DNA of 43,827 nt from a virus. The notes below the pieces were generated by a model. It did not search any database. It worked only from the letters and a program-made list of their open reading frames with translations, and was not told the DNA's origin. Shown one piece after another: positions 1 through 43,827 of the stretch; within the stretch, counting starts at the first letter, position 1; each line of letters starts with the position of its first letter. The stretch is taken from IMG/VR virus record IMGVR_UViG_3300017598_001824, positions 1-43,827 of that record. One strand, written 5' to 3'. The position numbers and the translations under genes were made by a program.

Positions 1-90
1 ATCCGCTTTAAGAACGGCGGGATCAGCTCTATCACTAAGCCAAAGAAGGAAGATAATGGAATAAGACTAGATAAAGCTATATCTGAATAA
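1..90 (+). CDS. 3' end of an upstream structural gene (portal by position)
   Basis: The first reading frame is open from base 1 and stops at a TAA at 88-90, giving the last 29 residues of a protein that begins outside the window. The tail is polar and lysine-rich (ending KAISE) and has no motif of its own. In tailed phages the gene just before scaffold and major capsid is usually the portal, so portal is the positional guess. The visible residues neither prove nor exclude it. The terminator that follows supports this being the end of a cistron. Confidence 0.5.
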   Translation: MRFKNGGISSITKPKKEDNGIRLDKAISE

Positions 91-120
91 CATAAGGTCC
101 ACCTTAGCATTGCCTAAGCC

Positions 121-170
121 ACGCCTGATCGTGAGGAGTCTCGTACCCCTTGCTTTCAGGCGTTTTTTTT
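121..170 (+). terminator. Intrinsic terminator ahead of the scaffold gene
   Basis: ACGCCTGA (121-128) pairs perfectly with TCAGGCGT (156-163) and is followed directly by eight T residues (163-170), the classic Rho-independent pattern. The loop is long (27 nt). Just upstream, short stems (TAAGGT/ACCTTA at 93-106 and CTTAG/CTAAG at 103-118) share bases and exclude each other. The element lies between the end of the upstream gene and the scaffold/capsid genes, so partial termination could set the ratio of capsid to upstream products. Confidence 0.75.
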
Positions 171-196
171 ATTCACCAGTATAAAAGGAGCCAACC

Positions 197-1150
197 ATGG
201 ATCCAAATGCAGCAACCCCAGACGTTAACACAGGTCCAGCCCCGTCAGCTGAACCGGGCGTACCGGCAGCCTCGCCCGCTGCTATCGACGTTACTCCAGC
301 CCCGTCAGCTGGAACAGATGTACCACCTCCAGAAACACCTCACGAAGAGAAGGTTCCCTATGAACGTCTAAAGGAGTCACTTGACAAGAACAAAGAGTTG
401 CAGGCTCAGCTAGATGCCGCTCTTGGTGCCGCAGCAGGAGCACCAGAACCATCAGCTACTCCTGAGACACCGCCAGCTCAAGCTCCTCTCGACTGGGCTT
501 CTCTTGGCTTTACTCCTCCAGCTGCACAGGAGGCAGTCCCCCAACAGATACAGCAAGGACCAATCTCAACACCTGAAGAAGTTGAACAACGGATACGGGA
601 CGATATGTATAACAAGCCTTATGCTACGTTTGCCCCGATAATAATCGAGCTGGCAAAGCAGGTTGTTAGCGAGCAGAAGAAAGCAGAGGCTCAAGTTCGT
701 GGTATGCCGGGCTTTCAGCAAGTTGAGTCCAGTTACTACAACATACCCGATAACGTTGTTCAGCAAGCTCAGAACAATCCAGAGGTTATCCGGTATCTCA
801 TTGCCAGAAATGCTAACCCATCAGCAGCACAGCCAACACCTCCTCCAAACCTTCAAGTCCCTCCAGCAGCTCTCCCAACGGCACCCATCTCAGATCCAAA
901 CAATCCACCGAAGACAATGGACGAGCTGAAGCAACAGTACATTGCCGAAGGTGAACGTTTGGCTCTTGAAAAGTTGAGAAAGCAGCAGGGACTTACAGCT
1001 GAAGGAGCGGGAAGCATTCCGTCAGCAGGAGGTGACAAACCTGAGCTTGATGCGGATGGCAAAGCGTTTATGCGTAAACTGGGGTTAGGTGAGGATAAAT
1101 ACGACAACGTAGCTAAGCGGCTGCAATTTTCTGGAGGTAATGACCGATGA
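197..1150 (+). CDS. Capsid scaffolding-like protein
   Basis: 317 residues, starting at an ATG with a good AAAGGAG site. The first 60 residues are rich in Pro, Ala and Thr. A short charged helix-forming stretch follows (about 50-75), then Pro/Gln-rich segments, a segment rich in Glu and Gln, and a charged C-terminus. There is no catalytic motif. Low complexity with helical segments, placed immediately before the major capsid protein, is typical of phage scaffolding proteins that organise procapsid assembly and are then lost. The stop overlaps the next start (ATGA), so the two are translationally coupled. The assignment rests on composition and position rather than on a recognised family. Confidence 0.6.
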   Translation: MDPNAATPDVNTGPAPSAEPGVPAASPAAIDVTPAPSAGTDVPPPETPHEEKVPYERLKESLDKNKELQAQLDAALGAAAGAPEPSATPETPPAQAPLDWASLGFTPPAAQEAVPQQIQQGPISTPEEVEQRIRDDMYNKPYATFAPIIIELAKQVVSEQKKAEAQVRGMPGFQQVESSYYNIPDNVVQQAQNNPEVIRYLIARNANPSAAQPTPPPNLQVPPAALPTAPISDPNNPPKTMDELKQQYIAEGERLALEKLRKQQGLTAEGAGSIPSAGGDKPELDADGKAFMRKLGLGEDKYDNVAKRLQFSGGNDR

Positions 1151-1704
1151 CAACAAAACCAACTAGATCTGAAAAAGGACAGTTCGTTAAGCCTATAGTC
1201 AAGGATGGCGATAACCCGCCTCCTGAGCCTGAAGATTTTTTCCGGTATGAGGGTAAAGATAAGGACATGTACTATCACTGGGCAGAAAACGATCCTCGTC
1301 GGATCCAAGCGCTCAAGAGAAAAGGGTATGAAGTCGATCCAGCAGCCAGTAGCGCCCAAGCTGCCAAAAAGGTTGAGGCTCAACGAGAGTACCTTAAGAA
1401 AACAATGCACGACCCAAGCACACCCAAGGAAAATCAACAGATGGCTAGAGAACTCCTTAACCGTATGGAGAACTCTCCTGCCGATACTGTCGTCAATATT
1501 CCCGGTCATGTGATGATGAGAACGTCGATGGAGAACCGTAGAAAGATTATGGAAGGCCGTGATGCGAAATCTCGTCAGATGGAAGATAAGATCGAGTCAG
1601 ATGTCCGTGATCTTAACAAGGCACTGCAACGGAGCGGGAAAGGCGGTATCAAAGCGTTTAGGGATATGTTCGATAGCATCAAAGACAGAGGAGATAGAAG
1701 ATGA
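1147..1704 (+). CDS. Uncharacterised protein between scaffold and major capsid
   Basis: 185 residues, strongly charged (many Lys, Arg, Asp, Glu), probably mostly helical, with no membrane segment or recognised motif. It starts at an ATG overlapping the scaffold stop, with GGAGGT upstream, and ends overlapping the capsid start. Its place between scaffold and capsid suggests a role in head assembly, such as an accessory scaffold or maturation factor. That is position-based inference only. Confidence 0.55.
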   Translation: MTTKPTRSEKGQFVKPIVKDGDNPPPEPEDFFRYEGKDKDMYYHWAENDPRRIQALKRKGYEVDPAASSAQAAKKVEAQREYLKKTMHDPSTPKENQQMARELLNRMENSPADTVVNIPGHVMMRTSMENRRKIMEGRDAKSRQMEDKIESDVRDLNKALQRSGKGGIKAFRDMFDSIKDRGDRR

Positions 1705-2633
1705 CAATTATTCGTGCCAACAACGAAAACCTGATGAAAGCCGGTCTGGATGAAGTCTTATTCTCCCCGTGGGAATTTGCTCAGCCAGATAGCGTGATCT
1801 CACAGGTTTTCAACATGGAGACTCATGATAGCGAGTTCAAGAAGTACATGACTATCAAAGGGTACCCCATGTTGACCCAAAAGAACGAAGGTGCTGCTTA
1901 CACTAACGTTGATGCTGGTGAAGCATGGTGGACCGAGCTGAAGCACATTGCTTACGGGATGTATAGTACCATTACTCATGAGGCTCAGGCCGATGAGCGG
2001 TATGGCGTAATCCGCCAGTTCCCGAACTCAATGAGAGAGTCAGCTGAAGCTACTATCAACTATCACGCATCCCGTATCTTCACAAACGGGTTTGCAGCAG
2101 TTCCTACTTATCAAACCTCAAACCGTGCGGCAGCTGAATACCTGTTTGATACGACTCACGATCTCAAAGGTGGTGGGACACAGGCAAACAGGCCATCAAC
2201 TGACGTCGATCTTACAGCCACCTCAATCTGGGCGGCAGTAAACGCTTTCTACGAAGTAACCAACGAGTCCGGGCTGCCGTGGGTTAAGTCTCCTAAAACG
2301 TTGCTTATCCCTCATCAGCTGCAACAGAAAGCGATTGAGCTCTTACAGTCTGAGAAGTACCCTGAAGATGCGAACAATGCCATCAACGCACTTCGGAAGG
2401 CAACCGAAATCAACATGGTCGTATGGCCATACTGGTTAGGTAGTGTCGATCCGGATGCTTGGTTCCTTTTGGCAAAACCCTCGGATCATCAGGTGAAGTT
2501 TGTCTGGAGAGAAAAACCCCGGACAAAGATGACGACAGAAGATCTGACCGATAACCTTCTCTACTACATCTATATGAGATACTCAACTGGATGGGCAGAC
2601 TACAAGGGGACTTACGGAACTTCTGGCGCCTAA
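1701..2633 (+). CDS. Major capsid protein, HK97-fold type
   Basis: 310 residues. The N-terminus (MTIIRANNENLMKAGL) has the look of the N-terminal arm of a broad class of phage major capsid proteins. Around residues 85-130 there is a block with ITHE, DERYG and a run of conserved small residues ending in FTNGF, typical of the spine-helix/P-domain region in Mu gpT-like and related capsids. The C-terminal half carries the Trp- and Tyr-rich stretch expected of the A-domain (about 235-300). It is preceded by scaffold and followed by a cement-like protein, which is the canonical order. The start overlaps the previous stop, with GAGGAGA upstream. Confidence 0.82.
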   Translation: MTIIRANNENLMKAGLDEVLFSPWEFAQPDSVISQVFNMETHDSEFKKYMTIKGYPMLTQKNEGAAYTNVDAGEAWWTELKHIAYGMYSTITHEAQADERYGVIRQFPNSMRESAEATINYHASRIFTNGFAAVPTYQTSNRAAAEYLFDTTHDLKGGGTQANRPSTDVDLTATSIWAAVNAFYEVTNESGLPWVKSPKTLLIPHQLQQKAIELLQSEKYPEDANNAINALRKATEINMVVWPYWLGSVDPDAWFLLAKPSDHQVKFVWREKPRTKMTTEDLTDNLLYYIYMRYSTGWADYKGTYGTSGA

Positions 2634-2656
2634 CAGAAGCGGCCTCAGGCCTAAAC

Positions 2657-2673
2657 TTAAAGTAAAACTTTAA
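2657..2673 (+). promoter_or_regulatory. AT-rich hairpin in the gap after the capsid gene
   Basis: TTAAAGT (2657-2663) and ACTTTAA (2667-2673) form a perfect 7-bp stem with a 3-nt loop inside the 126-base gap between capsid and cement genes. There is no T-tract, so it is a poor terminator. It could protect the abundant capsid mRNA at its 3' end. The stem is all A-T but for one G-C pair, so chance is a real alternative. The gap otherwise holds only the TGAGG ribosome binding site of the next gene. Confidence 0.3.
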
Positions 2674-2759
2674 CTATTTAACCTAGTACCCTCGGTCTGG
2701 CAGGTGGCCTAAGAATAATAACCCTGTCAAATTCAGGATACGTTTAATGAGGTACTAAA

Positions 2760-3302
2760 ATGGCTAATGTAGACCACCCTCACGGGTTAAGAGCAATCAT
2801 GTCGAGGTTTCACGATACTCCTCGCATGACCGAATACAAGGCTAACGTAACTACCGCTATCTTTAGGGGTGACATTGTTACCTTAAGGGCTGACGGCAGA
2901 GTGGATGCCTTGAAAACAGCAACCGGGGCAGCTAATATCCTTGGTGTTGCTGCCAACTATGTCGCTGCCGGCACTACACCGCCAGCTAAGATTTTTGTCT
3001 TTGATGACCCTGATACTGTGTTTGAAGTTCAGGGTGACTCAACCACCGATGTAGCAGAAGCTACTATTGTTGCAGAAGTTGGGGAAGAGGCAAGTATCGT
3101 TGTTGGGTCTGGGATCACTGCCAGTGGTCAGTCTGCTCATGAGTTGGACTCAAGCTCACTTACAGGAACTGTAACCACAACGGTTAAGGCACTTCAGGTT
3201 GTCGGGCATTATGGGATAGTTGGAAATGATCTTAGTCTCGCTCATGTTCGCTATCTAGTAATTCTCAACCAGCACATCTTTACGAAGGGAATAGGAATCT
3301 AA
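2760..3302 (+). CDS. Capsid cement/decoration-like protein
   Basis: 180 residues, beginning MANVDHPHGLRAIM, an N-terminus typical of small proteins that follow the major capsid gene in many phages and are annotated as structural cement or decoration proteins. The rest is beta-rich: a small barrel with IFRGDIV, a DGRV turn, ILGVAANYV and a threonine/valine-rich C-terminal half. Such proteins sit on the outside of mature capsids and stabilise them. Start ATG has TGAGG upstream. The stop overlaps the next start (TAATG). Confidence 0.65.
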   Translation: MANVDHPHGLRAIMSRFHDTPRMTEYKANVTTAIFRGDIVTLRADGRVDALKTATGAANILGVAANYVAAGTTPPAKIFVFDDPDTVFEVQGDSTTDVAEATIVAEVGEEASIVVGSGITASGQSAHELDSSSLTGTVTTTVKALQVVGHYGIVGNDLSLAHVRYLVILNQHIFTKGIGI

Positions 3303-4600
3303 TGTATGATAAGGACTGGAAGAAAGCTAAGCTCTGTATCGGACTCTGTAACAATCAGGATAAGATCAACTCATCGTTCTTCTGGAACTTTATCGAGTTA
3401 GCTAAACCTTCAAACTATATTGTCGTCAGGGGGGACTCGTCGGTTAAGAGCTCCTCCCTGAATACAATAGCTAGGATAGCGTGGGATAAGGGATCGGAGA
3501 AGATCCTGTTTCTCGATATCGACCAAGAGTTTCAGTTTGATACTATCCCAAAACTACTCAGCAGGAAAGTACCGATAATCTCTGGGGTCTATCACACAAA
3601 GAAATATCCTTACTCTCCGGTTATGGGATGGAAGAAGAAAGGGAAGTATGTCAATAGTGCTGGGCAGAACTGGAAGTTCAGCTATGCTCCTCTCCCAGAT
3701 AACGATGACCAGCTAATTGAGGTAGACTGGGCTGGGATAGGCTGTCTTCTGGTTGACATGAAAGTGTTTGACAAGATTCGGTTCCCTGCCTTTCGTGATA
3801 CCTACAACTCCGAAACAGGGGAGCGGAAGAAAGGACACGATATCATATTCTGCGATAGTGTTAAGAAGGCAGGTTTTAAGATCTACGCCGACAATACGGT
3901 ACAATGTACGCATCGTGGGACAATGGGCGTTAACGACTTGTTTGTAGATACTTACTATGCTTCTGGTATGCATCGTAAGGAGATGGAAGTAGCTAAAGCA
4001 GGAGCACAAAATAAGTTGTATTGGAACGAGCGACATTTTGCTGACAGGGTACAGGGGCTTCAACGTAAGTATACTGGGGAGTTTAACACGATCGGTAAGT
4101 ATGTCAAAAATAACTCCTCCGTTGCTGACATGGGATGTGGTCCCGGGTTCTTCATGGAATGGCTGAGAGATAACAAGAGGTGTAAGTGTTATGGTTATGA
4201 CTTCTCGGCTTTTGCAATCTCTGAGGTAAAAGACAAGGGGCTTGATGGTGAGGTAGCTGATTTCAGAACGTTTAAGCCAAACGGGGAGATGTTTGATTAT
4301 GTTGTTTCAACTCATGCACTAGAACACATGGTTGATGATGAGGGATACCTTCGGACGTGTGCTTCTATGCTCAAGTCTAAGGATGGCAAGGTTATCGTTT
4401 CAGTACCAAGTAAAGATAATGCTTATACAGCAGCTGTCGAGCATCAACGGACATATACCAAAGCATCGCTTACAGCCGTCATGAAAAGAGTCTTCAAAAA
4501 GGTTTCTGTGCAGATGTCACACAAAAGTACAGACAAAGAAGCACAGAAGGTTACAGCAAAGACGTTTGTTGCTATAGGAAGCCAGCCTCATGGGAACTGA
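3302..4600 (+). CDS. Glycosyltransferase (GT-A like)-methyltransferase fusion
   Basis: 432 residues in two parts. Residues 1-240 look like a GT-A type glycosyltransferase: a nucleotide-binding beta/alpha region ending in LFLDIDQEF, whose D72-x-D74 is the expected metal and nucleotide-sugar site. An acidic acceptor-side stretch and a HRGT segment follow. Residues about 265-430 are a class I SAM-dependent methyltransferase: motif I VADMGCGPGFF (D276, G278, G280, G282), acidic YGYD for ribose binding near 300, and STHALEHM near 336-343. The likely job is to transfer a sugar and methylate it or a neighbouring group. It lies immediately after the cement gene in the head module, so a capsid protein is a plausible acceptor. 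Substrate is not determinable from sequence. Confidence 0.7.
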   Translation: MYDKDWKKAKLCIGLCNNQDKINSSFFWNFIELAKPSNYIVVRGDSSVKSSSLNTIARIAWDKGSEKILFLDIDQEFQFDTIPKLLSRKVPIISGVYHTKKYPYSPVMGWKKKGKYVNSAGQNWKFSYAPLPDNDDQLIEVDWAGIGCLLVDMKVFDKIRFPAFRDTYNSETGERKKGHDIIFCDSVKKAGFKIYADNTVQCTHRGTMGVNDLFVDTYYASGMHRKEMEVAKAGAQNKLYWNERHFADRVQGLQRKYTGEFNTIGKYVKNNSSVADMGCGPGFFMEWLRDNKRCKCYGYDFSAFAISEVKDKGLDGEVADFRTFKPNGEMFDYVVSTHALEHMVDDEGYLRTCASMLKSKDGKVIVSVPSKDNAYTAAVEHQRTYTKASLTAVMKRVFKKVSVQMSHKSTDKEAQKVTAKTFVAIGSQPHGN

Positions 4601-4802
4601 TTACGAGAAGCCAAAACTGGATGCAGAGTCTATGCCGATCCCCTATCCGGAAGGCAAGCGTACCCGTACCTGTAAACGGTGTGGTCAGCAGTGGTGGATA
4701 GAGGAGATGGTGCAGGTAGAAGAGGAGAGGTATTACTGTCATCTCTGTTATGACGTTCCATACGGAGAAGACCAGCACAGAAGAGGCGATCACGCCGAAT
4801 AA
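4590..4802 (+). CDS. Small zinc-ribbon protein
   Basis: 70 residues. Two CxxC knuckles (CKRC near residues 28-31 and CHLC near 50-53) are separated by about 18 residues that include two adjacent Trp, a typical treble-clef or ribbon zinc site. It starts inside the last 11 bases of the glycosyltransferase-methyltransferase gene, so it is probably translated by coupling. The function is unknown; such small ribbons in phages may bind nucleic acid or a host protein. Confidence 0.6.
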   Translation: MGTDYEKPKLDAESMPIPYPEGKRTRTCKRCGQQWWIEEMVQVEEERYYCHLCYDVPYGEDQHRRGDHAE

Positions 4803-4813
4803 CACCGGGTAAG

Positions 4814-4832
4814 CGGGAGTGAGATTCTCCCG
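4814..4832 (+). promoter_or_regulatory. GC-rich hairpin in the intergenic gap
   Basis: CGGGAG (4814-4819) pairs with CTCCCG (4827-4832) around a 7-nt loop in the 66-base gap before the beta-helix gene. No T-tract follows, so it is not an obvious intrinsic terminator. It may mark an mRNA processing or stability site. The AGGAGA site for the next gene lies about 25 bases downstream. Confidence 0.35.
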
Positions 4833-4868
4833 GGCAGCTACGGCTGTTCCTATTACAGGAGAAAGATT

Positions 4869-5789
4869 ATGAGTTTAACACATTTTCCAAACGGTATCAC
4901 AAGCTTTGGCGTACCTGTCTTAGGTGGCGGGTCAATCGTAACAACAGGGAAGATCTTCTTCGTCGATTCAGGAGCTGGGTCTGATGGCAATAGTGGGAAA
5001 GATCCGGGTCAGCCATTCGCTACTATCGATTACGCAGTCGGGAAGTGTACGGCTAGTAACGGAGATCATATTATCGTTATGCCGGGTCATGCGGAAACCA
5101 TTGCATCTGCAACTTCACTTGCCCTAGATGTGGCTGGTGTCACAGTTATCGGACTGGGAAGAGGGTCAGATAGACCGGTTCTTAACTTCTCTGCAACTGG
5201 TAGCCTTATTCCAATCTCAGCTGCAAACGTCGTTTTGCAGAACTTTCTGTTCACCGGTGGGATCGATGCCATCGTCAACATGGTTACGATATCTGCTGCT
5301 GATGTTGGTATCTATGGCCTTGAGCTGAGAGATGTTACCGGACAGATGGTTAGCGGTATTACCACAACTGCCGCAGCTGATAGGTTAACTATCGACGGGT
5401 ATCGGTTCAATGGAGCTGCTGCTGCTGGATGTGATACAGCAATTAGCATTGTTGGTGGAGAGGGCATTAATCTTCGTAACCTGTGGATCGACGGAAACTT
5501 TGCGGTCGCTTGTGTTGAGGGGGTTACTACAGCAGCTACTAATCTGACTATTGGCGGAACTGATCAATCAAGCTATTTTCGTACTCGAAATGCTGCTGAT
5601 GTTATTATCACTCTTGTTGCAACTGGAACAGGGTTTGTAGGCCCTAACCTTCATATGCGATTACAGGATAACGCTGACAACATTACGGAAGCTATGGTGG
5701 GAGCTGACATGCAGTTTATGCAGCCAATCCATATTTGTAATGCTGATGGCGAGTCTTCAATCGTGACTGACATCACAGCCTCAAGCTAA
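4869..5789 (+). CDS. Parallel beta-helix structural protein
   Basis: 306 residues. It begins with a short leader, then FFVDSGAGSDGNSG and PFATIDYAVG, the entry motif of the pectate-lyase-like parallel beta-helix fold. It continues with short repeating strands rich in Val, Ile, Thr and Ala, with turn motifs such as GVTVIGLG and NLTIGG. No active-site cluster of a known lyase is evident. Proteins of this type in environmental phages are virion surface or fibre components, sometimes with glycan-degrading activity. It lies between the head module and the adaptor gene. Start ATG has AGGAGA upstream. Confidence 0.6.
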   Translation: MSLTHFPNGITSFGVPVLGGGSIVTTGKIFFVDSGAGSDGNSGKDPGQPFATIDYAVGKCTASNGDHIIVMPGHAETIASATSLALDVAGVTVIGLGRGSDRPVLNFSATGSLIPISAANVVLQNFLFTGGIDAIVNMVTISAADVGIYGLELRDVTGQMVSGITTTAAADRLTIDGYRFNGAAAAGCDTAISIVGGEGINLRNLWIDGNFAVACVEGVTTAATNLTIGGTDQSSYFRTRNAADVIITLVATGTGFVGPNLHMRLQDNADNITEAMVGADMQFMQPIHICNADGESSIVTDITASS

Positions 5790-5819
5790 ACAGGAGTAGC
5801 CTATACGACAAACTTAACC

Positions 5820-5890
5820 GAAAGCCTAAAACATGAAGAGGATAGGGACACGCTTACCTTCAAACAGGCTTTCTCTATCCTCTTTTCATT
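5820..5890 (+). terminator. Terminator-like structured leader before the adaptor gene
   Basis: A 13-bp stem pairs 5836-5848 with 5872-5884 (core AAGAGGATAG with CTATCCTCTT) and is followed by the T-rich TTCATTTT. A second perfect 8-bp pairing, GAAAGCCT (5820-5827) with AGGCTTTC (5866-5873), uses bases that overlap the right arm of the first stem. The two are therefore competing (attenuator style) or form a pseudoknot-like nest. The element fills the 113-base gap between the beta-helix and adaptor genes. Confidence 0.6.
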
Positions 5891-5902
5891 TTGGAGCAGC
5901 CA

Positions 5903-6793
5903 ATGGAACTAAGCGATATCCGAAAAAGAGTCAGGTCGATCATCCGGGAACCTCGTGAGAACTTTGTAAAGGATGACGAACTCAACGACTGGTCAAACGA
6001 TGCATCATTCGAGGCCACTAAGGATCTTAACTACCCATGGAAGGAGCAAACGCTTCATGGTGTAGAGGAACAGGCTGACTATGACTATGCCGCTGACTTC
6101 ATCAAGCTCCACCCGCTCCTGCTCCCGTTCTTTAACAAAAAGGAGCTCAAAAAGCGTGGGTTGAAGTATCTGGAGTCTCAATATTCTAATATCTTAACAG
6201 CTGATGGAGTGGATCAGCCCGAACATTATTATATCCGTTTTCTTGATAAGTTCTCAATCTATCCACCACCAAAACTTCAAGACTCCGGCACCGCTACTGC
6301 CGGTTCTGGTCTCACTACGCTTATCGACAGTTCGGCCAGCTTCACAGATACTTACATCGGTTACTCTATCCGAAACATAACAGACGGCAGCAATGGCCTG
6401 ATTACAGCTGTCACAAGCACAACAGAACTCACAGCAGCTCTTTCTGGCGGCACAGGAGATGTCTGGGCAGATGCTGACACCTACAAGATCAACCGGGCTG
6501 GAACGATCCCATATGTCTACAAAGAAACTGCCATGGCTGACGATGATGATGAAAGTGCTATCGCCGCTGAGTTCCCATACCTCATCATCTACCGGGTAGC
6601 GAATATGGCATATCTAAAATCTAACCAAGCGGACACAGCCTCGATGGTTCAGACCAAATCTACCCGCTACGACACACTCTACGCTAACGAGTTTGCTCGT
6701 GCGAAGAAACAAGTCAACCAGCTTGTCCGAGGGTACATGGGAAGAACGAAGTCACCTATTACTTACTCACAACATCATAGAGTGAGGACATAA
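5903..6793 (+). CDS. Head-tail adaptor, SU10-like
   Basis: 296 residues. The start is set at ATG 5903 because GGAG lies 6 bases upstream; an earlier in-frame TTG at 5891 overlaps that site. Residues 1-120 have the pattern of phage connector adaptors: a helix MELSDIRKRVRSII, the DDELNDWSNDAS segment, and a Tyr/Pro-rich part. Residues about 129-196 are an inserted beta module (STTELTAALSGG region) that recurs in the next gene. The C-terminal helix region (220-296) resumes the adaptor. Such proteins form a ring beneath the portal. The stop overlaps the next gene start. Confidence 0.65.
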   Translation: MELSDIRKRVRSIIREPRENFVKDDELNDWSNDASFEATKDLNYPWKEQTLHGVEEQADYDYAADFIKLHPLLLPFFNKKELKKRGLKYLESQYSNILTADGVDQPEHYYIRFLDKFSIYPPPKLQDSGTATAGSGLTTLIDSSASFTDTYIGYSIRNITDGSNGLITAVTSTTELTAALSGGTGDVWADADTYKINRAGTIPYVYKETAMADDDDESAIAAEFPYLIIYRVANMAYLKSNQADTASMVQTKSTRYDTLYANEFARAKKQVNQLVRGYMGRTKSPITYSQHHRVRT

Positions 6794-9700
6794 TGCCTAA
6801 ACAAGACTTATACCACATAACCGGGCCGTTTGGTGTGGACAGGAGAGACTCTGCTATCGTCAAACATCAGCCCGGGATCCTATACGAGCTGAGGAACTAC
6901 CTTGTCCACAATGGCAATATCGAGGTGAGGGAGGGGATGACAAACGCTCTCTCTACCCTTGATGGGAATAATTTCACATCTCTTCAGGCTGGCTATCGGA
7001 TCCTCGCACTCCACCGATACTACGGCCTAGACGCTCTGGAAGCTGAAGTAAAAGAGTTCTACGCAGCTGTAAACGGTGCCGAAAATGCAACCTTACGTAA
7101 ATGGAGTGGCACACAATGGGACACGCTTCCTCTTCCACCCGGGATTACCCTCACAAAGGATGTCCAAGGAAACTTCGAGCAGCTCAAGGACCGGACGTAC
7201 TACACCAATCAAAAAGAGCCCGTCCTTATGATCAAAAAGGAAACCGATCAGGTGTTCGAGGCGGGTATTCCAGACGCAGATCCTGAGCTTGAGATAGCCT
7301 ATATGGAAACTCTCACTGAGGCTGATGATCAGGCTGACCTGATTGCTACTCCTGATCGCTGGAGATTCTATACAGATGGCGGAACAAACATGGTGCGTCA
7401 CTTCCTCGATGGTGGTTTTGAACGTCACACAGAAGGGGATTTCGGCCTGACTCTCGAACAGTCAGACTTCTCAGCTGGTAAAACGCTCATCGGTGTCTAT
7501 CATCTTCCAGCCGAGCTCAACCTTGAATGGTTCTATGCGATAACAAAATGGAACGATCCAACCAACAACACTGTCTCGTCAGGCTCAGCAGATGGCGTTA
7601 CCCTCACAGACTCAGCTGCTACCTTTACCACAGCTCATGTCGGGCTACAGATAGAAAACGTAACAGATGAGTCTACCGCAGTTATTCTCCAGTGGAATAG
7701 TGCTACCGAAGTCATCACAACAGAGCTCTCTGGCGGTTCCGATAACAACTGGCAGACTAACGACGTCTACACAATGGGATCCCGCTCAACCCTAAACGAC
7801 TACATAGCAATCGACATATTCCGGTTCACCAAGATCGACATCGATGAGGTAGCGTTTGAGCTCTCGTCTTTTCCTCCTGATGCCTCTGGCGACTTCTCCA
7901 AAGGCTTTCATGTCACGATCTACACTGACTCTGATATGGACCACTTTCACATGATACAACGGACCATGCTGGCAGAGTGGGCGATGAACCCATATAGCAA
8001 CAAGCTCTTTTTTGGTCGGTTCCGTAAGCAATGGTTTATCGATATCCAGAGTGCGGCAACAGCTGGGAGTTCAGGAACGACTCTCATTAATTCTGCTGCT
8101 GTCTTTACCGCTGGCGATGTAGGTAAGGAGATCAAGAACCTTACTGACAATACAAGTGGGACAGTTGCTACTTATGTGAGCGCTACGGAAATAACCACCT
8201 CCATCGGGAACTGGAACGATGGCGATGAATATGAGCTTGCTGATGACTGGTCAACGATCAACTATATCAAGGTCCACATCCAATCTAACGCCCAGTCAAC
8301 TGGCACTAACGCAGCCCGTATAACAGTCGATAATATCCGGCTGCTCAAAACCCCACCGCTTCCCTCTGAGCTCTCTCTTCAAGTAGCTACCTGTGATGCA
8401 ATCGAGTCGTGGGTGAACAATGCGACTGGAGCAGCGATCGAAAATAACTACGTCTATGCAACAGAAGGAGTATCATGTAAAAAGATTCCAACTCTTGTTA
8501 CAGCAAAGTATGACTGGGCTGGCATTAAGGATCTAAGTGTTTATGGGGAAGGGACGGAGGTAGATGGATCTGATGTCTGCATATTCGATGTTTGTGGAGA
8601 CATTGAAGCTCTTGGAACCGTGGTAACGACAATAAAGTTTTATGATGATGCTGGAGAGACAGCAGAGGGAACGTTCACTGTTTTTGGAAATCTCAAAAAT
8701 GTTCAGCAGCGTTACATTCACAAGCAGGAATTTGAGACTAGCAATACGGTATCCGATTTCGACTGGACATCAGTAGACTATATGCTTGTTAAAAACGTAG
8801 GCATTCCTACGAACACTAATACTTTTGGTGTTTTATATATCGATCATGTCCGGTTTCAGAAAGCCTCTGCCTCCAAACTCATCAATAAGTTCATGCCGCT
8901 CGACCTTATCGTGGCCGACGCTTTCAATCGAGGCATCGACCATTACTTCCCAGAAGGCGGTATAGTAGACACCGTTTCAGACTGGCTCTTTCAAGCCTAC
9001 GCCAACTTCACTCGTCAAGCAACTGGTCAAGGCCAGCTAATTTTTCCGGAATATACACATGGCCGATATAAGATAGGCGACTACTCTTTAGCCTCCATGC
9101 AGCTCCAAGTTGATGCTGGTGGTGCTATGACAGTCACCTTTAACCAGAACGATGACCTGACAGAATATGAAGAGTTTAACTTCAATCTCGATGGCTTCCT
9201 CTTCCCAAAGCAGCAAAACAAGACTGGTAACTGGATGGGGATCGACTGGGTTGAGATCTCAGGCACACCAACTGATGAGCTCTCGATATGGATCTCTACA
9301 CCAGACATAAGGGACATTGCCAAAATAACGTTCCGGTTCTACGCTAATGCTAATGCAAACTTTGAAGCAGGTACTGGCAAACATACCGGAGGGAATGCTT
9401 CTAAAGTGCTGGTTTCAGCTGGTGCAGATTTTACCGTAGCTCTTATCGGCAAACGTATCCGAAACGAAAACTGGGTAACTGGAGATCCCGGGAACAGGTG
9501 GGGGATTGTTGGATGGGTACTTCCTAACAAGATAGGTGCATGGGGGATGGTATGGGATACTGATGACGAGTTTACAATCGATACCTATGGCGGAAAAGGA
9601 TTCTTGTTTGATAAAGAAGGGATTGGTGGCAAACCTGTTCCTGATGCCAATAACTATTACGAGTACGTCCTCGATACAAATACCATGTTTGGAAGCCTTG

Positions 9701-11325
9701 GTGGAGTTAGTAAAGGATATAACAAGGCTCTTGAATACCCGGCTGAGAACGAAGAAACTCTTATTGCTGTTCGTGAGCTTGCTAAAGACTACGGCCTCCA
9801 GCGTGTCTATAAAGAAGAAGGCAAAGATGGCTGGTGGCAAGGTATCCTCACGTGGAAGAGAAAAGACATGATCCCTCATTTAGATGACAACTCTGCATGG
9901 TCATCACTTCAAGCTATCGCAGCTCATGAAATTATCGTTCAAGCATCAAGCGAGAAAAACGCTATTATCAACTTTCAAGATTTCAAGATGACAAAGAAGG
10001 GAGCGGTAAAAGGCGATAACATCACGTATAAGATCAAGTTGGAAGACGAGCTTGGCTATCTAGGCCCAGCATCTGAACCCTCTCACAAGATAACAGTTAC
10101 AGGTAACGATATCAACCTAGCCGATATCGTAGTTCCTTACGACACCCGTATCGTTCGCAAGCGTATCTATAGAACAGACTCAATCGGCTCGTTTCGCTAC
10201 CTAGACACAATCGACAGATTAGAAACCTCATACCTCGACCAGATCCCGGAAGATCTCTTAGGCCCAATTATAGAGCCTGATGTCTATAAACCACCAAAGT
10301 CGGCTCACATGCGAAAAGTTGATAACCGGATGCTCTACATTGACGTCATCGACAGGCGTGGTACTCGTCGTTCATCTCGCTTCCATCTCTCTCTCCCGTT
10401 CATACCTCATCAGTGTATGGATAAAGACGCATTCGATCTCAATCCAGATGACGGCCAGAAATCTATCTGGGGTGAGTTCTATTACGGCTATCTGCTCGCA
10501 TGGAAGGAAAGAAGCTTCTACACTGTTGACATGAACACGTTTGAGAAGTCTCCCCGTGACCTCACGATCGGCTGTATAGCTCCACTCTCTGTTGCCTCGA
10601 TCCCTAATGTCGGTTTTGGCTGGCTCTCACATGAAGGCGTGATCTTCGGCGACCACACAAACATCGATAAGGATACCGGCGAGCAGATCTGGGACGACAT
10701 TAAAGGCTATACTCCAGAAGAGCTCTCTCATGCGGTAGGCTGGTATAACGACCGCTACTATTACATCTTCTTCGGAAGTGACAGTAGCGTATACAACACC
10801 AAAGGGTTTGCCTGCTACATGCCAACAAAGCTGTGGACGGAGATAACAGACTGGAACGTTCAGTGTGTATCCAAGTGGACAGGCGGGACAGATAGTAGTG
10901 AGATCTATACAGGCTCTGATTTTGGCTTTATCAACAAGCTCTTCGATGGTGAGGAAGATCTTGATGATGATGTCACAAACGCAACCTCTCAAATCACAAG
11001 CCGGCTCCGTGCGATTGACTATGATTTCGGGAAACCTCACGTTGACAAGTATATCAACTGGATCATCTTCCATGCGAAGAACCTCTCAAGCGATCCATCT
11101 CGTAAATCTCTCTTGACCGTTACTCCTTATTACGACCAGATCCCAACGACCCCGCTTGATGACGAAGAGATCCGGCTCTCTACCTATAAGAAATATGACT
11201 TATGCCAAGATCCCGGCGTTAACGGCACACTCGTTGGTTTCTCTATCGATGGCAAGAAACGGCACGCTATCAAGGAGCTCACACTAGATATTAACGATCA
11301 AGGGTTCAGGCCCGATCAGGAATAG
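6793..11325 (+). CDS. Very large tail hub/nozzle-like structural protein
   Basis: 1510 residues. The N-terminus (ITGPFGVDRRDSAIV) and C-terminal third resemble beta-propeller stopper, nozzle or stabilisation proteins that close the tail tube in short-tailed phages. Near residues 1160-1320 there are repeated blades with MRKVDNRMLYI, LAWKERSFYTV, FGWLSHEGVIF and AVGWYNDRYYYIF. The middle holds several jelly-roll-like domains (VDNIRLLK, IDHVRFQKAS) and three copies of an approximately 60-residue module at about 258-328, 421-482 and 859-930 that also occurs in the adaptor. Its length is well above that of P22 gp10 (472 residues), because of these inserted glycan-binding-like domains. It is transcribed with the adaptor. 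It could instead be a tailspike-like protein with a propeller. Confidence 0.55.
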   Translation: MPKQDLYHITGPFGVDRRDSAIVKHQPGILYELRNYLVHNGNIEVREGMTNALSTLDGNNFTSLQAGYRILALHRYYGLDALEAEVKEFYAAVNGAENATLRKWSGTQWDTLPLPPGITLTKDVQGNFEQLKDRTYYTNQKEPVLMIKKETDQVFEAGIPDADPELEIAYMETLTEADDQADLIATPDRWRFYTDGGTNMVRHFLDGGFERHTEGDFGLTLEQSDFSAGKTLIGVYHLPAELNLEWFYAITKWNDPTNNTVSSGSADGVTLTDSAATFTTAHVGLQIENVTDESTAVILQWNSATEVITTELSGGSDNNWQTNDVYTMGSRSTLNDYIAIDIFRFTKIDIDEVAFELSSFPPDASGDFSKGFHVTIYTDSDMDHFHMIQRTMLAEWAMNPYSNKLFFGRFRKQWFIDIQSAATAGSSGTTLINSAAVFTAGDVGKEIKNLTDNTSGTVATYVSATEITTSIGNWNDGDEYELADDWSTINYIKVHIQSNAQSTGTNAARITVDNIRLLKTPPLPSELSLQVATCDAIESWVNNATGAAIENNYVYATEGVSCKKIPTLVTAKYDWAGIKDLSVYGEGTEVDGSDVCIFDVCGDIEALGTVVTTIKFYDDAGETAEGTFTVFGNLKNVQQRYIHKQEFETSNTVSDFDWTSVDYMLVKNVGIPTNTNTFGVLYIDHVRFQKASASKLINKFMPLDLIVADAFNRGIDHYFPEGGIVDTVSDWLFQAYANFTRQATGQGQLIFPEYTHGRYKIGDYSLASMQLQVDAGGAMTVTFNQNDDLTEYEEFNFNLDGFLFPKQQNKTGNWMGIDWVEISGTPTDELSIWISTPDIRDIAKITFRFYANANANFEAGTGKHTGGNASKVLVSAGADFTVALIGKRIRNENWVTGDPGNRWGIVGWVLPNKIGAWGMVWDTDDEFTIDTYGGKGFLFDKEGIGGKPVPDANNYYEYVLDTNTMFGSLGGVSKGYNKALEYPAENEETLIAVRELAKDYGLQRVYKEEGKDGWWQGILTWKRKDMIPHLDDNSAWSSLQAIAAHEIIVQASSEKNAIINFQDFKMTKKGAVKGDNITYKIKLEDELGYLGPASEPSHKITVTGNDINLADIVVPYDTRIVRKRIYRTDSIGSFRYLDTIDRLETSYLDQIPEDLLGPIIEPDVYKPPKSAHMRKVDNRMLYIDVIDRRGTRRSSRFHLSLPFIPHQCMDKDAFDLNPDDGQKSIWGEFYYGYLLAWKERSFYTVDMNTFEKSPRDLTIGCIAPLSVASIPNVGFGWLSHEGVIFGDHTNIDKDTGEQIWDDIKGYTPEELSHAVGWYNDRYYYIFFGSDSSVYNTKGFACYMPTKLWTEITDWNVQCVSKWTGGTDSSEIYTGSDFGFINKLFDGEEDLDDDVTNATSQITSRLRAIDYDFGKPHVDKYINWIIFHAKNLSSDPSRKSLLTVTPYYDQIPTTPLDDEEIRLSTYKKYDLCQDPGVNGTLVGFSIDGKKRHAIKELTLDINDQGFRPDQE

Positions 11326-11327
11326 CC

Positions 11328-12461
11328 ATGGGACATGAAAAACTACCTCAAGATTATGAGCCCGGAGCGATCCAGAAGGTAATCGAACGGCTTAAGATGT
11401 CGATTACCGGGTCGGAGCTCAAACGAACGAAAGATCTCTATGACACCAGTCAAGAGCTCAAGAAGCAGATAGCTGATCTTGAGAAACAGCTGACTGAGAA
11501 GATACAAACGCTCGGTGATGAGCGGGCTCCTACTCAGGTCAATCTACCCGTTCCTCAAAACCTCAAGGTATGGGAGATGGGCACGTGGGGCTGGGCAACT
11601 GTCGATCCCTTTATGCGGTGGAAGTATATCGGCAAGATCCAAGGATATGAGTTCTACGGGTCGCAGAATGAAGGGTTCACACCACAGTCAGACCCCTACC
11701 TCCAGTCTGGCTATCATTACGGAACGGGTACTGCTGGCTCTCCAGATACCTATCTAAAGACAGAGGATACTGGAACACCAGCCAATACGCATGTTCTTGA
11801 TACCCGGTTGATCCAAGTAACCCTTGACAAACAGCAGTACGAAGGCAACGACGAAGGTGGGATCTACTACAAACTCACCCTTGAGAACACCACACAAGGC
11901 ACCAGCGGCCCGATCGCAGCTCTTGCCTACCGCCCCTCCGACAAAAAGCATCAGATCAAGGCAACTGGCGTCACATGGGTAGAAGGCGATAAGTGGGTCA
12001 TCAAGAACTATCCATCGAACAAGCTATTTAACATAGGCGCTCTCAGCACATTCAACAAGCGAGCTGGGAACTTCTATGTTGTTGCCCGGTCAATCGGCAA
12101 GGGCAATGCTGCGTCAGCCTTCACCTTAGAGGTGACAAGCGAAGGGCCGACCAGCTCAGAGGATCTCACAACTCCTACGATTGTTGAGCCTATCCATACG
12201 GATGGGACAACCTGCCCACTTAATGCCAGCGGCCAACCTGAATATGGTGGTGCTGGAGGAGCTGTAGTTCCGTGGACTTCTATCGTTGCAGGCACTCGTG
12301 AGACCGATCACTTTAACTGGTTCGGCATAGAGTGGTGCAACGTAGAGATAGTCTACAACACGATTGACGAGGATGACGGGACAGCCGACATATTCTACCG
12401 GGTTAAACGAACCGGTGTAACTGTTGACGATGTTGTTGACGAAGAAACGGGGCTTGATTAA
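11328..12461 (+). CDS. Virion protein with N-terminal coiled coil
   Basis: 377 residues. Residues about 30-65 form a coiled coil (LKKQIADLEKQLTEKIQ). A Trp-rich part follows (WEMGTWGWATVDPFMRW near 80-97), then beta-rich sequence to the end. No catalytic motif is seen. It sits between the hub-like protein and a fibronectin/lectin fibre, with a 2-base gap before it and a TAATG overlap after, so it is probably a tail or fibre-attachment protein. The family is not recognised. Confidence 0.5.
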   Translation: MGHEKLPQDYEPGAIQKVIERLKMSITGSELKRTKDLYDTSQELKKQIADLEKQLTEKIQTLGDERAPTQVNLPVPQNLKVWEMGTWGWATVDPFMRWKYIGKIQGYEFYGSQNEGFTPQSDPYLQSGYHYGTGTAGSPDTYLKTEDTGTPANTHVLDTRLIQVTLDKQQYEGNDEGGIYYKLTLENTTQGTSGPIAALAYRPSDKKHQIKATGVTWVEGDKWVIKNYPSNKLFNIGALSTFNKRAGNFYVVARSIGKGNAASAFTLEVTSEGPTSSEDLTTPTIVEPIHTDGTTCPLNASGQPEYGGAGGAVVPWTSIVAGTRETDHFNWFGIEWCNVEIVYNTIDEDDGTADIFYRVKRTGVTVDDVVDEETGLD

Positions 12462-15094
12462 TGGCTGAAAAGAAAAAGAAGTTTTACAGGTTGCGGTCAA
12501 ACTCTCTCCACACCTTTAACGTAAAGGCGTGGAGTTCCAGCGCTGTAAGTGACTGGTCGGCAGACATCCCAATTCTGACATCGGATATTCTTCCTATTGC
12601 ATGGCCTCGTACAGCTGAGATTAAAGCCAAGCCGCTTTTCTTCACCCGTTGTATCCGTGTGACGTGGACACCTCTTTTAGGCTATCCTCTTCGGTTCAGC
12701 CACTACGTTCTCTTCCGCAAGGATACAACTGAAGGGATTGTTGCCCCTACAAGCGAAGAACTCGCAGCTTCTGGTCAGGCTATTATAGACGGCACACTAG
12801 AGGACAATGAGCATTTTGTCAAAGAGACCGGCAAACTCTCTCTCTACGTTGACCGGGTTAAGTTCGACTCTGACGACGACACAGATAACGGTGTCCTAGA
12901 AGAGCACCAGTACCACTACTGGGTATGGGGTGTGGACAATAATGGCCAGCTATCTTACATGTCTGGTTTAGGGAAAGGCTACCTTGGCCCTGACAACGCA
13001 GAGTTTGGCAAGCCTAATCAGCCTTTGATTGTTCCAGCTTGGATGACGACAGAAGTTCACGAACGCAACGCATGGTGGTGTGATGTAAACGTTGTATGGT
13101 ACTGTATAGATGGAGCTGAAGGCTACTGGGTACAAAGGAAGCTAAAGACCCGGGCTCTCTGGGGCCTCCCTGTCTGGGTAGAACATGATCCTGACGGTTC
13201 TTACGGTGGTGACTTACAGCAGGTGACGCTCAACAACTTCCTGTGCAACACAGACTATGAGTTCAGGGTAAAGGCTGTCAACGTTCCTGTCAGGCTTGTC
13301 TCAGACATAAGCGAAGTTGGCTCGTATACGACTGATAAAGATCCTTACCCTCCAGACGAGATTGAAGACGTTGATGCCAAACGACTACGGCAAAACCTCA
13401 TAACCAGAGGGGAGTATATCAAGCTTACATGGAGCTGGCCAGAAGCTGCTATCATGCAGCAGCAGATTGACTACTACCGGATATACAAGTATGAGGGTAC
13501 GGATGCTGCCGCTATTACTTATCTTGCTTATATCAATCTAGCACAAGATAGTCCTCTTAAGGCTCCTCCCTACACAGAAACGAAAAAGTTTGGTGGCACA
13601 CATTTCGTAGATGATGACATAGAGGAGCTTGTTGCTGGGAAGGCGGCAGGGTCACAATCATTCTTCTGGAACGGAGAGTATGGATCGCACACACCGAACG
13701 ATCTCTTAACAGCATATATAGATACTGATCTCAACACAGAGGTAGGGACTCTTGTAACCAATGCGTTTGTAAACTCAGCATATGCTTATGATGGAACCTA
13801 CTCGCTGGATTGCTACCAGCAAAGCAGCCGGTTACGTTGGGCAAACCATGATCTCGATGGGGATGAAGGATATTTAAGCTTACGGTACTATCCAGTCGAT
13901 AATGTCCATACACAAACGACATGCAGGATTTTTGCAGCAACAGAGGGAGTGAACCAGAACGGTGTGGTAATAGAACTAAGGTCTGGCAAGCTTTGGCTCC
14001 AGCACAGAGGAGCTGGCACTTTCAAAGAAACAGAGCACACAAAGACATGGGATTCGAGCGATAAAGGTAGTTGGCATCACATCGAGGCCCGGTGGAAGAA
14101 GGAAGATGACATCCTAGATGTAAAGGTGGATGATGGTGACTGGGTATCGTCAATAGATGCCGATGCCTTAACCTCTTTTGATGCAACAGTAGCTGATATA
14201 GGGATGGGACCCTCAGGTTTACAGCCCTCTACCAGCACCAGACAAAGATACGATCGCTTAATCGTCAGTCCTGATTTTGATTACCCGGAGATCCCAGACA
14301 TTTACTACCACTACTGGGTAACAGCTGTAGATATCGACAATCAGGAGAGTGCCGCAACAATGGTAGAGAGCTACGACAAGGTAAGCTTTGGACCGCCGGA
14401 TGCTCCTGTTCTCGTTACTCCCCTTGTTAATACAGACCCCGGGTTTAACATGGTCCTCAAGCTTGGCTGGTCACTCTTCACCGTCCGTATGATATGGAAG
14501 GAGGTAGATGAGGCTACGTACTATCAGGTGAAAGTCAGGCTTCAACTGCCTAATCGTAGCAATCCGGGTCCGTGGATGTATTCAGCCCGTATACCACAAG
14601 CAAGGATCGACACAACTGAAGGCAACAATCCGTTCTTTGTCTATCCGTTTCCTCTTCGTGGTGACACAGAACTTGAATGGGCTGTAAGAGCTGGCAATCT
14701 GGCAGGCTGGTCAGAGTCAGATCCGGTGGGTCCGATGACTATCCTATACGATACAACAAAACCCTCTAAGCCAGCTACTCCTACTGGCAGGTGTTATGGG
14801 ATCAACCGACTGTTTGGTGATCCTCTCTGGATGTCAGTCGTTCTCAAGTGGACACCAAACGCCAACTATGAAGGGATAGACTGCTACCAAGTGTTTGAAG
14901 ATGAGGTACTGGTTGGAACACAGCCACATATGGAGTTAAGGGCGGCTACTAACATCAAGCAAGTTTATACTCACTTCGGAGCAGCAGCTGGAGCTTCGCA
15001 TCAGTACAGGGTGACAGCTATGGGAAAGGACAAGGTACCGGGACCCCCATCTGACAACGTAACGATCAACTTTCAAGAATGGTGGAAGATGTAA
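12461..15094 (+). CDS. Tail fibre with fibronectin III and lectin-like domains
   Basis: 877 residues. Fibronectin III-like domains recur: a strand pattern CIRVTWTPLLG near 65, YEFRVKAVN near 265-273, IKLTWSWPEA near 323, and further copies near 660-700 and 790-870. In the middle (about 405-605) is a concanavalin/LamG-type beta-sandwich with GTYSLDCYQ, GYLSLRYYP and WHHIEARW. This architecture matches receptor-binding or host-specificity fibres, with the lectin-like domain likely binding sugar. It is placed among tail genes and its start overlaps the previous stop. Confidence 0.65.
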   Translation: MAEKKKKFYRLRSNSLHTFNVKAWSSSAVSDWSADIPILTSDILPIAWPRTAEIKAKPLFFTRCIRVTWTPLLGYPLRFSHYVLFRKDTTEGIVAPTSEELAASGQAIIDGTLEDNEHFVKETGKLSLYVDRVKFDSDDDTDNGVLEEHQYHYWVWGVDNNGQLSYMSGLGKGYLGPDNAEFGKPNQPLIVPAWMTTEVHERNAWWCDVNVVWYCIDGAEGYWVQRKLKTRALWGLPVWVEHDPDGSYGGDLQQVTLNNFLCNTDYEFRVKAVNVPVRLVSDISEVGSYTTDKDPYPPDEIEDVDAKRLRQNLITRGEYIKLTWSWPEAAIMQQQIDYYRIYKYEGTDAAAITYLAYINLAQDSPLKAPPYTETKKFGGTHFVDDDIEELVAGKAAGSQSFFWNGEYGSHTPNDLLTAYIDTDLNTEVGTLVTNAFVNSAYAYDGTYSLDCYQQSSRLRWANHDLDGDEGYLSLRYYPVDNVHTQTTCRIFAATEGVNQNGVVIELRSGKLWLQHRGAGTFKETEHTKTWDSSDKGSWHHIEARWKKEDDILDVKVDDGDWVSSIDADALTSFDATVADIGMGPSGLQPSTSTRQRYDRLIVSPDFDYPEIPDIYYHYWVTAVDIDNQESAATMVESYDKVSFGPPDAPVLVTPLVNTDPGFNMVLKLGWSLFTVRMIWKEVDEATYYQVKVRLQLPNRSNPGPWMYSARIPQARIDTTEGNNPFFVYPFPLRGDTELEWAVRAGNLAGWSESDPVGPMTILYDTTKPSKPATPTGRCYGINRLFGDPLWMSVVLKWTPNANYEGIDCYQVFEDEVLVGTQPHMELRAATNIKQVYTHFGAAAGASHQYRVTAMGKDKVPGPPSDNVTINFQEWWKM

Positions 15095-15095
15095 T

Positions 15096-16091
15096 ATGCG
15101 TATAACTAACGACTCTCTATATAGCGACGGTGATTACGTTCTCATATCTCAAAATGCTGAGCAGGACGAAACTACTCTCATCTGGACCAGTCCTGACAAC
15201 ACAAAAGACAGCTATCTCATCGAAATGATTGACAGCGCTTCTGATAAGGGATATGTTTCTATCAAGCGGGCAGATGCGACAGCTGGCAATATCACATGGA
15301 CAGAGATCGTCCGGGTAAACTTTGATGGTACGATGATACTCCACGAGCAATCAGCTTCCATCGCAGCCGCAGCAGCAAACGCTCTCAAGCTCTTTGCAAA
15401 AGATTATAATGGCAGATCCGTTCTCACTAAACGGGATGATACCGACGAGTCCAACATACTAGAAGGCAAAGGGCTGACCCGTGTGTGGAGGCAGGATAGC
15501 GAACCAGCTGATGCTAAAATGTGGGATATATGGATCGATACCAGTGATCCCTCATCTGTATGGGATGACCTGAGAATAGTTCCGGGAGCTTTTAGCTTCT
15601 CCGGCACATCAGATCCGGTCCTTGGCACATGGCAGCCGGGAGGATCCGGCACCACTATGAGAGTCTGGCAGTTCAAACAAAACGATCAGGTGTTTTTTAC
15701 CTGCCAGCTTCCTCACTCTTATAAGCAAGGGACAGATCTTGAAGCGCATGTCCATTGGACTCCACGGCAGAGAGGAGTAACTGAAAGCGGTAAAACCGTT
15801 CACTGGGAACTTGACTATTCTTGGGCGGACATAAATGGAGCCTTTGGTGTGGCTGCTAATATCGATCTGCACGATACCGTTGATGGGACAGATGACAAGC
15901 ATCAAGTAGCTGGCAGCACCACTATCTCCGCCTCTGGTAACATGATCAGTTCCATGCTCATCTGCCGACTATGGCGGAACAGCACAGACTCATGGGCGGG
16001 AGCTTCAAATGCTAACAGTCCAGTTGTCCTTGAGTTCGACCTACATTTTGAGATTGACATAGCAGGCTCCAGAGAAGAGTATGTGAAGTAA
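15096..16091 (+). CDS. Virion protein with carbohydrate-binding-like C-terminus
   Basis: 331 residues. The N-terminal part (1-90) is beta-rich. The segment RVWRQDSEPADAKMWDIWID near 130-150 is typical of short linkers in fibre proteins. Residues 165-331 form a beta-sandwich with LEAHVHWTP, WELDYSWADI and VLEFDLHFEID, a pattern seen often in C-terminal domains of phage tail and fibre proteins. It follows the fibronectin fibre by one base and precedes the sugar-modification island. The exact family is uncertain. Confidence 0.5.
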   Translation: MRITNDSLYSDGDYVLISQNAEQDETTLIWTSPDNTKDSYLIEMIDSASDKGYVSIKRADATAGNITWTEIVRVNFDGTMILHEQSASIAAAAANALKLFAKDYNGRSVLTKRDDTDESNILEGKGLTRVWRQDSEPADAKMWDIWIDTSDPSSVWDDLRIVPGAFSFSGTSDPVLGTWQPGGSGTTMRVWQFKQNDQVFFTCQLPHSYKQGTDLEAHVHWTPRQRGVTESGKTVHWELDYSWADINGAFGVAANIDLHDTVDGTDDKHQVAGSTTISASGNMISSMLICRLWRNSTDSWAGASNANSPVVLEFDLHFEIDIAGSREEYVK

Positions 16092-16117
16092 TCGTTAACC
16101 TATAACAAGGAGGCTTT

Positions 16118-16732
16118 ATGGCAGGACACAATCCAAGCTTTGTCATGAAAGACAGAACGATAGATTTTGAGGAGGATATAAGCCGGCATTGTAGTGGTAG
16201 GATAACACCTCACGATGCTGAATTGCTTTATAAGACAGCGATGGATATCAAGCCAAAAACTATTCTTGAAATCGGCTGTATGGATGGTTGTTCAAGTATG
16301 CTTTTTGGTATGATAGCCCAGCTGACAGAGGGAAAGGTTCAGAGCATCGAGCCCATACAGAAGAAGAACTGGCTTGATAATATAGCAAGGCATAACCTTC
16401 AGGATTACGTCGAGATGTTTATTGGGCGTTCCCCGTGGATCCCTATAGAAAAGATCAACAAGCCTATCGATTATCTCTTCATCGACGGAGATCACCGGAC
16501 TAGATGGGCAATAGTAGACTATCATTACTGGTGTGAGTATGTCAGGATCGGCGGCATGATTGCTTTCCATGACTGGGGGGATCCACGTCCTTATCCGGGA
16601 GATTGCGTAAGGGAAGCAGTTGAGATTATCTTACGTGATGACTCAGAAATGCTTAAGAAGGCAGGGGAGTCTAAAAACAGGAGAGGAACTATCGTTTTCG
16701 AGAAAATATCGAACAAGAGGAAACATGTATGA
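16118..16732 (+). CDS. SAM-dependent methyltransferase (class I, MT24-like)
   Basis: 204 residues. Residues 47-60 carry motif I ILEIGCMDGCSS (E51, G53, G57), followed by the SIEP acidic motif near 76-79 and YLFIDGDHRT at 119-128. IDGDH is characteristic of the Methyltransf_24 and cephalosporin-hydroxylase-like group, which often modifies sugars. GGMIAFHDWGDP near 145-156 completes the pattern. Start ATG has AAGGAGG. The gene overlaps the next by ATGA and opens the modification island, so a sugar or glycopeptide acceptor is likely. Confidence 0.75.
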   Translation: MAGHNPSFVMKDRTIDFEEDISRHCSGRITPHDAELLYKTAMDIKPKTILEIGCMDGCSSMLFGMIAQLTEGKVQSIEPIQKKNWLDNIARHNLQDYVEMFIGRSPWIPIEKINKPIDYLFIDGDHRTRWAIVDYHYWCEYVRIGGMIAFHDWGDPRPYPGDCVREAVEIILRDDSEMLKKAGESKNRRGTIVFEKISNKRKHV

Positions 16733-18048
16733 AAGAAGATCCACGGTTAGATAAGCTGGGTATCCTGATAACTTCTCACCCTAAGCAACAGAAGTTCTGG
16801 AAGTATGGTTTGGGGTCATGGGAAGGGTGTCCGCTCTTCCTGCTGATGGGGTACGACGATGAGAACACTGACGAACTCCCTCTCGACCAGATTATGCCGC
16901 CTGTAAACGAGATGTTCGTAACTGGCCGGCCGAAAGGCCATATAGGTCATTTTAAGGGTGAGCTGGTACAGATGAGACAGGGCGGGCTGCTCTTGCAGGA
17001 GAAAGGCTTCGAGTATATCTTTAAGACAGCTGCTGATACTGAATGGTGGAGATGGAGAAACCTTCAGAAGATGTGGAGGGAACTAGGTGATAACGATTTC
17101 ATCTATAAAGGGACAACCGTGCTCTTCGGACGTCTGGATGCTTTTAACAAATGCATGGAGCTGTGGGACAAAAGGCCGAAATGTGGAGGGGCGGAGCTTT
17201 ACTTTAATAGTCAGGTAAGAACGCTTGGGATAAAATACGACATAAGAGGTGACTCTTTCTGGCAGCCCTTTTTGGGGAGATCTCACACTCAAGGAGAGTA
17301 TGCCCTAAACAATGATATAAACGTTACAAACACGTGGACGGTGGGCCAAGTGTGGGGGGAGGACTATAAGCATAAGGACATTAGTAGTCTGGCAAAACAA
17401 AAGTCCTCTACCCTAATATTAGAGGCAGCAGGCAGAAGAAAAGACGACGTAAGAAAGATCAAAGAGCTGGGGAAGTGGTATCAGACTATTCATTTAGACG
17501 ATGAGCTAAGCACTCCCGGCGCAAAGAACTTTGGTGAGCCGACATGGGAAATGATGGAGCCGTTTCTCCCGGACGTAAAAGGGAAGTGGGTTCTTGATAT
17601 CGGTTGTAATGCAGGATGCTTCTCCTTCCATCTGTGTCGGAAAGGCGCAAAGAGTGTGTTAGGAATAGATGCTAGTGAACGATATCTTGCGCAGGCCCGT
17701 TTTGTGAAAGAGTATCTTGAGCAGAAAGAGGGACGGGAGTATCCGGTTGAGTTCTCGCAAGTCAAGCTTCAGTTTGAGAAGGAGCCTAATATTCTTGACC
17801 ATATCCAGCACAGCTTTCCCGTTGTCTTTCTCAGTGCTTTCATTCATCATGTGAAACCGGTAGAGAAAGTAGCTGAAAAACTGTTTGGCCTTGCTACCCA
17901 ATCGCTTGTTGCGTGGCTGGTTGTGGACAAAAATCGGACAGATCTGGCATTTATCAAACTGGCTGGCAACTTGGGCTGGAAGGTTGCTCACGACGGGTCA
18001 TCACCGAAGCGAAAAAGATATTGTATGGTGTATGAAAAAGTCAGGTAG
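16729..18048 (+). CDS. Glycosyltransferase-like/methyltransferase fusion (CmoB-like methyltransferase)
   Basis: 439 residues. Residues 1-215 have GT-A-like features: an N-terminal beta strand LGILITSHP, acidic FKTAADTEWW (near 98-107) as a candidate DxD-like site, and GAELYFNSQ. Residues 245-439 are a class I methyltransferase with WYQTIHLDDELSTPG leading into WVLDIGCNAGCFSF (motif I D290, G292, G296) and VLGIDAS. This lead-in strongly resembles the tRNA carboxymethyluridine enzyme CmoB and its sugar-modifying relatives. It is the second glycosyltransferase-methyltransferase fusion in the window, with a different methyltransferase lineage from the first. Glycosyltransferase assignment is less sure than methyltransferase. 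Confidence 0.65.
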   Translation: MKEDPRLDKLGILITSHPKQQKFWKYGLGSWEGCPLFLLMGYDDENTDELPLDQIMPPVNEMFVTGRPKGHIGHFKGELVQMRQGGLLLQEKGFEYIFKTAADTEWWRWRNLQKMWRELGDNDFIYKGTTVLFGRLDAFNKCMELWDKRPKCGGAELYFNSQVRTLGIKYDIRGDSFWQPFLGRSHTQGEYALNNDINVTNTWTVGQVWGEDYKHKDISSLAKQKSSTLILEAAGRRKDDVRKIKELGKWYQTIHLDDELSTPGAKNFGEPTWEMMEPFLPDVKGKWVLDIGCNAGCFSFHLCRKGAKSVLGIDASERYLAQARFVKEYLEQKEGREYPVEFSQVKLQFEKEPNILDHIQHSFPVVFLSAFIHHVKPVEKVAEKLFGLATQSLVAWLVVDKNRTDLAFIKLAGNLGWKVAHDGSSPKRKRYCMVYEKVR

Positions 18049-18490
18049 ATCTTTTAGGCTGATGGAAAACCACCTTGAGATAACAGGCGCTTGTGATCCA
18101 TTAAGCTGGGGCGATGTTTGGAGAAAGGTAAAGAGAATAGAGAGAGGCAAAGAACTCAAGATGTGCTCACACGTAGATCCTTTTTTGGCAATTAATATAA
18201 ACCTGAGAACGAAGCGGGACGATGCAAGGATTTTGAGAAATCTGGATAATCGCTACTATAAAGGGGCAGCGTTAGGCCAGCTGTTTCAGAAGTTGTTTGC
18301 AAGCATAAAGAAAGAGGGAGTGTTGACCCCGGTATGGGCTTATACCTTGCCAGAGGATCATGAGTATTGGAGGAAGAGGAAGAAACAGTATAACCCCAAA
18401 GCTTATGTGGTTGAAGACGGCAGGCATCGAACGGTAGTTTGCCAGTTCTGGGACATCCTAGTGCCGGCGTTTATCTTAGTAGCTCAATAA
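18032..18490 (+). CDS. ParB/sulfiredoxin-like domain protein
   Basis: 152 residues from ATG 18032, which overlaps the upstream stop by 17 bases. A longer open frame exists upstream but lies entirely within the fusion gene; an alternative start is ATG 18062. The key motif is VVEDGRHRTVVCQFW (DGRHR at 129-133) followed by LVPAFI. This is the ParB N-terminal/sulfiredoxin-fold signature that binds nucleotide. VDPFLAININ (48-57) and VLTPVWAY (97-104) fit the preceding strands. The role in a glycosylation island is unclear: a nucleotide-binding accessory protein or a DNA-binding regulator. There is no C-terminal DNA-binding domain as in full ParB. Confidence 0.55.
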   Translation: MKKSGRSFRLMENHLEITGACDPLSWGDVWRKVKRIERGKELKMCSHVDPFLAININLRTKRDDARILRNLDNRYYKGAALGQLFQKLFASIKKEGVLTPVWAYTLPEDHEYWRKRKKQYNPKAYVVEDGRHRTVVCQFWDILVPAFILVAQ

Positions 18491-18509
18491 ATCGAGAGGA
18501 GGAAAAAGT

Positions 18510-19523
18510 ATGAAAGTAGCGTTCTTTGGACCGTGGATCGGTGAGTTTGGCTGGGAGTTAATGACATGGCAGGCATGGTGCAGGAAGAAGTCTCGTGAGT
18601 TTGATAAGTCCTACGTTTGCTCCTTTCCTGACATGGAGCCACTCTACAAGGACTTCGCTGAGTTCATCCCTCATGACCACGAAGGCCGAGCTCTTGACTG
18701 GCATAAGGTCGAGAATATGGAGAAGTGTAAATATGAGGTACCTGACGACGTGACAGATAAGTTCTTGCCTCCGAAGAAGTATGTGGTTGATGGTGAGTTT
18801 ATCAAGTTTGGCGATCGGTCTGGCAAACGTCATCCATACGAATATCTTATTCATGCTCGTGGCATAGGTAGAGGAGGGAAAGATTACCCTCTCGATCTAT
18901 GGAAGAAGATTGTATCAGGTCTACCACCGGGCAAAGTAGCGTCAGTTGGCACACTAAGAGACCACCATATCGAGGACACGGTAGATCTTCGGACGGTTGA
19001 TCTCGACAATCTCATGTTTTATCTGTCAGGAGCTACCTGTGTAATCGGGCAATCGTCCGGCGTTATGCATCTCGCTACTCTTTGCTGTGCTCCTATCGTT
19101 GTCTGGGGGGATCCCAAGACATACTTTAACGAAACTCTTGACACTCGTTACAGGAAAACGTGGAACCCGTTTAAGACGCCTGTAAAATTTATCCCTGACG
19201 ATAACTGGAAGCCGGATCCTCAACGGGTTGTTGATAGTGTGCTTTCTAAAGCTCTCCCGGTACCTGCACCAGTGAAACTCGAAAAGGTGGGAGATTATCC
19301 TCCGCAAGAGATCAAAGACAGGGTGATGGCTGCGGTAGATTCGGGTAGATATCTCATGACTATATCGTATAAGAATGGGGCTGGCTTAGAACACTTTACA
19401 ATTACAAAAAACTTTCAAGCTGATGACATTCTCCCATCTATGGACGAAGTAATTAAACAGCTCAAAACTAAGCACCTTGGCTCTCAGAAACCAAAGAAAG
19501 TAGAGGTAGCTTCATGGCGATGA
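18510..19523 (+). CDS. GT9-like glycosyltransferase (GT-B fold)
   Basis: 337 residues. The N-terminus FFGPWIGEFGWELMTWQ matches a group of phage GT-B glycosyltransferases. The C-terminal half has the GT9 (heptosyltransferase-like) signature: LSGATCVIGQSSGVMHLAT at about 172-190, then PIVVWGDP at 195-202, where the donor nucleotide binds. It likely transfers a hexose or heptose from a nucleotide-activated sugar. Start ATG has AGAGGAGG. It overlaps the next glycosyltransferase by 10 bases, so the two are co-translated and may act in sequence. Donor and acceptor are not readable from sequence. Confidence 0.7.
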   Translation: MKVAFFGPWIGEFGWELMTWQAWCRKKSREFDKSYVCSFPDMEPLYKDFAEFIPHDHEGRALDWHKVENMEKCKYEVPDDVTDKFLPPKKYVVDGEFIKFGDRSGKRHPYEYLIHARGIGRGGKDYPLDLWKKIVSGLPPGKVASVGTLRDHHIEDTVDLRTVDLDNLMFYLSGATCVIGQSSGVMHLATLCCAPIVVWGDPKTYFNETLDTRYRKTWNPFKTPVKFIPDDNWKPDPQRVVDSVLSKALPVPAPVKLEKVGDYPPQEIKDRVMAAVDSGRYLMTISYKNGAGLEHFTITKNFQADDILPSMDEVIKQLKTKHLGSQKPKKVEVASWR

Positions 19524-21592
19524 CAAAGGTAGAGTTTCATAGTGGGCTGGCTGTAGGCGACACGCTTATGGTGACATGTGCGATAAGAGATCTTAAAACA
19601 TCATACCCAGACAAGTATCTGATCCGGGTAAAGACGCTTGCCCCTCACATATGGGACAATAACCCAAATCTGTCTGAGTTTGATGATCCCGACATGGTTG
19701 TTGAGCTCGGTCCTAAACGGTTTGTACAAGGCTCCCAGACACGTGGTTTACATTATGCAAACGCTTTCAGAGAGTCGATGGAGCATAATCTGAATATCCC
19801 TATCCGGCAGGGACATATCAAGCCGGATCTTTATTTAAGCGAAGAGGAGAAGGCAGATAAGATCGTAGATGGCCACTACTGGATTATTGTAGCTGGCGGC
19901 AAGCCTGATTTCGGGACAAAGATATGGCCGCCAGAATACTGGCAGGAGGTTATCGATGCTTGTCCTGAAATCACGTTCGTTCAATTAGGAGAGTCTAAGC
20001 ATAATCACCCGGTTCTAAAAGGTGACAACGTTATCAACCTTATAGGAACAACCGAAGATCCAGAGACAGGACTCCGTGACCTATTTAAACTGTTCTACCA
20101 CTGTGATGGCTCTCTCGGTCTAGTCTCGATGCAGATGCATCTAGCAGCCGCATTTGACAAGGCGTGCGTTGTTGTAGCTGGAGCTAGAGAACCAGCCTCC
20201 TTTGAGCAATATAATCATCACCGGTACCTTCACCTTCAAGGCTCCCTCCGGTGCAAGAACGACTGTGAGAATTGCAAGAGTTATTCTACAGGCAAGGATC
20301 AGAAAGGGAAGAAACGTCATCTTTGTTCTGGTCAGGATGTTCAGACAGACTACTGGAAAGATGCCAAACTCTGCCCAGACTACGACCCTATCGACCCAGC
20401 CAAGCTTTATATCAGAGCCTGCTGGAAATCAAAGCTTGAGGATTGTACGAACCTTGTTGAGCGGTTTGGCAAACCCTATCCTAAGTGTATCACGATGATC
20501 CAGCCGGATGACGTGGTAGGAGCTATCAACTCATACTATGAAGGTGGAGCATTACGTGTAGGCAAGGAGCAGACCAAGGTTGTCAGGGTAGCTCCTCCAG
20601 TTCTCGACCACGCTCCTTTCCCTGTCCCTACTGACAAGCCGATCTTTAAGATGGTATGTAATGCCCATGCCTATATAGGTGGGGAGAGATCCGTTGCGTG
20701 GATCATGAATGCTATGGAGCGAGAAGGCTATCACGTTCAGCTTGTTCCGACAAAGGGAGTATGTGAAGAGTTCAGGCGGAATATCCCCTCTTCTGTTGAG
20801 ATAACTGACGCCCTGACTGACCCTTGTGATATCATTATGATCTACGCTAATGACATGATCTGGAATTTTGAGCGGGAAGAATATAAGATCATGGAGAAGG
20901 TACAGGCAGACAAGAAGATCCTCATGCTCAATTTCAAGCTTGGTGGGGCTGGCAAAGCAGAGTGGACGAAACACTGGGATCTCTACGGGTTTCTCTGCTC
21001 GACTATGCGAGATGACTTTCTCAAACGAGTACCAGACGCAAACTGTTTCGTCCTCCCACCAGCTGTTGACATCGAACCGTTCTTGGCTGAGAGTATCAAC
21101 TATAACCGGACGCTCCACCTTGTTCGTCACAGCTCACAAGGAGACCGGAAGTATTCAGAAGATACAAATGACCTGATAGGGGAGATCAAACAGAAGTCTC
21201 CTTCAACTATCTTTTCGTTTATGCCAGCTCCCTCATTCTTAAACGGTACTCAGAAAGTTCACAAGTTCAGCGTTAATCAGCTGTCCGTCATCGACTTCCT
21301 CAAGCGTGGTACGTGTTTCTGGTACAGGTTGCCAGATGGGTATACTGATCAAGGTCCTCGCACGATCGTTGAGGCAATGGCAATCGGCCTACCAGTAATA
21401 GCTGACAACCGATGGGGAGCGAAAGATAGAGTGACAGATAGTACCGGGTGGCTGTGTGACTCAACGGCTGAATACGTTGATGTCATCGGCACGCTCAACC
21501 ATCATATCTTACATGAGAAAGGACTTGCTGCAAAAGAGTGGGCAAGCAAAGAGTTTGACCCAAACAACTGGGTAGAAGTGATTAAAGGGTAA
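19514..21592 (+). CDS. Double glycosyltransferase (GT9-like plus GT4-like)
   Basis: 692 residues in three parts. Residues 1-240 are GT9-like: GLAVGDTLM (11-19), IIVAGGKPDFGTKIWP, then SLGLVSMQMHLAAAF near 197-211. About 245-315 is a Cys-rich insert with CKNDCENC, CSGQD, CPDYD, CWKS and CTNL, possibly a metal-binding linker. About 375-690 is a second GT-B domain ending in TIVEAMAIGLPVIADNRWG near 617-635, the GT4 donor-site pattern (E and G residues). The fusion could add two successive sugars. An alternative start exists at the third codon (ATG 19520). Confidence 0.68.
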   Translation: MAMTKVEFHSGLAVGDTLMVTCAIRDLKTSYPDKYLIRVKTLAPHIWDNNPNLSEFDDPDMVVELGPKRFVQGSQTRGLHYANAFRESMEHNLNIPIRQGHIKPDLYLSEEEKADKIVDGHYWIIVAGGKPDFGTKIWPPEYWQEVIDACPEITFVQLGESKHNHPVLKGDNVINLIGTTEDPETGLRDLFKLFYHCDGSLGLVSMQMHLAAAFDKACVVVAGAREPASFEQYNHHRYLHLQGSLRCKNDCENCKSYSTGKDQKGKKRHLCSGQDVQTDYWKDAKLCPDYDPIDPAKLYIRACWKSKLEDCTNLVERFGKPYPKCITMIQPDDVVGAINSYYEGGALRVGKEQTKVVRVAPPVLDHAPFPVPTDKPIFKMVCNAHAYIGGERSVAWIMNAMEREGYHVQLVPTKGVCEEFRRNIPSSVEITDALTDPCDIIMIYANDMIWNFEREEYKIMEKVQADKKILMLNFKLGGAGKAEWTKHWDLYGFLCSTMRDDFLKRVPDANCFVLPPAVDIEPFLAESINYNRTLHLVRHSSQGDRKYSEDTNDLIGEIKQKSPSTIFSFMPAPSFLNGTQKVHKFSVNQLSVIDFLKRGTCFWYRLPDGYTDQGPRTIVEAMAIGLPVIADNRWGAKDRVTDSTGWLCDSTAEYVDVIGTLNHHILHEKGLAAKEWASKEFDPNNWVEVIKG

Positions 21593-21620
21593 GCATACCT
21601 GAGCAAATAGGTTAAATCAG

Positions 21621-21700
21621 CCCTTGTTACTGTGCGCACAGGGGGAACGATAACAAGAAACCGTATCGTATCTTTCTTCAGTAGCAAGGGTTTCTTGCGT
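21621..21700 (+). promoter_or_regulatory. Structured intergenic RNA element before the Ser-rich gene
   Basis: CCCTTGTTACTG (21621-21632) pairs with CAGTAGCAAGGG (21679-21690) as a 12-bp stem with one G-U pair, followed by TTTCTTG. Inside, ACGATA (21647-21652) pairs with TATCGT (21664-21669). A perfect 12-bp DNA palindrome CTGTGCGCACAG (21630-21641) overlaps the left arm. The element fills the 123-base gap between the glycosyltransferases and the Ser-rich gene. It may be a terminator, attenuator or protein-binding site. Confidence 0.5.
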
Positions 21701-21715
21701 ATTTAGGAGCAACAA

Positions 21716-24556
21716 GTGGCAAACAGCTGGGATACAATACCTCCAACAAGCACAAGTTTAGAATGCGATGAAAGCCAGATCGCAAAGTATGAGGCGAAAA
21801 GGTACTATAGACCAGATCCGTCTTTCGACCCTGAAGCTATTATAGCGGCAGGTGGAGATTGGGTAAAGGAACTAAACGATAACTATCTAATTAGCGAAGA
21901 GGTTGTCTCTTATAGCTACATCACAAACATAAAAGTTAAGAAGGTTAAAGATGAAGACTTAAGCAAACGAACTCCGAGTTCTCTGTTTATAAAAAAAGCA
22001 GCAGGTATTGGTTCTCAACAAGCATGGGAAGGTAGGTTTTGGGGCGCTCCAGTACAACACAAGATTGGTGGTGAGTGGTATCAGGTTAATTTTGCTACAA
22101 TTACAAAAGATGCTTGGAATGCACAGGTCGGAGAAGATAAGCAGATAACAAGTATTATACTGAGCGTTGGGGCTTCTTCGGCATTCGAGTCAGACTCAGG
22201 TGGAGATGGTGCAACACATTACTCAGTTTGGTCTGTGAGCCCTTTGGTATGGTTTGGAAAACATTGTCAGGCTACAAACGTAGCTGTCTATGATATAGAT
22301 TACATCGGTGTTGGGAGTAGTTGGCAGTTCCTGTACGGCGTTGTCTATAACGTAAATGTAAGGAGAGGATTTATTCCTTTCGACACTTCTACTTTGCCAG
22401 CAGATATTACGATAGATTCCGCAACAATTCGGCTAAGAATATATGGCTCTTCTGGTTCACCAAAAGATATAGGATTAGTTCAAACAACACAGGTTGACCC
22501 AGAAGCTTTAGCTGCTGCCGACCATCAAAAATGTGGTTCATGCCCTTCCCCCCCGACAGAGGGAGCATCAAGGATACAAGCTCCGTCAAGTGGCTATAAT
22601 ACCTTTACCCTAAACTCAACAGGAGAAGGATGGATAGTTCACGATGAAGTAAATTTTTCACGTTTTGGGGTCAGAGGTAGTCATGACATGGATGACAGCT
22701 CTGGTGGCACCCTTCACAACGAACTTGTGACATTCTATTCTGCTAATTACGCAACAGCAGCTTACAGACCTCTTCTAACAGTAGAGTATACAGAGGGTGA
22801 GTCCTCTTCTTCAAGCTCTTCATCTTCCTCAATATCATCGAGCAGCAGTATATCTTCATCGTCCTCCTCTTCTTCAATTTCCAGCAGCTCATCGTCCAGT
22901 TCAGTCTCGTCCTCTTCCTCAAGCAGTAGCATGTCATCCTCATCGTCCAGCTCTTCGATAAGTAGCTCATCGTCCTCGTCGTCGATCAGCAGTAGTTCCT
23001 CCTCATCCAGTATTTCGTCATCAAGCAGTTCGTCGTCGATCAGCTCGTCATCGTCAAGCAGTAGTATTTCTTCGTCGAGCTCTTCGTCATCTAGCAGCAT
23101 ATCATCCAGCTCCTCATCTTCATCAAGTTCAATATCGTCCAGCAGTAGCAGCTCGTCAATCTCAAGCTCTTCCTCATCTTCCTCGATCAGTAGCAGTAGT
23201 AGCTCTTCTTCCATCAGCAGTTCATCGTCCAGTAGCTCCATATCCTCGTCGTCATCATCGAGCAGTATCTCCTCATCATCGTCATCAAGCAGCATTAGTT
23301 CATCAAGTTCCAGTAGCTCTATATCAAGCAGCTCGTCATCAAGCAGTATATCGTCGTCGTCCTCGTCGAGTTCAATATCCTCTTCCTCAAGCAGCTCGTC
23401 AATCTCAAGCTCTTCATCCAGTAGCTCGATTAGCAGTAGTTCATCCAGCAGTAGCATATCATCCTCGTCATCGAGCTCGTCGATCTCGTCGTCCAGCAGT
23501 TCTTCGTCGATCAGCAGCTCATCCAGCTCCAGCTCAATATCGTCGAGTAGCAGTAGTTCCTCGATCAGCTCGTCAAGCTCTTCGTCGTCAATCAGTAGTT
23601 CCAGCTCGTCAAGCTCAATTAGCTCCTCGTCGTCCAGCTCGTCAATATCGTCCAGCAGCAGCTCATCATCGATCAGCAGCAGCTCGTCGTCGTCGAGTAT
23701 TTCTTCATCCAGTAGTTCCTCGTCGATCAGCTCGTCGAGTAGCAGTTCTTCGATCAGCAGCAGCAGCAGCTCGTCCAGTATTAGCTCCTCGTCCAGTAGC
23801 TCGTCCATCAGCTCCTCATCATCCAGCTCCTCAATTAGCAGCAGCTCGTCCAGCTCTTCGTCGTCTATTAGCTCGTCCAGCAGCAGTAGTTCCATATCTT
23901 CTTCGTCGAGCTCTTCCTCCTCCAGTATTAGCTCGTCCAGCTCCAGCAGTAGTATTTCCTCCTCTTCAAGCAGCAGCAGTATATCGTCCAGCTCATCGTC
24001 ATCATCGTCCAGTATCAGCAGCTCCTCGTCGAGCAGCAGTATATCGTCATCATCATCATCATCCAGTAGCAGCATTTCTTCATCCTCCTCATCCTCGTCG
24101 ATCAGTAGTTCGTCCTCATCCAGTTCAATCAGCTCAAGCTCATCGTCGAGCTCTATCAGCAGCTCGTCATCGTCATCATCATCATCGATCAGTTCGAGCA
24201 GCAGCAGTTCATCGTCATCATCCAGCAGTAGTATTTCAAGCTCCTCATCTTCCAGCTCAATATCCTCCTCCTCGTCCAGTAGTAGCTCATCGATCTCTAT
24301 GGGTGAGGCGCTTTATATTATCCACGTTCAACATAAAGAGGAGGCAAAAGTTGCTCTTTGCTATCAAAGCGACGATAATGTAACGGTATCCCTTGAGGAG
24401 GAGATAACCGCTAAACCTACATATGAAGAGGAGGGCCCTATGCAAATAGACTATGAAGAAGAGGTTAACTCAAAGATGAAGTTTGAGGAAGATCTCACAA
24501 TAACCGCAACATACGAAGAAGAGATAAACGTTCAACCAGAATATTATGACAGCTAA
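21716..24556 (+). CDS. Serine-rich-repeat tail/adhesin-like protein
   Basis: 946 residues from GTG 21716, with AGGAG 6 bases upstream. Residues 1-200 are unassigned and mixed. About 205-362 resemble a DNRLRE-type beta-sandwich stalk domain (GFIPFDTSTLPADITIDSA, ending RPLLTVEYTEG), a fold seen in surface proteins and carbohydrate-binding modules. Residues 363-861 are 499 codons of Ser/Ile repeats, mainly units of Ile plus eight Ser, with a few longer units and rare Val or Met in place of Ile. Residues about 862-946 hold an acidic decapeptide repeat. There is no signal peptide. Position among tail genes and after a glycosyltransferase island suggests a glycosylated stalk linking an N-terminal anchor to a C-terminal tip. 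Confidence 0.65.
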   Translation: MANSWDTIPPTSTSLECDESQIAKYEAKRYYRPDPSFDPEAIIAAGGDWVKELNDNYLISEEVVSYSYITNIKVKKVKDEDLSKRTPSSLFIKKAAGIGSQQAWEGRFWGAPVQHKIGGEWYQVNFATITKDAWNAQVGEDKQITSIILSVGASSAFESDSGGDGATHYSVWSVSPLVWFGKHCQATNVAVYDIDYIGVGSSWQFLYGVVYNVNVRRGFIPFDTSTLPADITIDSATIRLRIYGSSGSPKDIGLVQTTQVDPEALAAADHQKCGSCPSPPTEGASRIQAPSSGYNTFTLNSTGEGWIVHDEVNFSRFGVRGSHDMDDSSGGTLHNELVTFYSANYATAAYRPLLTVEYTEGESSSSSSSSSSISSSSSISSSSSSSSISSSSSSSSVSSSSSSSSMSSSSSSSSISSSSSSSSISSSSSSSSISSSSSSSSISSSSSSSSISSSSSSSSSSISSSSSSSSSSISSSSSSSSISSSSSSSSISSSSSSSSISSSSSSSSISSSSSSSSISSSSSSSSISSSSSSSSISSSSSSSSISSSSSSSSISSSSSSSSISSSSSSSSISSSSSSSSISSSSSSSSISSSSSSSSISSSSSSSSISSSSSSSSISSSSSSSSISSSSSSSSISSSSSSSSISSSSSSSSISSSSSSSSISSSSSSSSISSSSSSSSISSSSSSSSISSSSSSSSISSSSSSSSISSSSSSSSSSISSSSSSSSISSSSSSSSSSISSSSSSSSISSSSSSSSISSSSSSSSSSISSSSSSSSISSSSSSSSSSISSSSSSSSISSSSSSSSISSSSSSSSISSSSSSSSSSISSSSSSSSSSSSSSISSSSSSSSISSSSSSSSSSISMGEALYIIHVQHKEEAKVALCYQSDDNVTVSLEEEITAKPTYEEEGPMQIDYEEEVNSKMKFEEDLTITATYEEEINVQPEYYDS
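22802..24298 (+). repeat. 499-codon Ser/Ile repeat tract
   Basis: Every codon is Ser except for regularly spaced Ile (all three Ile codons are used) and single Val and Met. The dominant unit is nine residues, so roughly fifty units. All six Ser codons (TCN and AGY) are intermixed, so the DNA lacks long perfect repeats although the protein is nearly perfectly periodic. Confidence 0.9.
24383..24553 (+). repeat. Acidic decapeptide repeat at the C-terminus
   Basis: From residue 890 the sequence has a 10-residue period of the form x-x-x-(L/Y/F)-E-E-(E/D)-x-x-x, for example KPTYEEEGPM, QIDYEEEVNS and TATYEEEINV, in about five copies plus a degenerate end (QPEYYD). Alternating hydrophobic and acidic residues suggest beta-strand stacking. 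It may form the tip of the serine stalk. Confidence 0.75.
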
Positions 24557-24567
24557 GGAGGTGAGTT

Positions 24568-24858
24568 ATGGCCAGTCCAAGGTTTGCAGCAGGTACGATT
24601 ATCAGGATATCAGCAGAGATTACAGATTATGATGACACACTTATGGATCCATCGGAGGTCCCAGAAGTTTCAGTCCTAAAAGACGGAGCTGACGTTCAGG
24701 CTTACACAGCTATGACAAAAGATGATGTTGGCAAATACTACTACAGGTGGCAGTCAACCACAGCTATGGATGTCGGCAAGTATGCAACCAAGATTAAGGT
24801 CGTGAATAGTGGGCGCACGTCAATCAACCACGACGAAAGAGCCCTTTACCTATACTAA
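24568..24858 (+). CDS. Small Ig-like beta-sandwich protein
   Basis: 96 residues, all beta in pattern: GTIIRISAEITDYDD, VPEVSVLKDGADV, KYYYRWQSTTAMDVGKYA, and a C-terminal ALYLY strand. This resembles small Ig-like or baseplate-upper-protein N-terminal folds in phages. It is preceded by a strong AAGGAGGTGA and sits between the two serine-rich proteins, so it may be a stalk or tip partner. The exact family is not recognised. Confidence 0.55.
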   Translation: MASPRFAAGTIIRISAEITDYDDTLMDPSEVPEVSVLKDGADVQAYTAMTKDDVGKYYYRWQSTTAMDVGKYATKIKVVNSGRTSINHDERALYLY

Positions 24859-24867
24859 GAGGATATT

Positions 24868-27468
24868 ATGGCAAACGATTTTAGTACCGATCCACAATGC
24901 GTATCTGTCTGGACGTTTAACGGGCAGAATATGGATGATGATCGAGGTGGAAACGATCTAACGGAGAATGGGGTACCTACCTATGACGGGTCTGATAAGC
25001 AGGAAGGGGCTTACAGCGTTGATCTGGAGAGCGGGACTGGCCAGTGGGGGGAGATAGCAGATGGAAGCCTTGATGCTGATACTCCCGGGAAGGATGGGAA
25101 TGACCCCCAGTCTTTTACGATTTGCGGATGGTTTAAGGCAGAAAGCTTTCCTTGGCAGTCTTGTATCCTTTCTAAATGGGGAGGGGGATCAGGTAATCGA
25201 ACGTGGTCTCTAAATGTTCTGGGTACAGGTTATCCACGCTTTATGGTTGGGTATGATGGAGGAGATAGCGACTACAATACCAACCATGACGTACAGTGTA
25301 ATACAGGCCAATGGTATCATCTTGCAGGCGCCTTTAATCATAACACAAACGAGACAAAGATACGTTTGTGGACAGGTGTTTCAGCAACCACAGTCACAGG
25401 GGATCTTGGTGTAGAAACCTTTTCTCCTACAGCAGAGGAAGTTACTCTCGGCAAGTTTGGAGCAGGAAACTTTTACGATGGGTTGCTTGATGAAGTTGTC
25501 CTGTTCAGACGATATCTCCAAGACGATGAGATTGATGCTATAAGAGGAGGGACATACTCTGGTGGATCCAGCTCATCCTCCTCCAGCTCAAGCAGCTCAA
25601 TTTCCAGTAGTAGCATATCTTCATCGAGCAGCAGTATATCATCGTCCAGTAGCTCTTCGTCGTCTTCAATTTCATCGAGCTCGATATCTTCCTCTTCTTC
25701 GTCAATTAGCTCATCATCGTCCTCAATCAGCTCATCCTCATCTTCCTTCCCCGGTGCTGTATATGAGGAGTTTATAACTGGTGAAGATGAAGGCTGGCGA
25801 ACCAGAGAGCATACATGGAGAGCCCAGACGTTCACACCTTCTGCCACTCATGTCATTAACCGGGTCAATTTAAAGCTCCTTAGAAGCGGGCTTCCCGGAA
25901 CAGTAACGGCAAGCATAAGGGCGACAGACTCAGATGGGCTACCGACGGGAAGCGATCTTTGTTCTGGCACCTTTGACGGAGACGAAATTACAACAGATGC
26001 AGCTGGTGACTGGTACAGCTTTGACTTCGGAGCAGGCACGTATCTCTACGCATCTACTCTCTATGCAATAGTGTTCAGGGCTCCAGATGGCGGGCCGGAA
26101 AATTTTGTAAGGTGGCTGGTAGATCTAGCTGGTGGGTATGCTGATGGGAAGGTCTGCTACAGTGCCAACTCTGGAGTGGGATGGAGCGGTCCAACGCTTC
26201 AAGACTTCCTTTTTCAAGACATAGGGTGGGACTCATCCTCATCCAGCTCCTCGTCCTCTAGCTCTTCAATTTCAAGCTCATCGAGTAGTAGTTCGTCTAG
26301 CAGCTCAATTTCATCCTCATCTTCATCCATATCTTCATCCTCGATCTCATCCTCATCAATCAGCTCAAGCTCAATCAGCCTAGCTGACGTTGCCTTTGAC
26401 GAACACTTTGAGGCAGATCCGGGATATGACGAGACATGGAGTGAGGGAGAGACGGTTAATACTGGCTGCACGCTAGACGAAGATCAGGCTTCTGCTGGTG
26501 TAGCTGGTTCTCCTACAGACTGGCAGGTTCAGTGCCTTAAGGTATATACCGATGGAGATGCTACTCGTTACGCTTATGTTGAACACATCTTTGATCGTCC
26601 GATATCTACCTCTCACTTCCGGTTTGATGTCATTCTTGAGGCAGAAACACTCTCAGATGGCGAGACGATCAATATCTTCAAGTGCTTTGATACGGACGGG
26701 AACATACTCTGGTCGTCAAGCATCGATCAGCAATCAAGCATCCTCCGCCTCAAGAACTCTATCTATTACGATGGATCAGAGTCTGCTTACGCTTTCTCAC
26801 CTATCTCTGTGGATACCCGGTATGTCATTGAGGTGGAATGGGATACTGTCCTTGATGTCTGGGGACTGAGGGTAAACGGAACGCTTATTGAGTCTGGCAG
26901 CTTGTTTATCCCGGCAACCACACGGTCGCTAAGGAAGATCCGGGTAGGTGCAGGAGATACAGCAACGTTTGGGGCAACGGCTACTTTCTATATCGACAAC
27001 GTACTGCTAACCCAGTCCGATTTTAACTACTCCTCCTCGTCCTCATCATCGATCTCAAGTTCCAGCAGCAGCAGTTCAGAATCCAGTTCTGTTTCCTCCA
27101 GTTCCAGCTCGTCAAGTATTTCGTCGTCATCATCGTCGATATCCTCGGTGAGTAGCTCGTCATCAACAAGCTCCTCATCCAGTAGCATATCGTCAAGCAG
27201 CAGTTCTTCAAGTAGCAGTATATCGAGCTCCTCGTCATCTATCTCGTCGTCATCCAGCTCGATTTCATCAAGCTCGATCAGTAGTAGCAGCTCTTCGATC
27301 TCGTCATCGTCAATTTCGTCCTCGTCGATCTCGTCGTCATCAATATCATCGTCATCCTCTTCGATCTCATCCTCGTCTTCATCTTTGTCGAGCTCGTATT
27401 CGATGGCCTTAACCTATAAAGTCTGGATACTTACGCCAGCAGGATGGGCAAATGTGGCCTCGGTATAG
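24868..27468 (+). CDS. Multi-domain beta-sandwich fibre with Ser/Ile linkers
   Basis: 866 residues. Domain 1 (about 5-232) is LamG/concanavalin-like (VSVWTFNGQN, QSFTICGWFKAE, WYHLAGAFNHNTNETKI). Domain 2 (about 294-455) is a jelly-roll-like domain (WRAQTFTPSATHVINRVNL, ATSTLYAIVF-like region). Domain 3 (about 505-720) is again lectin-like (SHFRFDVILEAE, RYVIEVEWDTVLDVWGLRV, ATFYIDNVLL). They are joined by pure Ser/Ile linkers at residues 234-293, 456-504 and 722-843. A short tail (TYKVWILTPAGWANV) ends the protein. Several sugar-binding-like heads on flexible serine stalks suggest a host-recognition protein. The linkers share composition with the neighbouring serine protein. Confidence 0.65.
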   Translation: MANDFSTDPQCVSVWTFNGQNMDDDRGGNDLTENGVPTYDGSDKQEGAYSVDLESGTGQWGEIADGSLDADTPGKDGNDPQSFTICGWFKAESFPWQSCILSKWGGGSGNRTWSLNVLGTGYPRFMVGYDGGDSDYNTNHDVQCNTGQWYHLAGAFNHNTNETKIRLWTGVSATTVTGDLGVETFSPTAEEVTLGKFGAGNFYDGLLDEVVLFRRYLQDDEIDAIRGGTYSGGSSSSSSSSSSSISSSSISSSSSSISSSSSSSSSSISSSSISSSSSSISSSSSSISSSSSSFPGAVYEEFITGEDEGWRTREHTWRAQTFTPSATHVINRVNLKLLRSGLPGTVTASIRATDSDGLPTGSDLCSGTFDGDEITTDAAGDWYSFDFGAGTYLYASTLYAIVFRAPDGGPENFVRWLVDLAGGYADGKVCYSANSGVGWSGPTLQDFLFQDIGWDSSSSSSSSSSSSISSSSSSSSSSSSISSSSSSISSSSISSSSISSSSISLADVAFDEHFEADPGYDETWSEGETVNTGCTLDEDQASAGVAGSPTDWQVQCLKVYTDGDATRYAYVEHIFDRPISTSHFRFDVILEAETLSDGETINIFKCFDTDGNILWSSSIDQQSSILRLKNSIYYDGSESAYAFSPISVDTRYVIEVEWDTVLDVWGLRVNGTLIESGSLFIPATTRSLRKIRVGAGDTATFGATATFYIDNVLLTQSDFNYSSSSSSSISSSSSSSSESSSVSSSSSSSSISSSSSSISSVSSSSSTSSSSSSISSSSSSSSSSISSSSSSISSSSSSISSSSISSSSSSISSSSISSSSISSSSISSSSSSISSSSSSLSSSYSMALTYKVWILTPAGWANVASV
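25567..25746 (+). repeat. Ser/Ile linker 1
   Basis: Sixty codons of Ser with Ile at irregular intervals, joining the first LamG-like domain to the second domain. Mixed TCN and AGY codons are used, as in the long tract upstream. Confidence 0.85.
26233..26379 (+). repeat. Ser/Ile linker 2
   Basis: Forty-nine codons of Ser and Ile joining domains 2 and 3 of the same protein. Units shorten towards the end (Ile after every four Ser). Confidence 0.85.
27031..27396 (+). repeat. Ser/Ile linker 3
   Basis: About 122 codons of Ser with Ile and rare Glu, Val, Thr and Leu, between the third domain and a short C-terminal tail. It is the least regular of the Ser tracts. Confidence 0.85.
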
Positions 27469-27479
27469 ACGACAGAAAT

Positions 27480-27508
27480 TTGACATAGGCAGGGGGACAC
27501 TATATAAT
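27480..27508 (+). promoter_or_regulatory. Perfect-consensus sigma70-type promoter
   Basis: TTGACA (27480-27485) and TATAAT (27503-27508) are both exact consensus hexamers separated by the ideal 17 bases. Transcription should begin near 27515 and lead into the YkgJ-like gene at 27546. It lies in the 77-base gap after the serine-rich fibre. Its perfection makes chance unlikely and implies recognition by the host housekeeping RNA polymerase. Confidence 0.85.
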
Positions 27509-27545
27509 GTGGGCAACCGATATAAGGCACTACACATAGTATGCT

Positions 27546-27863
27546 ATGGACTACGAAAAAGATTGCAAGCGGTGTGGGAAATGTTGTACCCCGGGCTTTC
27601 TGTTTAAAGAAGAGTTTGTCAGGCTGAAAAGCTTGAGATGTATCTACTTAGGAGAGGACAATCTATGCAAGATTTACGAGAATAGAAAACAGGTTGTGGG
27701 CTGTTTTAGCCCGTGGGAATTCCCAGAAGGATGGATGCCAGATGACTGTGCTTTTGGTGGAAGCACAAGAGAGATAAGCGGAGATGAAGAAGAAGAGTTT
27801 ATCACGACTCCATCATGGGAGCTAATTGTCATGTTTAAGACAGGACTTTTTAAATGGAGGTAA
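27546..27863 (+). CDS. YkgJ-family CxxCxxCC protein
   Basis: 105 residues. The N-terminus has the YkgJ/UPF0153 signature: C7-x2-C10-x2-C13-C14, followed by C32, C41 and C53, plus a last Cys in DDCAFGG. The family is thought to bind zinc or iron; no activity is established here. It is the first gene after the consensus promoter at 27480-27508, about 30 bases from the expected transcript start. No clear Shine-Dalgarno precedes the ATG, unlike its neighbours. Own promoter, odd initiation and a non-structural family suggest a moron-type cargo gene. It has no terminator of its own. Confidence 0.75.
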   Translation: MDYEKDCKRCGKCCTPGFLFKEEFVRLKSLRCIYLGEDNLCKIYENRKQVVGCFSPWEFPEGWMPDDCAFGGSTREISGDEEEEFITTPSWELIVMFKTGLFKWR

Positions 27864-27867
27864 CGTT

Positions 27868-28536
27868 ATGGGATTTGGATTAATAACAGCAGGATTAACG
27901 GCAGCAGCTTCAGGAGCAGCTTCAGGTGCAGCTGGTGGCATGTTGGGGAAAAAGAAACCACCTAAGCCGGAATATATGGAGGAGCAGAAGCCATTTATGC
28001 GAGCATCTCAGGCTACGATCCCTCTTTACCTTCAGACAATGACAGGTGGGATGCCTGATTATCTCAGACGGTATTTGATGCAGACTCAAGGGGTTTTGCA
28101 ACAGCAGATGGGACAAGGTGCTCAGGACTATCTCAGGCAGGTGGGTATGAGAGGGATGGATTTCGGACCGGCAGCACAAGCTGGACTCTCCAATATCTAC
28201 TCTGCGGCTATCCCGGCATTAGCACAGGGGCTGACTCAGACCCGTTCCGGTATCATGGGGCAGGCAATGAAGGGAATGCAGCAGTGGTCGATGATGAAGC
28301 CTCATGGTATGACAGATCCTAAGCAGCCTTCAGTGGGTAAACATGCCGCAGCTGGGGCATTACAGGGATTTGGTAGGGGATTAGGATCTCCGGCTCAAGC
28401 CAAACAACCGTTAGCTGGCAGAGCGCCAAACGTACAAGCTCCTCCCCAACAAGCACCACTTGCTCAAAACACTACTCTTGGCGGAGGTCAGCAATTTAAT
28501 CCGGCATTGCTCAAGGGAATTTTGGGCGGGGGATAG
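27868..28536 (+). CDS. Probable internal virion/ejection protein
   Basis: 222 residues from ATG 27868, chosen over an earlier in-frame start because GGAGG lies 7 bases upstream. The N-terminus is a Gly/Ala-rich hydrophobic segment (about residues 5-27) that could enter a membrane, followed by KKKPPKP. The middle is Met/Gln/Gly-rich and probably helical, and the C-terminus is Pro/Gln/Ala-rich. This composition is common in small internal virion proteins that are ejected with DNA (T7 gp14-like role). The role is inferred from composition and context. Confidence 0.45.
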   Translation: MGFGLITAGLTAAASGAASGAAGGMLGKKKPPKPEYMEEQKPFMRASQATIPLYLQTMTGGMPDYLRRYLMQTQGVLQQQMGQGAQDYLRQVGMRGMDFGPAAQAGLSNIYSAAIPALAQGLTQTRSGIMGQAMKGMQQWSMMKPHGMTDPKQPSVGKHAAAGALQGFGRGLGSPAQAKQPLAGRAPNVQAPPQQAPLAQNTTLGGGQQFNPALLKGILGGG

Positions 28537-28547
28537 GAGGGGATCGT

Positions 28548-29099
28548 ATGAAAGTGGCGCTAGACATCGGACACATGGGCAAGAAAAGCCGGCCAGACGA
28601 CAGAGGAGCGGAATACAACAGCTACGTCGAAGCAGACTTTGCTCTCGAATACGCTGTGATCGCTCGTAAGCTTTTAGAAGCAGCTGGCCACCAAACCTTT
28701 CTCCTCGCTCATGACAATTATATCGCACGACATGCTTTCTGTAACAGTGTCAAGGTGGATCTCCACATACAATGCCATGTCAATTCACCAGATGGCAGGT
28801 ATGCCCTTATCCTTCATAGCGAGGATGCAGGAGATAGCTGTATAACGTTCACAGAGATCATGTCACATCAGCTCAAAAAATGGTTAGGTTCCACAATATC
28901 GAAAGTGGACGTACTTCCGATCAAGGGAGATGACAAACGGTTCATCTGCCTGAACCCGGGCAGCCCATCGATCGTTCTGGAGCCTTTGTTTCTTAAAAAC
29001 GATGCACACCTAAAACTTATACTTCATGAAGAGGGACTCGTTGTGATAGGGAAGGCGGTTGCCGAAGCTATTGAGGAATGGAGTAGGGGAGGAGGATAA
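28548..29099 (+). CDS. N-acetylmuramoyl-L-alanine amidase (endolysin, Amidase_3)
   Basis: 183 residues. It matches the Amidase_3 zinc enzyme: ALDIGHMG with H9, E28 in YVEADF, LHIQCHVNS with H77, and VLEPLFL with the catalytic-type E145. It would cleave the amide bond between N-acetylmuramic acid and L-alanine in peptidoglycan. There is no signal peptide and no cell-wall-binding domain, so it is a compact single-domain lysin that needs a holin to reach the wall. AGGAGG precedes the ATG. TM and lipoprotein-like genes follow, consistent with a lysis cassette. A virion-associated role is possible because it lies among structural genes. Confidence 0.8.
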   Translation: MKVALDIGHMGKKSRPDDRGAEYNSYVEADFALEYAVIARKLLEAAGHQTFLLAHDNYIARHAFCNSVKVDLHIQCHVNSPDGRYALILHSEDAGDSCITFTEIMSHQLKKWLGSTISKVDVLPIKGDDKRFICLNPGSPSIVLEPLFLKNDAHLKLILHEEGLVVIGKAVAEAIEEWSRGGG

Positions 29100-29101
29100 C
29101 G

Positions 29102-29431
29102 GTGGAACATGGAGATATAATGCTTGCTGTTGTTGGCACGTTTGTTTGCACGCTGCTCGGGAAAATCATCTTTGACTGGCTAAGTAATGGCAAGGGTAAA
29201 AAGGTTGCAGTGAGACAGTGTAAAGACTGCTCGGAGTTTAGGATAATGGCAAACAAGATAGACTGGTTAACAGATTGGCACAAGAAGACGGATGCTGACG
29301 GTACGCCTCTTGGGTATACGCCTAAAACAGAGATTGTCAAGTTGCAAGAACAGGCAGCGGAGAGTAATACCGTTCTGAAGCAGATCCTTGAGCAGCTTAA
29401 GCTAAACTATAAGGTGTTCTCAAAGGGATGA
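29102..29431 (+). CDS. Small single-TM protein, candidate holin
   Basis: 109 residues from GTG 29102 with AGGAGG 6 bases upstream. One hydrophobic segment (about 5-26, IMLAVVGTFVCTLLG) is followed by a basic patch (GKGKKVAVRQ), a CKDC motif and an amphipathic coiled-coil C-terminus. One TM near the N-terminus, next to the endolysin, suggests a holin or lysis regulator. It does not match a holin family that I can name, so a scaffold or receptor-type membrane protein is possible. Confidence 0.45.
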   Translation: MEHGDIMLAVVGTFVCTLLGKIIFDWLSNGKGKKVAVRQCKDCSEFRIMANKIDWLTDWHKKTDADGTPLGYTPKTEIVKLQEQAAESNTVLKQILEQLKLNYKVFSKG

Positions 29432-29469
29432 GGTCAAGTAGCCGCAAACCTAAACAAAAGGAGGTGTGT

Positions 29470-29916
29470 ATGAAAACGTTCTTGGCTAGTCTTGTCTGTG
29501 GGATCCTGTGTGCGTCCTGTACGATGGGGATGCTGAACCGGGAACTCCCGGATGGTACGAAGGAAAGTGGGCCTTATGTCGAGATAGGGCAGCTGCAAAC
29601 AGTAGAGGGATACAATACTATCTACACAAACAAGGGGATAGGCTGGGACTCTGAGATCCCTGTACCGTTTGCTAATAGTTTTGCAGTTCTTAAGATAGCG
29701 TTCGGGTACCTCAACAGTACCAGAGTTATCTTAAGGCATGATGCAGTTCTGGTTTTAGATGTTGCTATCGACCCCTTCAACAAGGGTGGCGTGACGGATA
29801 CGTTCCTTTATGGTGAGGAGGCTATAACGGAATACAGCCAGTATTTTGAGATAGCAGGAGACATGAGTGAAGAGCCAGACTCAAGCGAGGAACCTGTAGA
29901 TGGAGACGGAGAATGA
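29470..29916 (+). CDS. Putative exported lipoprotein, possible spanin subunit
   Basis: 148 residues from ATG 29470, with a strong AGGAGGTG; an earlier in-frame start is less likely. The N-terminus is a signal sequence (MKTFLASLVCGILCASC) ending in an imperfect lipobox with Cys17 as the candidate lipidated residue. The mature part is beta-rich with an acidic C-terminus (EEPVDGDGE). In the lysis context an outer-membrane lipoprotein could be an o-spanin, which would imply a Gram-negative host. The protein is longer than most o-spanins and lacks their Pro-rich stretch, so this is tentative. Confidence 0.45.
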   Translation: MKTFLASLVCGILCASCTMGMLNRELPDGTKESGPYVEIGQLQTVEGYNTIYTNKGIGWDSEIPVPFANSFAVLKIAFGYLNSTRVILRHDAVLVLDVAIDPFNKGGVTDTFLYGEEAITEYSQYFEIAGDMSEEPDSSEEPVDGDGE

Positions 29917-30107
29917 ACTGGATACTATCTAAGATGATCGCTATCGTGTTTGAGTACCTCATTACTCCCAAGAACTTCAGGTGGGCGATGGGGAAAGCAG
30001 CAAAGCAACTAAAGAAGCTCGCAGCCCTGACAACGTTTACCGACGTTGACGATAAGGCTGTAGAGATCTACATCAAAACCTTTCACCTTGAGGAGGAGAG
30101 CAAATGA
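29913..30107 (+). CDS. Small amphipathic protein in the lysis region
   Basis: 64 residues. A mildly hydrophobic N-terminal helix (WILSKMIAIVFEYLI) is followed by a basic stretch (KAAKQLKKLAAL) and an acidic end (EEESK). The ATG overlaps the previous stop, with GGAGA upstream. It may be a membrane-associated lysis accessory; no family is recognised. Confidence 0.45.
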   Translation: MNWILSKMIAIVFEYLITPKNFRWAMGKAAKQLKKLAALTTFTDVDDKAVEIYIKTFHLEEESK

Positions 30108-30502
30108 AGAAACTACTGCTATTTATCATACTGTCTTTTTGCCTGTGTTTCCCAGCTATGGCACAAGAGACAAACGATATCAGGTTTACATGGGACCAAA
30201 CGATCTCAGATGATTTTGCCGGCTGGGAACTGTATCAGCATACCGCAGTAATGGGTGAGGGAAACGTGTGTCAGACAGAGGGAACGATGATTGTTGACGT
30301 AGAGTATACCGGGCAAACAGTTTACACGGCAGATTACCAGCTTTCGGGGCAGGCAGGAGATACGTTCTACTTTAGAATTCTGGCTAAAGACGCCACCGGC
30401 AATAAGTCAGAGTGTTCTAATGAGGCGTCATACACGCTTGTAGACACAGCTCCTCCGTCTACCCCGATCAACCTGACGATAGAAGTTGTCGTTCAACCGT
30501 AA
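30104..30502 (+). CDS. Secreted fibronectin III-domain protein
   Basis: 132 residues. A clear signal peptide (MKKLLLFIILSF, cleavage after AMA at about residue 20) is followed by a single fibronectin III-like domain: IRFTWDQTISDDFAGWELY, then TFYFRILAKDATGNKS with a final CSNEASYTL strand. Two Cys (near 60 and 106) could form a disulfide. The protein is predicted to be exported by the infected cell rather than packaged. It overlaps the preceding gene by ATGA. Role unknown; superinfection or surface interaction is possible. Confidence 0.6.
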   Translation: MKKLLLFIILSFCLCFPAMAQETNDIRFTWDQTISDDFAGWELYQHTAVMGEGNVCQTEGTMIVDVEYTGQTVYTADYQLSGQAGDTFYFRILAKDATGNKSECSNEASYTLVDTAPPSTPINLTIEVVVQP

Positions 30503-30516
30503 GGAGGAGAGAGAAG

Positions 30517-30798
30517 ATGGCTAACGATCTAACCAAGAACCCCTTGAAGGTTGATACGAATGCGACAACGGTTACGTGGGCGGGATCTGGTAAGCTGAAC
30601 ATCCGTGAAATCGTCTGGATAGGAGCGACCGACACACATACTCTCGTTCTCACGATTAACGGTGTAGCGCTTACCTTTACTCATTTAGACGCCTTACATG
30701 GCGAGCAATACCACCCGTTTCTTGAGCCGCTTGGATGGGTAGATTCTTTCGTTGTAACGTCAAGGGGAAGTGGCACGGTTTACATATTCTTAGACTAG
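30517..30798 (+). CDS. Small beta protein, first of a tandem pair
   Basis: 93 residues, starting MANDLTKNP and containing WAGSGKLNIREIVWIGA, HTLVLTINGVALTF and a final YIFLD strand. It is entirely beta in pattern, without motif. The next gene has the same start, the same core and the same end, so they are paralogues from a tandem duplication. Strong AAGGAGGAG site. Function unknown; small beta proteins in this position are probably virion components. Confidence 0.6.
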   Translation: MANDLTKNPLKVDTNATTVTWAGSGKLNIREIVWIGATDTHTLVLTINGVALTFTHLDALHGEQYHPFLEPLGWVDSFVVTSRGSGTVYIFLD

Positions 30799-30813
30799 CG
30801 GAGGTAATATAAG

Positions 30814-31092
30814 ATGGCTAACGATCTAACCAAGAACCCGATGAACGTAGATACGGCAGCAACAATCACATGGGCTGGCTCTGGAAAGATGACTATCCGT
30901 GAGCTTGTCTGGATAGGAGCGGCTAACACCAATACCCTTGTCCTTACCATAAATGGAGTAGCACTTACCTTCACCCATATAGATGCTGCTAACGGCGAGG
31001 AGGTCCATCCTTTCGTTAAGCCGCTTGGTATTGTTGACTCCTTTGCTGTTACTACGATCGACGGTGGCAACCTTTATATATTCTTAGACTAG
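30814..31092 (+). CDS. Small beta protein, second of a tandem pair
   Basis: 92 residues, paralogous to the preceding gene: identical MANDLTKNP start, shared WAGSGK, LTINGVALTFTH and YIFLD, and roughly two-thirds identity by eye. Differences cluster in loops (AANTN for ATDTH and KPLGIVDS for EPLGWVDS). It has its own GGAGGT site. Conserved core with changed loops suggests that the two copies have different partners or assemble as a hetero-oligomer. Confidence 0.6.
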   Translation: MANDLTKNPMNVDTAATITWAGSGKMTIRELVWIGAANTNTLVLTINGVALTFTHIDAANGEEVHPFVKPLGIVDSFAVTTIDGGNLYIFLD

Positions 31093-31104
31093 CGAGGTGA
31101 TAAA

Positions 31105-32286
31105 ATGGCACAAGGTTATGTAGACTATTCTGCTCCTTACTTTGCAGAGAAGGAAAGGGGTAGACAACAGATGAACCAAGAAGCTGCTTATGCTTCTGCG
31201 ATGGCCGAGAAGCTAGGGCAGTATACTCCAGAGTTACAAGCTGCTGCTCTCAGGCCATTGGGACAGAACCCAACCGTAGGGGAGAACCTGTTAGGTGCTC
31301 CGATCAGAGGGTTAGGTAATCTTTTTGGGATAGAGTCGATGCAGCAGGTAGGGGCTCCCCAGCCTTTTGACCTTGGCCAAGTTCAACAGGAAGCTCCTCC
31401 TCAATACCCGGCTCTTCCAGATGGCACACCACCGGAGATGCGACAGGCGTTGGAGAACATCGCTCAGCAGATGGGTTTTGCTCCTCAGCAGAAAGAGTCT
31501 ACTACCCCTACTGTTCCTTCTGAGACCGTTGGAAAGCCAAGGCTTAAGACTCAATATGAGCGGGATATGGCAAAGGCACAGCAGGAACAGGTCTGGGATC
31601 TGATCTTAAAAACATACCAGACAGATCAGCAGAGGAGAGCAGCTGAAGCCGATATCCAGCAGACAGTACAGGCAATGGAAGAGTCAAGGGCTCGTGAGAG
31701 GGAGATCGATCATCGGATTAAGACAGGGCTCCCGCCATCAGAGTGGTCATTGATCGAGAAGTATCTGGAGGAGAACACGGACAAGTCGTTCGTAGACGTT
31801 ATGAAGGAGATCAATGCAGCTAAGGGTAACAAGACAGCAAAGCTCCAGATCTATGATGCGGCCATTGCTGCCGGTCATTTTGAAGGAACTTTTGAGCAGT
31901 GGACAGCTCTTATGAACAGAGCCAAGTGGAACCCGATCGAGGCAGCTACCAAGATGTTCTATGCTAATCCGTTTGCAGCGTTCTCTACTCCTCCAGAACA
32001 GCATCACGAGATCATTGCAGCGATGGCTTTAAATATGAGTCAGGCAGCAGCTCAGGTTGACAAGCAGATGCTGGCAGAAGGTAAGGGTGGGTTAGGCGAT
32101 AAGGATATCCCGATCCCAGAAGAGCTTCTAGCTTTAGGAACTACTGAAGCAGATCTTGATCGTTTCCAGAAGGAGACTGGAGCTACCCGGACACAGGCTA
32201 TCCAAGTGAGAATGAACTACCTGAACCAGCAAAACAAGCTGAAAGGACCCAATGCAGCAGAACCTGTAACACCAGCGGGGAAATAA
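31105..32286 (+). CDS. Uncharacterised helical protein before the ejection protein
   Basis: 393 residues, predominantly helical, rich in Ala, Gln and Glu. An aromatic N-terminus (YVDYSAPYFAEKERGRQQM) is followed by a Pro/Gln-rich linker (about 90-150) and a long helical part with MEESRAREREIDHRIK (about 190-205). No enzymatic motif. It precedes the giant protein by three bases and is probably an internal virion component of the ejection apparatus. The family is not recognised. Confidence 0.5.
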   Translation: MAQGYVDYSAPYFAEKERGRQQMNQEAAYASAMAEKLGQYTPELQAAALRPLGQNPTVGENLLGAPIRGLGNLFGIESMQQVGAPQPFDLGQVQQEAPPQYPALPDGTPPEMRQALENIAQQMGFAPQQKESTTPTVPSETVGKPRLKTQYERDMAKAQQEQVWDLILKTYQTDQQRRAAEADIQQTVQAMEESRAREREIDHRIKTGLPPSEWSLIEKYLEENTDKSFVDVMKEINAAKGNKTAKLQIYDAAIAAGHFEGTFEQWTALMNRAKWNPIEAATKMFYANPFAAFSTPPEQHHEIIAAMALNMSQAAAQVDKQMLAEGKGGLGDKDIPIPEELLALGTTEADLDRFQKETGATRTQAIQVRMNYLNQQNKLKGPNAAEPVTPAGK

Positions 32287-32289
32287 GCG

Positions 32290-35200
32290 ATGGCAGGACC
32301 GAGCGAGTTTGAAAGAGCTTTTCGTAGTTCCTATAGTCAAAAAGGTGGCAAATCCCCCCCAGAGCGTCAAGAAACTGGCGCAGCTAAGCCTAAAACTACC
32401 CCTCAGCAAACTCAGCCTATATTTAAGCCTCAAGAACATAAGCCCTCAGCTTTTGAGAACGACTTCCGTAACTACAATACCATGATGAGCAAGGAGCTGG
32501 AGCGGATCAATAAGGAAGCTCAGAAGGCAGAACAGGACATAATTAAGCAGCAGCAGCGAGAAGGAGGGGCTGGACTGGGAGCTGGAGTTCCACTGGGGGA
32601 CCCTACAATGGCTCAGGAACCACTTTCTACCACAACTGGGGGTATTCCACCTCAAGAAGCACAAGATAGCCTGTACGGGCAATCTGTGCCGCCTATGCTC
32701 CAACAGACGGCCTTTCCTCAACAGACTACGACGATACCAGAACAACAGGTAGCACCTACTCAACAAACTGCACAGGTAGAGACTCAAGGACCGCCCCAAG
32801 GGGATCCAACTTTTTCCTTGGCTCCTACCTTTCCGCCAGTATCTCCAGAGTCAATGGCAGCTGCTGGAGATGTGCTTGGAGCGTTTGGATCCGGAGCAGC
32901 TTCCTTCTTACCGTCTCTACTTGGCGGATATCTCGAAGGAACGATCCCCACAGCTTTTCCACAGGTAGGAGTGCCGGCACAACCAGCTCCTCGTAAGTCA
33001 CTAACATCTAAAGAGAAAGCTCAAGCCGTTACAGAAGTTCAGGATACTATAGCAGAAGCACTCGCTATTATGCCAAAAACTGAAGTAGGTCAAGAGCTTA
33101 CAGAGCTTGCTGGCTGGCCGTTCGAGAAAGTTCAGCAGTTTGCTACGTGGTCATCGGAGGCTATCGTTCCAGAAACCCAACCATTCTTACGTAAGATAGT
33201 AGAAGACATTATCCATCTTGGCACGTATGTTGTAGCTCACAAGACACTTAGGATCGGGAAGAAAGGGTTTAAAGAGGGAGTGTCTAGGGTGAAGATGGGG
33301 AAAGAGGGGAGAGCAAAGGTTAAAGGGGCGAAGGTAGAGCTTAAACAGATAGAGGCAGAGATTAAGAAGCAGCAGGGTAAGTTACCTAAGCGTCTCAAAG
33401 AGAAGACAACTACCTTCCTGAAGAACATTAAGGCCGAGGTGACAGAGAACCTTAAGGGCAGGCCAGAGTTTACCGAGACAGAAATGCAGATGATAGAGGC
33501 AGGCAGACAACAGGGAGGAACACCGGCTGCAAGGTTCGTGATGGACGAGATCCTGAAGGCGAGGGAAGAGTTTAAGCCTGAAAAGAGGGCACCGGTACCG
33601 GAGAAGAAAGCAGAGACGCCTACTCCAGAGGTGAAGAAGAAAGCTTCGGCTAAACAAACCGCTAAGCAAGCTCAAGGCATCATCGAGGAAGCAGGCGGGA
33701 ACTATGTGGGAGAGAAAGCACGAGCAACAAAAGGAGAGGAGCCTGTTGTCCAGTTCAACGAGCCTACCACGAACACTACCATCGACATCCCCATAAAAGA
33801 TGTTACTCCAGAGCGTGTGAAATCTGTTATGGAGAAAGCAGTTGAGAGATACAGGAAAGCTGAAACAGCGAAAGCTGTTACCGAAAGCATTGAAGGATCC
33901 ATCGACAAGCAAGGCAACCTCAAGTATGCCAAGTCTACCTACCGGAACCGGATCCAGCCTCTCTCAAACGAGGAACTTATCAAGGTAGGACTCTGGGCTA
34001 GGAAGAAAAAAGGGGCAGCTGCTGCTACTATACGGGATCTTGTGTCAGAGGAAGTAAGCACGAGAGGGACGGCGGTAATCGACCAGCTGAACAGGGCGGT
34101 TGCTGGAGAAGCTCCTGTCAAACCCAGAACCGAAGCCGAGATGAAAGCTTCCGTTGAGAAATCTGGGGCCATCTGGGGAGCGATAAACAAGGATACAGGC
34201 AAGGTTGACACGACCCCATGGCCTGCTACGAAAAAGTATCCAGAGGGGCTTCGTAACTTCAACTCTCCTTATACAGAGTCAACGCTCGTTCTTGAGCCAT
34301 CTAAGATTACGCCAGAGAGTGTAAAGGCCAAGATGCTGGAGAACTATGTTAAGACGAGGGAGATGGGCGGAGAGATCGTTAAGCTTTGGGATGAGGGAGA
34401 GAAGGCATTTGCCCAGACCAAGATAGAAGGAGTGAAACCAGCTGCACCTGAACCTACCAAGCCACCAGCCACAGTATATGAGATCCCGAAAGAAGAGTTC
34501 CACAAGGTCAGGTCAGGCGACAAGAAAGACGTGGCGAAAGAGTTCGTAGCACTCTCCAAACGTGCTCCAGACTCTCTCTCTGACGTTCCAAAGGATCAGC
34601 CGACATGGATCCAAGTGGAGCATGAAGGGACACTATTCACTATACCGAACACAGCCTATGCTCTTGAGACGTTTGCTAAGAAGATTAGCAAGCTTAAAGA
34701 GGGCAGGGTAGGGCCGACAGAACCACCACACAAAGAGCGTCCTATTTCTAAGCAGTCTGGCTCCAGACCTAAAGTTGATGCTGATGCTGGCGATACGTAT
34801 ATCAGGATCTTCGATAAGAATACCAAGTTTAAGAAACCTTCAGAGAAAGACGTGTGGGAGGTCAGGTATCCTGACGACGCTAAGGATGTTATACATCCTG
34901 AGAGGGATAAGGGCGGGCCATACCTTATGAGAGGTAAGGTCGGCAAACAAACATTCTTTACTGATGGCCGCATAGTAGAGTTCAGGGATAGTGCTCCGAC
35001 TCTTAAAGTGAAGGGGCTAGAGTTTTATGACGCAACAAAAGATATGGGCAGGGTCATTGATGGCTTTGAGGGGAAAGGAACCCACAAGCCTGCCAAACCT
35101 GTGTTTGACACAGAGGTAGGTGTGGCTATCATGAACAAGGAGAACGGTTTCTTTGTTGCGCATGAGTACTTCGACTACCTCCACACTAAGTACGGCCCAA

Positions 35201-38200
35201 AACTACAGTGGAAGATCCCAGAACCCGGTAGTGGTATGCCTGTTACATTTTCTGTTGACGGTAAGCTTAAGGGATATCTCATGCCACTCAACGATAAAAT
35301 GACCTTGGGGAGTAAAGGGAAGGCATATACCCCTCACAACATTCTCGCTGAACGTATGCCCGAAGGCTTCGGCCCCGGCCCTACTCTCGAAGCAGGCGGC
35401 TTTCAGACCATGTATGAAGGTTTGAGAGAGATGGTCAGGACAGGCAAGTTCTTTGAGTCTACTTACTATAAGGCAAGGGGATTGAAGGACTACGTTATGG
35501 AAGATATCGTGGATCCTCTTAAGTTCTATCCAGACCTACCCAAAGAGTATGTCAATGATATCCGGGTCCACATGGTAGCAGCATTGGATAAAGCTCGCCA
35601 TGCAGTCTACAGTAAAGAAGGTTATGCTGGCAGGATCTTCGGTGACATGAAGAAAGGTGAGATCTACGATGCTGTTGAGCTGATCTATGCGAGGGATGAG
35701 GTAGGAAGACAGAAAGCCAGCAGAGGAAACCCGGAGATCACGCTTGAGCAAGCAGTAGAAAGAAGCAACAAGTTAGAATCAACTGCCTCCAAAGAAGTGC
35801 TCCGTGCAGCTGAGGAGTGGAGAGCGGTAACAGATGAAGTTCAGGCCGATCTTGTAAGAAGGGGAGTCCTACGAGGTCCCGATCCTAAGACAGGGTATGA
35901 AGGCCAGTTTATCGAAGACTACGCTCCTCATGCTGTCGGAGTCTACACTCCCGAGTGGGCATATACCGTAGGGATCCCTACCCGGATCCGCACACCATTT
36001 AGGTCATTCGGACAGAAGGCCAAAGGTAGTATTAAGGAGATCGTAAAGGATGCCGACACCCTCTTGGGCCATCTGCTTAAAGTAGAGCACACGAACATGA
36101 TCGAGGACTTTATCATAAGGGAGACAGCTAAGTATGACATTCTCCCGACACTTGACAAAGCTCAGAAGATAAAACTGTTCGGGTCAAAGAAGCATGAGAG
36201 GATGATCAAGAGCAAGGCTCATCCGGAAGGTGTATTGAGAGAGATAGAGGTAGCCAACACTCCAAAGCCCGGCAGGATCTGGACAGAAGCAGAACTTGTA
36301 AAAGTGGATCCAGCTTATAAAGGCAAGGGAGATCACTGGTCATATACCCCGGATCAGCCATTCAGTAGGACACTTTTTCAGACCGAGGAAGGTTATTTAG
36401 CGTTAGGTAAGTATAAGAACGTTAGCTTGATACCGGCTGATATCTTCCGATCGTTTAAGTCTTTCTCTGAGAGTGGCAGCGCTACTATTTACCGGATCAA
36501 TCTCATCAACGGGTACTGGAAGAACATGGCGATCCTGTCTCACTATCCATCGTTTAACATGAACAACATGATCGGTGATACATTCATGGCAGCGATCCAG
36601 CATCCGGAACCGACCAAGCTACTTATTGAGATGGAGACGTCGCTTAAGTATCTCGGCAAGGAGCTGTTTGCCAAGTCTCACAAGGGGTACATGAAGGAGC
36701 TCCATGAGTTTATCCAGAACGAGGACATCCTCGGAGCGTCGTTCTTCCAGACAGAGCTACCGAAAAACCTGAGTGGATCCAAAAATCCTATCCGTAAAGT
36801 TCTCGATATGACGATGACCATATCCCAGATGAGAGAGGGCATCAACAGGACAGCCTATGCTTCTACCTTGCTTAAGGCTATGAAAGAAGGAAGAGGGAAG
36901 GAGTTGATCAAGGCTCACTCGTGGATCGACACGAAAGGATTAAGCGAACAGGCAGCACTGGGTAAGATTGCCCGTGAGGTCCTCGTTGATTATGCAGCTG
37001 TATCCAAACGGTTCAGGAGAATAGGAAGAGGGATGCTCACTCCGTTTGGCACGTGGTATTTCCATAACTCCCGCCTTGTCCATAGGTGGATGTGGAAGAA
37101 TAAAGGGAAGGGGCTGATCAGTATGCTGGCTGCTCCCCTTGCTGCGCAGGCATGGAACAACAGGGATGAGGCAGCTAGGCTAAGAGAAGAGGGACGACCA
37201 GACTGGTTAAGGAACAAGATCCATTTTGACATAGGTGGGACGGCTGCTGGAGATGTAAGGACGTGGGCTGTCCAGCTCCCACAGGACGTACTGATCGGTA
37301 CCAAGATCTTTAGCATTGCTACAGAGATGAGCTCACGTGTCGCTAGGGGGGAGATAAACCCTGCTAACGGCAAGCCATGGACTCCGAGAGATGCAGCTCT
37401 TAGGACTATAAAGGACTGGGGAGTGCAGGAGTACCGTGGCGTAGCATATCTTATGGCGCCTCTTATCCGGTTCTTTATCGGACTAAAGGACAGAAGAGAT
37501 CCGTATGACAAGGTACCTATCTACTCTTCTGACTACAACAAACTTAACCCTATGCAGAGGAAGTGGGAGGGAGCCCAGTTCTTTCTCAAAACGATGGTTC
37601 CCATGCTGGGCGCCAACATTGTAAAGACTCAGCAGAAGAAGCAGCCGATGGATCTTGCGTTCAGGGACTTCCTCAACAACTTTGTAGGGAAGGAAGCATT
37701 AGGTATCTTTGATGTCACGCCCAAAGGAGAGCTCAGGCTGTCTAATGGTAAGGTATATTCGATGGATGACACGGCCCGGATCAAGTGGGTGTCTAACCAG
37801 AACCTCCAGCACTTCAACGACATCGAGCGAGCATACGTTGGCTACCGTGGATCCAATCAGGACTTCATACAGACAGACAAGTTCAAGAAGGTGCTTGTTG
37901 AGATGTTTGATGATATGAGTAAGATAGATCCCGGGCTGTTCAAACCAAGCTTCAAGGATGAGGCAAAATCTGCGATCATCTCCCAGCTCTATGGCGCCCG
38001 ACTTGTTAACATGCTTACCGATCCCGGTACACAACAGAACCGGATGGAAGTGATGATCAAGAGAGCGAAGACAGACGAGGAGAAACTGGCGATAAGAAAG
38101 GACTTTGAGAAGCAGAGGCAGATGAGGATCTTTACAGGACTAAGACGGCAGCCAAAGACAGAAAGAGAGATTATGTTTAAGCACAAGATGGATGGATCGG

Positions 38201-38238
38201 CTCTGCCATGGCAGCTTGAACTTTATATGCCACCTTAA
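32290..38238 (+). CDS. Giant internal virion/ejection protein with LPD38-like region
   Basis: 1982 residues. The first 230 are Pro/Gln/Thr-rich and disordered. About 320-400 are basic and coiled coil (KVELKQIEAEIKKQQG). Further charged linkers reach about 650, then a long mixed region follows. Around 1568-1610, AAVSKRFRRIGRGMLTPFG and YFHNSRLVHRWMW resemble the LPD38 domain found at the C-termini of polyvalent phage proteins that are injected with DNA. The rest (1650-1982) is helical. There is no lysozyme or protease motif that I can recognise. Such proteins usually line or penetrate the host envelope during ejection. It occupies 14% of the window. The start ATG has only a weak GGGG upstream. 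Confidence 0.6.
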   Translation: MAGPSEFERAFRSSYSQKGGKSPPERQETGAAKPKTTPQQTQPIFKPQEHKPSAFENDFRNYNTMMSKELERINKEAQKAEQDIIKQQQREGGAGLGAGVPLGDPTMAQEPLSTTTGGIPPQEAQDSLYGQSVPPMLQQTAFPQQTTTIPEQQVAPTQQTAQVETQGPPQGDPTFSLAPTFPPVSPESMAAAGDVLGAFGSGAASFLPSLLGGYLEGTIPTAFPQVGVPAQPAPRKSLTSKEKAQAVTEVQDTIAEALAIMPKTEVGQELTELAGWPFEKVQQFATWSSEAIVPETQPFLRKIVEDIIHLGTYVVAHKTLRIGKKGFKEGVSRVKMGKEGRAKVKGAKVELKQIEAEIKKQQGKLPKRLKEKTTTFLKNIKAEVTENLKGRPEFTETEMQMIEAGRQQGGTPAARFVMDEILKAREEFKPEKRAPVPEKKAETPTPEVKKKASAKQTAKQAQGIIEEAGGNYVGEKARATKGEEPVVQFNEPTTNTTIDIPIKDVTPERVKSVMEKAVERYRKAETAKAVTESIEGSIDKQGNLKYAKSTYRNRIQPLSNEELIKVGLWARKKKGAAAATIRDLVSEEVSTRGTAVIDQLNRAVAGEAPVKPRTEAEMKASVEKSGAIWGAINKDTGKVDTTPWPATKKYPEGLRNFNSPYTESTLVLEPSKITPESVKAKMLENYVKTREMGGEIVKLWDEGEKAFAQTKIEGVKPAAPEPTKPPATVYEIPKEEFHKVRSGDKKDVAKEFVALSKRAPDSLSDVPKDQPTWIQVEHEGTLFTIPNTAYALETFAKKISKLKEGRVGPTEPPHKERPISKQSGSRPKVDADAGDTYIRIFDKNTKFKKPSEKDVWEVRYPDDAKDVIHPERDKGGPYLMRGKVGKQTFFTDGRIVEFRDSAPTLKVKGLEFYDATKDMGRVIDGFEGKGTHKPAKPVFDTEVGVAIMNKENGFFVAHEYFDYLHTKYGPKLQWKIPEPGSGMPVTFSVDGKLKGYLMPLNDKMTLGSKGKAYTPHNILAERMPEGFGPGPTLEAGGFQTMYEGLREMVRTGKFFESTYYKARGLKDYVMEDIVDPLKFYPDLPKEYVNDIRVHMVAALDKARHAVYSKEGYAGRIFGDMKKGEIYDAVELIYARDEVGRQKASRGNPEITLEQAVERSNKLESTASKEVLRAAEEWRAVTDEVQADLVRRGVLRGPDPKTGYEGQFIEDYAPHAVGVYTPEWAYTVGIPTRIRTPFRSFGQKAKGSIKEIVKDADTLLGHLLKVEHTNMIEDFIIRETAKYDILPTLDKAQKIKLFGSKKHERMIKSKAHPEGVLREIEVANTPKPGRIWTEAELVKVDPAYKGKGDHWSYTPDQPFSRTLFQTEEGYLALGKYKNVSLIPADIFRSFKSFSESGSATIYRINLINGYWKNMAILSHYPSFNMNNMIGDTFMAAIQHPEPTKLLIEMETSLKYLGKELFAKSHKGYMKELHEFIQNEDILGASFFQTELPKNLSGSKNPIRKVLDMTMTISQMREGINRTAYASTLLKAMKEGRGKELIKAHSWIDTKGLSEQAALGKIAREVLVDYAAVSKRFRRIGRGMLTPFGTWYFHNSRLVHRWMWKNKGKGLISMLAAPLAAQAWNNRDEAARLREEGRPDWLRNKIHFDIGGTAAGDVRTWAVQLPQDVLIGTKIFSIATEMSSRVARGEINPANGKPWTPRDAALRTIKDWGVQEYRGVAYLMAPLIRFFIGLKDRRDPYDKVPIYSSDYNKLNPMQRKWEGAQFFLKTMVPMLGANIVKTQQKKQPMDLAFRDFLNNFVGKEALGIFDVTPKGELRLSNGKVYSMDDTARIKWVSNQNLQHFNDIERAYVGYRGSNQDFIQTDKFKKVLVEMFDDMSKIDPGLFKPSFKDEAKSAIISQLYGARLVNMLTDPGTQQNRMEVMIKRAKTDEEKLAIRKDFEKQRQMRIFTGLRRQPKTEREIMFKHKMDGSALPWQLELYMPP

Positions 38239-38249
38239 AGGAGAAGAGC

Positions 38250-38624
38250 GTGAGTGGAGACAATCGTGTAGAGCAGATACAGAAACTATCTATAACCAAA
38301 GCTGTGATGAATGAGATAGGAGAGGGGGACAAGCTGAACGTAAATTATGCTCCGGTATCTCACTCCCATATAACTAATGTTTTCAACCAGCGGAACATTG
38401 AGGAGATACCTCTGGACGACGTAGAGCAGATGATGTGGACGGTGCTTGAGATCCTACCTGAACCAAAGCTTCGGAACTTAAGACTACTAGCTATAGATAC
38501 AGTGATAAAGAAGTTCGCTCCCTATCATGGTGGGATGAAGAAAGGGGCTGAATATCTCAAGGTTCAGAGAACCTACCTGTCACGGCTAAAGACAGAAGGG
38601 ATAGAAAGAGCTAAGCTATTATAG
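38250..38624 (+). CDS. Small helix-turn-helix protein
   Basis: 124 residues from GTG 38250 with AAGGAGAAG upstream. The C-terminus (about 97-117, KKGAEYLKVQRTYLSRLKTEG) fits the Fis/HTH_8-type helix-turn-helix. The N-terminal two-thirds are helical and acidic. It follows the last big structural gene. A small terminase-type DNA-binding subunit or a late regulator both fit; the sequence alone does not decide. Confidence 0.5.
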   Translation: MSGDNRVEQIQKLSITKAVMNEIGEGDKLNVNYAPVSHSHITNVFNQRNIEEIPLDDVEQMMWTVLEILPEPKLRNLRLLAIDTVIKKFAPYHGGMKKGAEYLKVQRTYLSRLKTEGIERAKLL

Positions 38625-38632
38625 GAGGGGTT

Positions 38633-38821
38633 ATGCCACAGACTGCATCAGGCAAGAAGGCGTTGGCAAGCTTCATTAAACAGTATGGACCAAAGGAAGG
38701 AAGAAGGAGATACTACGCATCAATCGTCAAGGGGGCACCCGGATCTTCTAAGTGGGAAGGAAAAGGAGGCACGGGTACGCTTGCTAAAGCTAAGAGAACG
38801 TATAAGAGAACTCATCGATGA
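38633..38821 (+). CDS. Small conserved-type phage protein
   Basis: 62 residues, very basic: SGKKALASFIKQYG, KEGRRRYYASIVKGAPGSSKW, and ending KRTYKRTHR. The FIKQYG/YYAS block looks like a small phage family seen beside structural genes, but I cannot attach a function. AGGAGGGG precedes the ATG. The stop is overlapped by the next small gene. Confidence 0.55.
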   Translation: MPQTASGKKALASFIKQYGPKEGRRRYYASIVKGAPGSSKWEGKGGTGTLAKAKRTYKRTHR

Positions 38822-38943
38822 CTATTACAAGAGCAAACATCCCGCACCTCATGAGAAAAGGGTTAACCGTTGTAGGTAAGAAGAAAAAGCAGCGGAAGAA
38901 GAAACGGAAAAGGACTTCAGGCGCCGTGTCGGGAAGTTCCTAA
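38818..38943 (+). CDS. 41-residue basic protein with capsid-N-arm-like start
   Basis: A small frame beginning at an ATG that overlaps the previous stop (ATGA) and ending at TAA 38941-38943. Its first 16 residues, MTITRANIPHLMRKGL, match the major capsid N-terminus MTIIRANNENLMKAGL at 11 positions. The rest is a polybasic tail (KKKKQRKKKRKR) ending SGAVSGSS. The overlap with the preceding gene and the conserved start support real expression. Possible roles are a capsid-arm decoy, an assembly factor or a DNA-condensing peptide. Confidence 0.5.
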   Translation: MTITRANIPHLMRKGLTVVGKKKKQRKKKRKRTSGAVSGSS

Positions 38944-38958
38944 AGTCACTTCCCACAC
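38926..38958 (+). terminator. Hairpin at the convergent junction
   Basis: GGGAAGT (38931-38937) pairs with ACTTCCC (38948-38954), extended by GTGT/ACAC (38926-38929 with 38955-38958) across a one-base bulge. It lies exactly where plus- and minus-strand operons converge, so a bidirectional terminator is likely, although there is no long T-tract on either side. Its left arm overlaps the end of the 41-residue gene. Confidence 0.5.
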
Positions 38959-38964
38959 GTCTTG

Positions 38965-39159
38965 TCAGCCCTGTCCCTTATTCTCTTCCTTACCCGGTTC
39001 ATATCCCAGACACCACTTGTCCTCTTTATCGTCCTGTGGTGGCCTTCCATCGAACACACACTCGCCGGGCAGCTTCTGTACCCAGCCACCCGGACGATCG
39101 GAAGCGTGATATCCTAAACACATCTCTCTTTCTTTGTCGTAATGCTTACACGTCTTCAA
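38965..39159 (-). CDS. Small Cys-rich protein
   Basis: 64 residues from TTG 39159, chosen because GGAG lies 7 bases upstream; a longer version from another TTG at 39174 would overlap that site. Four Cys (in KTCKHY, EMCLGY, GECVF and KWCLGY) in two similar C-x-(G/H)-Y settings suggest one metal site. It is the last gene of the minus cluster. Function unknown. Confidence 0.5.
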   Translation of the reverse strand: MKTCKHYDKEREMCLGYHASDRPGGWVQKLPGECVFDGRPPQDDKEDKWCLGYEPGKEENKGQG

Positions 39160-39337
39160 CTTTAAACTCCGCAAGGGTTTTCTGATATCTTACAAGCCTT
39201 GCTTTATAGTTCTCGATACCTTTCTGTACCTCAGCAATATTGTACAGGATCTCTTTAATCTTATTCTTTACCCTATCCTCTTGTTCAGCATCTACTTCTT
39301 GTTGCGCCTCTTTCTTTAACTCTTCTAACAATCTCAT
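39146..39337 (-). CDS. Small coiled-coil protein
   Basis: 63 residues, almost wholly alpha-helical and charged (LLEELKKEAQQEVDAEQED, then IAEVQKGIENYKARL). It starts at an ATG overlapping the previous stop (ATGA), with GAGGAGG upstream. A small coiled-coil oligomer of unknown role. Confidence 0.55.
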   Translation of the reverse strand: MRLLEELKKEAQQEVDAEQEDRVKNKIKEILYNIAEVQKGIENYKARLVRYQKTLAEFKVEDV

Positions 39338-39585
39338 CCCTTGTCCTCCTCTAGTCCTACGGTTAATGCAACTGCCTTCTCTACCTGCTTAAACAGCTGC
39401 CTGATTACATCGGTCGGAATGGGTACCTTGACGTCACTATACCCATTAAACCCTTGGGTAGCCATAACCTTTCCCTTATCCGATATAAGAGAATAGTTGC
39501 CCGTTACCTTCATGTTCCCCTCTTTGTCATTGTCCTCGTTAACGCTCACACTGTTGATCCTAACTCCTACTATCGTTGTTGCCAT
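39334..39585 (-). CDS. Small uncharacterised beta-alpha protein
   Basis: 83 residues: beta strands (TTIVGVRINSVSVNED, GNYSLISDKGKVMATQ) followed by a C-terminal helix (VIRQLFKQVEKAVAL). AAAGGAGAG precedes the ATG. It resembles small unassigned phage proteins; no function can be given. Confidence 0.5.
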   Translation of the reverse strand: MATTIVGVRINSVSVNEDNDKEGNMKVTGNYSLISDKGKVMATQGFNGYSDVKVPIPTDVIRQLFKQVEKAVALTVGLEEDKG

Positions 39586-39586
39586 C

Positions 39587-40117
39587 TTACTCTCCTTTCG
39601 TTTCCCTCGCCTCTTTAAAGCTCATGAAAGCTGACGGTGGAAGATCCTTGGGATAGAACCCATCGCAGTTTTCCAGCCACACCGGATCAAAGTTGACCGG
39701 CCAGTTGAACCAGCCTTTCATGACCCCGTGCTTGCTCCCCTTGATGTTAAGTTTCTTACCTATCGATGGATAAGGTATCGGTGGTTCTCTACCTACGCTT
39801 GCAAACATCCCAGCTAATGTAGCCAGCGGATCCTCGGCTATAGCTTTGACATCCGGATGGAGGCATTTAGAGTGAGCGTCGCCCGGGAGAGTACCCCTGT
39901 GTGCACACTCGTAACAGCTTGGTTTCTTCTTTTTTGGCTCCTCTGGCTTGTCACTCAGATCTTCCTCTATCTCTGCCAGCTCTTTCTCAAGCGGTCTCTC
40001 CATCACACCCACTACCTGCTTACCTTCCTGCCACACAGCAAACATCTTCACCCCGGCCTTCACCCCGTCGATGAAGTCACGGTTCCGTACTCCATACTGA
40101 TCTCTCCATACGCCCAT
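39587..40117 (-). CDS. Protein with a cysteine (zinc-like) knuckle
   Basis: 176 residues. The start is set at ATG 40117 (MGVWRDQYG) because AGGAGG lies 6 bases upstream; an earlier ATG at 40135 would place that site inside the gene. Residues about 67-85 have CYECAHRGTLPGDAHSKC, a probable Cys/His metal-binding knuckle, with a further Cys in LENCDGFYP. The middle is a Lys/Glu-rich linker. Proteins with this CYEC/CxHP arrangement occur in phage accessory regions; function unknown. Confidence 0.55.
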   Translation of the reverse strand: MGVWRDQYGVRNRDFIDGVKAGVKMFAVWQEGKQVVGVMERPLEKELAEIEEDLSDKPEEPKKKKPSCYECAHRGTLPGDAHSKCLHPDVKAIAEDPLATLAGMFASVGREPPIPYPSIGKKLNIKGSKHGVMKGWFNWPVNFDPVWLENCDGFYPKDLPPSAFMSFKEARETKGE

Positions 40118-40118
40118 G

Positions 40119-40295
40119 TTACCCTCCTTTCTCATAGATCCTCTCCAACACAGCTATCTGCTTCTCGCTCAGTCTTCCTCTTTCCTCAAACTGTTCCTTC
40201 ACCGACCAGTAGAACTCCTCTTCCCAGTCGTTCAGCTCATCAGGATCGATGAAGTCTAACAGATGCTGCTCCCTAGTTGTTTGTTTCCCTCTCAT
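40119..40295 (-). CDS. Small acidic helical protein
   Basis: 58 residues from ATG 40295, which overlaps the upstream stop (ATGA). Sequence is acidic and helical (PDELNDWEEEFYWSVKEQF) with a basic start. A longer in-frame start at 40352 lies inside the upstream gene. The last codons overlap the ribosome binding region of the next gene. No family assigned. Confidence 0.5.
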   Translation of the reverse strand: MRGKQTTREQHLLDFIDPDELNDWEEEFYWSVKEQFEERGRLSEKQIAVLERIYEKGG

Positions 40296-41527
40296 GCTAC
40301 CATCCCCGCGCATTCTGGAAGCTTCCACGTTTCCCTGTTCTGCGATCCCCATTCGTTAGCCATTCCCAGCACTTTTTTCTCATCGTTCTCAAGACTGAGC
40401 TTCATGGCAATCACGTTATCCGTAAGAGGCAAAGAGTTCTTTCTCTCAAGATGACAGCACAGGTTGACAACTCTATCCTTCTTCAGCTGGAGTATATACC
40501 CGTCTTTCTGGATAATGTACTCATGCTTCTTCCCCTTTACGTAGAGATTACCTGTCTTCTTGTATACGTCTAAATCTTCACCTCCTATCATCATACCTAA
40601 AAGCTCCTGTGCCTTCTCCTCAGCCTTCTCTCTCTTCTTCAGGACTTCTGGGGTAGGAGGAATAGGACGAGGAGTATCAGGCTCATCATAGCAAACAAAC
40701 TCGTTCATCAAGCCTTCGTTTCTTATCCCATAATACCGTCCCGGTTCCATTGCAGGACGACGACGAGGAGGAGGTACAGGCTGGCCACGGTAAGGGTTAA
40801 CGTTGTTATCGGCAGACCCCGGATACATCGCAGCATGTCGCACCAGATTCCTTCTCTGTTGCTCTTCTAAATACCTCCACTGCTGCTCCAGTCTCATTCT
40901 TTCATGGTGAGAAGGTGGAGTAGTATATGTTGCAGCATTCATCTCCTCCCCTACCTCTACACCTTCCGGCACCGCTTCTGGTGGGACTGCTTGTGGCAAC
41001 GGATACATCTGAGTTGCTCTCTCCATATCCCTCTCAAGTCGCCGCATAGTCTCCTGAAGACTGGCTTGCTGCTGTACTTGTTCCTGCGCCTGCATTGCTT
41101 CTTGAGCGGACCGTGGCTGCGTGCGTTGCAAATCATTCTCTTGAAGGATAGCTCTTGCTACATCGCCTTCCATTTGACTCTGAGCCCTCTCCATGTTTTC
41201 TCTTCGTCTCCTGTCCTCAGCTTCTACCACTCTTGGATCCATCGATAGCCGGTCTATCCCGTAATAGTACCCCAGATGATCCATCGAGCGTACCGGGATG
41301 ATCTGCCCGGGGTTGGCTATCTGTACCATTGTTCCGGGAGCGATGCAGCCCGTAGAATCGTTCAGATAATATGCAGCGTTTGAGTCTGTTGTCCCCTCAT
41401 CAGTACCCATACTATAATATGTTGCCGTAGGAGAGGAGCTGGTTGTGCAGGAAGCGGAACTAGATGCAGACGCTGAGTAGCTAGTACCATCCCTCAACCA
41501 AGCATAACTATCTGGTGGTGTGGCCAT
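40292..41527 (-). CDS. Uncharacterised phage protein with a C-terminal conserved-type domain
   Basis: 411 residues from ATG 41527, with AGGAGG 8 bases upstream; a longer frame to 41632 would overlap the preceding gene. The N-terminus (1-80) is Ser/Thr/Ala-rich. The middle (about 100-290) is charged, Gln-rich and helical. The C-terminal 95 residues (about 310-405) contain LYVKGKKHEYIIQKDGYIL, NLCCHLERKNSLPLTDNV and MKLSLENDEKKVLGMANEW. This pattern recurs in environmental phage proteins and may be a small metal-binding fold (adjacent Cys, His). It is the largest gene of the minus cluster. A structural or a nucleic-acid role is possible. Confidence 0.5.
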   Translation of the reverse strand: MATPPDSYAWLRDGTSYSASASSSASCTTSSSPTATYYSMGTDEGTTDSNAAYYLNDSTGCIAPGTMVQIANPGQIIPVRSMDHLGYYYGIDRLSMDPRVVEAEDRRRRENMERAQSQMEGDVARAILQENDLQRTQPRSAQEAMQAQEQVQQQASLQETMRRLERDMERATQMYPLPQAVPPEAVPEGVEVGEEMNAATYTTPPSHHERMRLEQQWRYLEEQQRRNLVRHAAMYPGSADNNVNPYRGQPVPPPRRRPAMEPGRYYGIRNEGLMNEFVCYDEPDTPRPIPPTPEVLKKREKAEEKAQELLGMMIGGEDLDVYKKTGNLYVKGKKHEYIIQKDGYILQLKKDRVVNLCCHLERKNSLPLTDNVIAMKLSLENDEKKVLGMANEWGSQNRETWKLPECAGMVA

Positions 41528-41531
41528 CTGC

Positions 41532-41786
41532 CTACCCTCCTGCGATACGGGGAACGAGAATGATATGCCCCGCGTTCGGATTAAATCTTTTAAGCTCCTT
41601 GTCAGCTTTTTTACCATCTTTGCCAAGCTCATAAGCTTTCATCCCATCAATTTTTAGGTTTGTTTTGAACATCTCCTCTGCTGCTTTTACCTCTTCCTCA
41701 TTCTCTGGATCCCACTCGATCCGACTATCTCCCTCTTCGTCCAGCTTGCTGATCATACCTTTACCGTATACTTTTAACTCTCCCAT
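41532..41786 (-). CDS. Small uncharacterised phage protein
   Basis: 84 residues. The block SRIEWDPENEEEVKAAEEMF followed by GKKADKELKRFNPNAGHIILVPRIAGG looks like a recurrent small phage family of unknown function. GGAGATGAG precedes the ATG. It ends 4 bases before the next start in the cluster. Confidence 0.5.
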   Translation of the reverse strand: MGELKVYGKGMISKLDEEGDSRIEWDPENEEEVKAAEEMFKTNLKIDGMKAYELGKDGKKADKELKRFNPNAGHIILVPRIAGG

Positions 41787-41801
41787 CTCTCATCTCCTTA
41801 A

Positions 41802-42035
41802 TTAGTTTTTAATAACGCCCTTCCTCTCTAGCATCGCCTTGTTCTGTTCGGTTGTAAACTGATCCCAGCCTACCTTGTTTCGGATCTCTTCGCCCTCGAT
41901 GAAATCTACCTTGTTAACATGATCAGCAAGAGCTTCACGATATTGTTCTTCAGTTTCTCCCTCGTTGAGCTGCCGGAACTTGTGTACCTCAGCAGCCATC
42001 TCAAGACTCCTCATATCTGGAAAACTCATTGGCAC
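41802..42035 (-). CDS. Small uncharacterised helical protein
   Basis: 77 residues from GTG 42035, chosen because AGGAGG lies 8 bases upstream; ATG 42029 is six bases further on. Helical and acidic (GETEEQYREALADHV). No family assigned. Confidence 0.45.
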   Translation of the reverse strand: MPMSFPDMRSLEMAAEVHKFRQLNEGETEEQYREALADHVNKVDFIEGEEIRNKVGWDQFTTEQNKAMLERKGVIKN

Positions 42036-42052
42036 GGGTATCACCTCCTCTC

Positions 42053-42886
42053 TTAAAGTTCTCTCTTAAATGGCAGCTCTTTACATGTAAACCCAGCTGC
42101 CCCTTTATGTCCACCACCTCCATGTTTCTTGCAAATCTCTGACACGTCAATCTTTGTGGAGTACATGCTGACGGTATACTGCTCGCCATCATAGATGTAG
42201 GCTATACACGCCTCTATATCTGACCGAGCCATCACAGCCCCGAACGCTTTAGATCCAAACCCATACACGTTTAGCGCATAACAGTAATGTCCCTCAAAGT
42301 TTACGCTATATCCGTTGCTACTCCGCATATCTCCACAATAGTTATCCCGGTATATAATACAGTGTTTCCCATATTTAGAGATCTCATCTACACGGTCAGG
42401 GTTTTTAAATAACCATGGCCAGAGGGTAGACTCAGGACTTGTATCTTCCAGCTTCAATCCTTCATAAAACTGAAAGCACTCTGGCTTAAACTTAAGAGCC
42501 CACTTGTCATAGTCCCCGATCAGCTCAACAGCCCGTGGTAGCTTTTCGTCCGGAAACAGAAACTTCCACGTCAGCTCACAAGCTGCATCTCGCGAGTCCC
42601 TGATCCCGGGCAACGTTTCTGAATACTGATACTCAAACGCTGTCTTGTGATGATCGATCCAGACAACATAGCTTGTCCTTTTTAACACCTCTTCCATCAC
42701 GTGTGGCTTAAACGAGAAGTCTACGATATAGACAAGCTCATCTTTCCCTATGGCTTCCACATTTATCTCATCCTTATAGTCTACCTCAACGTACTCTCGT
42801 GGATCTGATGGATTACTCCCGAAAAACAGCTCCACGATTGCTGCCGAACATCTGCCATCTGCATCGTTATGGTGGTAAATCTTCAT
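42053..42886 (-). CDS. DHH-family phosphoesterase
   Basis: 277 residues. It has the DHH motifs in order: IYHHNDADG (H5, H6, D8, D10), VDFS near 55-58 (D56), and IDHHK at 77-81. The DHHA1-type glycine-rich motif GGGGHKGAAGF lies at 256-266. These residues bind two manganese ions and the phosphate of the substrate. Relatives include RecJ, the nanoRNase/pAp phosphatase NrnA and cyclic dinucleotide phosphodiesterases. The length is shorter than RecJ and close to NrnA. AGGGGAGGGAG precedes the ATG. The substrate is not readable: short RNA, pAp or a cyclic nucleotide all fit. Confidence 0.85.
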   Translation of the reverse strand: MKIYHHNDADGRCSAAIVELFFGSNPSDPREYVEVDYKDEINVEAIGKDELVYIVDFSFKPHVMEEVLKRTSYVVWIDHHKTAFEYQYSETLPGIRDSRDAACELTWKFLFPDEKLPRAVELIGDYDKWALKFKPECFQFYEGLKLEDTSPESTLWPWLFKNPDRVDEISKYGKHCIIYRDNYCGDMRSSNGYSVNFEGHYCYALNVYGFGSKAFGAVMARSDIEACIAYIYDGEQYTVSMYSTKIDVSEICKKHGGGGHKGAAGFTCKELPFKREL

Positions 42887-42898
42887 ACTCCCTCCCCT

Positions 42899-43081
42899 CT
42901 AAAGTTGTCGCGTGCTAACTTTCCCACACCTCTTACAGTATGTTGTAGCATAATCCTTGAACCCTGCTATCCCATTCTTAACCTGAAGCGGTGTAGGTTT
43001 GATCCCCTGTTCTGCTGCACACGTCCAGTCGTGATCTCCTAGTATGTTACATAAGAACCATCCCCATACCTTCCCTACCAT
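42899..43081 (-). CDS. Small zinc-binding protein, DUF1660-like
   Basis: 60 residues. Cys in FLCNILGDHDW and a terminal YCKRCGK knuckle, with a His between, resemble the small DUF1660-type prophage proteins with a treble-clef-like site. It overlaps the preceding TM gene by 7 bases. Function unknown. Confidence 0.5.
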   Translation of the reverse strand: MVGKVWGWFLCNILGDHDWTCAAEQGIKPTPLQVKNGIAGFKDYATTYCKRCGKVSTRQL

Positions 43082-43425
43082 CCTATCATCTCCCCTGTAC
43101 TCACTCCTTGCTCACCTAGCCACTCTTTATACTCATCTCCCCACCAGCTCTCTCTCCTTATTTCCTGTCTCTCTAGCTCATTTGGCGGAGCCCACAAGTA
43201 CCGACCTGACCTATATACTTGTATATAGCCCTGATAGGTACCTGACCGGCTGTCCCATCCGGAGTAAGACGTGACATCTGCCTCACTGCTTGAGCTCCAG
43301 CTATTGTCCCATACCGTCATCTCTTCCCAGCTCAAAGCTGGATAAGTATAGAACACAAGGATCCCTATCAATATTAGCACTAACCCTATCAGTATTTTAA
43401 TCCTAGCTTTAGTCCCCTTGTCCAT
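43075..43425 (-). CDS. Single-TM protein with Ser/Trp-rich ectodomain
   Basis: 116 residues from the second ATG (43425), which has GGAGG 6 bases upstream; the ATG just before it (43428) is only 3 bases from the site. A short basic start (DKGTKARIK) is followed by a clear TM segment (about 10-30, ILIGLVLILIGILVFY). The remainder is rich in Trp, Tyr, Ser and Gly (WDNSWSSSS, SGTYQGYIQVYRSGRY). Positive-inside topology places the C-terminus outside. It could change the surface of the infected cell, but no family is known. Confidence 0.55.
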   Translation of the reverse strand: MDKGTKARIKILIGLVLILIGILVFYTYPALSWEEMTVWDNSWSSSSEADVTSYSGWDSRSGTYQGYIQVYRSGRYLWAPPNELERQEIRRESWWGDEYKEWLGEQGVSTGEMIGW

Positions 43426-43621
43426 CATTCACCTCCTCACCTATTAGCCCGTTCGGGGCATTATACCTCTTGCTCAGCTCCTGCCATACCCACGGGAACG
43501 CTTCTTTGAGTAGCTTAAGATTTACGTCATCCGCCTGTCTCATTGCTGCCATAAGGACAGCATAAAATGGGTACTCGTTCTTACATATCTCTCTTGATTG
43601 CCTATAGTCATATAAGCTCAT
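43409..43621 (-). CDS. Small phage protein of recurrent type
   Basis: 70 residues. YDYRQSREICKNEYPFYAVL, MAAMRQADDVNLKLL and FPWVWQELSKRYNAPNG form a pattern that recurs in small unassigned phage proteins. It is helical with an aromatic core. Its ATG overlaps the preceding stop. No function can be given. Confidence 0.55.
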   Translation of the reverse strand: MSLYDYRQSREICKNEYPFYAVLMAAMRQADDVNLKLLKEAFPWVWQELSKRYNAPNGLIGEEVNDGQGD

Positions 43622-43827
43622 TACTCTTCTCCTCGTGTAACCGCTACAATAGGTTTCTTAACTGGCTCGTTCATATCAATTACCATCACCCTCTCTCCTG
43701 TCTGACTGTCCTCTACGTAGACCTTGTGCTTTTTTGAGAGCTCCCACAGCTCTTCCGGGATGTGTATGATTGCTCCCGCTCCGGACTCAAGCCCTTTCTC
43801 GTTTGTTTTGACGATGATCGTTCCCAT
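43621..43827 (-). CDS. Small beta protein at the window edge
   Basis: 68 residues. The ATG is the last codon in the window (43825-43827), so an upstream start cannot be excluded. TIIVKTNEKGLESGAGAIIH and a Glu/Lys-rich remainder give a small beta-rich protein without motif. It is the first gene of the minus-strand cluster as seen here; its promoter lies outside the window. Confidence 0.5.
   Translation of the reverse strand: MGTIIVKTNEKGLESGAGAIIHIPEELWELSKKHKVYVEDSQTGERVMVIDMNEPVKKPIVAVTRGEE

Follow-up and report, generated by a model that had tools for sequence, protein, structure and literature searches.

A short viral reading frame with a capsid-like start and a polybasic tail: a candidate capsid-docked DNA-binding mini-protein

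The DNA described here, called the window wherever the whole analysed stretch is meant, is 43,827 bases long and forms a linear virus record in IMG/VR. It contains a 41-aa open reading frame (ORF) that directly follows a small basic gene and resembles, in its first residues, the start of the major capsid protein encoded in the same record. The features concerned are the following:

1701..2633, + strand: major capsid protein gene (Phage_capsid_4 / Mu gpT-like), start MTIIRANNENLMKAGL, the first 19 codons of which are resembled by the 41-aa ORF
38633..38821, + strand: 62-aa basic gene, MPxTxxGxK...YGxxxG...YYASIVKG, directly upstream of the 41-aa gene and overlapping it by ATGA
38818..38943, + strand: 41-aa ORF, MTITRANIPHLMRKGLTVVGKKKKQRKKKRKRTSGAVSGSS, with residues 1-19 capsid-N-arm-like, residues 21-32 polybasic and an SG-rich C-terminus
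38818..38874, + strand: capsid-N-arm-like segment, codons 1-19 of the 41-aa ORF
38878..38913, + strand: polybasic run of 12 residues, KKKKQRKKKRKR, codons 21-32 of the 41-aa ORF
38926..38958, + strand: RNA hairpin that spans the stop codon of the 41-aa gene, with its loop at 38938-38947

Re-reading of the ORF agreed with an earlier note on this DNA as to its position and length, and the twelve basic or Gln residues reported there were found at residues 21-32. The second half of the protein is nearly all lysine and arginine, the net charge of the protein is about +13.6 with no acidic residues, and AlphaFold, with moderate confidence (pLDDT 72), models a single helix across residues 10-33. Searches of curated families (Pfam at its cut-off, PHROGs at E < 0.001, and NCBIfam) gave no convincing match, and a literature search, with most subscription journals outside its scope, returned no paper describing a small basic protein that starts like a capsid. 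Taken as a whole, the ORF is very probably a real gene.

The upstream 62-aa gene is preceded by a ribosome-site-like AGGAGG and belongs to a large, widespread and unnamed family of small basic proteins, relatives of which are encoded in at least 207 viral stretches. Family members (38633-38821 in the window; loci L033-L112) are mostly about 45-60 aa long and follow the pattern MPLTxKGKKIMxSMKKQYGxKKGxxVFYASxNKG; those tested had no convincing match in Pfam, PHROG or NCBIfam. In MW202711, a weakly matching relative (E 5) sits between terminase and portal. Among the 80 family loci read, the 41-aa ORF stands next to the family gene only in a 79-kb contig, IMGVR_UViG_3300033145_001370 (hereafter G001), the capsid of which is 94% identical to that of the window. 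At another locus, an unrelated protein near the family gene (L106:2208-2879) starts MITRAQMPRQLRNKGG, close to the capsid-type motif. In the window a 124-aa gene, for which no relatives were found, lies upstream of the gene pair. The earlier note had placed the ORF in a helix-turn-helix (HTH) context: the directly upstream 62-64-aa gene is kept in G001, while the 124-aa gene is missing there, and the HTH context is thus not essential. Two further observations concern large ORFs of these contigs. The G001 homologue (L001:13-2991) of a 1982-aa protein of the window is interrupted after TPFG and before TWYFHNSR by an intein-like insert, which begins CVDDKTECLTDRGWKRYDEL, ends IFITGN and is missing from the window's protein, and two ORFs in the window (21716-24556 and 24868-27468) contain long (Ser)n-Ile repeat runs, reaching hundreds of residues in the first.

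The capsid gene is assigned to Phage_capsid_4 (E 9e-10) and also to Mu gpT. Its start is identical to that of the 41-aa ORF at 10 of 16 positions, and at 11 of 19 across the BLAST alignment; the 11 of 16 given in the earlier note is reached only if R/K is counted. The resemblance itself, as proposed in that note, stands above chance. When residues 2-16 of the ORF were shuffled, only 3 of 2,000,000 shuffles reached the observed 9/15 identities. Across all 1,559 start codons of the window, the ORF was second only to the capsid itself in likeness to the capsid start (9/15, BLOSUM 40; z = 6.3 from the mean and standard deviation of the scan), the next start having 4/15. The same test was applied to ten control phage genomes, several of which were covered in part, and there the best non-capsid start had z of at most 4.1. 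Profile-profile comparison aligned residues 1-19 of the ORF to capsid residues 1-19 with 91% probability, and neither this alignment nor BLAST found capsid similarity past residue 19 of the 41-aa protein. As regards a fragment or paralogue of the capsid (Phage_capsid_4 / Mu gpT), similarity beyond the N-arm is absent.

The N-terminus of the 41-aa protein carries the N-arm motif of the capsid clade, xIxRANxxxLMxxGL. This start motif is kept in nine capsids that are 62-100% identical to that of the window, and persists in altered form in relatives at about 26% capsid identity, reading MAITRAQLVKELEPGL in DSL-LC04 and MAISRSQLVKELEPGL in HTVC023P. A profile of nine capsid N-termini, run on 4,493 distinct ORF N-termini, placed the 41-aa ORFs of the window and G001 directly behind the capsids, with scores of 25.3 and 22.6 and a background from 1.9. 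In our judgement, it is highly likely that the resemblance is more than chance. The docking site of the N-terminus could not be placed on the AlphaFold model of the capsid, which has a pLDDT of 34.

In G001 the frame is present as MTIIRANIPHLMRKGLTIVEKKKKKRKKKQKKASGASSGSS (L001:3192-3317), 80% identical to the window copy and overlapping the upstream basic gene of 62-64 aa by ATGA, as in the window. The two copies differ by 12 synonymous and 11 non-synonymous changes, corresponding to a dN/dS of about 0.19, a rough ratio from one sequence pair, and by part, for the same pair, to 0.11 in codons 1-20 versus 0.33 in the tail. Third codon positions hold 13 of the 23 substitutions (Fisher p = 0.0004). 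The 41-aa frame is under purifying selection. The earlier note had set beforehand an unconserved frame, or a synonymous/non-synonymous ratio near one, as speaking against its proposal; what was found is a conserved copy with a ratio far from one. Homologue searches found strict homologues in G001 alone, and tblastn in phages with 41-aa and 20-aa queries gave no match, a result weakened by the complexity filter and the short queries. A corrected pattern scan recovered the window copy, plus one unrelated match in the genome contigs.

The hairpin over the stop codon has a folding energy below that of all shuffles in both the window and G001 (z -4.5 and -3.7). In the lower stem, three of four base pairs have both partners substituted between the window and G001, a comparison of two sequences with a weak shuffle control (62/500). 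Beyond the hairpin a convergent ORF, which has a relative in G001, ends at 38965. Rfam had no match at 38926-38958, and the surroundings showed neither a U-tract terminator after the hairpin nor a sigma-70 promoter beyond chance. The hairpin, placed between convergent genes, probably marks where the late transcript ends, and it likely acts as terminator or 3'-end protector.

A possible parallel was found in pelagiphage HTVC023P, whose record gives Pelagibacter HTCC1062 as its cultured host; there gp50 (QGZ17679.1) is a polybasic protein of 46 aa that begins MAITRGQISKQVEGKLRGARDEKKKKKR (MAITRGQISKQVEGKLRGARDEKKKKKRVEIAIKRKKNPLSRTFTA in the profile ranking). In the all-start test within that genome, gp50 comes closest to the start of the phage's own capsid protein (7/15, z 5.1), and its capsid-start profile score of 8.6 comes next after the two 41-aa ORFs; the profile took in the HTVC023P capsid, and the all-start test is therefore the cleaner one for gp50. 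Only the start motif and the basic tail are common to gp50 and the 41-aa protein, and tblastn with gp50 found gp50 alone. Such a small partner is lacking in most of the examined phages whose capsid belongs to this family: none with a capsid-like start was seen in the parts read of HTVC027P, 023Pt_psg01, DSL-LC04, MinM2 and others. The parallel is no more than suggestive, and gp50 may be unrelated.

Several explanations can be set against each other. The capsid-like N-terminus led the earlier note to consider a remnant of capsid duplication, which would be non-functional. Only four of the ten residues common to the ORF and the capsid share their codon, and this use of mostly different codons argues that there was no recent duplication of the capsid start. 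Further, frame and length are conserved at the dN/dS given above, making a decaying remnant unlikely, and the capsid similarity ends after residue 19. Codons and dN/dS together lead us to reject a recent duplication or relic, and a remnant is largely refuted and extremely improbable; either an old duplication or convergence may lie behind the likeness. Alternatively, the RNA could be the conserved element, comprising the stop-codon hairpin and the coupled start, with the peptide incidental. The three compensatory pairs and the low folding energies agree with this, but the hairpin spans the last codons only and the strongest amino-acid constraint lies in the N-terminal codons, and we regard this explanation as very unlikely.

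The same N-arm resemblance, together with the shortness of the protein and its lack of other domains, would also suit a decoy, as the earlier note had suggested, or an assembly regulator; the look-alike, by competing with the capsid N-terminus, would then restrict assembly or set its timing, while the tail would serve solubility or localisation. A decoy would not need the conserved 12-residue basic run, however, and the gene closes a late operon beside another basic protein; this function appears unlikely. The main rival is an ordinary small basic DNA- or RNA-binding phage protein, placed after the 62-aa gene and docking to no capsid, with a start of the type xI(T/S)RA(N/Q)(I/M) that recurs in several phage proteins. 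Its basis is the presence at 2 of the 80 loci (L096, L101) of a 52-aa basic ORF, MMSRANMGKQI..., which follows the family gene with the same ATGA-type overlap; the start of the different L106 protein and the match of gp50 to its capsid at only 8/16 positions point the same way. Against this, the match of the 41-aa ORF runs beyond RAN to LM..GL and residue 19 with the capsid spacing kept, and the all-start control leaves no room for ordinary chance. We consider an ordinary basic protein a genuine but lesser possibility.

Our preferred reading, to which we give a probability of roughly 0.4, is that the ORF is a real late gene for a minor head protein with a capsid-N-arm-like docking part and a DNA-binding tail, the product of which would function as a capsid-docked DNA-binding mini-protein. 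Among the roles named in the earlier note, an adaptor between capsid and DNA appears to fit the sequence best. Translation of the 41-aa gene is probably coupled to that of the upstream 62-aa gene, and the conserved hairpin at the gene end probably terminates the late transcript. Residues 1-19 would dock where the capsid N-terminus docks, either on the scaffold in the procapsid (putative gene at 197-1150) or on a neighbouring capsid subunit, and by docking the protein would be taken into the head, where the polybasic tail may bind DNA as an internal protein or counter-charge. We propose docking and DNA binding because of the analogy with SPP1 and T4.

In a broader and rather doubtful extension, some phages of this capsid family would encode a separate mini-protein in which a look-alike of their own capsid arm, fused to a polybasic DNA-binding tail, is a portable address into the shell; at least two distant lineages would have evolved or kept this two-part design. 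The sequences behind the finding come from two contigs, with gp50 as a single, weaker parallel. If the capsid arm is such an address, the 41-residue protein would be a head-targeted DNA-binding protein of very small size, and one class of tiny phage genes that are overlooked would be explained. The case also shows that genes so short, when their tail is almost purely basic, can be missed by gene callers and lost to BLAST filters.

Compared with known systems, HTVC023P gp50 is likewise a small polybasic protein and the best match in its genome to its own capsid start, but the match is weaker (8/16) and the neighbours are others, with a peptidase M15 gene upstream. In SPP1, the capsid N-terminus is helical in the scaffold-bound procapsid and later unfolds to an arm touching neighbouring capsomeres (PMC6813328). 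A capsid N-terminus can thus take part in binding the scaffold, there gp11, and afterwards in inter-capsomere contact, whereas in SPP1 the arm belongs to the capsid protein itself and there is no separate small arm-bearing protein. Internal proteins of T4 carry an N-terminal capsid targeting sequence, some 10 residues long, which takes them into the head while the prohead is assembling and is cut off by the head protease (PMC7697877). The 41-aa protein would share with the T4 internal proteins IPI, IPII and IPIII a short N-terminal segment that sends the protein into the head, a likeness proposed here from sequence; it differs in that the segment of the 41-aa protein resembles the start of its own phage's capsid.
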